A stretch of DNA of 41,617 nucleotides from NCBI GenBank assembly GCA_938091675.1, contig CALKMX010000037.1:1-41617 (forward strand), read 5' to 3'. The notes beneath the pieces are model-generated. The model did no database searches. It worked only from the letters and a program-made list of their open reading frames with translations, and was not told the DNA's origin. The translations under genes and the position numbers were made by a program. Source of the DNA: an uncultured Opitutales bacterium. GTDB lineage: Bacteria; Verrucomicrobiota; Verrucomicrobiia; Opitutales; Seribacteraceae. Of the stretch, positions 1 through 41,617 are shown piece by piece (position 1 is the stretch's first letter; every line of letters starts with the position of its first letter).

Positions 1-1
1 T

Positions 2-1171
2 GCACCCCACGGCCCCCTGCACTGTCCGCAAAAGTACATGGACATGTACAAAGATCAATCTTCCCGGCATGCTGCCTTTTTGGGCATGATTACCAACATT
101 GATGAGAATGTCGGCAAGACTCGTGACCTGTTAAAAAAACTTGGGGTTTATGAGAATACGATTTTCATTTTTACCACTGATAACGGGACCGCATTTGGGC
201 ATGATATCCACAATGCGAACATGCGTGGGCGTAAGGGAAGCGAGTACGATGGCGGACACCGCGTACCCTTCTTTCTTCACTGGCCAGCGGGTGGTATGAA
301 CAAGCAAAAGAAGATCGATACCCTGTGTCATGCGGTGGATATTGCCCCAACCCTGCTGGACCTGACCGGATCTCCCTCCCCCGAAAACTATCAATTTGAT
401 GGGGTTTCTCTACGGAGAATTTTCGAGGGCAAAGGGACAACCGACTGGCCGGACCGTATGCTGGTAACGGACTCCCAGCGGGTGCGTGATCCAATCAAAT
501 GGAAACAATCCTCAGTGATGAGCCAGGGCTGGCGTCTGATCAACGGCAAGGAATTGTATAATATAAATTCTGATCCCGGACAGGTGAGGGATCTTGCATC
601 CACACATCCGCAAAAGGTGGAAAAAATGCGGGCCTTTTATGATGCCTGGTGGGAGGAACTGGAGCCAACCTTTGCCCGGACTACGGAATTGTATATTGGC
701 CACCCGGAGCACCCGGTCGTTTCCCTTACCAGTCATGACTGGATCCAGGAAGAGTATCCTCCCTGGAACCAGCAGCAAAATCGGGCAAAATTACCGGTTC
801 GCCCAAGCAGCAAGGGATTAAAGCACGAAGGCCATTGGGCGATTAAAGTACTGGAGGCAGGAAATTACCTAATCCGAGTTCGCCGATGGCCGGAGGAATC
901 GAGGGGAAAAATAAACGAGGCTTTGCCAGGGGGCGAACAGGTTCCGGGTGCGGACAAGGCATTCCGTGCTCAGCCTGGTCTAGGGATCGAGGCAAGTTCG
1001 GCAACCTTGCGTCTGAATGGTAAGGATTTGCAGAGCAAACCGGTCCTGGAGGATTCAGAGGAGGTCTCCTTCCGCATGCTTTTGTCTGAGGGTATTCATA
1101 AATTATCCCCCTATTTTACAATCCCGCAGGGAGAGCTTGGCTGCTATTTCGCAATTGTTGAGTCAAAATAA
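2..1171 (+). CDS. Sulfatase family protein (N-terminally truncated by window edge), with extra C-terminal domain
   Basis: Frame is open to the window edge (APHGPLHCPQKYMDMYKDQ...), followed by sulfatase-like segments FTTDNGTAFGHDIHNANMRGRKGSEYDGGHRVPFFLHWPAG and DIAPTLLDLTG. Confidence 0.88.
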   Translation, partial: APHGPLHCPQKYMDMYKDQSSRHAAFLGMITNIDENVGKTRDLLKKLGVYENTIFIFTTDNGTAFGHDIHNANMRGRKGSEYDGGHRVPFFLHWPAGGMNKQKKIDTLCHAVDIAPTLLDLTGSPSPENYQFDGVSLRRIFEGKGTTDWPDRMLVTDSQRVRDPIKWKQSSVMSQGWRLINGKELYNINSDPGQVRDLASTHPQKVEKMRAFYDAWWEELEPTFARTTELYIGHPEHPVVSLTSHDWIQEEYPPWNQQQNRAKLPVRPSSKGLKHEGHWAIKVLEAGNYLIRVRRWPEESRGKINEALPGGEQVPGADKAFRAQPGLGIEASSATLRLNGKDLQSKPVLEDSEEVSFRMLLSEGIHKLSPYFTIPQGELGCYFAIVESK

Positions 1172-1179
1172 ACCGTTCG

Positions 1180-2943
1180 ATGCCTGTACGATTTTCGTTC
1201 ACATATTTGCTTTTCTTTTGCTGTAATCTCTGGGCAAATCCAAATCTGGTTGTTTTCCTGACTGATGATCAGGGATGGGGAGACTTAAGTTTGAATGGAA
1301 ACACCAACCTCCACACGCCCAATATCGATTCCTTGGCCAAGGATGGGGCATCATTTGATCGGTTTTATGTCTGCCCGGTATGTTCTCCGACCCGGGCTGA
1401 ATTTTTAACGGGCAGATATCACCAACGCAGTGGAGTTTCCGGAGTTTCCGCTGGGGCCGAAAGAATAAACCTGGACGAAACGACCTTGGCCGATCTTTTC
1501 AGGAGTGCGGGATACCAAACCGGGGCCTTTGGAAAATGGCATAACGGTATGCAGTATCCCTACCATCCATTGGGTCGAGGATTTGATTATTTTTACGGTT
1601 TTTGTTCAGGCCATTGGGGGAATTATTTCGATGCCTTAATGGAAAGAAATGGAGAGCTGGTAGAAGGATCCGGTTTCTGTGTGGATGATTTTACCGAGGA
1701 AGCGATCGATTTTATTGAACGCTCGGTAAAAGAGGAGAAGCCCTTTTTTGCTTATTTACCATACAATACACCCCACAGCCCTATGCAGGTTCCGGATAAG
1801 TGGTGGAATAAATTCAAGGATAAAGCACTCGATGAAATGATGAGGCATAGAAATCCTGAAAAGGAGGACCGTTTACATCTGCTTGCTGCATTGGCCATGT
1901 GCGAAAATATTGACTGGAATGTTGGCCGGGTGCTCCAAAAACTCGACCAATTACAGGTTGCCAAGGATACCATCGTTTTATTTTTCCATGACAATGGTCC
2001 CAATGGTTTTCGTTGGAATGGAAATATGGAGGGAAAAAAGGGTTCCACGGAGGAGGGGGGAACGCGTTCTCCCTTGTTGATTCGCTGGCCTGGTGGAATC
2101 AAGCCCGGGTTGAAGGTTGCACAGGTCTCGTCTGTTTTAGACTTGTTGCCCACCCTGACCGAGCTTGCCGGGATTAATCAATCCTTTCCCAAGCCTTTGG
2201 ACGGTATGAGCCTAAAACCTCTTCTCGAGGGTAATTCAAGTGATTGGAAAAATCGGACCCTGATTTCAAACTGGAAAAATCGGACAGGTGCGAGGGATCA
2301 GAGGTATAGGCTCGATTACAAGGGAAGACTCTACGATATGACTCATGATCCGGAGCAGCGTGTAGAAGTGAACAAGAAGTTTCCTCAAGTGCTGGAAAGA
2401 ATGAAAAAGCAGGTAAAAAAATTCAGCGATGAAGTACTTTCCCTCCGCACTCCTGATAATCGACCGTTCATGATTGGCCATCCTGGAGTTTCATGGACTC
2501 AGATTCCCGCACGAGACGGAAAGCCCCATGGAGCAATCAAAAGATCCAGCAAACATCCAAACTGTAGTTATTTTTACAACTGGGTGAATGTGGAGGATTC
2601 AATCACCTGGGATGTGGAGTTGGTTACTCCTGGATTGTACGAAGTTGAACTTTGGTATGCCTGTCCGAAAAAAGACCTGGGTTCAATCATAGAACTTTCC
2701 ATCCTTGGAAATTCAACTCGGGCAAAAATTAGCCAAGAGATAGACCCTCCCTTGCTTGATATGCACGACCGTTCGCCGAGGACTGAAGGGTATGTGAAGA
2801 AATTCCAACCTTTAAAGATGGGGGAAATTAATTTACCCAGTGGACAAGGTCAGCTGGAACTCAGAGCTCTTGAAATCCCCAAGACTCAGGCACTGGAGTT
2901 TCGTTTATTGTCCTTAAAGAGGGTGGCTAAGGAGAAGATTTAA
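1180..2943 (+). CDS. Cys-type sulfatase (arylsulfatase-like), with C-terminal accessory domain
   Basis: N-terminal signal-like segment; VFLTDDQGWGDLSLNGN; sulfatase signature VCSPTRAEFLTGRYHQRSG (C-x-P-x-R); GAFGKWHNG; FFHDNGPNG; 8-nt gap from upstream sulfatase. Confidence 0.93.
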   Translation: MPVRFSFTYLLFFCCNLWANPNLVVFLTDDQGWGDLSLNGNTNLHTPNIDSLAKDGASFDRFYVCPVCSPTRAEFLTGRYHQRSGVSGVSAGAERINLDETTLADLFRSAGYQTGAFGKWHNGMQYPYHPLGRGFDYFYGFCSGHWGNYFDALMERNGELVEGSGFCVDDFTEEAIDFIERSVKEEKPFFAYLPYNTPHSPMQVPDKWWNKFKDKALDEMMRHRNPEKEDRLHLLAALAMCENIDWNVGRVLQKLDQLQVAKDTIVLFFHDNGPNGFRWNGNMEGKKGSTEEGGTRSPLLIRWPGGIKPGLKVAQVSSVLDLLPTLTELAGINQSFPKPLDGMSLKPLLEGNSSDWKNRTLISNWKNRTGARDQRYRLDYKGRLYDMTHDPEQRVEVNKKFPQVLERMKKQVKKFSDEVLSLRTPDNRPFMIGHPGVSWTQIPARDGKPHGAIKRSSKHPNCSYFYNWVNVEDSITWDVELVTPGLYEVELWYACPKKDLGSIIELSILGNSTRAKISQEIDPPLLDMHDRSPRTEGYVKKFQPLKMGEINLPSGQGQLELRALEIPKTQALEFRLLSLKRVAKEKI

Positions 2944-3965
2944 GCAGCCTTCAGGGACTCAGCAGCCAATTGAAGCTTGAGGTCGCGAAAGCTGATCATT
3001 TTGCCATTATCTTCGTCCCATAAACGGTAGCGAATCGAGCGAAGACTGGTAAACAAATTAAGTTCAGGTGCATTTTGAAAGAATGGGTCAGAAAAATGGC
3101 ACTTTTCCAGATGGTAGTTGGGAATCATCGGATTGAGGTGATGAATATGATGAAATCCGATATTCCCCGAGAACCATTGCAGTATTTTGGGTAACTTATA
3201 GAAGCTGCTACCTTCCATGGCAGCGGAGGTAAAATCCCAGTTTCTGGTTTCTTCCCAGTAGGTATCTTCGAACTGATGCTGAACATAGAACAGCCAAACC
3301 CCGGAGCATGCAGCCACGCCCATCATGATCAGTTGAAGGTACAGCCAAGTGGAGAACCCAAAGACCATGCTCAGGGCAAAACCCCAGGTGATCAGAGCAA
3401 GATTCATGACCATAACCGAGCGTTTTTCTCTGGGTTTGCATTTGCGGGAGGGGAATCGCTCCAATACAAAAAATAAAAAGAGTGGGGCGAAGATAAACAG
3501 GATGAATGGATTTCGGACAAACCTATAGTTCAGCTTGGTCGTCCGAGAAGAGGCTAGGTACTCCTTTACCGTCAGGGTCCAGATATCTCCAATCCCTCTT
3601 CTGTTTAAATCACCGTTGGTTGCATGGTGGACAGCATGTTCCCACTTCCAGTGATGATAGGGGGTAAAGGTTAGCATGCCGGTAATAAAACCGATGATAT
3701 CGTTGGCTTTTTTTGATTTAAAAAACGATCCGTGTCCACAATCGTGAAAAATAATGAATACACGCACCAGAAAGAGCCCAGCTATAACTGCAAGAATAGT
3801 GGATATCCAAAGGGAAGAGTCCTGTAAAAAATAGAGGCCTACCCAAATCAGTGACAGAGGAACTAGTGTATTAACTAGTTGCCAGGTAGCCCGTTTGAAA
3901 TTTGGACGCTGATACACTTCCACAAGTTTTTTCCACTCCGACACTGTTTTTAAGTTGTTTCTCAT
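2940..3965 (-). CDS. Fatty acid desaturase family protein (membrane-bound di-iron)
   Basis: His boxes HDCGHGS, HHWKWEHAVHH and GFHHIHHLNPMIPNYHLEKCH with hydrophobic helices. Start chosen at MRNNLKT. Converges with the sulfatase by 4 bp. Confidence 0.88.
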   Translation of the reverse strand: MRNNLKTVSEWKKLVEVYQRPNFKRATWQLVNTLVPLSLIWVGLYFLQDSSLWISTILAVIAGLFLVRVFIIFHDCGHGSFFKSKKANDIIGFITGMLTFTPYHHWKWEHAVHHATNGDLNRRGIGDIWTLTVKEYLASSRTTKLNYRFVRNPFILFIFAPLFLFFVLERFPSRKCKPREKRSVMVMNLALITWGFALSMVFGFSTWLYLQLIMMGVAACSGVWLFYVQHQFEDTYWEETRNWDFTSAAMEGSSFYKLPKILQWFSGNIGFHHIHHLNPMIPNYHLEKCHFSDPFFQNAPELNLFTSLRSIRYRLWDEDNGKMISFRDLKLQLAAESLKAA

Positions 3966-4125
3966 TTTTTTTCCCAAAATTAAAATTACCCGCATTCATC
4001 ACATCAGGGATACTAGGTTTAGGCAAGGACTGAAAACCTACTCCATGAAACTGCAAAAAAGAGGCAAGTTTTGTCGATGGCACTTGTCGGAAAAGCCCAG
4101 TACTTTATGAAAGGTCTTACCTCAG

Positions 4126-6795
4126 ATGAAAGAAATAACTGCAAAAAATAATTTGGTGTTCGGCCGTTCGATCGAGTCGGGACTGGAAAGAGTGTCTACT
4201 GATCACGAGTTTCTGGTGCAATCCTTTGCCCGGGTGCTTGAAAGCCTTGGGGTGGTGGGAGCTGCCTCGCTCTTGAGGGAAAGAGATTTCTCTGATCCCA
4301 AAGACTTGCTTGATCCGCAAACGGTCCAGGCGATCTCCTTTTATTTTCAGTTGCTCAACCTGGTGGAGGAGCATGGGTCGGGCCGTAGTTCCCGCCAACG
4401 CGAAAAGGAATTGGGCGGAGATGTGGAACCCGGGCGCTGGGGCCGTTACCTTAAGCAATTGCGGGAGGCAGGCTTTGGGGAAAATGAGGTTCGCGAAAAA
4501 CTGAAAGAGGTACGGGTGGAGCCCGTCTTTACCAAGCATCCAACCGAGGCAAAACGATGGGCAGTCCTTGGGCTGCACCGGGAAATTGTCCGTTTAATAC
4601 GAAAAAGGGATGCGGTGGAGACTGGATTTGAGCAGACTTTTTGCGACCGAAGTTTGCAAGCTGTACTCGAACGGCTTTGGCTAACGGGAGAAATATTTTC
4701 GCGAAAACCGGAGGTGGAAAACGAACTGGAAAACCTCAGTTATTATCTCAAACAGATTTTTCCGGTAGTTTTCAACAACCTGGACGACCGTTTGCGCTAT
4801 GCCTGGGAACTGGTTTGGCCAGAAGCCAGCCCCCTCAAGGATGAGGAACTCCCCACTCTTGTTTTTGGTTCATGGGTGGGAGGAGACCGGGACGGACATC
4901 CCAAGGTCACCGCTCAGGTAACGCGCGACACCTTACATACCCTGAATCAGGGAGCGGAAGAAGTGGTGAGGTCCCGCCTGCTTGAACTCGGGCAGAAACT
5001 TGCCTTTAGCCGGACAGGATTCGAGCCTCCCCAGCCTGTAATATCCCGCCTGAGTGAATGGGGATACTCTGACGAGATGGGGGAGCCCTGGAAAGCTTTT
5101 GTCCTGGGCATGGCCAGCCGTTTAAATGAGGGAGTCATCCCTTTACGCAAGGATCTGAACCTTTTAATCTCCAGCCTAGAGGATGCGGGTGCCCAGCGCA
5201 CAGTGAACCAGTACGTTCGCCCGGTCCTTCGCCTGATCAATAGTTTTGGCCTGCATCTCGCACGGCTGGACATCCGCCAAAACAGTGCCACCTATGATCT
5301 TGCTCTTGGACAAATGATGCAAGCTGCCGGCATCGAAGGGGGAGAGGGTTTTGGAATGTGGCCCCTGGAGAAAAAATTGAATTTTCTCAACACCGAGCTG
5401 AGCCATCCTCGCCCCATGACTCATTCATCCATGAAGTTGCCCCCGGAGGCGGAAGAGGTACGGGCAACCTTTCATGAATTGGTCGATCATCTGGACAGGC
5501 GTGGATCCGAGGGCCTTGGTTGCCTGGTGGTAAGCATGACCCGTTCGGTTGCTGATTTGCTACTGGTGTATGTTTTAGGCAAAGAGGTTGGACTGACCCA
5601 GTTTGTGGATGGGGAAATGCGGTGTTCTTTGCCGGTGGTTCCCCTCTTTGAAACTTATGAGGACTTGGAGGCGGCTCCAGGGATTATTGATGATTTCCTG
5701 TCCCATCCCTGTGCCCGAGCCAGCCTTACCAGTGAGGGTGGCGACCCTTCTCAAGTGGTAATGCTAGGCTACAGCGACAGCAATAAGGACACCGGAATTA
5801 TTGCCAGCCAGTGGGCCCTGCAGCGGGCCCAGAAAAGATTGCTGGAAATTGGAAGGAATCACGGAGTTTCCCTGACTTTCTTTCATGGAAGGGGGGGGAC
5901 GGTGGGAAGAGGTGCCGGTCCTACGCACCGTTTTCTCGAGGCCTTGCCCAGTGAATCTTTAGCCGGTGGATTGCGGATTACCGAGCAGGGCGAAGTGATT
6001 GGACAAAAATTTAATACTGCAACCACTGCATCGGCCAATCTCGAAACCCTACTTGCCGGATCCCTCGGAGCCCGCCTGCTTTCCTCCTCGAAAAAAGAGC
6101 CGGGTGAGATTACGGAAATTATGGATTTACTTGCCGAGGCCTCCAGACTCGCCTACCGCGAACTTTTGGAAACCGATGGGTTTGTGGAATTTTACCGACA
6201 GGCCACCCCTATCGATGCGATTGAACGCAGCCGGATTGGTTCGCGCCCAAGCAGGAGAACCGGGCAGGCAAGCCTGCAGGATTTGCGTGCCATACCCTGG
6301 GTATTCAGCTGGAACCAGTCGCGCTACTACCTGCCCGGTTGGTACGGGGTGGGTGCCGGGTTGGAATGCCTTAGCAAAAGCAGGCCAGACCTTTTTGACA
6401 AGCTTCCCGAATTTGTGGCCCAAAGTTCCTTTCTCCGCTATGTTTTTTACAACGCAGAAAGCAGCCTTGCCAGTTCTGACCCCGGATGGATGCGTGCTTA
6501 TGCCCAGCTGGTTGATAATGCCAGCCTGCGTCAGGGAATGCTCGAAAAAATCCTTCAAGAACGCACTTTAGCGGAGAATCATTTCACCACGGTTTTTCAG
6601 GGAACTTTGGAGGACAGGCGCCCCCGTTTTTGGAAGACTTTACAAGCCCGGGAGGATGCGTTGCGGTTATTGCACGGCCAGCAAATCCGTTTATTGCGCG
6701 AGTTCCGTGCAGAAGGTGGAGATCATCAGGAAATGGTCGAAAGAATGCTCCTGGTGGTTAATGCCATTGCCAGCGGTTTGCGCACCACCGGGTAA
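4126..6795 (+). CDS. ppc: Phosphoenolpyruvate carboxylase
   Basis: 889 aa; VFTKHPTEAKR, GYSDSNKDTGIIASQWALQ, FHGRGGTVGRGAGPTHRFLEALP and C-terminal VNAIASGLRTTG. Confidence 0.96.
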   Translation: MKEITAKNNLVFGRSIESGLERVSTDHEFLVQSFARVLESLGVVGAASLLRERDFSDPKDLLDPQTVQAISFYFQLLNLVEEHGSGRSSRQREKELGGDVEPGRWGRYLKQLREAGFGENEVREKLKEVRVEPVFTKHPTEAKRWAVLGLHREIVRLIRKRDAVETGFEQTFCDRSLQAVLERLWLTGEIFSRKPEVENELENLSYYLKQIFPVVFNNLDDRLRYAWELVWPEASPLKDEELPTLVFGSWVGGDRDGHPKVTAQVTRDTLHTLNQGAEEVVRSRLLELGQKLAFSRTGFEPPQPVISRLSEWGYSDEMGEPWKAFVLGMASRLNEGVIPLRKDLNLLISSLEDAGAQRTVNQYVRPVLRLINSFGLHLARLDIRQNSATYDLALGQMMQAAGIEGGEGFGMWPLEKKLNFLNTELSHPRPMTHSSMKLPPEAEEVRATFHELVDHLDRRGSEGLGCLVVSMTRSVADLLLVYVLGKEVGLTQFVDGEMRCSLPVVPLFETYEDLEAAPGIIDDFLSHPCARASLTSEGGDPSQVVMLGYSDSNKDTGIIASQWALQRAQKRLLEIGRNHGVSLTFFHGRGGTVGRGAGPTHRFLEALPSESLAGGLRITEQGEVIGQKFNTATTASANLETLLAGSLGARLLSSSKKEPGEITEIMDLLAEASRLAYRELLETDGFVEFYRQATPIDAIERSRIGSRPSRRTGQASLQDLRAIPWVFSWNQSRYYLPGWYGVGAGLECLSKSRPDLFDKLPEFVAQSSFLRYVFYNAESSLASSDPGWMRAYAQLVDNASLRQGMLEKILQERTLAENHFTTVFQGTLEDRRPRFWKTLQAREDALRLLHGQQIRLLREFRAEGGDHQEMVERMLLVVNAIASGLRTTG

Positions 6796-6816
6796 GGCGG
6801 TTTAAGGAAAAAGCCT

Positions 6817-7878
6817 TTAGCGCTGAAACCGGGCGGGGGCTTCATCCGCCAGATCGAGGACGGTGGCAACATTGAGAAAAGTAATTTCTCCCATCGTTTC
6901 GCAGGATTCGAAACGCTTATCCCCATGCATCCGGCCAAGTTCCTCGCGCAACCGTCTAACTTTTTCGTCGCTGGAGATACGATCCTCACACATGCAGGTG
7001 CGCAGACGTTTGATCCGGGTCTGGGAAAAATTGAACCTTCGCTTGATCAAAGTTCGTTCCTCCCGTTGGTACTGGAGGCTGGTATCGCGGTTGATCAGGC
7101 TGGTACAAAGGTCGACCACCGGTAAATTATTTTTAAAGAACTGGGGCAGATAAAAACTTCTCCGGCCCTCATAGGACTGCTGGTCGAAATCGATCGCCCG
7201 TACCCGGTACTGGGTGTGTTCAAGATCCGGGGTCATTTCCACCACATAATTGTAAGCCCGCATATCTCCGAGCAGACGGACAAAGCATCTCTCATTGAAC
7301 TTGATAAATTCCTTGGCAAGCCGAACTTCGTTCAATTCTTCGCGCTGCAAATAGTTGCGAATGAAGTCATCTCCTGGAACTCCAATGATGTGTTCTTCAA
7401 TAAGCGTGTCTTTGTCTACCTGGAAATTAATTTCGTTGGGGGAGAGCAACTGCTCGAGCTCCAGGCCGTAAACCCGGGAGGCATCTGCTCTTTTGACATA
7501 AAAATAATCGTGGTTATCATTGTACTGATTGACGATACGGATGCGGAATGGCTTGGTATTGCCAAAGGTGCAGTAGTCCACCCGGTCGACATAGAGGTTG
7601 GGCAGGATCCGTTCATCTCCGCCCGAACGCAGGAGGACATAAATTTTTTTCAATCCCTCGAACATCTCCCTCCCATAGTTCTGATCGTAGACCATGGTCT
7701 GCCACAAAGTATCCTCATTCTTTGCATTCATCACCGGGTAGCAGTCATCGGACTGAAGCAGGTTTTCGTAATGAACCGGTAAATCGAGCTGACGTTTATA
7801 GTACTTGAGGTACTCGCGCAGAGGGTCGCTCAGCGGGTAGAATTTCTTTTTCTGCTGCTGTGGAAGATCTTCCTTCAT
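6817..7878 (-). CDS. Uncharacterised 353-aa protein with possible protein-kinase/APH-like fold
   Basis: Long ORF with kinase-like motif order: YFYVKRAD, EEHIIGVPGDDF, LLGDMRAYNYVV (D-x4-N), YRVRAIDFDQQS. No family recognised. Confidence 0.75.
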   Translation of the reverse strand: MKEDLPQQQKKKFYPLSDPLREYLKYYKRQLDLPVHYENLLQSDDCYPVMNAKNEDTLWQTMVYDQNYGREMFEGLKKIYVLLRSGGDERILPNLYVDRVDYCTFGNTKPFRIRIVNQYNDNHDYFYVKRADASRVYGLELEQLLSPNEINFQVDKDTLIEEHIIGVPGDDFIRNYLQREELNEVRLAKEFIKFNERCFVRLLGDMRAYNYVVEMTPDLEHTQYRVRAIDFDQQSYEGRRSFYLPQFFKNNLPVVDLCTSLINRDTSLQYQREERTLIKRRFNFSQTRIKRLRTCMCEDRISSDEKVRRLREELGRMHGDKRFESCETMGEITFLNVATVLDLADEAPARFQR

Positions 7879-7972
7879 CCGTCCTGGATATGTCTGCTCA
7901 TAAGAGGATTGGAAGCTAACACTAACTCACGGAGATGCGGGGTACAAGGCGCAAACACCTGCACGATCCGTC

Positions 7973-10534
7973 TCACCCTCCGCGAAGCAACCGGGCGGGT
8001 TTTTCCCTCAGAGTCCGACGGGCAGCAAAATCTGCAGTAATGATGGACAGGGCAATCACGCTAAGCACAACAAGGAGCGGGAGGTCCCAGCGGAAACTCC
8101 AGACACGGTCGAAAACCACGACCGAGAGGAGGTAACTGCACCCAAGACTAAGCAAGGTGCCAATGAAGGCAGCTCCGCCCCCCAAAATGCCAAATTCGAT
8201 CCATACTTGCCGGCGCAATTGCTGGCTGGTACAGCCGAGGACTTTTTGCAGGTTTATTTCCCAACTTTGGCTGCGTGCTTTTTCCCTTACCACGCAGAAT
8301 AAAATGACCAAGCCGGCAAGTACGGAAAGGGTGGCCATCAATTGCAGGGCCCAAGTCATCTGCCCGACTACCTCTAAAATCTTTTTTCCCGTTCTTTCCA
8401 CATCGAGAATAGAAACGGTGGGGAATTCACGAACGATGGTGTTTTGGATCTGCTCTTTTTTTTGCTGGTTTAAATGATGCAAGGTGCCAAGAAAAGTCTT
8501 GGGTGCCTGATCGAGGACACCCGGTTGCATTTGCACGAAAAAATTGGGCTGAAAACTTGTCCATCTCACCCGGCGTAAATTTACCACCCTGGTATCGATA
8601 GGGATACCCGCAACCTCGATTCCCATACGGTCGCCCAGCTCCAGCCCCAACGCCTCGGCATATTTGTGTTCCACCGAAATTTCCGCCGGCTTGCCAGCTT
8701 CGGCATCATAGCGGCCGGAAAAGGGACGGCCGGCCAGGATCTGTTCGCTCTCCAATAAATGATCCCGGTAGCTCAAGTTGAAACTGCGGTTCCGAAAGGA
8801 GCTGCGGCGCTGTTCGTCCGGGTTGTTGAGTGCCTCATCCCGATGGATGGGTTTCTCATAGGGCATACCTTTTATGGTTTTTATTCGCCCCCGTACCCAG
8901 GGGGTAACATTGCCCAGAGTGGTTCCTTCTTTCTGTAAAAGAGCCTCCATGCCAGCCAGCTGCTCTTCCTGAAGGTCAAAAAGAAAGAGGCTGGGAAGGT
9001 CCCCCTTTGGATTATCCAGCCCAATTTCCTTGCCCAATCCATGGTGGGTTTGGGGAATCAGGGTGAGCAGGAGTGTCCCCAGTCCAATGCTCAGGAATCC
9101 AGTCAGTCCGCCTGCCCGGTTGCGGGCGAGGGAACGGACGGCCAGTCGAATGGGCAGCCTGGAACGGCCGAGCAATTTTTCTCCCATGGTAAATCCGAAA
9201 CGGGCGAGCAGATACAGCAGGAGGAGAGAACCGACAAAGCATCCAAAAAATACATTGGCCAGTTTATCGGAGTGTGCCTGGGTCAGGCATAGTACCCAAA
9301 ATGCGGCCAGGCCCGGGAGGGTGTGGAGGAAGCTCATTCCTGATGGTTTGGAACCCGGGCGAACTGCCTCATGGAACAGTTCCGACGGTCGCAAACGCAG
9401 GACTTTTCCGAGCGAGGGAAGGGCGAGCAAGCAACCGGACCCCATGGCCACGCCAAAGGTAAGCAGGATGGATCGGTAGCTCACCATCACTTCCACCTGA
9501 GTGGTGCCAAGTTCTGAAATGGTATGGCTCAGGGCGGGTAGAAAAAAGGAACAGGCAAGAATGGCGGGCAGGGCAGACAGGAAACCAAGCAGTGCGATTT
9601 GAAGGACGAAAATTTGCAAAGCGGTGGAACGCTTCACTCCCAGGCTTACCAGGGTGGCAAGCTCTGGCAGTCGGTGATTGAGAAATCCATGAAAGAGGAA
9701 TCCGCTGCCCAGGCAGGCGAGAAAGAGTGCCACTAAAGAGACGAGGGAAAGGAAGTCAGACAGGTACCGTAAAAGGCGGCCTGCCCGATGACCAGCCTGC
9801 CGATGGGTGTAGGTGCGGATTTCTGGCGATTGAATTACCCGTTCCAGTCCCTTGCCAAAAAGCTCGGAGTCCGCCCCATCGGGCAGACAAAAGAGGTGGG
9901 TATAGAATGCCAGACTGCCCGGGCCGAGAAGTTTGGTATCTTGGAGAAATTCCCGGCTGATAAATACCTTGGGGGCAAGGTCAGTGGGCTGAAAGGTAAG
10001 TCCGGTTTCTTCAACGATCAGGTCGGAGATTTGAAATGATGTCTTTCCCAGTTGTAGTTGATCACCAAGCCCGATCCCGAGCTGTGCCCGTGCTTCTGGG
10101 TAGATCCATGCCTGTTTTTGCTCGTGCAACAGCCCGATCTCATTTCCCCTGAGCTCACCCCCATTTTGAAGTTTGAACGAACCATGAAATGGGAACCCAG
10201 GGTCAAAGGCTACGACTTTGACCAAACGGCTAAGCCCGGTGGGTCCGGCGGCCATGGAAAAGAAATCCACCGCCACCGCCTCTTTGGTGCCGGAGGGCAG
10301 GGTGCTGCGGGCTTTTGCTAATTCCTCATCGGTTATACTTCTTCGTGCTCGGAGGGCGAGGTCGGCCCCGAGTAATTCCCTGGATTCATTTACCATCTTT
10401 GATTCAATGGACTCCCGAAAGGCGTCCACCACCACAAATCCTGCGAGTCCAAGAGCGAGGTTTAGGGAGTAAAAAAAACAGAAGGACCGGCTGTTGCGTA
10501 TCTCCCGCCAGGCCTGGCGAAAAATAAATTTCAT
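7973..10534 (-). CDS. ybbP: FtsX-like ABC transporter permease (YbbP-like)
   Basis: About 853 aa from MKFIFRQAWREIRNSRSFCFF; multiple TM segments typical of FtsX/MacB permeases; start overlaps the stop of the upstream ATPase gene (ATGA). Confidence 0.88.
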   Translation of the reverse strand: MKFIFRQAWREIRNSRSFCFFYSLNLALGLAGFVVVDAFRESIESKMVNESRELLGADLALRARRSITDEELAKARSTLPSGTKEAVAVDFFSMAAGPTGLSRLVKVVAFDPGFPFHGSFKLQNGGELRGNEIGLLHEQKQAWIYPEARAQLGIGLGDQLQLGKTSFQISDLIVEETGLTFQPTDLAPKVFISREFLQDTKLLGPGSLAFYTHLFCLPDGADSELFGKGLERVIQSPEIRTYTHRQAGHRAGRLLRYLSDFLSLVSLVALFLACLGSGFLFHGFLNHRLPELATLVSLGVKRSTALQIFVLQIALLGFLSALPAILACSFFLPALSHTISELGTTQVEVMVSYRSILLTFGVAMGSGCLLALPSLGKVLRLRPSELFHEAVRPGSKPSGMSFLHTLPGLAAFWVLCLTQAHSDKLANVFFGCFVGSLLLLYLLARFGFTMGEKLLGRSRLPIRLAVRSLARNRAGGLTGFLSIGLGTLLLTLIPQTHHGLGKEIGLDNPKGDLPSLFLFDLQEEQLAGMEALLQKEGTTLGNVTPWVRGRIKTIKGMPYEKPIHRDEALNNPDEQRRSSFRNRSFNLSYRDHLLESEQILAGRPFSGRYDAEAGKPAEISVEHKYAEALGLELGDRMGIEVAGIPIDTRVVNLRRVRWTSFQPNFFVQMQPGVLDQAPKTFLGTLHHLNQQKKEQIQNTIVREFPTVSILDVERTGKKILEVVGQMTWALQLMATLSVLAGLVILFCVVREKARSQSWEINLQKVLGCTSQQLRRQVWIEFGILGGGAAFIGTLLSLGCSYLLSVVVFDRVWSFRWDLPLLVVLSVIALSIITADFAARRTLREKPARLLRGG

Positions 10535-11208
10535 GAATTGAATTCTGCCAAAGCCCCATCCTTGAGCAGGAGGGCACGGTCGCAACGCTCGGCAAGGTCG
10601 CGGTTGTGGGTAACCAGCAAAAGGGTGATGTTGAATTCGTTGCACAAGTTGAACAGCAGATCCATTACCTCCACCCCGGTTTTTTGGTCAAGATTACCGG
10701 ATGGTTCGTCGGCCAGGACCAGGGGTGGACGGTTGATTAGGGCCCGGGCAATCGCGACTCGTTGGCACTCGCCACCCGACATTTCCGAAGGAAAGTGAGC
10801 TGCCCGGTGTCCAAGACCCACATCCTCCAATGCGTTGCGGGCAAGATCAGGAAAGTCTGTTGCCCCAAGTATTTCAAGGGGGAGTCCCACATTTTCGACC
10901 GCATTGAGGTTTCGCATCAGGTGGTATTGCTGAAAGACGATGCCGAGTTTTTCGGAACGAATCTGTGAACGATCATCCTCACTTTGCTTAGCCAGGTCCA
11001 TTCCATCGATTTCCACCGTGCCGGTGTCCGGATTGTCCAATCCGGCAAGAAGGGAAAGCAGGGTGGATTTACCGCAACCACTGGGTCCAAGAATGGCAAT
11101 TTTCTCACCCTTTTCCGCTTGGATACTGAGGTCCCGGAGTACCTCCACGCACTGATTGCCCTGTTGGAAGGATTTGCAGACGCAGTTTACTCGAAGGATT
11201 GGATTCAT
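10531..11208 (-). CDS. ybbA: ABC transporter ATP-binding protein (LolD/YbbA-like)
   Basis: Walker A GPSGCGKSTLL, signature SGGECQRVAIARALINRPPLVLADEPSGNLD, H-loop LLLVTHNRDLAERCD. Start assigned at MNPILRV (alternative 11256). Confidence 0.93.
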   Translation of the reverse strand: MNPILRVNCVCKSFQQGNQCVEVLRDLSIQAEKGEKIAILGPSGCGKSTLLSLLAGLDNPDTGTVEIDGMDLAKQSEDDRSQIRSEKLGIVFQQYHLMRNLNAVENVGLPLEILGATDFPDLARNALEDVGLGHRAAHFPSEMSGGECQRVAIARALINRPPLVLADEPSGNLDQKTGVEVMDLLFNLCNEFNITLLLVTHNRDLAERCDRALLLKDGALAEFNS

Positions 11209-11209
11209 T

Positions 11210-11905
11210 TCAGGTTTGGGGAAGGAGTTTAACCAAGTGTTGATGCACAGTTTCACAAATTACTTTATGCCCCAGGGGATTAGGGTGGATACGGTCGGGC
11301 AGGTTCATCTCCGGTATCCCCCCTACGCCTTCGAGAAGAAAAGGGAGCAGGGGAATCTCGAATTCCTCGGCCAGTTCGGGGAATATTTGCTCAAACTCTT
11401 TGGTGTATGGGGATCCGTAATTGGGGGGGAGTTTCATCCCGGCGAGCATAACCGGGACATTTTTTTCAAGAGCTTTTTGGAGGATTTTTTTAAGGCTTTG
11501 TTTGGATTCGTGGGGGGGGATGCCCCGCAAACCATCGTTTCCCCCCAGGGCAACGATCAGAAAATCGGGCGGTGATTTCATGTGCCATGCTATACGGGAT
11601 GCCCCTCCGCTGGTGGTGGATCCGGTCACCCCGCCATTGATCACCTCGTATCGCTGGTATTCCTCCTGATTTCCCTGGTTGAGCTTTTGTTCGAGCAGGG
11701 AGGGGTAGGACTGTGCGGGAGATACTCCGTACCCTTCGGTCAGAGAATCTCCAAGCACGAGGATACGAAAGGGTTTTACCGAGGAGCTTTCGCTCGCAGG
11801 ATATGGTTCTGAAAGCTGTTGGTCGGCACGATCGGTGCATCCAATAAGGAAAAGGGAAAGCAGGAAGGAAGACCAAAGGTTTGCCCGGTGATGATATTTT
11901 GACAT
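11210..11905 (-). CDS. tesA: GDSL/SGNH-family arylesterase/lysophospholipase (TesA-like), predicted lipoprotein
   Basis: Lipobox-like LFLIGC; RILVLGDSLTEGYGVSPAQSYPSLL; GGNDGLRGIPP; RIHPNPLGHKVI; clustered with ybbA/ybbP as in other bacteria. Confidence 0.88.
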   Translation of the reverse strand: MSKYHHRANLWSSFLLSLFLIGCTDRADQQLSEPYPASESSSVKPFRILVLGDSLTEGYGVSPAQSYPSLLEQKLNQGNQEEYQRYEVINGGVTGSTTSGGASRIAWHMKSPPDFLIVALGGNDGLRGIPPHESKQSLKKILQKALEKNVPVMLAGMKLPPNYGSPYTKEFEQIFPELAEEFEIPLLPFLLEGVGGIPEMNLPDRIHPNPLGHKVICETVHQHLVKLLPQT

Positions 11906-11942
11906 ATATAATTTCTATGTCCGTTTCCCAACCTCATCTTTC

Positions 11943-12365
11943 ATGAGCCTGTTTCTCGAACTTTTACATGAGCATGGGTTGAGCATCGATTTTGCCATGT
12001 TTATACTAATAGGACTGGTACAGGTAGTCGTCTACCCGGTTTTTCGCGAAATCCCTCCTGATCGCTTTGCTAAATGGCATCCCCGGTATTGCAACCAGAT
12101 TGGATGGTTCGTTTTACCGTTGATGTTTCTTCAGTTAATAAATTCCGCATCCTCCTGTTTTTTTATCGGGGATGACCTTTGCTGGGCTCATTTACTCTGT
12201 GTGCTCTTTGCCTGGTTGGTCACCTTTGTTGTCTCCGCGCCCTGCCACCGCAGATTAATGCGGGAAGGGAAGACAGATCGAATGGTTGAGCGTTTGATTC
12301 GTACAAACCGTTGGCGGGTTGTTGCCTGGTCTGCCACCTTGGTTATTTCCTGGTTACAGTACTGA
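11943..12365 (+). CDS. Small membrane protein, uncharacterised
   Basis: 140-aa ORF with several hydrophobic segments; its stop overlaps the next start (TGATG). Confidence 0.7.
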   Translation: MSLFLELLHEHGLSIDFAMFILIGLVQVVVYPVFREIPPDRFAKWHPRYCNQIGWFVLPLMFLQLINSASSCFFIGDDLCWAHLLCVLFAWLVTFVVSAPCHRRLMREGKTDRMVERLIRTNRWRVVAWSATLVISWLQY

Positions 12366-12508
12366 TGGGCATGAAGAAATCCCGGTTGGAGGTGAAGGAT
12401 TGTCTTCGTTGTGGCCGGCCTTTTCGCAACCGGAAAAAATGGATACTTCGGGGGATTTGGAACCAGGTTGTTTACTGTTCGGAAAAATGCCGACGATCAA
12501 AGGGGTAA
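12365..12508 (+). CDS. DUF2256-like small zinc-ribbon protein
   Basis: MGMKKSRLEVKDCLRCGRPFRNRKKWILRGIWNQVVYCSEKCRRSKG: CxxC...CxxxC with the RPF..RKKW..W..V.YCS..CRR pattern; next to the photolyase gene. Confidence 0.8.
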   Translation: MGMKKSRLEVKDCLRCGRPFRNRKKWILRGIWNQVVYCSEKCRRSKG

Positions 12509-14040
12509 AGGAGTCCGCGGTTCTCCGGACGGTTTGGTGGATCAAAAGAGATATCCGGATATCAGATAATCACTGCCTTTATCTAGCCAGTGAATCATCG
12601 GAAGAGGTGATCCCTTTTTTTTGCTGGGAGCCCGGTGTGGTGAATGCAGAGGATTATGGGACATTTCATTTGCAAGCCCAGTGGCAGGCAGTTAGGGGAC
12701 TGTCCGCCAGTCTGCAAAAGCGGGGATCTGGTTTGGTCGAGCGGATGGGAGAAGTGGTGAGTGAGTTGGACGCTCTCTTTGCCCAAGTCCCTTTTCAAAG
12801 ACTTCGCTCCTACCAGGAAACCGGAAACGATCTTACTTTCCGCCGGGACCGGGCAGTCCGTGCATGGTGCCGTGATAAAGGGGTAGAGTGGGTGGAGTCG
12901 GTTGGATCCACCGTGATTCGTGGCTTGTCTGCCGAGCAAAAAAGAACTCACCAGGGAAAGGGGCCAAGGGGCAGGCTTGCGGTCTTACCAATCCCCGGAA
13001 ATCTGCGACCACCCAAGGATAAATCGATATTTTCCCATCCCCGGGGATGGGAAGAATTGACAGCCTCATTCCCCCTTTTATCCGCTCCCCTTTCTTCTGC
13101 CCTGCAAACCGTAAACGAAGGTGCGGCATGGGATACCCTGTCATCATTTTTAAGCGAACGTGGGCTCGCTTACTCTGGCGGGATCTCTTCTCCCAATACC
13201 GCTTTTTCAGCAGGCTCGAGGCTTTCCCCCCATCTTGCATGGGGGACGATCAGTCCTGGAAGTGTATTTCGAGCACTGGATCAAAAGAGGGAACAATTAA
13301 ATGCACAAAGAGCCCCCAGTCCCTGGAAGAGGAGCCTGAGTGCTTTTGAATCCCGGCTTCATTGGCGAGATCATTTCGTGCAGCGTCTCGAGGGGAGTCC
13401 CCAGATGGAGTTTTCTGCAATCAATCCATCCTTTGATAGAGTTGAATATGAGAATAACCCTGAGTTTCTAACTGCCTGGATCGATGGACGGACAGGTTTC
13501 CCCATGATTGATGCCTGTATGAGATGCTTGGGTGAGACTGGTTTTATGAACTTCCGGATGCGGGCAATGGTGGTGAGTTTTGCCTGTTTCGGGCTGCATC
13601 TTTCCTGGCGAACGATCCATGGTCCACTGGCCCAGGTTTTCCTGGACTATGAACCGGGGATTCATCTGTCCCAGTTGCAAATGCAGGCTGGTATCACCGG
13701 GATAAATGCCATCCGGGTATACAGTCCAGCCAAGCAATTTCTGGATCATGACAAGGAAGGCTCATTTGTCAGGCGATGGGTGCCCGAACTTAGGGATCGA
13801 ACGGCAGTGGAAATTGCTCATGCCGGGGAGATTGACCTACCTGATTACTATCCGCCAATCATCTCCTTGAAGGAGAGGACCCGGAAGATGAAGGAACAGA
13901 TATTTTCCATCCGCAAGAGCGAGTCCGCCCAAAAATCCGCAAGGATAACCTTGCAAAAACACGGATCGAGAAAGCGCACAAACCTTGGCACTAAGAGCAA
14001 GGCTGCAGATGGCGGGCAATTGGCCCTGTTTAAGGATTGA
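12487..14040 (+). CDS. Cryptochrome/photolyase family FAD-binding protein
   Basis: LRTVWWIKRDIRISDNHCL; FAD-binding region FPMIDACMRCLGETGFMNFRMRAMVVSF, FLDYEPGIHLSQLQMQAGITGINAIRVYSPAKQFLDHDKEGSFVRRWVPEL. Start at 12487 is the only upstream in-frame ATG near the domain. Confidence 0.9.
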   Translation: MPTIKGVKESAVLRTVWWIKRDIRISDNHCLYLASESSEEVIPFFCWEPGVVNAEDYGTFHLQAQWQAVRGLSASLQKRGSGLVERMGEVVSELDALFAQVPFQRLRSYQETGNDLTFRRDRAVRAWCRDKGVEWVESVGSTVIRGLSAEQKRTHQGKGPRGRLAVLPIPGNLRPPKDKSIFSHPRGWEELTASFPLLSAPLSSALQTVNEGAAWDTLSSFLSERGLAYSGGISSPNTAFSAGSRLSPHLAWGTISPGSVFRALDQKREQLNAQRAPSPWKRSLSAFESRLHWRDHFVQRLEGSPQMEFSAINPSFDRVEYENNPEFLTAWIDGRTGFPMIDACMRCLGETGFMNFRMRAMVVSFACFGLHLSWRTIHGPLAQVFLDYEPGIHLSQLQMQAGITGINAIRVYSPAKQFLDHDKEGSFVRRWVPELRDRTAVEIAHAGEIDLPDYYPPIISLKERTRKMKEQIFSIRKSESAQKSARITLQKHGSRKRTNLGTKSKAADGGQLALFKD

Positions 14041-15037
14041 GCCCTTTTCCCGCTTTTAGATCACAGCGTAAATCCTCCATCGAAACCAGACCCCTCAGCC
14101 ACTTTCTGGGAACCCCACAAGCCAGACCGAGTGAACCGCCCACCGCCACGGCCCGGTGACAATTATCTCCCCCGCACTTGGCATTCTGGAGTAGGGCGAG
14201 GGTGAAATCATCGTGGTATTTCCATACGAAATAGAGCGAGGCAACAAAGGATTCAGGCAGGTAGCATGCGGTGGAAAGTTTTTCGCCGACCACTACCCGG
14301 TCTGGCAGATCCACCCAGTTCATGAACTTGGAAACTGAAACTCCGGGGATGGGAAGTTCTGCGAGAACCTTGCGAATGGGAGTTCCGTCATTTGCATGGA
14401 GGAGAATACGGGTAAAGTCGGCTGCTGCCCGGAGCGAATGTTCATGGTCATGAGTTGCCCGCACCAGTGAAACTGCGTGTTGCACAAGGGTGGGCGGATC
14501 GGTCACCCCAAGAGCTTCCAACCCTGCCAGTAACCCAGGGATTAAGCAAAGGGCACCAATGTGGAGATCAGGGGAGGCACAGGAATTTAATTTTTTCCCA
14601 CGGGCATACTGGGTGAAAAAATTCCGATGATATTCCTCAACATATGTATCGCGATGCCAACCGGGGGTGAGCATTACCTCGGCATACCGACTGAGCCATT
14701 CATCGAGGTCGTATTCACCCCGCAGGATGATCCATCGGTACAGCTCCACAGAAAGTCTGTAATTGAGGGTATTTTCCCCCGCTTGGAGAAATTGGTGGTA
14801 GTGTACGCCCTTTTTGCCCCAGTGTTGCTTTTGTTCTCTTAAAATATCGGCTTTTGGACTGATTGGATCGTAGGATGATCTCCACAATATACTGTCGGGA
14901 TGTGGGTTTCGGGGAGGCACATAATCGTAAAAGTCCCCGTAGTCCCTGTCCAGGCTGTTGCGGTCATAATACCAGTGTACCGGCATCGCGATGGCATCGC
15001 CAACCAGGGAACCAAGAAATGCGTTTTGCATGCTCAT
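14030..15037 (-). CDS. ADP-ribosylglycohydrolase family protein
   Basis: N-terminal MQNAFLGSLVGDAIAMPVHWYYD and C-terminal CGGDNCHRAVAVGGSLGLACG, matching ADP-ribosylglycohydrolase-family layout. Start at MSMQNAFLG. Confidence 0.8.
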   Translation of the reverse strand: MSMQNAFLGSLVGDAIAMPVHWYYDRNSLDRDYGDFYDYVPPRNPHPDSILWRSSYDPISPKADILREQKQHWGKKGVHYHQFLQAGENTLNYRLSVELYRWIILRGEYDLDEWLSRYAEVMLTPGWHRDTYVEEYHRNFFTQYARGKKLNSCASPDLHIGALCLIPGLLAGLEALGVTDPPTLVQHAVSLVRATHDHEHSLRAAADFTRILLHANDGTPIRKVLAELPIPGVSVSKFMNWVDLPDRVVVGEKLSTACYLPESFVASLYFVWKYHDDFTLALLQNAKCGGDNCHRAVAVGGSLGLACGVPRKWLRGLVSMEDLRCDLKAGKGLNP

Positions 15038-15109
15038 GATAAACAGGTTAGTTAGGATCGAAGGATGGACAACTCGGACGGTCATGAAAATTCTCTGCCA
15101 AGCACAAGC

Positions 15110-16039
15110 ATGGTCTTGTATTATGATGAGATTTATTCATCCGGGCTCGACCGGACCGCCCGTTTCCCCGTGGACCGTTATCGCCGGATAGCAGAACAAC
15201 TCAGGCGGGATGATGTGGAGGGCTTGATTCAAATAAAAAAGCCCCGCCTTGCCACACGGGAGGAGATTTTACTGGCCCATGATCCTGACTATGTGGACCG
15301 TTTTCTCGGTCGGGACTTACGAGAGGATGAAATACGCCGGATTGGACTTCGCCCATGGAAACCGGAAATCGTGGAGCGTACCATGCGCCTGGTGGGTGGT
15401 GCGGTCGAGGGGCTGGACTTGTTAGGCAGCGGGGCTCCCCTTGCCGGCAATATGGCAGGGGGTACCCATCATGCATTTCGTGGGGAGGGGGCTGGCTATT
15501 GTATTTTTAATGATTTGGCTGTTTGTGCGGAAATTGCCCTCGGGCGTGGACAAGCCAGTCGAATCCTCGTGCTTGACCTTGATGTCCACCAGGGGGATGG
15601 AACGGCCGAAATTTTTCGGGAGGATGACCGGGTGTTCACCGTATCCATCCATGGGCAGGACAATTTTCCCTTCCGTAAGAAAAAAAGTGATCTTGATATC
15701 GGTCTGCCCAAGGGTACAGAGGACCAAGAATTTCTTGGCGTGCTTGATCGTGCCCTTGCCCAATTAAGCAAGGTTCCCTTTGATATGGTTTTTTATCAAG
15801 CGGGAGTGGATGGTTTGAGATATGATGCCCTTGGGCTGTTGAACCTAAGCCGGGAAGGAATGAGGCAACGCAATGAGCGGGTGTTCGAGTGGCGTAGGGA
15901 ACTTGAAGTTCCCATGCTTTTGTTCATGGGTGGGGGATATTCCGACCCCATTGATCACACGGTGGATGCATTTACGGATTTGTTCCTTGGGGCTGGCCGT
16001 GAGTACCGGTTGGCAATTGCGCAATCAGGCCGAGTCTGA
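15110..16039 (+). CDS. Histone deacetylase / acetoin utilisation family amidohydrolase
   Basis: THHAFRGEGAGYCIFNDLAVCAE, ILVLDLDVHQGDGTAEIF, YQAGVDGLRYDALGLL, GGGYSDP; Zn ligands apparently intact. Confidence 0.92.
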   Translation: MVLYYDEIYSSGLDRTARFPVDRYRRIAEQLRRDDVEGLIQIKKPRLATREEILLAHDPDYVDRFLGRDLREDEIRRIGLRPWKPEIVERTMRLVGGAVEGLDLLGSGAPLAGNMAGGTHHAFRGEGAGYCIFNDLAVCAEIALGRGQASRILVLDLDVHQGDGTAEIFREDDRVFTVSIHGQDNFPFRKKKSDLDIGLPKGTEDQEFLGVLDRALAQLSKVPFDMVFYQAGVDGLRYDALGLLNLSREGMRQRNERVFEWRRELEVPMLLFMGGGYSDPIDHTVDAFTDLFLGAGREYRLAIAQSGRV

Positions 16040-16756
16040 CTCCTGGGTTGCCGCTTTTTCGGGCGGAGAATTTTCGACTTTTGTTTTATCAGAAGGGAAT
16101 AGTTTTCTGAATAGAGAGTATAAAAAAAGACCAACATGCAGGCAGGTGGGCAGGGCAGCGGATACCCCCATGATCAGACCAAAATAGATATTTTTTGCAT
16201 TCTCACGCCCGGTGGGGTCTTGGATTGCCTGAATCGCCCGGTTGGTGTACTTCGTTCCCCGCTCAGCGAGTTGTTCGGGGGCAGTTTCCCACAGGCTGAT
16301 CATCCACCCACTGAAGGTAAAGACGAACAGTACCCAGAAAGTTGCCAGCACTGCGATTACCAAATCCAGGGATAAGTGAAAGATGTACTCCGATGTTTTG
16401 GATGATGAAAGAGCCCGCCGAATGATCCAAATAGTCACAAAGAATGAAAGGCTGTCGAAAAGGGCACCCAAAAAACCAACTGGAATTTGCAACTTTACAT
16501 AATGGGCGGCTTCGTGAGTCATCATGTAGTGTGGAAAGGCCGTAAATATTGCCCACCAGTAGCAGGAAATATTTAATAAAACGAAAAACCCAAACAGAAT
16601 GGGGAAGAATATTTTGAGCGATCCGCGCTGGCGTTCATAAAGGTCGAGCACCTGATGCAAAGCGTCCCGCCACAGTTGAATGATTCCGTCCACATCCCCC
16701 AAGTAACAAGATCTGCAGTCGCATACAATGCAGATCTGCTTGATTGTAGTGGACAA
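16025..16756 (-). CDS. Uncharacterised integral membrane protein
   Basis: 243-aa ORF with about four hydrophobic segments and a polar C-tail; converges with the HDAC-family gene. Confidence 0.65.
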   Translation of the reverse strand: MSTTIKQICIVCDCRSCYLGDVDGIIQLWRDALHQVLDLYERQRGSLKIFFPILFGFFVLLNISCYWWAIFTAFPHYMMTHEAAHYVKLQIPVGFLGALFDSLSFFVTIWIIRRALSSSKTSEYIFHLSLDLVIAVLATFWVLFVFTFSGWMISLWETAPEQLAERGTKYTNRAIQAIQDPTGRENAKNIYFGLIMGVSAALPTCLHVGLFLYSLFRKLFPSDKTKVENSPPEKAATQESDSA

Positions 16757-16777
16757 AGACTACTAAAAGAGGGGGGA

Positions 16778-17701
16778 GTGAAGAGTTTTTGCAAAAATCC
16801 AGGATGGTTTGATCCAAAGTTTGTGCTTTGCAGTTTTTGGCTTTTCTGGCTTGCGGGAACCCCTTCCTTTTCTCTGGCAGATAAAGGCACTATGGAGGGT
16901 ATACTTTCTGCCAAGGGAGAAACCTGGATCGAAGTCCTGGACGATGGAGATTTTTTGCACAGGTTCATTCCTCAATGGATTGGGGAGGGCCCGGCGAATG
17001 GCGGGAGTTTTGATCAAGCAATGATTCAACTCATTGCCGAACTGGTCGTAGGGAACCGCGTGCAAATCGTCTGGGCACATGATGGACATCTCCGGGTACT
17101 CCGGGCAAAAATTTTGCAACCGAAATATCCGGAAGGAACCTTTGTGGGCTATCTTTTAAAATCGAGCAACCGTTGGATTGATGTGCAAAATCCGGATGAA
17201 GGAAAGCCCTGGCGGTTTTATTTGCCCTGGTTGGGCGGATACCCAAGTGAGGGGGGTGGCTACAATAAACAAATTCTACGAGAATTAAGTAACCGGAAGC
17301 CGACCGATCCCGTGCGTTTTTCATGGAAGTATAAATCCCGCCCAACCATCGAGTCGGTCTATGAGAATGTGATTGATCCAATAATCCCTTTCTGGGTCGG
17401 GAAGAAGCTTCCTGAGCCCAGAACCATTCGGGTGGATCGATCGGTGCAGGAATCTGAAATGCCCGATCCTCAACCCCCCGGACAGGTAAGTCCTTTTGAT
17501 ATGCTTGTGCCCAGTGCCGATAATCCTTTTGAACAGATTCATGCAAACCCGTTTGAACAGTTAGATGAAAAAGCCCCTGTGCAAAATCCCTTTGACAGCT
17601 TGGAACCTGCCAAGACAGAGACTATGGATGCCGTGGTTAATCCTTTTGAAAACCTTCCGCTCCCCCAGAAAAGCCCGTTTGATTTGATTGGCCAAGAGTA
17701 G
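16778..17701 (+). CDS. Uncharacterised (possibly exported) protein with C-terminal NPF/SPF motif array
   Basis: GTG start proposed after a purine-rich stretch. Signal-like FVLCSFWLFWLAGTPSFSLA; C-terminus contains SPFDML, NPFEQI, NPFEQL, NPFDSL, NPFENL and SPFDLI. Confidence 0.65.
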   Translation: MKSFCKNPGWFDPKFVLCSFWLFWLAGTPSFSLADKGTMEGILSAKGETWIEVLDDGDFLHRFIPQWIGEGPANGGSFDQAMIQLIAELVVGNRVQIVWAHDGHLRVLRAKILQPKYPEGTFVGYLLKSSNRWIDVQNPDEGKPWRFYLPWLGGYPSEGGGYNKQILRELSNRKPTDPVRFSWKYKSRPTIESVYENVIDPIIPFWVGKKLPEPRTIRVDRSVQESEMPDPQPPGQVSPFDMLVPSADNPFEQIHANPFEQLDEKAPVQNPFDSLEPAKTETMDAVVNPFENLPLPQKSPFDLIGQE

Positions 17702-17712
17702 GCCAGTGGGGG

Positions 17713-19029
17713 TTATTGCTTTGCGGGAATAAAAATGGCCGGAGTGCCCATTGGATCCATCGGGTCGTCCCTGATGACCAGGTTGAGGCCGGAGGAAATG
17801 GACCATTCGGATACCGTGGCACCGCCCTGATCCCATGAGCGGTGAATTCTTTTTCTTTTTTGCAAAATTCTTTGCTCAAGATCGAGGCTGTCTTTTCGGG
17901 AAATACTGCTCCATAAAATATCTTTGATTTCCCCATTTTGATTGAGGGCAATAATTTCGACTGCCGGGAATTTCCCTTCCACTTGTTGAACGGATTGAGA
18001 ATTTGATAAATCGTAGGAAAGTACCGCATCCTTAGCATGCTTGAGCACCTTGTCTCGGTATGACTCAAAGTTGGGTGAATATCGTTCTGGGAGAATGTTG
18101 CCCTGAGCATCACGAATGGCAATTTCCACGATCTCAGATGACCATACGGGAGCAATCCTTCCCCCTCTTTGATCCACACAGTATACAATTGCAGGCAGAT
18201 TCTCCGGGTTGCGGTAGGCCGGAATCTCCGAAATGGCAAGGTAGCACTCATCGATCGCTTTCGAAAGGCCGAATGCATTGGGTTCGTGCACCGTTTCAAG
18301 GGGTTTGTTGTCAGGTAAATAAACCACCAAACCCTCAGTCCTGGGATAGTAGCAGACCTGATTTCCGACCAGTCTGCCCATTTCGTCAAACCTTCCTTCC
18401 TCCTCAAGTAAGTCTTCTTTGGACAATCCTCTTTGAGACCGCGGATGGAAATAAGTACGATACGGGCCCACAGGAACCCCGTTTGAAAAAGTTGCTTCCA
18501 GCCGAATATGGCTAGTGACAGGAATACCACCGGGCTTGAGACCTTCTTCTCTTATTTTTTCAAAATATCGAAATACCTCGGCATTGGTGAGCGAATAATA
18601 AAGAGACAGGTTCCCCTCCAGTTCATCCTGAAAGTAGTTTTTTTCGTAAAGAACTTCACCCGCCTTACCATAGGAGATAAAGGAGCCTTCACGCTTTCCT
18701 TTATCAAATGATCCAGTCAATTTCATTAGACCATTGGGTTGCCAAAAGAAGAAAGAACCGTGGCGCAGTCCATCCACAAATCCAATTTCGAACTTTTTCT
18801 GACCATTGGGATAGTCCTCCGTAACCCTGGCAAATTTCCATCTGCCCACAGGTACATCCTCACCCGCACGATAGAGCCTAAGGATGCCATCGTCATCTTT
18901 CCGGTATTCAAGTTTCTCCGTAGTTACCCTTTCCTCTTTGGAGCAACCAAAGACGCAAAGGGCAGACAAAAGAATCAGGAGCAATTCTGTCCGGAAAAAA
19001 TGTTTTTTATTTTGTGGCACTTGGAACAA
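17713..19029 (-). CDS. Lipoprotein with MORN/YwqK-type repeats
   Basis: Lipobox-like LSALCVFGC; repeats NGQKKFEIGFVDGLRHGSFFFWQPNGLMKLTGSFDKGKREGSFISYGKAGEVLYEKNYFQDELEGNLSLYY. Confidence 0.82.
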   Translation of the reverse strand: MFQVPQNKKHFFRTELLLILLSALCVFGCSKEERVTTEKLEYRKDDDGILRLYRAGEDVPVGRWKFARVTEDYPNGQKKFEIGFVDGLRHGSFFFWQPNGLMKLTGSFDKGKREGSFISYGKAGEVLYEKNYFQDELEGNLSLYYSLTNAEVFRYFEKIREEGLKPGGIPVTSHIRLEATFSNGVPVGPYRTYFHPRSQRGLSKEDLLEEEGRFDEMGRLVGNQVCYYPRTEGLVVYLPDNKPLETVHEPNAFGLSKAIDECYLAISEIPAYRNPENLPAIVYCVDQRGGRIAPVWSSEIVEIAIRDAQGNILPERYSPNFESYRDKVLKHAKDAVLSYDLSNSQSVQQVEGKFPAVEIIALNQNGEIKDILWSSISRKDSLDLEQRILQKRKRIHRSWDQGGATVSEWSISSGLNLVIRDDPMDPMGTPAIFIPAKQ

Positions 19030-19064
19030 TTACATTTTCTTCAAAACAATGGGCAACGGCAAAT

Positions 19065-19844
19065 TTAGTTCGTTCGTTCACGGACCTGCTGAGCAATTTC
19101 CATCACATCCTTTGCAGGTACGGTGATAACTCCAGATGGTTTTCCCCCTTCCTTGCGAAAGGCAGAGATCCCGATCCACCTGCCAAGATGATCAAAAACG
19201 GGCGTTCCCGGGGTGACATTTTCCACCACATAATAATCCCGAGGCTTGCGGATCACCGCGTTTACCCAACCTCTTTGAAGGGTTGATTTGCGGAATAAGT
19301 TCCGGCCCAATTTACCCAATGACACCACTTCATCGAGTGGTTGAATATCTGGCGAATAAGAAAAATCATACTCAATATCCCTAAAAGCGGGTGAATGAAC
19401 AACACCCTGTTCCTTGTTGCTGGGTCTTACAAAAGCGAGGTCGAGGTCTTCATCCTTGAGTAAAAAGTCTGCCGCAATTTCGGTACCGTCTGGCCTGAGA
19501 ATTAAAACCTCGGTGTAATTTACATTCACATTTCCGTTCCCCCTCATTTGAGCAAGAATAGAGTGGGTCGGGTCGATTCCGTTTAAGGAAAGGACGATGA
19601 GACCATCTTTCCCCAGCACGGTGCCCAGAGTTTCCAGTTTCCTTTCGGATGGTGGAAAGCTCCTTCCTCCCGAACTAAGCTCAATCCGTACGGTCGCAGA
19701 GATCCAAACCACCGAGTCAGATTGTTGTTGGAGAAGATTCCTCCAAATCGTAACGGTACTTTGGTTGGTCTCCGCAAAAATTTGGATCAAGCCAACTGGC
19801 CCGAACAAACTAAACAATAACGATAAAATAATAGGTTGCTTCAT
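19065..19844 (-). CDS. Trypsin/HtrA-fold protein apparently lacking catalytic residues (pseudoprotease)
   Basis: Signal-like N-terminus; GTVLGKDGLIVLSLNGID and NVTPGTPVFDHLGRWIGI align with HtrA His and Ser regions but lack H and S. Overlaps upstream protease gene by one base (TGATG). Confidence 0.72.
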   Translation of the reverse strand: MKQPIILSLLFSLFGPVGLIQIFAETNQSTVTIWRNLLQQQSDSVVWISATVRIELSSGGRSFPPSERKLETLGTVLGKDGLIVLSLNGIDPTHSILAQMRGNGNVNVNYTEVLILRPDGTEIAADFLLKDEDLDLAFVRPSNKEQGVVHSPAFRDIEYDFSYSPDIQPLDEVVSLGKLGRNLFRKSTLQRGWVNAVIRKPRDYYVVENVTPGTPVFDHLGRWIGISAFRKEGGKPSGVITVPAKDVMEIAQQVRERTN

Positions 19845-21859
19845 CAGGGTGTCCATTCCGGTTCGAGTTCCAAAAATAAGGTATGTATGCCCCTTTTGAT
19901 AAAAAAGATAACTTGCTTGGGTTGCATTTGGTGAATGCCAGTCATTAAACTCCTGAATTCTTCCACCCCGGAAATTGCTTGCTCATTTACAGTGAGCAAA
20001 ATGTCTCCCTGCCTTAAACCGGCCAAAGCGGCCCACCCAGCAGATTCCACATTTTCGACCAACACACCGTTTTCATCAGAGCTCATCCTTAAAAATACCC
20101 GGTCGGCAAAGGATAATTCCCGGACCGTGTATTCAAGTTCTTTGTCCTCAAATTCTGGAAGCTCATTGGCTGGTGTTGGACGTTTATCAAGAGTGGCATT
20201 GAGCTCAAATATTTTTCCATCCCTCCAGATTTCAAAGCATACAGTCGAATGGATTCGGTATTGCTTTATCATATTACCAAATACTTCAACATCTTCGGGG
20301 CGGTAGGCTTGAATGATCTGCCCATCAATCCGGGAAATTAAATCATCTGCAAGCATGCCTGCTCTTTCTGCAGGAGTGTCCGGAAATACTTGGGATAAAC
20401 GAACCCCCCGGGCTGTTTTGCCAAGCCCGAGAGCTTCTGCAAGTTCGTTGGTCAATACCTGTGTGCTTACGCCAAGCCAGGGTTTCCATGCCTCAAAAGG
20501 CCTAGTTTCGTCGGCTTCCGGCCCGATCTTAATAACCGTTAAATAATTGGCCAAATTTCTTTCAAACCGAACCAATGTGGGAACAGGCTCATCCTGGTCT
20601 TGAGTTAGTTCCCTTGAAATATTTACCAGATCTTCAATCTTTTCAATTTTCTGGCCGTTTATTTCCGTGATTACATCGTTCTCAAGCAGCCTGGGTTTTG
20701 AACTGTACGATGGGCCACCCTGAGCAACCGAATGCACCTGTACTCCGTATTCGCCCAGCCTTCGTGCCTCCAGCGAAGAAAGCAAAGTGAATTCTCTCAA
20801 GGTAAGCCCCCAGCTTTTGAGTTCTTTTTCTGGTTGGTATGCAGGTTCACGCTTTTGGGTGATAAGCGTCCAGGTTTTCTCTTCGTTATCCCGATAACCC
20901 CTCATCGAACATTCTTTTCCAGGGAGTAGGGAGCTAATGATTTGATGAAAGGGCGGAAGATCTTCCGGGATCTTTGCCTGCACACTCTTGCCGTCCAAGT
21001 GCGTAATGATATCACCGGGGAGAATGCCGGCCTTCTTTGCGGGAGATTCATCAATCACCCCAGAGACCAAAATGCCAGCACGATGGGCTTTTAGATAAGG
21101 TTGGCATTCCAATCCGATCCAAGATCGTTCGACCCATCCTTTCTCGGCAAGTTCTGCGGAGACTTCCTTTGCCAGGTTGGAAGGGATTGCACCACCCAGG
21201 CTGGCAATCGCAACTTCATTAATTCCGATGATCTCTCCGCGTTCGTTAACCAGGGGACCCCCACTATTTCCGGGGAAAATTACGGCATCATGCCCAAGCC
21301 ACCGGACGAGTTCCCCAACATTTTCCCCATCGAGCCGGAATGAGGAAGAACGATGTGAAATTAGGGCAAGGTTGGAAACTATGCCACGAGTGACCGACTG
21401 GGATAAACCGGCCGGGCTGCCCATGGCAAAACAGATATCACCCACTTTTACCCTGTCAGAATTTCCAAAAACTGCAGTTTGAAGAGGGGGGGCATTTTCG
21501 GGGCGATCACTCAGGCGAAGACGCAGCACCGCAAGGTCGGTCAGGGCATCTGCTCCTAGTAAATCAGCGCCTAGTTCTTCCCCGTCATACAATCGACAGG
21601 TAAGCCTGGTTGCTTTTCCTGCAACATGATGATTGGTCACAACCAATCCCGTGGCATCGATAATTACTCCACTGCCCGTCGATCCCGATTTTAACATCCT
21701 TCCATTTGAGCCCCGTTCGGAAACCACCTCGATCCTGACGATTGCCCGGTAAACCGAGTTGACCCGATCATTGATTTTGAAATTTTCCTCGCCCATTAGC
21801 CAATGGCAGGAAAATAAAGTGACAAGGAGGAGTTGAAAAAATGGTGAAAGCTTATGCAT
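19844..21859 (-). CDS. HtrA/DegP-like serine protease with multiple PDZ domains
   Basis: Signal-like N-terminus; triad segments VVTNHHVAGK, DALTDLAVLRL, FPGNSGGPLVNERGEIIGIN; at least three PDZ-like segments (GILVSGVIDESPAKKAGILPGDII, VRLSQVFPDTPAERAGMLADDLI, GVLVENVESAGWAALAGLRQGDIL). Confidence 0.92.
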   Translation of the reverse strand: MHKLSPFFQLLLVTLFSCHWLMGEENFKINDRVNSVYRAIVRIEVVSERGSNGRMLKSGSTGSGVIIDATGLVVTNHHVAGKATRLTCRLYDGEELGADLLGADALTDLAVLRLRLSDRPENAPPLQTAVFGNSDRVKVGDICFAMGSPAGLSQSVTRGIVSNLALISHRSSSFRLDGENVGELVRWLGHDAVIFPGNSGGPLVNERGEIIGINEVAIASLGGAIPSNLAKEVSAELAEKGWVERSWIGLECQPYLKAHRAGILVSGVIDESPAKKAGILPGDIITHLDGKSVQAKIPEDLPPFHQIISSLLPGKECSMRGYRDNEEKTWTLITQKREPAYQPEKELKSWGLTLREFTLLSSLEARRLGEYGVQVHSVAQGGPSYSSKPRLLENDVITEINGQKIEKIEDLVNISRELTQDQDEPVPTLVRFERNLANYLTVIKIGPEADETRPFEAWKPWLGVSTQVLTNELAEALGLGKTARGVRLSQVFPDTPAERAGMLADDLISRIDGQIIQAYRPEDVEVFGNMIKQYRIHSTVCFEIWRDGKIFELNATLDKRPTPANELPEFEDKELEYTVRELSFADRVFLRMSSDENGVLVENVESAGWAALAGLRQGDILLTVNEQAISGVEEFRSLMTGIHQMQPKQVIFFIKRGIHTLFLELEPEWTP

Positions 21860-21976
21860 TTACCTTTAAAGCGTTTCTGGAATCAGATTAGTTTGGGTGT
21901 ATCTAAATAAACGGGTCAAAAGAGGTTCTTGCCCTTCGGCCCATCTAAAGGCAAGAATCAAACCTAACTAAAAAGC

Positions 21977-23143
21977 ATGAAAGTGGAAGAAAATGGAATA
22001 AAATTTTGGACTCCCTGGCAGGCCAAGCTTTTGGCAAGTACCCTTTGTTTGGGTTGCGTTTTTGCCCTTTTTACATTGGCCGCCTGGACCGTCCAATTAG
22101 TTGGGGATTTTCTTGGTTATTTTTCTTCCGTTCTCTGGCCGCTGGCCATTGCTTCGATCCTGGCTATTCTCTTACTTCCCGTGGTTCGGAGCATAGAAAA
22201 AAGGAGTGGGTTAAGTTCCCGTTTTTCGATTGTGCTTTTATACGCAATTGTCTTTGGGTCCTGTTCCTTTGCTTTCTGGTCGATTGGGGGCGAGGTGATT
22301 AGTCAGTCGCGAGAACTTGCAAGCAGTTCAATTGATTGGCCCGAAAGAATCGAAGAGAAAATTAAGGAATCTGTCAGTTCTGAAACTTGGGGTGCTGTAT
22401 CCCAACGCTTTCATCAATTTAAGGGTGAATGGAAGCAGGGAATTCAAAACCTTTTTCAGGAAGTGCCCGAACTGTCGGGTAACTCGGCCCGGGTGCTGAA
22501 GGATGCATGGTCGAGTGTGGGTTCATTTTTCTCATCTTTTGCCTGTCTGGTAATTGTGCCGATTTATCTATTTTATTTCCTGAGCTCCAAGGGTGATCCC
22601 CTTGGTGCTTTATCCGGCCATCTAACTTTTATCAACGAGGATCTCCGCCATGATTTGATCTACCTGATCCGCCAGTTTAAAGAAATCCTGGAAGGCTTTT
22701 TTCGCGGCCAATTAATTATTGGTTTAGTCATGGGGATTGGATATGCCATTGGCTTTAGCCTTTGCGGATTGAAGTTTGGTATCGCACTTGGGTTATTTTT
22801 TGGAATCTTGAACATCATTCCTTTTCTCGGCACCGGGCTTGGTGTTTTAACCGTGCTTGCTGTTTCTTATCTCCAACCGGGAGGTATTTTTGAAACTGGT
22901 CAATGGAATGTGCTATGGGGTTGCGGGATTACTTTCCTGGTCGTGCAGTTAATCGAGAGTTACTGGTTAAGCCCAAAAGTTATGGGAGAGCGGACAGGCT
23001 TGCACCCAGTTGTGATCATCGTCTCAGTTTTTTTCTGGGGGACTGCATTTGATGGTCTTTTGGGAATGATCTTAGGGATACCCCTGACTGCTTTTCTGAC
23101 GGTATTTTGGAGATTGATGCGCAAAAAATATCTTTCCTTCTAG
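21977..23143 (+). CDS. AI-2E family transporter (PerM/YdiK-like)
   Basis: 388 aa; multiple TM segments; FGILNIIPFLGTGLGVL, ESYWLSPKVMGERTGLHPVVIIVSVFFWGTAFDGLLGMILGIPLTAF. Confidence 0.9.
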   Translation: MKVEENGIKFWTPWQAKLLASTLCLGCVFALFTLAAWTVQLVGDFLGYFSSVLWPLAIASILAILLLPVVRSIEKRSGLSSRFSIVLLYAIVFGSCSFAFWSIGGEVISQSRELASSSIDWPERIEEKIKESVSSETWGAVSQRFHQFKGEWKQGIQNLFQEVPELSGNSARVLKDAWSSVGSFFSSFACLVIVPIYLFYFLSSKGDPLGALSGHLTFINEDLRHDLIYLIRQFKEILEGFFRGQLIIGLVMGIGYAIGFSLCGLKFGIALGLFFGILNIIPFLGTGLGVLTVLAVSYLQPGGIFETGQWNVLWGCGITFLVVQLIESYWLSPKVMGERTGLHPVVIIVSVFFWGTAFDGLLGMILGIPLTAFLTVFWRLMRKKYLSF

Positions 23144-23259
23144 GAAGTAAAGTCACCGATTGGCAGGCATACACTGAATCTTGATCTGCTTGTGCGCAAG
23201 ATAACCTTGAAAGGTGGAACACCTTTGGCGATGAATGAATGCTAAACCAATAAACTAGC

Positions 23260-26200
23260 TTGGCCCAAAAAGACACAGACTTTGTTCATCTACATGTTCA
23301 TTCCGATTACAGTTTGCTGGACGGATGTTGCCGGATGGACCGGTTGATGGAACGGGCGGTCGAGTTGGGCATGTCGGCCATGGCACTTACGGATCATGGC
23401 AACCTTTTTGGGGCGGTATCATTCATTAAACAGGCAGAAAAACGTGGAATTAAGCCCATACTTGGATGCGAAGGTTACCTGGTCACGGATCATAAGAATG
23501 ATGAGCGTCCGGGTAGAGAAAATCATAAATCCTACCACCTTGGCTTACTTGCCAAAAATTTTCAGGGTTATCAAAATTTATGTAAGGTGGTGTCTGATGC
23601 ACATGTGGATGGATTTTATTATCGTCCGCGTACCGATTTGGAGACCTTGGCGGAGCATGCGGACGGGTTGATTGGTTTTACCGGATGTATGCAGGGGTGG
23701 GTCCCTCAGCTTATTTTGAGGGAGCAGGAAGAAGAAGCGGAAAAGGCTTTAGGGCAGATGGTGGAAATTTTTGGTAAAGAAAATTATTTTGTTGAACTGC
23801 ACAATCATGGGATCAAGGAGCAGGCACAGTTGGTCCCAGAACTCATTAAGTTGGCCAAAAAGTTTGGCCTCAAAACGGTTGCATCCAATGATGTTCATTA
23901 TGTCAAGGGGGAGGACTGGGCCCCACATGATGCACTCCTTTGTATTCAAACGGGTTCAAAATTGGACGATGTGAACCGGATGCGATACGATGCCCGTGAA
24001 TTTTACCTCAAATCGAGGGAAGAAATGGAGGCCCTTTTTCAGGAAGTGCCCGAGTCCATAACCAATACCTTTGCCGTTGCTGAAATGTGTGAGGTTAAAC
24101 TTCCTTTTGGAGAAAATAATTATCCGGTTTTTACCCTGCCTCCCGAAATTAAAACCGAGGTAAAGGATAATTTGGAGTACCTCAAGAATCTCTGTATTGA
24201 GGGATTGCAGACCAGGTATGAGATTGAATATCAGGAGATAAGCCTAAGGGTGGAGGGAGATCCTCTCAGTAAAGAATTGAGTGAGCGGTTGGATTACGAA
24301 CTAGGGGTAATCGGCAAGACTGGTTTTAATGATTATTTCCTGATCGTGGCTGACTTTATGCACTGGGCAAGGGAGCAGGGAATACCTGTAGGCCCGGGCA
24401 GGGGATCGGGTGCCGGCTGTCTGGTCGCTTATGTTTTAGGAATTACTGATATTGATCCTTTGAGGTTTGGTTTACTGTTTGAAAGGTTTCTCAATCCTGA
24501 GCGGGTTTCCCCGCCAGATTTTGATATCGATTTTTGTATGCGCCGCAGGGGGGAGGTAATTGAATATGTCCGGGAAAAATATGGCCGGGATTGCGTGGCT
24601 AATATTATAACCTTTGGCACATTTGGTGCCAAGATGGTGGTCCGTGACATCGCCCGGGTGCGTGATCTTCCTTATGCAGAGGCGGACAAACTGGCCAAGA
24701 TGATTCCGGATGACCTGAATATCTCATTGGAGGATGCACTGGCCAAAAGCCCGGAACTATTTTCTGAATACGAAAAAAATCCTGTTGCCAAACAGATTGT
24801 CGATACAGGCCGGATCATCGAAGGTATGGTACGGAACTCCGGCACCCATGCCGCTGGAGTGATTATTGCGGACCGACCCCTTAGGGAGTTGGTTCCGCTA
24901 ACCACTCAGGATGGAATTTTGACCACTCAATATCCCAAAGATCCCGTCGAGGAGCTTGGCTTATTGAAAATGGATTTTCTTGGACTGAAAACCTTGACCG
25001 TCATTTCGGAAGCCGAGGCCCATATTAGAAAGAGAGAAGGATTGGAGGAATTCAGGGTAAGCAAGGCTGACCTGGAGGATGGACCGACTTTTAAACTTCT
25101 TAATGAAGCCCGTACAATAGGGGTGTTTCAGTTGGAATCAGAAGGAATGCGCCGGTTATGCCGTCAGATGACGATTTCCAGTATCGATGAGATTATTGCA
25201 CTCATTGCTCTGTACCGTCCCGGCCCGATGGATTGGATACCTGATTATATCAAGGGAAAGGAGGATCCATCGACCATTCAGTTTCCGCATCCATTGCTGG
25301 AGGATGTTTGTGCTGAAACTTATGGGGTAATGGTGTACCAGGAACAGGTCATGGAAGCGGCACGAAAGATTGCGGGCTATACCTTGGGCGGTGCTGATAT
25401 CCTCCGCCGAGCCATGGGTAAGAAAAAGCCTGAAGAAATGGCAAAACAAAGAGAAATCTTTGTGAAGGGGGCAAAAGATGTAAATGGGATAGATGCCAAA
25501 AAAGCCAATGAGATTTTTAGTATTTTGGAAAAATTTGCCGGTTATGGGTTTAATAAATCCCACTCCGCAGCTTATGGCATAATTAGTTACCAAACGGCTT
25601 ATTTAAAGGCCAATCATCCGGTTGATTTTATGGCGGGGGTGCTTGCCTGTGAGTTAGGCAATTCGGAGAAGCTTGCTCACTTTCTTGGTGAGTGTCAGGA
25701 AATGGGGATTTCCGTACTGGGACCGGATGTCAATGAATCGGGAGAAAACTTTACCCCACTGGATGGAGTAGGGGAAGAGATTGGTTCTATTCGTTTTGGT
25801 TTATCCGCCGTAAAGGGGGTGGGTGATGTTGCCGGTAAATCCATTGTGGAAGAGCGTCAGAAGGGTGGCCCATTCTCAGATTTTAGCAATCTGGTCGAGC
25901 GATTGGACGGAAAATCGGTAAACAAACGGGTCCTTGAAAGTTTGATCAAGACCGGAGGTTTTGATGCAATGCACCCCAACCGGGCAGCCCTCTTATCCGA
26001 TCTGGACCGAGCAATGGGGGAAGCTCTCTTACGCCGTAAAGACCGCGAAGCGGGGCAAGTAAACTTATTTGATATGATGGGCGATTCAGATGATGAAAAA
26101 ACTGAATCCAAAGAAAATTTTGGCTTTAATTCAAATCTGCCAATTCCAGAGATGGATGATTTGGCAAAATTAAAGCTCGAAAAAGAATTATTGGGCTTTT

Positions 26201-26847
26201 TTCTGTCTGGGCATCCCGTGGACACGCTCAAGGGTTTGGGGCCCCTTATCGACACGCTCAAGCAAGAGGAGTTACTTCATCTTACCGGGAAAAAATCATT
26301 CCGCTTATCTGGGGTGATTTCTGAGGTGGAAAGAAGGTACACCAAGAAGGATTCGAAGCCTTGGGCCAGGTTTACTTTACTGGCCAAAGAAAAAGATTTA
26401 TCTTTGCCCATGTTTCCGGAAGCCTACTCCAATTATGGGACTCTTTTGGAAGAAGGGGAACTCATGGTGATTACCGGAGTTGCTTCAGTAAAAGATGGAG
26501 AAACAAGACTGACGGTTGATAAGGTTGAAACTCTTGACCTATCGCTTGCCAAAATAATTGAGGAATCGACCTGGCTTATCGATCCTGCTGATGAAGATGC
26601 AGGTTCTTTTCTTTCTGATCTTTATTCCGAGAGTGAAAAAGGCAGGGGTCGCTCCAGGGTAAGCATTGCATTTGCCCAGAATGGCGAGGATGATGGACTG
26701 GTCGTGCAGATGGACGAACGATTCCGGCTCCGGCTTAGCTTGGAGAATTTTTCCAAGTGGAGGAACCGATCCTGCGTTTTGGGAGTACGAGTAAAAGTAA
26801 CCGAGCCTGATCCGCCCGAGGAGCGTAAATACGGGCGGAAAGATTAG
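23260..26847 (+). CDS. dnaE: DNA polymerase III subunit alpha
   Basis: 1195 aa with TTG start; PHP domain [106 protein letters not shown]-terminal OB region. Confidence 0.96.
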
Positions 26848-26907
26848 CACGGCTTCCAGCTTGACGAATTTACAGCACAATATACATTAAAACTTTTGAT
26901 CTAAATT

Positions 26908-27108
26908 ATGTCTATCGAAATTAAGTTACGCAAGGGTGAGCCAATGGACCGTGCAATTCGCCGTCTGAAGAAAACTTTAGACCGTGAGGGCGTCATACGT
27001 GATGTTCGGGCCAAGCGCTATTTTGAGAAACCCTCCGATAAAAAGCGTCAAGCACGCAAGGTAGCAGCCTTTACCCAAATGTTGCGTACCCGTTACGAAA
27101 AAATGTAA
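26908..27108 (+). CDS. rpsU: 30S ribosomal protein S21
   Basis: 66 aa MSIEIKLRKGEPMDRAIRRLKKTLDREGVIRDVRAKRYFEKPSDKKRQ, typical bS21. Confidence 0.93.
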   Translation: MSIEIKLRKGEPMDRAIRRLKKTLDREGVIRDVRAKRYFEKPSDKKRQARKVAAFTQMLRTRYEKM

Positions 27109-27112
27109 GCTT

Positions 27113-27138
27113 GCTCGGTTTGCCGAGCCCCCCATTTT
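27113..27138 (+). terminator. Putative rho-independent terminator after rpsU
   Basis: GCTCGG-TTTG-CCGAGC perfect 6-bp stem followed by CCCCCATTTTT. Confidence 0.65.
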
Positions 27139-27180
27139 TATCTCGTCTTTGATGGGATAACTTCCTAGCAATAATTGACA

Positions 27181-29121
27181 ATGTCTCAATTGGCTAAAAG
27201 GAACACGGTTAGCTTGCGCAGAGAATGGCGCTTATTTGACCGGGACCATGCAAAACCAGAAACTTTCCTCAAGTTATGTGAGAGAATGATCGAGGTTGGA
27301 GAGTTTTTACTTGCCCATGATGTGGCTCGAGCAGGGCTGAAAAACTACTCCAATAACAAGGCACTTGCCCAAAAAGCAGCCCATGCCCTTTGTAAGGCGG
27401 GTTCCCCCTTCACTGCTACCCAAGTTCTTGAGGAATTTATTTCTACTGGAGTTTCAGATGTGGAAACCCAGAGCCTTTTGGCAAGTGCCTATAAAGACCT
27501 CTGTGAGAATACCACGGATAATTCCAAAAAACAGCAGTATGCAGACCTGGCAATTGCCAGATACGAGCAGGCATATTTTGGGAAAAATTTTTCCGGGGAT
27601 GGAGATACTCATACGGATGCGGATAACCTTTACTACCCATGTATCAATATCGCATTTATGCATTTCGTTTGCATGAATTATGAGAAAGCTCGTGAGTATG
27701 CCGGTATTGCCTCTCAAATGTGCCTGTCCATCCTTGAGCAGGATGAATCGAACTACTGGGTGAGAGCAACCCAGGCTGAAGCTTTTCTTCTACTGGGAAG
27801 AATTGATGAAGCACTCGATGCTTATGCCCTGGCGGTTGATTTAGCCAGTGCCAAGCCTTCCTATGTTGCCAGCACCCGGAAACAGGCCCTCCAGATAAGT
27901 TCCCTCTATGAGGATGAGAGCATCCGCAAAAGGATCGTTGATGCTTTTCCGACTCTCGGAATTGTTGCCTGTTCGGGGCATTTGATCGATACCCCTGGGA
28001 AAAGCCGCCGGTTCCCGCAGGAAGCAGAATTAATTGTTAGGGCAAAAATTGAGGAAAAACTTGATTTTATGGGTGCTACTTGTGGATACAGTTCTGCGGC
28101 ATGCGGAACAGACATTATTTTTCTTGAAGCCATGTACGAGAGGGGTGGGGAGACCCATGTTTTTCTTCCGTTTGCCAAAGAAGAATTCATTCATACAAGT
28201 GTGGTCAGGGGAGGTGGTGACTGGGTGGCTCGTTTTGAAAAAGTTCTCGATAATGCCACTTCCGTTCACTATGTCACCAATGAGGGTTACTATGGCGATG
28301 ATACCCTCTTTTCCTTTTGTAATGATGTAATGCTTGGATTTGCGGCGATGCGCAGTCGAGGGCTTGATGAAGTGCCTAATCTGCTCCTTTTCTGGGATGG
28401 TCTAAAGGGGCAAGAAGGTGGAACATCCCAGGTTGCACAATCCTGGAAGGAAACCTTCACCGATCCTGTGGTCATTAATTCCCGAGAAGTTCTGGAATTG
28501 CTTGATCAAATAGAAGAGCCGCCAATTCCGAAGGGGGATACCAAGCCAATATTTGTAAAAAGTTTTGGTGACTCGGTTACCGCATTACGCTCCGTAAAAA
28601 CAATGCTTTTTGCAGATGTGGAGGCGTTTACACGGGTAAAAGAGGAACTCACTGCTCAGTTTGTGGAGGTTTTTCACGGAGGGGTGGCCAAGATGATGAA
28701 GGAGCTAGATTGTAAGCCTGATTTTGTGAACAGTTGGGGGGATAGTTTCTTTGCGGTCTTTGATGATTTGAACGATGCATTAAATCTGGCCATTAATATG
28801 AGAGATTTTTTTGGAAATGGAAACTGGCCCGAATTGTCTGAAACCGGCAACCTGGATGTTCGCATTTCTATGCATGCTGGACCAGTCTACGAAGAGTTTG
28901 ACCCTTTGCTAAAGAAACGAAACTTTTTCGGTCGCCATGTTAACCAGGCCGCACGAATTGAACCAATTGTTTTACCAGGCTCGGTCTTTGTTTCGGAAAC
29001 GGTAGCTGCTTTAATCTCTTATCGATATGGAGATTTTGATTTCGAGTATGCAGGCAACCTGGAGCTGGCGAAAGACTTTGGATCCTACCCGGTCTACATA
29101 TTGCAACGAAAAGGGTATTGA
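27181..29121 (+). CDS. TPR-like / Rossmann-like / class III nucleotidyl cyclase multidomain protein
   Basis: N-terminal helical-repeat region with TPR-like segments. Middle LGIVACSGHLIDTPG...GYSSAACGTDIIFLEAMYERGGETHVFLPF. C-terminal cyclase MLFADVEAFTRV, DFVNSWGDSFFAVFDD, VRISMHAGPVYE, NFFGRHVNQAARIEP. Confidence 0.88.
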   Translation: MSQLAKRNTVSLRREWRLFDRDHAKPETFLKLCERMIEVGEFLLAHDVARAGLKNYSNNKALAQKAAHALCKAGSPFTATQVLEEFISTGVSDVETQSLLASAYKDLCENTTDNSKKQQYADLAIARYEQAYFGKNFSGDGDTHTDADNLYYPCINIAFMHFVCMNYEKAREYAGIASQMCLSILEQDESNYWVRATQAEAFLLLGRIDEALDAYALAVDLASAKPSYVASTRKQALQISSLYEDESIRKRIVDAFPTLGIVACSGHLIDTPGKSRRFPQEAELIVRAKIEEKLDFMGATCGYSSAACGTDIIFLEAMYERGGETHVFLPFAKEEFIHTSVVRGGGDWVARFEKVLDNATSVHYVTNEGYYGDDTLFSFCNDVMLGFAAMRSRGLDEVPNLLLFWDGLKGQEGGTSQVAQSWKETFTDPVVINSREVLELLDQIEEPPIPKGDTKPIFVKSFGDSVTALRSVKTMLFADVEAFTRVKEELTAQFVEVFHGGVAKMMKELDCKPDFVNSWGDSFFAVFDDLNDALNLAINMRDFFGNGNWPELSETGNLDVRISMHAGPVYEEFDPLLKKRNFFGRHVNQAARIEPIVLPGSVFVSETVAALISYRYGDFDFEYAGNLELAKDFGSYPVYILQRKGY

Positions 29122-29130
29122 TCCTCATTG

Positions 29131-30564
29131 ATGCATAGTTCTTCTAAAGCCATTGGACTTACTCCCCCTTTCGAAGCTTTCTCAGGGGAGGGACCCTACA
29201 CTTTTGTGAGTTATGCGCATGCGGACAAGGTGGTGGTCTTTAATGCCATGCGACAACTTTATGATAGGGGTGCAAATATATGGTATGATGAAGGTATCAA
29301 GCCGGCTGGAGAGTGGGTGGAGGAAATTGCCCATGCGATCAAAGCATCTTCGTTATTCTTGGTCTTTATTTCACCGCGTTCGGTTGATTCCAGGTATGTT
29401 AGAAGCGAGGTGGGATATGCTCTGAGTGAGAACAAAGAAATCCTGACGGTTTTTGTAGAGGAAACTACTTTGCCTGCTGGGCTTTCCCTATGTTTGCAGC
29501 AATTTCAATCCGTGTTTTTACAGGAGAGCAACTGGAAAGAAAAAGCATTGGAGACCATTTTCGAAAAAATGGACGCCCCGATTTCTTTCAGTTCCGAACT
29601 GGTGGATAATGGTGAAGCGGTGGTCGATCACGGGAAAATTTTGTGGGACCTTTGGGATAAATCCAGGGAAAGGCAACTGGCTCGTTGGCATATCCCAACG
29701 ATTGTTAAAGAAAAGAAGACAAGGAAGGGAAATACGGAGAATCTAGCTTGGTCCGCCAGAGAAAAGCCTCCCACTGAGCCAAGAAAAGTTGTCGGTTCAA
29801 CCCGGCACCCCTTTGCCACAAAAGTGGAAGTTGATCCGGGCAGCGATATTCCTCAAAAAGCAGGAGAATTATTTAGAGATTCAGTAGCGGGCGATTTTTC
29901 GTGGATTCCTTCAGGCGAAATTTCTTTAAAAGTTCCATACTCCGAAGAGACGAAATCGGTCCGTGTAAAAAATGGTTTTTGGATGTCCAGGTTTCTCATT
30001 ACTCAGGACCTGTATGCCAAAGTAATGGGAAACAATCCGAGCTTCTATGATTCATCCGTAAGGGAAAATGTGCAAAATTTTCCTGTTAATAATGTATCCT
30101 GGCTGGATGCGGTTTCTTTTTGCAAGGCATTGACCATTCTCAGTAAAAGCGAAGGAAAGTTGCCCGAAAAATATGAATTTCGTTTACCCACTGAAGTGGA
30201 GTGGGAATATTCCTGCAGGGCAGGTACCCTTACCGAATATTATTTTGGTGATCAACCACACGAATTGCAGGAACATGGATGGTTTCGTGGAAACAGCCAG
30301 AAAATGCTTCACCCGGTTGGCTTGAAAAAGCCCAATCCCTGGGGTCTTTATGATTTGTACGGAAATGTTCGTGAATGGGTTGGGAATTCTTTTGTAAACA
30401 CCCTGCTAAATGATAGTGAACAGGATGAATTCCGCATTAGCCGTGGGGGGGCATACATGAAGGCTGCTGCTGAGTGTCAGTCATCTTCCCGATCCACCAA
30501 TTCTCTTAATCATCGTTTTAGAAACCTCGGGTTTAGACCCGTTTTAGCAAAAGTTCTATCTTGA
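29131..30564 (+). CDS. TIR domain protein fused to a formylglycine-generating-enzyme (FGE-sulfatase) fold domain
   Basis: TIR: YTFVSYAHADKVVVFNAMRQLYDRGANIWYDEGIKPAGEWVEEIAHAIKASSLFLVFISPRSVDSRYVRSEVGYAL. FGE: FWMSRFLITQDLYAKVMGNNPSF, FRLPTEVEWEYSCRAGT, NPWGLYDLYGNVREWVGNSF, RISRGGAY, RNLGFRPV. Confidence 0.9.
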   Translation: MHSSSKAIGLTPPFEAFSGEGPYTFVSYAHADKVVVFNAMRQLYDRGANIWYDEGIKPAGEWVEEIAHAIKASSLFLVFISPRSVDSRYVRSEVGYALSENKEILTVFVEETTLPAGLSLCLQQFQSVFLQESNWKEKALETIFEKMDAPISFSSELVDNGEAVVDHGKILWDLWDKSRERQLARWHIPTIVKEKKTRKGNTENLAWSAREKPPTEPRKVVGSTRHPFATKVEVDPGSDIPQKAGELFRDSVAGDFSWIPSGEISLKVPYSEETKSVRVKNGFWMSRFLITQDLYAKVMGNNPSFYDSSVRENVQNFPVNNVSWLDAVSFCKALTILSKSEGKLPEKYEFRLPTEVEWEYSCRAGTLTEYYFGDQPHELQEHGWFRGNSQKMLHPVGLKKPNPWGLYDLYGNVREWVGNSFVNTLLNDSEQDEFRISRGGAYMKAAAECQSSSRSTNSLNHRFRNLGFRPVLAKVLS

Positions 30565-30635
30565 TATTCCCTAAATGCTCACGGGGGAATTTCCGTTGTC
30601 ACAGGGCTTTAATTTTGTCATGATCGACAACTTTA

Positions 30636-32123
30636 ATGAGCGAGCAGAATAATACAAAGCCCCCAAAAAAAGAGGTGTTGGATGGAAGTGATCAAGTGGC
30701 GGTCCGCCTTGCTAAATTAGATGGGTTGCGCGATTCCGGAAATGATCCATTCCTCTCAAACTGGGAACAGACTCATGTTTCCAGTGAAGCATCTGGGATG
30801 CTTAAAGAAGAAGATGAAACCGGGCCAGAAGTTTCTGTTGCCGGTCGGATTATGGCCTTTCGCCTCATGGGCAAGGCTGCCTTTCTTAAACTGCTCGACC
30901 GGGAGGGCAAGATACAGATTTATGTCCGCCGAGATGAGATCGGGGATGATGAATATGCCGCTTTCAAAAAATTGGATCTAGGAGATTTTATAGGGGTTCG
31001 TGGACCTCTTTTCCGAACCAAGACTGGGGAAGTTACGGTGCGGGCAAAAGAGTATCGTCTTGTTTCGAAAGCCTTGCGTCCTTTGCCGGAAAAATGGCAT
31101 GGGCTCAGTGACAATGATCAAATTTACCGGCAGCGCTACCTTGATCTTGTGGTAAATGATGATTCCCGGGAACGATTCAGAACTCGTAGTCGAATAATTC
31201 GTGAAATTCGTGAGTTTATGTGGTCCCGAGATTTCATTGAAGTGGAAACCCCCATGCTGCAAGCAGTTTCGGGAGGTGCCGCAGCCCGTCCATTCCGTAC
31301 CCATTTTAACGCATTGGATTGTGACTTTAATCTCCGAATTGCCCTTGAGCTTCATCTCAAGCGTATGCTTGTTGGAGGTTTTGACCGGGTATTTGAAGTA
31401 GGTCGTGTTTTTCGGAATGAAGGACTTTCCCGCCGCCATAATCCGGAATTTACCATGCTCGAAGCCTATCAGGCTTATTCTGATTACCGGGGAATGATGG
31501 AACTTACCCGTTCCCTGATTCAACAGGTGGCCGAGCGTTCCCTTGGCACATTGCAGGTGGAAAGGCCAGAGGGAGAGGTGATTGATCTCTCTGGAGAGTG
31601 GCGGGAAGCAAAATACAAGGATTTGATTCTTGATGCAGTTGGAAGAGAGGACTGGTTTGAACTCCCAAAGACTGAGAAATTGCAAAAAACCAAGGATATG
31701 GGGATAGAGGTGGATCCCGCGCTTGAGGATTTTGAGGTAACCAATGATGTTTTTGAAAAAGTGATCGAACATACCCTGATTCAGCCGACATTCGTAACCC
31801 ATATTCCACGGGAGCTTTGTCCCCTTGCCAAAATTACCCAGGCTGACCCGACCACCATCGATGTATTTGAACTTTGCATAAACGGGCAGGAAATTGCCCC
31901 TGCCTATTCTGAGCAAAATGATCCCGCCGTTCAGCGGGAAGCCTTCCTGCGTCAGGTGGGCGAAGAAACCCAAGAACTGGACGATGATTTCCTGCTCGCT
32001 CTGGAGCACGGTATGCCCCCTGCCGGAGGCATGGGAATGGGTATTGATCGGTTAGTCATTTTCCTTACCAAAGCGGCAAATATCCGGGATACCATTTTGT
32101 TTCCCACCTTGCGCCCGCTTTGA
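30636..32123 (+). CDS. lysS: Lysyl-tRNA synthetase (class II)
   Basis: 495 aa; FIEVETPMLQAVSGGAAARPFRTHFNALDCDFNLRIALELHLKRMLVGGFDRVFEVGRVFRNEGLSRRHNPEFTMLEAYQAY; C-terminal PPAGGMGMGIDRLVIFLTKAANIRDTILFPTLRP. Confidence 0.97.
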   Translation: MSEQNNTKPPKKEVLDGSDQVAVRLAKLDGLRDSGNDPFLSNWEQTHVSSEASGMLKEEDETGPEVSVAGRIMAFRLMGKAAFLKLLDREGKIQIYVRRDEIGDDEYAAFKKLDLGDFIGVRGPLFRTKTGEVTVRAKEYRLVSKALRPLPEKWHGLSDNDQIYRQRYLDLVVNDDSRERFRTRSRIIREIREFMWSRDFIEVETPMLQAVSGGAAARPFRTHFNALDCDFNLRIALELHLKRMLVGGFDRVFEVGRVFRNEGLSRRHNPEFTMLEAYQAYSDYRGMMELTRSLIQQVAERSLGTLQVERPEGEVIDLSGEWREAKYKDLILDAVGREDWFELPKTEKLQKTKDMGIEVDPALEDFEVTNDVFEKVIEHTLIQPTFVTHIPRELCPLAKITQADPTTIDVFELCINGQEIAPAYSEQNDPAVQREAFLRQVGEETQELDDDFLLALEHGMPPAGGMGMGIDRLVIFLTKAANIRDTILFPTLRPL

Positions 32124-32156
32124 TATCCCATTACCAGATACCCTCTTGTTAAAAAG

Positions 32157-32630
32157 ATGAGGGGAGAGGCTAAAAACGGGATATTGATCATTAAGCCAAT
32201 AGGGTGGAGACAGGCTTGTTTTTCATTATTTCTCCTTATAATTTCAGTTTTTTTTGCAATAATCAGCCGCTATGGTCTTTTGGTTAGCTGGTTGGGTACA
32301 ATATCTATGCTCCTCCTCAGCCTCCTCAGTCTGCTTGATCAAGTATTAGAATGGTCCCGTCTCAAGGTAGATAGCCGTGGATTTTGGCTACGTGGCTGGT
32401 TTAGGAATCAAATGTTTGAACACCATGAAATTGAAGATTTTAAAATTCATGAATTTACAGGCAAAAAATTGCTCACTGTCGTATTGAAAGAACATGCCCG
32501 TAGATCCCGCAAGTTGCCGGATCAGCCAATTCCCTTCCCATGCTGCTTTGGCCGGCCAATTGAAGAAGTTTTAAAAGTGGTAAAATCCAAAATCGATCGC
32601 ACACCCAGACCTCTTTTACCAAAAACCTAG
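32157..32630 (+). CDS. Uncharacterised small membrane protein
   Basis: 157-aa ORF with two N-terminal hydrophobic segments and a soluble C-terminal part. Confidence 0.6.
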   Translation: MRGEAKNGILIIKPIGWRQACFSLFLLIISVFFAIISRYGLLVSWLGTISMLLLSLLSLLDQVLEWSRLKVDSRGFWLRGWFRNQMFEHHEIEDFKIHEFTGKKLLTVVLKEHARRSRKLPDQPIPFPCCFGRPIEEVLKVVKSKIDRTPRPLLPKT

Positions 32631-32650
32631 CCTGAATTCGTAACAGGCTA
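32628..32650. repeat. Short inverted repeat (TAGCCTG-9nt-CAGGCTA), possible hairpin/terminator
   Basis: Perfect 7-bp stem beginning at the stop codon of the 157-aa ORF. T-tract lies on the minus-strand side (GGTTTTT). Confidence 0.4.
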
Positions 32651-32690
32651 AAAGATCAGAGAGCCTTAACTCCCTCGTGAGATTATTTAG

Positions 32691-33110
32691 ATGAAAAAAA
32701 ATACTTCATTAGGTCTTTTATTCATCCTGTTTTTATCTTTTTCGGGCTGTATCACTCGAAATGCAAATGATTTGTTTTCGAGCAGCGACCGGTTTGAGGA
32801 TATACGCACTTATGAAAGTGATTTTAGTTCCCGAATCGAAGTATTGCTTGGGATTGCGGAGGAAGAGCTCAGGAAAAACTATGAACAAAAAAAATTCTTA
32901 ATGATCCGGGAAGACAAGCCTCGGGCTGTCCTGCATCCGAGAAAAGATATATTTCTTCGCGAGCTGATCCTATCCGCCCATCAGGATAATCGCCTTACGG
33001 ATGAACAAATGAGCACTCACCTCAAAAAATGTGATCATCTTTATGCATTGTGGGAAAAGCACTGGATGTCTGCCGAAAAAAAAGCCAGACAATTGGGCTA
33101 TACCCGTTGA
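32691..33110 (+). CDS. Uncharacterised predicted lipoprotein
   Basis: 139 aa; MKKNTSLGLLFILFLSFSGCITRNAND with lipobox-like LSFSGC. Confidence 0.65.
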   Translation: MKKNTSLGLLFILFLSFSGCITRNANDLFSSSDRFEDIRTYESDFSSRIEVLLGIAEEELRKNYEQKKFLMIREDKPRAVLHPRKDIFLRELILSAHQDNRLTDEQMSTHLKKCDHLYALWEKHWMSAEKKARQLGYTR

Positions 33111-33119
33111 AGTAAGGAA

Positions 33120-35339
33120 TTAGGCAACTCTTCCTCTTTGTTTATTTGGAATAAATAAAGAAATGAAGCTGGGTAAATAAGCCACAATGATAATCCCCAA
33201 CTGTGAGCCAATGAATATCATTAACGGCATAAATGCTTTATCCATAAAGCCATAGGAATGTAATCCTACGCCTAGCATATTGGTACCAAAATAGGACCAT
33301 GCCGTTACAACATTTCCAAAAATGGCAAGGGTGGATAACCCACGGACTTTGGCAATCCCCGCCCAGCGTGCGTGCAGAATGATTGCATTCCAGATCACAA
33401 TAAGGAGGGCACCGTTTTCCTTGGCATCCCATCCCCAGAATCTACCCCAGGATTGATCCGCCCAAATTCCTCCAAGTACTGTGCCGACCAGGCTGAAAAA
33501 GAGGGAAAAGCAAGTGATCCCAAAAATCATTGATACGAGGGTTTTGTCGAGATCCTTCCCAGTCTTTGGAGTTTTGGTAACCGTGCGGAAAAGCATGGAA
33601 AACACATAAGCAATTCCCAGAAACCCCGCAAGGAAGGTGGTCGAGTATCCAATGGTTATTGTGACCACATGAGTGGCCAGCCAAAAATTTGAGTCTAGCA
33701 CGGCTCGCATCATTTCCATGGTATCCCCGGATGGATTGAGCGAGGAATCAATGCTTAGGTTATGGGCGACTACCAGGCCACCAAACCCGATGAGCGCACC
33801 CATTGCCGATGCGATTCCGAGCCGGAGAAATTTCTCGGTCAGGAAACAGAGCAGCACCGCTCCCCAGCTGATAAACAAAGCCGATGAATACAGATTGGTG
33901 ACCGGAGGTCTTCCTTCGATGTACATTCTTCCCGCAAGTCCAAAAGTATGGGCGATCAGGACGAGCCCGGTGAGCAGGTAAGCACAGTCCAGCAAGGTCT
34001 GGGATGCCCGGTTCTTCCCCTTGCCCGTCTTTCCATATACCGACATGAGCCATGATGCCCCCGCAATGAGAAAGATCCAGAGATATCCAATTGAACTGCG
34101 GTAGAAAGGTTCAAATCCGTTGTAGGTTTTCTCAAAAGCAATGGTGGAGACATCCGCTTGTGCACGCTGGCTGATCAGCGACCTCATTTCTATGACTGTC
34201 TGATTAAAGGAATGAGCATCATTCTCCCGGTATGCCCTGCCCAGATGTTCGTAATGTTCAATAATTGGATCGATTCCTCTCCTCAGTTTGATTGCTTCGG
34301 CATACTGGGCTGCAAAAAGTGCAGAAGGATCCATTTTCAGATTTTGCCGGATGCTGGTAATTTTCCCGGACAATTCATGATCCGGGGAGGCAACCAGTGC
34401 CCGTACGGTAGAGATAAAGCGGGCGGGTTCGATCTCTGCTTTTTGTTTGGACTCCAAGGGCTCTGTGCCCACCATGGATTCTCCGATTTTCCGCCATTTT
34501 CCGCCGGTTTCTCCCTGTTCAGGAGGGAGAGGGAAGAATTCGGCAAACAAATTGAAACGTGCGTAATAATCAATGAAATACATGAGCGGGCCGAGCACCT
34601 CACTGTTTCCCATTTTTATACCATCCGGATTGGCGGAAATCTCCGAGGTAAGGGCACGGAACCTTCGATATTCATCTGTTCGACTGCTATCCTTATCAGC
34701 GTGGTAAAAGAGGGGTTCCAATTTGCTGTGATCATGCACGGAGGAGGATGGGGCGTGCGGAGGTGGGATAAGGGTGGTCTTTAGGTTACGGTAAAGCACT
34801 AGCCCGTGATACAATTCAATAATATTCTGGTGGAAATAATTACGGTATTCCTGATCGATCTTACCGGCATCCTGGGCACTTTTTTCAATTTCCTCCACAA
34901 ATGGTTCGATTTCCTTGTAGGAAAAATACTTCCCGTCCCGGGCCAGTTTTTTGCCGATCAATCCAAGTACCTGGTCATGATCAATCAGGAAAGTTTTCAA
35001 TTCATCCGCCCGTTCCGGGGTGAATAATACCTCGGCAAGCCATTTGACTGCCGGCACATCCGATCCGTTTTCATCCAGTGCCGTCCGCTTGTTTCGTAAG
35101 ACCAGCAGGGTATTGCGGGCCACACTATCAATCGGTTTTACCCGTCCACCCCGCAGGACAGGGATGCGTGAGAAGGCGTCCAGATTGATGATCTCCTGGT
35201 CAGAAAAGGTTTCCCCACGAAAGAAGTCAAAAATGGAAAGGGGGGTATACTTATTCGGAAAAAATACGAAATAGATGCCCGAAAGAACTAGGGCAAAACT
35301 GAGAACTCGCAGGCGTAGGGATTTCTTTTTTTCGGTCAT
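33120..35339 (-). CDS. ccsA: Cytochrome c biogenesis protein CcsA-like (large N-terminal extension)
   Basis: C-terminal multi-TM region with WGRFWGWDAKENGALLIVIWNAIILHARW (heme-handling WWD-like motif); ATGA overlap with upstream resB. Confidence 0.88.
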   Translation of the reverse strand: MTEKKKSLRLRVLSFALVLSGIYFVFFPNKYTPLSIFDFFRGETFSDQEIINLDAFSRIPVLRGGRVKPIDSVARNTLLVLRNKRTALDENGSDVPAVKWLAEVLFTPERADELKTFLIDHDQVLGLIGKKLARDGKYFSYKEIEPFVEEIEKSAQDAGKIDQEYRNYFHQNIIELYHGLVLYRNLKTTLIPPPHAPSSSVHDHSKLEPLFYHADKDSSRTDEYRRFRALTSEISANPDGIKMGNSEVLGPLMYFIDYYARFNLFAEFFPLPPEQGETGGKWRKIGESMVGTEPLESKQKAEIEPARFISTVRALVASPDHELSGKITSIRQNLKMDPSALFAAQYAEAIKLRRGIDPIIEHYEHLGRAYRENDAHSFNQTVIEMRSLISQRAQADVSTIAFEKTYNGFEPFYRSSIGYLWIFLIAGASWLMSVYGKTGKGKNRASQTLLDCAYLLTGLVLIAHTFGLAGRMYIEGRPPVTNLYSSALFISWGAVLLCFLTEKFLRLGIASAMGALIGFGGLVVAHNLSIDSSLNPSGDTMEMMRAVLDSNFWLATHVVTITIGYSTTFLAGFLGIAYVFSMLFRTVTKTPKTGKDLDKTLVSMIFGITCFSLFFSLVGTVLGGIWADQSWGRFWGWDAKENGALLIVIWNAIILHARWAGIAKVRGLSTLAIFGNVVTAWSYFGTNMLGVGLHSYGFMDKAFMPLMIFIGSQLGIIIVAYLPSFISLFIPNKQRGRVA

Positions 35340-36619
35340 GCCATTGATTTGTTGGCGGCCGCATTTTTGCTAAGAAAGCGGGCGAGATGAAAACTGAACT
35401 GCCAGAGCAGACCGAAGGATACCAGAATGCAGGCAATGTAGGGAACAAGCCAGCTTGGGTTTCGCACTACTTGGAAAACGGTGTAGTCGGCGGCTTTGTT
35501 CATTTGGTACTGGTAAAATGTCTTACCCTCATGCCTGAGTGGAGTATTCATGTAGACTAATGCTCTGCGCGATTGGTTCTGGCCCATCCTTAGCATAATT
35601 TCACTTTCGAAATTGAAGGGGATGTCCGTTCCCTGATAGAACTCATTAGCGATTCCCAGGAGCTCAATGGAGTAGGGCAGGTATTCTCTTTCCGGTCTGA
35701 GGGTCACCCCCCATAACTTGCCATTCATGCGGATCGGTTGGAACGCCAGGTCTCCCATTTTGGGATTGATCTGCGCCCACCAGTGGTTTCCTGCAGGGTG
35801 GGAAATTGCCGCCCATGTGCCCATACTCTCGGCACCATCCAGCAGTTCAAAGACCACATAGCCAAAATTCATTCCTTCGCTGCTGAAATCCTCAGGTTTC
35901 GGACGGATTTCAAGATTGGCAGATTGGATGACACCACGGTTCACCTTTTCCGCCGGACCAGTTGCTTCGCGGGCGGGAGGCAAGGAATTGAATTCGCAAT
36001 TTGGTCCGAAGCCCAAAATTTTAACCTTGAAGGGCAAGTCCTGAGAATAGTGCATTCCTCCACCTTCCAGTAATGCTTGCGACAGGGCGACCACCTGTTC
36101 AGTTTCGGGGTTGGTGACATCAATGAAGGCAAGTTCCACCCCGTGGAAACGTTCCAGGTAATTTTTGGATTCGCCCTTGTTTATTTGCATACGCGATTCC
36201 TCTTGCATTGCTTGCGTAGCGAGCTGTCCAATGAGGAGCATAATGATTCCAAGATGGATAAATTGAATGCCCATTTTTTTGCCCGTCCATTGAAAACGGG
36301 TAATAAAAGCGGAAATCAAATTGAGAATGAGCAAACCACCAAGCAAATACCCTCCGGGAATAGGGATGGGCAGAGGGTTGAGGAATTCTCCTCCCCAGAA
36401 CTGTTCGGGATAGTGCCAGATACCATAAAGGGACTCAAAGAATTCTGCCTGTGCACCCCGTATCCCAACCCTTACCTGTTCGAGTGTAGCCACGAAGATA
36501 AGAACCATCGAAAAACTGAGCAGGGTGAGGGTGATACGAAGGTCAGCGAGCGGAATTAAAAACGAGAATTTTTTCCTTCTTTCGCCGAGGGAGGTTATGT
36601 TCTTTTTCTTGTCGGACAT
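35336..36619 (-). CDS. resB: Cytochrome c biogenesis protein ResB-like
   Basis: FLIPLADLRITLTLLSFSMVLIFVATLEQVRVG; later TM helices QFIHLGIIMLLIGQLATQ and PYIACILVSFGLLWQFSFHLARF; adjacent to ccsA. Start at MSDKKKN. Confidence 0.85.
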   Translation of the reverse strand: MSDKKKNITSLGERRKKFSFLIPLADLRITLTLLSFSMVLIFVATLEQVRVGIRGAQAEFFESLYGIWHYPEQFWGGEFLNPLPIPIPGGYLLGGLLILNLISAFITRFQWTGKKMGIQFIHLGIIMLLIGQLATQAMQEESRMQINKGESKNYLERFHGVELAFIDVTNPETEQVVALSQALLEGGGMHYSQDLPFKVKILGFGPNCEFNSLPPAREATGPAEKVNRGVIQSANLEIRPKPEDFSSEGMNFGYVVFELLDGAESMGTWAAISHPAGNHWWAQINPKMGDLAFQPIRMNGKLWGVTLRPEREYLPYSIELLGIANEFYQGTDIPFNFESEIMLRMGQNQSRRALVYMNTPLRHEGKTFYQYQMNKAADYTVFQVVRNPSWLVPYIACILVSFGLLWQFSFHLARFLSKNAAANKSMA

Positions 36620-36626
36620 TTTATGG

Positions 36627-37661
36627 TTAGTGGTGGTCTCCCAGACAGAAGGAATCAATAAGTCCGAGGAAATTCTCCTTTTCATTACGGGCAAGTTCCA
36701 CATCTCCCATGAGTTTAAGAAACCACGACCTTCCCTCATGGAATAGGATGGCGGCGTAGAGTGCTTGCCCGTCGGATTCTGCCAGGACCAGTTTTGCAGG
36801 TTTCTCATCGATTATACGATCGCTGAGGTACTGAGCCAGGCCTGACTCATCGGTGGGTTCCATGCCCACTTGTCCGAGCCAACGGTTTACATTGGCAAGG
36901 ATGCCTCCGACCTGCCCGGGGAAGGAAGTGATGGAAAAGTCGAGGGAGTCTCCTGCCTTGTTGGATACCGTATAATTCCCAATTCTCATTTGGGTAGTAG
37001 GTTTTCTCTCCCAGTGTGGAGGTGCTTCCCAGGTAGGTTGATGACCGTTGGTAGAAGGGGGCGGAGTGGGCAGACTTGGGGAAATTGCCCGAACCGGTGC
37101 TTTCCCGGCCCGCAGGGTAGTGGATTCAAGAAAACCGTAAAAATTGTTTACTTGTTGATTGATCAAGTCGCGGTCAGCAATGAAGGGAAATAGCCAAGTC
37201 TGTTCCTCTTGGCGGTGAATTGCGAGCAGGGCGGTCTTGGGCGGTTGTTCGTTGCCAAATTTATCTTCCAGTCGGACAAGTTCGAAGGTACGGCCAGCCA
37301 GGTTTTTTGCTTCAACCAAGTTTAATAGGCTGGAATCATTGTAATCAGAGTGACCGAGCTCGCGGGCAAACATATTTACTATACTGGCGGTCTCGACGGA
37401 TTCCCGGAAAGGCATCACACCAATTCTTCCCCTCGGGCCCAGTTCGGTTTTGATATGAAAGGAACCTGCCATCATTCCACTCATTTCCGGGTTTTCTCCC
37501 CACTCCTCTGGTATTTCCCAAGTTACCACCGGGCCTTCGTAGTGGTTGGGGGCGGAGTAGGAACGGATCTTTCCTTCCTCTCCACAGGAAACGAGCATAA
37601 GCCCTGCGGTTAAAGGCAGTAATCTTACAGATAATGTAAATCCTACAGAAGAACGGACCAT
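36627..37661 (-). CDS. Predicted lipoprotein with two tandem copies of a related domain
   Basis: LTAGLMLVSCGEEG lipobox-like; VVTWEIPEEWGENP... and QPTWEAPPHWERKP... repeats; ends 7 nt before resB start. Confidence 0.72.
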   Translation of the reverse strand: MVRSSVGFTLSVRLLPLTAGLMLVSCGEEGKIRSYSAPNHYEGPVVTWEIPEEWGENPEMSGMMAGSFHIKTELGPRGRIGVMPFRESVETASIVNMFARELGHSDYNDSSLLNLVEAKNLAGRTFELVRLEDKFGNEQPPKTALLAIHRQEEQTWLFPFIADRDLINQQVNNFYGFLESTTLRAGKAPVRAISPSLPTPPPSTNGHQPTWEAPPHWERKPTTQMRIGNYTVSNKAGDSLDFSITSFPGQVGGILANVNRWLGQVGMEPTDESGLAQYLSDRIIDEKPAKLVLAESDGQALYAAILFHEGRSWFLKLMGDVELARNEKENFLGLIDSFCLGDHH

Positions 37662-37715
37662 ATAGAATTCAGAATATAAATGGGTGTGGAACAGGCAACC
37701 CGAACAGGGCTGGTT

Positions 37716-38819
37716 TTAGGCATTACATTTAAAAAGGACCACATCCCCATCTGCAAAAACATACTCTTTACCTTCGAGCCGTAACTTGCCCGCATCTCTG
37801 GCCGAGGACATGCTGCCTGCTGCCATCAAATCTTTATAGGAAACCACTTCCGCCTTGATGAATTTCTTTTCAAAATCGGTATGGATTACACCGGCACATT
37901 GAGGAGCGGTCATTCCTTTGCGGAAGGTCCATGCCCGTGCCTCTTTTTCTCCGGCAGTCAGAAAACTTGCCAACCCCAGTAAATCATAGGTCGCCTGGAT
38001 CAGGGAGGTCACGCCAGAATCGGAAACTCCCATGGCTTCCAGGTATTCATGTGCCTCCTCATCGGTAAGTTCTGAGAGCTCTTCTTCCATCTTTGCGGAG
38101 ATTGGGCAACATGCAGCATCCTGCTGGGTGGCTGCCCATGCCTTAAAATTATTAAATCGTTCATTGCTAGTGGGATCCGCAATTTCTTCCTCTTTCAGGT
38201 TACAGGCATAGAGCATCGGCTTGGAGCTCAGTAGATGAAAGGATTTCAGGCGTTCCTGCTCGTCCTCGTCCATGGGGAGAAGATTGGCTGGTTTGCCCTC
38301 ATCCAGATGGGGAATGAGTTTCTCGAGCAGGGCCACATTGGCCGCGGCATCTTTGTCCTGTCCGCGAGCTTTTTTGGAATTCTTTTGTAACTGACTGGCC
38401 ACTGATTCGGCATCGGCAAGGATCAGTTCGGTCATGATCACCTCGGCATCACCCACCGGGTCGACCCTGCCCATATTATGGATGATGTCCTCATCCTCGA
38501 AACAACGCACCACATGTACGATCGCATCCACCTCACGTACATTCGCCAGGAATTTGTTTCCCAATCCTTCTCCTTTGCTGGCTCCTTCGACCAGCCCCGC
38601 AATATCCACCATCTCAATGGCAGCGGGGATCAGGGTAGTTGTCTTGACCAGTTCGGCCAGAGGGATAAGGCGGGCATCGGGAACCTGGACCACTCCCACA
38701 TTCGGATCAATGGTGCAGAATGGATAGTTTGCCGCCTCCGCCTTGCGTGTCTTGGTCAGGGCATTAAAGAGAGTGCTTTTGCCCACATTGGGCAGTCCTA
38801 CGATTCCAGCTTGTAGCAT
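37716..38819 (-). CDS. ychF: Redox-regulated ATPase/GTPase YchF
   Basis: [87 protein letters not shown]-terminal TGS region. Confidence 0.96.
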
Positions 38820-38946
38820 AACGAATATAAAAGAGGGCTCATCATGTCGTAGAGCTTGGGTTCGGTCAATAAGGATGGGATGGATTTGAGCAAACCTTTC
38901 CCATTGACGATCCAATACGAATGCTTAATTTGATTGTTCCTTTGTG

Positions 38947-39023
38947 GCGATAGTAGCTCAGTTGGTTAGAGCACTGGTTTGTGGTACCAGGGGTCGCCGG
39001 TTCGAATCCGGTCTGTCGCCCCA
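38947..39023 (+). tRNA. tRNA-His (anticodon GTG)
   Basis: Cloverleaf: GCGATAG/CTGTCGC acceptor, GCTC/GAGC D-stem, CTGGT-TTGTGGT-ACCAG anticodon arm, GCCGG-TTCGAAT-CCGGT T-arm; G at -1 opposite C73 (His identity); encoded CCA. Confidence 0.96.
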
Positions 39024-39048
39024 CTTTTTTTAAGCAGTAAAAGTGGGC
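39020..39048 (+). terminator. Hairpin overlapping the 3' CCA end of tRNA-His (possible terminator/processing structure)
   Basis: CCCACTTTT (39020-39028) and AAAAGTGGG (39040-39048) form a perfect 9-bp inverted repeat. Confidence 0.4.
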
Positions 39049-39159
39049 TTTGTTCAGTATTTGTAAGGGTCTTGAGGGTTCCTTGCATGTCTTTCTATTG
39101 TCGCATACGTTTTTCCTTATTTGCACTAAGTAGTCGAATTTTGGCATCAATTAGCAAAA

Positions 39160-39181
39160 AAAGTGACAGTAAAGTGACAGT
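39160..39181. repeat. Two tandem copies of AAAGTGACAGT
   Basis: 39160-39170 and 39171-39181 are identical 11-mers. Confidence 0.8.
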
Positions 39182-39312
39182 GAGTTGATTTAGAAAAAGG
39201 GGGGGGGAGGGGGTCCGTTAAAATCCCTCGGCGATATCCTACTATCGATTTGCCCACAGGAAAAAATTTCGACAATGGCGAAAATGGACGAATTGATGGG
39301 TGAAATTTCGCC

Positions 39313-40770
39313 CTAGCGGTTAACTATTAAACGGAGGGCAATCTCGCTTAGTTGGTTTGCTTGAGCGACCATGGATGCGGAGGAATGGACTAGTACATTG
39401 GTTTTAGCAAAGCGGGAGGATTCCTGTGCCATATTCACGTCCATAATCCTACTTTTCGCTGCCTCAAGGTTTATACAGGCAGATTCATTTTGTCGCATTT
39501 CCATATTGAGGCGGGATTGTTCCGCACCGACTTGAGCCATTGCATTTGCAATATCTTCAATGAAACCACTGAAGTCCCCCTGAGTGAAATCTGAAAGTTC
39601 CGGATAGATTTTCGTAACAGTGGTCACTTGAGATGTGGTGGAAGTTGTGGTTGAGGTTGTTCTGCTTCCAGATATCTCCAATTCATCGAAAAACATTCCA
39701 GTCGGTCCACCTGCATTATTTACTCGTACGGTAATTGTATTTATTCCATCGACCAATACGTTCGGCAACGCCCTCGTCCCATCGACAACGATACCGCTGG
39801 CATTTGATTGCAGACTGAAGGCTTGGAGTGCCTTGAATTCATTTGGGAAAGTTATGCCCATATCCTGTCCATTTAAAAGAACGCTTCCGGCATTATCCGT
39901 GGCAGCTTTCCCTGTTATTTGAACGTCATCAAGATTTACACCAGTTAAATCAAAGGACATTGAATAGTCGTAGTTACCAACACCTCCACTGAGTAAACCT
40001 ACCCATTTACCAATAGTGGATGAATCATCCGCCCATGCGCCATTTCGATATCTAACCACAGAAGTTGACAGTCCAGTAACCGTCCAATTCAGATCCGTTG
40101 CCCCAACCGCAATAGGTGTGCCATCCGGATTTATCCCAGTTGCTTCAGCTTTTGTGCTGATAGGTGAGTTAACGGAAGATGTCGTGGTCGAAGTTGTGGT
40201 TACCTCATTCGTTACCCTCTTAAATTCCCCCAAAGTATTTCCGGATGCACCGGAGAACTCTGCCTTGATGAAGTTTCTAGCCAAGCTAACCACGCTGCCA
40301 ATGCCAGGGTTTTCATACACTGTTGCCTGTAGAGCATGATCGGGCTTGTCCATAGAAGTGAATAGACTTATGCCGTTAAACTTATGTTTCGAAATCGCAC
40401 CGATTTGCTTTTGAAGTTCAATGAACTCTTTATTGTAGTTTTCAACGTCGGATGAATTTTTGGTTACATCCATGGACATCGTTTTCAATTCACTCATTCG
40501 GGTTAGGATTGCTCCGACATTTCTCAACCCACTTTCCTGTAATTGAGTAAATGAAATTGAGTTTTTGAGATTTTGGTGAATATTGTCCAATCTCTTCAAC
40601 CTGGAATCCAACTTTTTGCCCACCGCTAAGCCACCAGCATCATCGGCTGGATTGACGATCCGATTGCCCGAAGACAATCGTGCCAGGCTTCTACGATGTG
40701 CATCCATAGCCTTTGATAGGTTATGACTCGCAGAAGTAGCGGATGGGTTACTGTTGATGGATAATTGCAT
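39313..40770 (-). CDS. Flagellin with inserted beta-sandwich-like domain
   Basis: N-terminal D0/D1-like HNLSKAMDAHRRSLARLSSGNRIVNPADDAGGLAVGKKLDSRLKRL; C-terminal SRIMDVNMAQESSRFAKTNVLVHSSASMVAQANQLSEIALRLI; about 190-aa central insert flanked by Thr/Ser-rich linkers. Confidence 0.9.
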   Translation of the reverse strand: MQLSINSNPSATSASHNLSKAMDAHRRSLARLSSGNRIVNPADDAGGLAVGKKLDSRLKRLDNIHQNLKNSISFTQLQESGLRNVGAILTRMSELKTMSMDVTKNSSDVENYNKEFIELQKQIGAISKHKFNGISLFTSMDKPDHALQATVYENPGIGSVVSLARNFIKAEFSGASGNTLGEFKRVTNEVTTTSTTTSSVNSPISTKAEATGINPDGTPIAVGATDLNWTVTGLSTSVVRYRNGAWADDSSTIGKWVGLLSGGVGNYDYSMSFDLTGVNLDDVQITGKAATDNAGSVLLNGQDMGITFPNEFKALQAFSLQSNASGIVVDGTRALPNVLVDGINTITVRVNNAGGPTGMFFDELEISGSRTTSTTTSTTSQVTTVTKIYPELSDFTQGDFSGFIEDIANAMAQVGAEQSRLNMEMRQNESACINLEAAKSRIMDVNMAQESSRFAKTNVLVHSSASMVAQANQLSEIALRLIVNR

Positions 40771-40779
40771 GCGATATTC

Positions 40780-40803
40780 GCGGGTGCGCGAAAGCGGACC
40801 CGC
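40780..40803 (-). promoter_or_regulatory. Possible 5'-UTR hairpin upstream of flagellin
   Basis: GCGGGT...ACCCGC 6-bp stem extended (after one mismatch) by CGC/GCG, 4-nt loop, ending 9 nt before the start codon. Confidence 0.4.
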
Positions 40804-41105
40804 TATGAGATACTTAGTAAAGTCGACCCATAGAGGAATAGGTTAAGTGAATTGCGATTTATTTATCCTTATTGCAGGTAAGTTTTTAATCGTTTGGGGT
40901 AAAACCGGTGCAAGTATACAAAAAAAAGGGGGCAAAAGGTATCATTCCCTCTAGGTGAGATAAAGAGTAGTGGAATAGGTGTAAGAAGGTGTAGCAACCA
41001 TATAAAAAGACATTTCTACCCACACCAACCTGTCTGCAGTATGTTAATTTTTCTGAATAACTCGCCCTTTCCTTTTTCTCTTTTGATGCAGAGAATGGAA
41101 TTGTT

Positions 41106-41573
41106 ATGAAATGGGAAGGATTTACGGGCAAGTTTGACAACCTAGATAGAGATATCTTTTTCCACGGACTTATCAAAGATGCCAAAGGAAGACCTGAATT
41201 GGATGATGTCGCTAAATGTAAAGTTTGGGAGGAGAACCGCACTAAGTATCATACGATCAAGAATTATAGGACAATCATAGATTTTTCGAAAAGTGTACGA
41301 AAGATGTTTGATGACATTATGAGTAGGGCCAGTTCTCCCGAAGAGAAACAAAATGTAGTAGAACTTTGGAATAAGTTTAGAGATGAGTACCTTTTCAACA
41401 CATTTGACCATGAAGGATTGACTCGCATCTTTCATTATTGGGGTAATTTCCCGATCAAGGATGGGTATGGTCAAATAAAGATGTTTATCCATGGTTCTAT
41501 GACCGAACTTTCTGTAATTGGATGTTCTTTCAATCAGGCCATGATAACCCACGTTTCTACCACTACGGTTTGA
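41106..41573 (+). CDS. Uncharacterised 155-aa protein
   Basis: ORF with no recognised family; divergent from flagellin. Confidence 0.5.
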   Translation: MKWEGFTGKFDNLDRDIFFHGLIKDAKGRPELDDVAKCKVWEENRTKYHTIKNYRTIIDFSKSVRKMFDDIMSRASSPEEKQNVVELWNKFRDEYLFNTFDHEGLTRIFHYWGNFPIKDGYGQIKMFIHGSMTELSVIGCSFNQAMITHVSTTTV

Positions 41574-41617
41574 AGGAGTGGATGACCTTGGAGTAGATTA
41601 ACAGGGTTTACCGCCTC

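What the first reader, a model, noticed from the sequence alone, without database searches (positions are those of the whole stretch)
27181..30564. Candidate new signalling/defence module: TPR-Rossmann-cyclase gene followed by TIR-FGE gene
Seen directly: a class III nucleotidyl cyclase protein and a TIR protein are encoded 9 nt apart on the same strand, between rpsU and lysS. Established knowledge: Pycsar antiphage systems pair a class III-type pyrimidine cyclase with a TIR or TM effector, and bacterial TIR domains can be NADases. Unlike Pycsar effectors, this TIR protein shows no obvious cyclic-nucleotide-binding domain and instead carries an FGE-sulfatase-fold domain. The cyclase carries its own repeat and Rossmann-like sensor region. 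Inference: a cyclase-TIR module with different sensing and recruitment logic.
Basis: partly seen in the sequence, partly recalled or inferred. Interest (0 to 1): 0.88.

Follow-up and report, generated by a model that had tools for sequence, protein, structure and literature searches.

The report
Core cyclase–TIR signalling gene pair
Two adjacent genes in a marine Opitutales bacterium encode a sensor-linked cyclic-nucleotide synthase and a TIR protein. Distant bacteria repeatedly place the same kinds of gene side by side, so this looks like a Pycsar-like alarm circuit that, unusually, has become a permanent single-copy part of this bacterial family's genome.

Summary
A 646-aa TPR-S–Rossmann-like–class III cyclase (27181-29121) is followed 9 nt later by a 477-aa TIR–FGE protein (29131-30564), between rpsU and lysS. 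Catalytic residues are invariant (cyclase D479, D521, N588, R592 in 28 orthologues; TIR E93 in 23). The cyclase is in 40 of 42 genomes of the same family; the TIR–FGE gene is next to it in 36, with 4-nt overlap to 27-nt gap. Both genes are under purifying selection, in a housekeeping block and not a defence island. Two genomes lost the TIR–FGE gene but kept an intact cyclase. On plasmids, related cyclases adjoin TIR–WD40 (Tolypothrix) or a PycTM Pycsar effector (Priestia). It is not Pycsar by definition: there is no cyclic-nucleotide-binding domain on the TIR protein, and the PADLOC PycC hit is non-specific. Best reading: a vertically fixed variant of cyclase–TIR conflict signalling, with an unusual "N[S/T]WGD" substrate pocket. 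Direction of signalling, product and antiphage role are unproven.

The parts
26908..27108 (+). rpsU (ribosomal protein S21), upstream flank, not part of the module
   Evidence: read directly (MSIEIKLRKGEPMDRAIRRLKK...)
27181..29121 (+). gene 1: TPR-S–Rossmann-like–class III nucleotide cyclase protein, 646 aa
27340..27660 (+). TPR-S (Tetratricopeptide Repeats-Sensor, PF20308) match, residues 54-160; the helical repeat region extends over about residues 20-245
   Evidence: E 2.9e-11; helices at pLDDT about 80 in this part of an otherwise poor model
27940..28500 (+). conserved Rossmann-like domain of unknown family, residues about 254-440
   Evidence: G266, H267, R277, G309, D311, W348, G386, W422 invariant in 27 sequences; no Pfam or PDB match; DprA comparison not significant
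28600..29070 (+). class III nucleotide cyclase catalytic domain, residues 474-630; metal Asp D479 and D521, N517 and N581 at the two base-pocket positions, N588 and R592 transition-state positions
29131..30564 (+). gene 2: TIR–FGE-fold protein, 477 aa, 9 nt downstream of gene 1
29203..29556 (+). TIR domain (TIR_2), residues 25-142, with the putative catalytic Glu E93
29566..29880 (+). poorly conserved linker, residues about 146-250
   Evidence: pN/pS 0.46 against 0.13-0.15 for the flanking domains
29944..30543 (+). FGE-sulfatase / C-type-lectin-fold domain, residues 272-471; no CX4C pair, only C449 kept near the FGE active-site position

Best explanation
This is a two-gene signalling module of the cyclase–TIR conflict type, fixed in a marine Opitutales family. 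Shown by sequence: gene 1 joins a TPR-S region and a Rossmann-like domain to a class III cyclase whose metal-binding and transition-state residues are intact; gene 2 joins a TIR domain with an intact catalytic Glu to an FGE-fold (C-type-lectin-like) domain that lacks the FGE cysteine pair; the two are co-directional and nearly or actually overlapping. Inferred: TPR-S and the Rossmann-like domain sense an infection or stress cue and switch on the cyclase, which makes a cyclic mononucleotide (base unknown, the pocket is non-canonical). That signal, or direct contact, then switches on the TIR protein, which cleaves NAD+ to stop growth; the FGE-fold domain binds the ligand or recruits the target. 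The cyclase can also act without this TIR partner, probably through other cNMP receptors in the genome.
For: Catalytic residues are invariant, and both genes are under purifying selection (pN/pS 0.10 and 0.19 overall, 0.067 in the cyclase domain, 0.125 in TIR). The pair is adjacent in 36 family genomes, with spacing -4 to +27 nt. Independent associations: TIR–TPR 22 nt from the cyclase in G426, the only TIR_2 match in that genome; TIR–TPR 18 nt upstream in G325; TIR–TPR and SIR2–TIR genes beside it in G207, G116 and G183; SIR2–TIR, then nSTAND1–WD40–FGE, then TPR-S–Rossmann–cyclase on one strand in G507, the same three domain types re-assembled. Expected number of such lineages by chance 0.08, P(>=5) about 9e-9. 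Plasmids: a cyclase fragment then TIR–WD40 93 nt on in Tolypothrix; PycTM plus cyclase–TPR-S plus RyR in Priestia. Cyclase-upstream direction: a cNMP-binding ABC protein adjoins the cyclase in G067, a PycTM effector adjoins it in Priestia, and the cyclase survives loss of TIR–FGE in G041 and G037. The window's genome has four cNMP-binding proteins.
Against: The locus is housekeeping (dnaE, rpsU, lysS, ccsB) with no other defence gene found. The module tracks vertical descent (Spearman 0.97 with dnaE) and is not patchy within the family. The TIR protein has no cNMP-binding domain. The partner gene was lost twice. Synteny within the family covers the whole block, so it adds little by itself. Several relatives have no TIR or effector next door: G042, G213, G251, G485, G460, G457.
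Confidence: 0.45

Rival explanations
1. Core stress or physiology regulator: the cyclase is a housekeeping cNMP signalling enzyme of this family, and the TIR–FGE protein is a co-regulated accessory, perhaps a metabolic or envelope-stress brake, not an antiphage system.
For: Single copy, near universal, vertically inherited, in a housekeeping block with no other defence gene found. The cyclase persists after loss of the TIR gene. Four cNMP-binding proteins in the genome could be its receptors.
Against: Relatives elsewhere sit with TIR, SIR2–TIR, STAND/NACHT and PycTM genes and on plasmids, which is conflict-system company. A NADase-type TIR with intact active site is an odd partner for routine regulation.
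Confidence: 0.27
2. Reverse relay (Thoeris-like order): the FGE-fold domain senses the cue, the TIR domain makes an NAD-derived messenger, and the Rossmann-like domain of gene 1 binds it and switches on the cyclase, giving a two-messenger cascade.
For: The TIR part scores with ThsB models. FGS domains have been proposed as invader-binding lectins (PMC8195603). The Rossmann-like domain also occurs alone near TIR–STAND or TIR genes on rhizobial plasmids. Its 'YSSAACGTDIIFLEAMYERGGETHVFLP' segment aligns in register with DprA 'VSGLARGVDTAAHEGALEAGGDTIAVLG'.
Against: The DprA (SLOG-type) profile match is not significant (probability 0.3%, P 0.21). The cyclase stays intact after loss of TIR–FGE in G041 and G037. 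The Priestia cyclase has TPR-S but no Rossmann-like domain.
Confidence: 0.15
3. Two unrelated genes that merely share a conserved chromosomal block.
For: The whole degP–dnaE–lysS–ccsB block is syntenic in the family, so adjacency alone is weak.
Against: Overlapping or nearly overlapping reading frames across the family, and independent TIR adjacency of relatives in other genomic positions and phyla.
Confidence: 0.07

Closest known systems
Pycsar (PycC cyclase with PycTIR or PycTM; PMC11224242)
   Same: Class III cyclase beside a TIR protein; a PycTM effector adjoins a related cyclase–TPR-S gene on a Priestia plasmid.
   Different: Gene 1 carries TPR-S and Rossmann-like domains; the TIR protein lacks the cNMP-binding domain that binds cUMP in PycTIR. 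The PADLOC PycC match (24 bits) is weaker than that of two other cyclases of the same genome (81 and 75 bits). It is core and vertical.
Cyclase/TIR/FGS-containing conflict systems (VMAP, iSTAND and STAND–FGS; PMC7159879, PMC8195603)
   Same: Same domain vocabulary: cNMP cyclase, TIR, the FGS (FGE-fold) lectin-like domain C-terminal to an effector, and STAND NTPases in relatives (G507, G051).
   Different: No MoxR, vWA or STAND gene identified in the window; a minimal two-gene form.
Thoeris (ThsA/ThsB)
   Same: TIR domain of ThsB type; a possible nucleotide-binding Rossmann-like domain on the partner.
   Different: No SIR2–SLOG ThsA; the partner output is a cyclase. TIR_2 matches better than ThsB_TIR.
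Formylglycine-generating enzyme / TvpA-type DGR variable proteins
   Same: FGE fold; the best solved relative is Treponema denticola TvpA (2y3c, E 3.5e-25).
   Different: No catalytic Cys pair; no reverse transcriptase in the genome; the domain is conserved, not hypervariable.
Rv1900c/LipJ-type non-canonical class III cyclases
   Same: Weak LipJ matches; an Asn at the base-specifying Lys position is, from memory, also found in Rv1900c.
   Different: Different partner domains; here a conserved N[S/T]WGD motif across the TPR-S-linked family.

Membership tests
Pycsar | class III cyclase with intact metal and transition-state residues | tested here: met
   D479, D521, N588, R592 invariant in 28 family orthologues
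Pycsar | cyclase belongs to PycC clades rather than class III cyclases in general | tested here: not met
   PADLOC PycC 23.9 bits for P0001, while ordinary cyclases of the same genome reach 81 and 75 bits
Pycsar | effector with cNMP-binding domain plus TIR, or PycTM | tested here: not met
   P0002 has TIR and FGE only; a PycTM partner is seen only in the distant Priestia relative
Pycsar | product is cUMP or cCMP | not testable with these tools
   Asn at the K position (N517) and at the D position (N581), invariant in the family; not diagnostic of the base
Pycsar | protects against phage | not testable with these tools
   needs expression and phage challenge
Thoeris | TIR (ThsB) plus SIR2–SLOG (ThsA) | tested here: not met
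   ThsB_TIR hit on P0002; neither protein matches a ThsA or SIR2 family
TPR-S (PF20308) | match over the curated cut-off | tested here: met
   44.3 bits against a cut-off of 27.6
Class III nucleotide cyclase (PF00211) | match over the cut-off with catalytic residues | tested here: met
   45.1 bits against 21.9; residues
SLOG/DprA-type nucleotide-binding Rossmann | significant profile similarity of residues 254-440 | tested here: inconclusive
   hhalign against DprA aligns the glycine-rich segment in register but P 0.21; LOG no; PDB and Pfam none
Formylglycine-generating enzyme | catalytic CX4C cysteine pair | tested here: not met
   no CX4C in P0002; only C449 invariant
DGR variable protein | reverse transcriptase in the genome and hypervariable C-terminus | tested here: not met
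   no RVT_1 match (genome about 91% complete); FGE part under purifying selection
MoxR–vWA (VMAP/iSTAND) ternary conflict systems | MoxR ATPase and vWA protein encoded with the effectors | tested here: not met
   neighbours identified are housekeeping (HtrA-type protease, dnaE, lysS, ccsB, YchF); no MoxR or vWA product among those scanned

The most novel reading that the evidence does not exclude
A two-messenger relay: the TIR–FGE protein senses the cue through its lectin-like FGE domain and makes an NAD-derived messenger that the Rossmann-like domain of gene 1 reads. Gene 1 then converts it into a second, cyclic-mononucleotide signal. This would join Thoeris-type and Pycsar-type signalling in one pathway, fixed as a core gene pair in a bacterial family.
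Probability: 0.13. Interest if true: 0.85.

Novelty: new variant of a known kind. Interest (0 to 1): 0.66.

Why it matters
It widens cyclase–TIR signalling beyond Pycsar to a recognisable family: TPR-S-linked 'N[S/T]WGD' cyclases that recur with TIR, SIR2–TIR, STAND–FGE, NACHT and PycTM partners. The partners carry no cNMP-binding domain in the TIR cases examined, so the signal receptor is unknown and testable. It also shows such a module domesticated as a near-universal core gene pair of a marine bacterial family, which raises the question whether immune-type signalling here is constitutive physiology. TPR-S relatives on plasmids are annotated 'TRAFs-binding', the name of the ASK1 N-terminal region, so the sensor bears on the bacterial roots of animal stress signalling.

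Tried and rejected
Models were poor (mean pLDDT 48.4 and 29.9) and were not used beyond the helical TPR part; no fold search was run on them. Rossmann domain against PDB and Pfam: nothing; against DprA, LOG, TIR and cyclase profiles: nothing significant. PADLOC PycC hit taken as Pycsar membership: rejected after the control. FGE domain as an active formylglycine-generating enzyme: rejected (no Cys pair). DGR-diversified receptor: rejected. Family-wide synteny as proof of function: set aside, because the whole block is syntenic. Absence of the cyclase in G005: a contig end, not a real absence. Literature: 'TPR-S' together with TIR and cyclase gave no held paper; two papers likely to be relevant (10.1093/nar/gkv1267 and 10.1128/JB.00365-20) are not held, so an earlier description of TPR-S–cyclase–TIR associations cannot be excluded.
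Full report
WHAT IS THERE. Gene 1 (27181-29121, 646 aa) and gene 2 (29131-30564, 477 aa) are open, co-directional and 9 nt apart, between rpsU and lysS. Pfam finds TPR-S and Guanylate_cyc in gene 1, and TIR_2 and FGE-sulfatase in gene 2, all over their curated cut-offs. Between TPR-S and the cyclase lies a conserved domain of about 190 residues that no Pfam or PDB profile recognises. Its sequence pattern suggests a Rossmann or SLOG-type fold, but the comparison with DprA is not significant.

WHO HAS IT. The window lies in a 1.66-Mb metagenome-assembled genome. The nearest named records are Opitutales / Verrucomicrobia MAGs. In the same family 40 of 42 genomes carry gene 1, at 49-90% identity and single copy. 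An orthologue of gene 2 lies next to it in 36, with spacing from a 4-nt overlap to a 27-nt gap. Two of the remaining genomes have really lost gene 2: G041 goes straight from cyclase to lysS, and G037 keeps only a scar joining the first and last codons of gene 2. In both the cyclase is intact. G005 is a contig end. The whole block from the degP-like gene to ccsB is syntenic, and gene 1 divergence follows dnaE (Spearman 0.97), so the pair is vertically inherited. The neighbours are housekeeping genes and no convincing defence gene was found among ten other ORFs tested. Both genes are under purifying selection; the least constrained stretch is the TIR–FGE linker.

ACTIVE SITES. In 28 family orthologues the metal-binding Asp (D479, D521) and the transition-state Asn and Arg (N588, R592) are invariant. 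The two base-specifying positions are both Asn (N517, N581) instead of the Lys/Asp of adenylyl cyclases (the Lys/Asp rule is described in PMC4215837). In TPR-S-linked relatives the motif N[S/T]WGD is nearly invariant, while N588 is often Ser or Thr. EaPycC uses Arg and Gln near the same place and BcPycC and AnPycC other residues (PMC11224242), so the base cannot be predicted. In gene 2 the TIR Glu (E93) and surrounding residues are invariant in 23 orthologues. The FGE part lacks the CX4C pair of formylglycine-generating enzymes; the nearest solved structure is TvpA, a C-type-lectin-fold ligand-binding protein.

INDEPENDENT CO-OCCURRENCE. Searching the phylum with the family profile gave relatives in 14 of 199 genera, some with TPR-S–Rossmann and cyclase as separate, overlapping genes (G325, G536, G569). 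Neighbours: TIR–TPR 22 nt downstream in G426, the only TIR_2 match in that genome; TIR–TPR 18 nt upstream in G325; TIR–TPR and SIR2–TIR clusters beside it in G207, G116 and G183; SIR2–TIR, nSTAND1–WD40–FGE and cyclase in one directional run in G507, that is TIR, FGE and cyclase assembled again from different genes; DUF4062–NACHT–TPR 10 nt downstream in G051; an ABC protein with a cNMP-binding domain overlapping upstream in G067. Six lineages show no such neighbour. With TIR counts per genome taken, about 0.08 lineages with a TIR within two genes are expected and five are seen (P about 9e-9). This is a post hoc test that assumes independence, and TIR genes cluster in some genomes, so it should be read as strong rather than exact.

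PLASMIDS. Relatives occur on plasmids of other phyla. Tolypothrix has a C-terminal cyclase fragment followed 93 nt later by TIR–WD40. Priestia has PycTM (PF18967, E 1.2e-11), two unknown genes, a cyclase–TPR-S fusion and an RyR-domain gene in one run. Rhizobium, Sinorhizobium and Novosphingobium plasmids have the Rossmann-like domain alone, or TPR-S–Rossmann, near TIR genes. Caballeronia has TPR-S–Rossmann–cyclase with a TIR gene four genes away. NCBI names TPR-S relatives on rhizobial and Aliarcobacter plasmids 'TRAFs-binding'.

INTERPRETATION. The recurring partners are effectors and signal receivers of conflict systems, which favours a signalling module in which the TPR-S/Rossmann part senses, the cyclase makes a messenger and the partner acts. 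The PycTM and cNMP-binding-ABC neighbours, and survival of the cyclase without gene 2, favour cyclase-first order. The lack of a cNMP-binding domain on the TIR partner leaves the receptor open: the FGE-fold domain, direct contact, or a reverse order in which a TIR product is read by the Rossmann-like domain. That last order has some support from loci with the Rossmann-like domain near TIR genes without a cyclase. Nothing computed here shows antiphage activity, a cyclic nucleotide product or NAD cleavage.

MEMBERSHIP. It works like Pycsar on present evidence but does not meet its definition: no cNMP-binding or PycTM effector in the window, and no specific PycC match. It is not Thoeris (no ThsA), not a formylglycine-generating enzyme, not a DGR target, and not a MoxR–vWA ternary system. 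Kaur et al. 2020 and 2021 (PMC7159879, PMC8195603) describe the same domain vocabulary (cNMP cyclase, TIR, FGS) in conflict systems, so the kind is known. The particular TPR-S–Rossmann–cyclase plus TIR–FGE arrangement, its independent recurrence and its fixation as a family core gene pair were not found in the held literature; two relevant papers were not available.

LIMITS. The genomes are mostly MAGs; the two gene losses could in principle be assembly errors, although the G037 scar and the clean G041 junction argue against it. Structure prediction failed for lack of alignment depth. dS is near saturation, so dN/dS values are indicative only. The genome survey was confined to one phylum, with plasmids as a partial view of others.

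Noticed in passing
G000:C98:14039-14344 (L070:3918-5591): A second TIR gene in the same genome encodes a GYF_2–TIR protein; related TIR proteins occur across the family, and two lie in tandem in G041 (L073).
   Followed up: partly
L022:3400-3650 (G037): An in-place deletion scar of the TIR–FGE gene: the codons for its N-terminus run within a few bases into those for its last residues (YRLRNLGFRVALA), with the cyclase intact upstream.
   Followed up: partly
L157:3118-7744 (Priestia aryabhattai plasmid): PycTM effector, two unknown genes, cyclase–TPR-S fusion and an RyR-domain gene in one directional run; it looks like an undescribed Pycsar-type variant.
   Followed up: partly
L156:5980-7053 (Rhizobium beringeri plasmid): An N[S/T]WGD-type cyclase fused to a NUDIX domain, followed by a second NUDIX hydrolase and a DNA methyltransferase gene.
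   Followed up: no
L069:3256-5541 (G067): Before TPR-S–Rossmann–cyclase there is an N-terminal stretch that reads like an RyR domain; the gene overlaps an ABC transporter that ends in a cNMP-binding domain.
   Followed up: partly
L065, L068, L117, L118 (G207, G183): Long arrays of TIR–TPR genes (G207 has 18 TIR_2 matches) next to the TPR-S–Rossmann–cyclase gene.
   Followed up: no
L114:3581-8923 (G507): SIR2–TIR gene directly upstream of an nSTAND1–WD40–FGE gene, both upstream of the cyclase: a candidate three-gene conflict system.
   Followed up: partly
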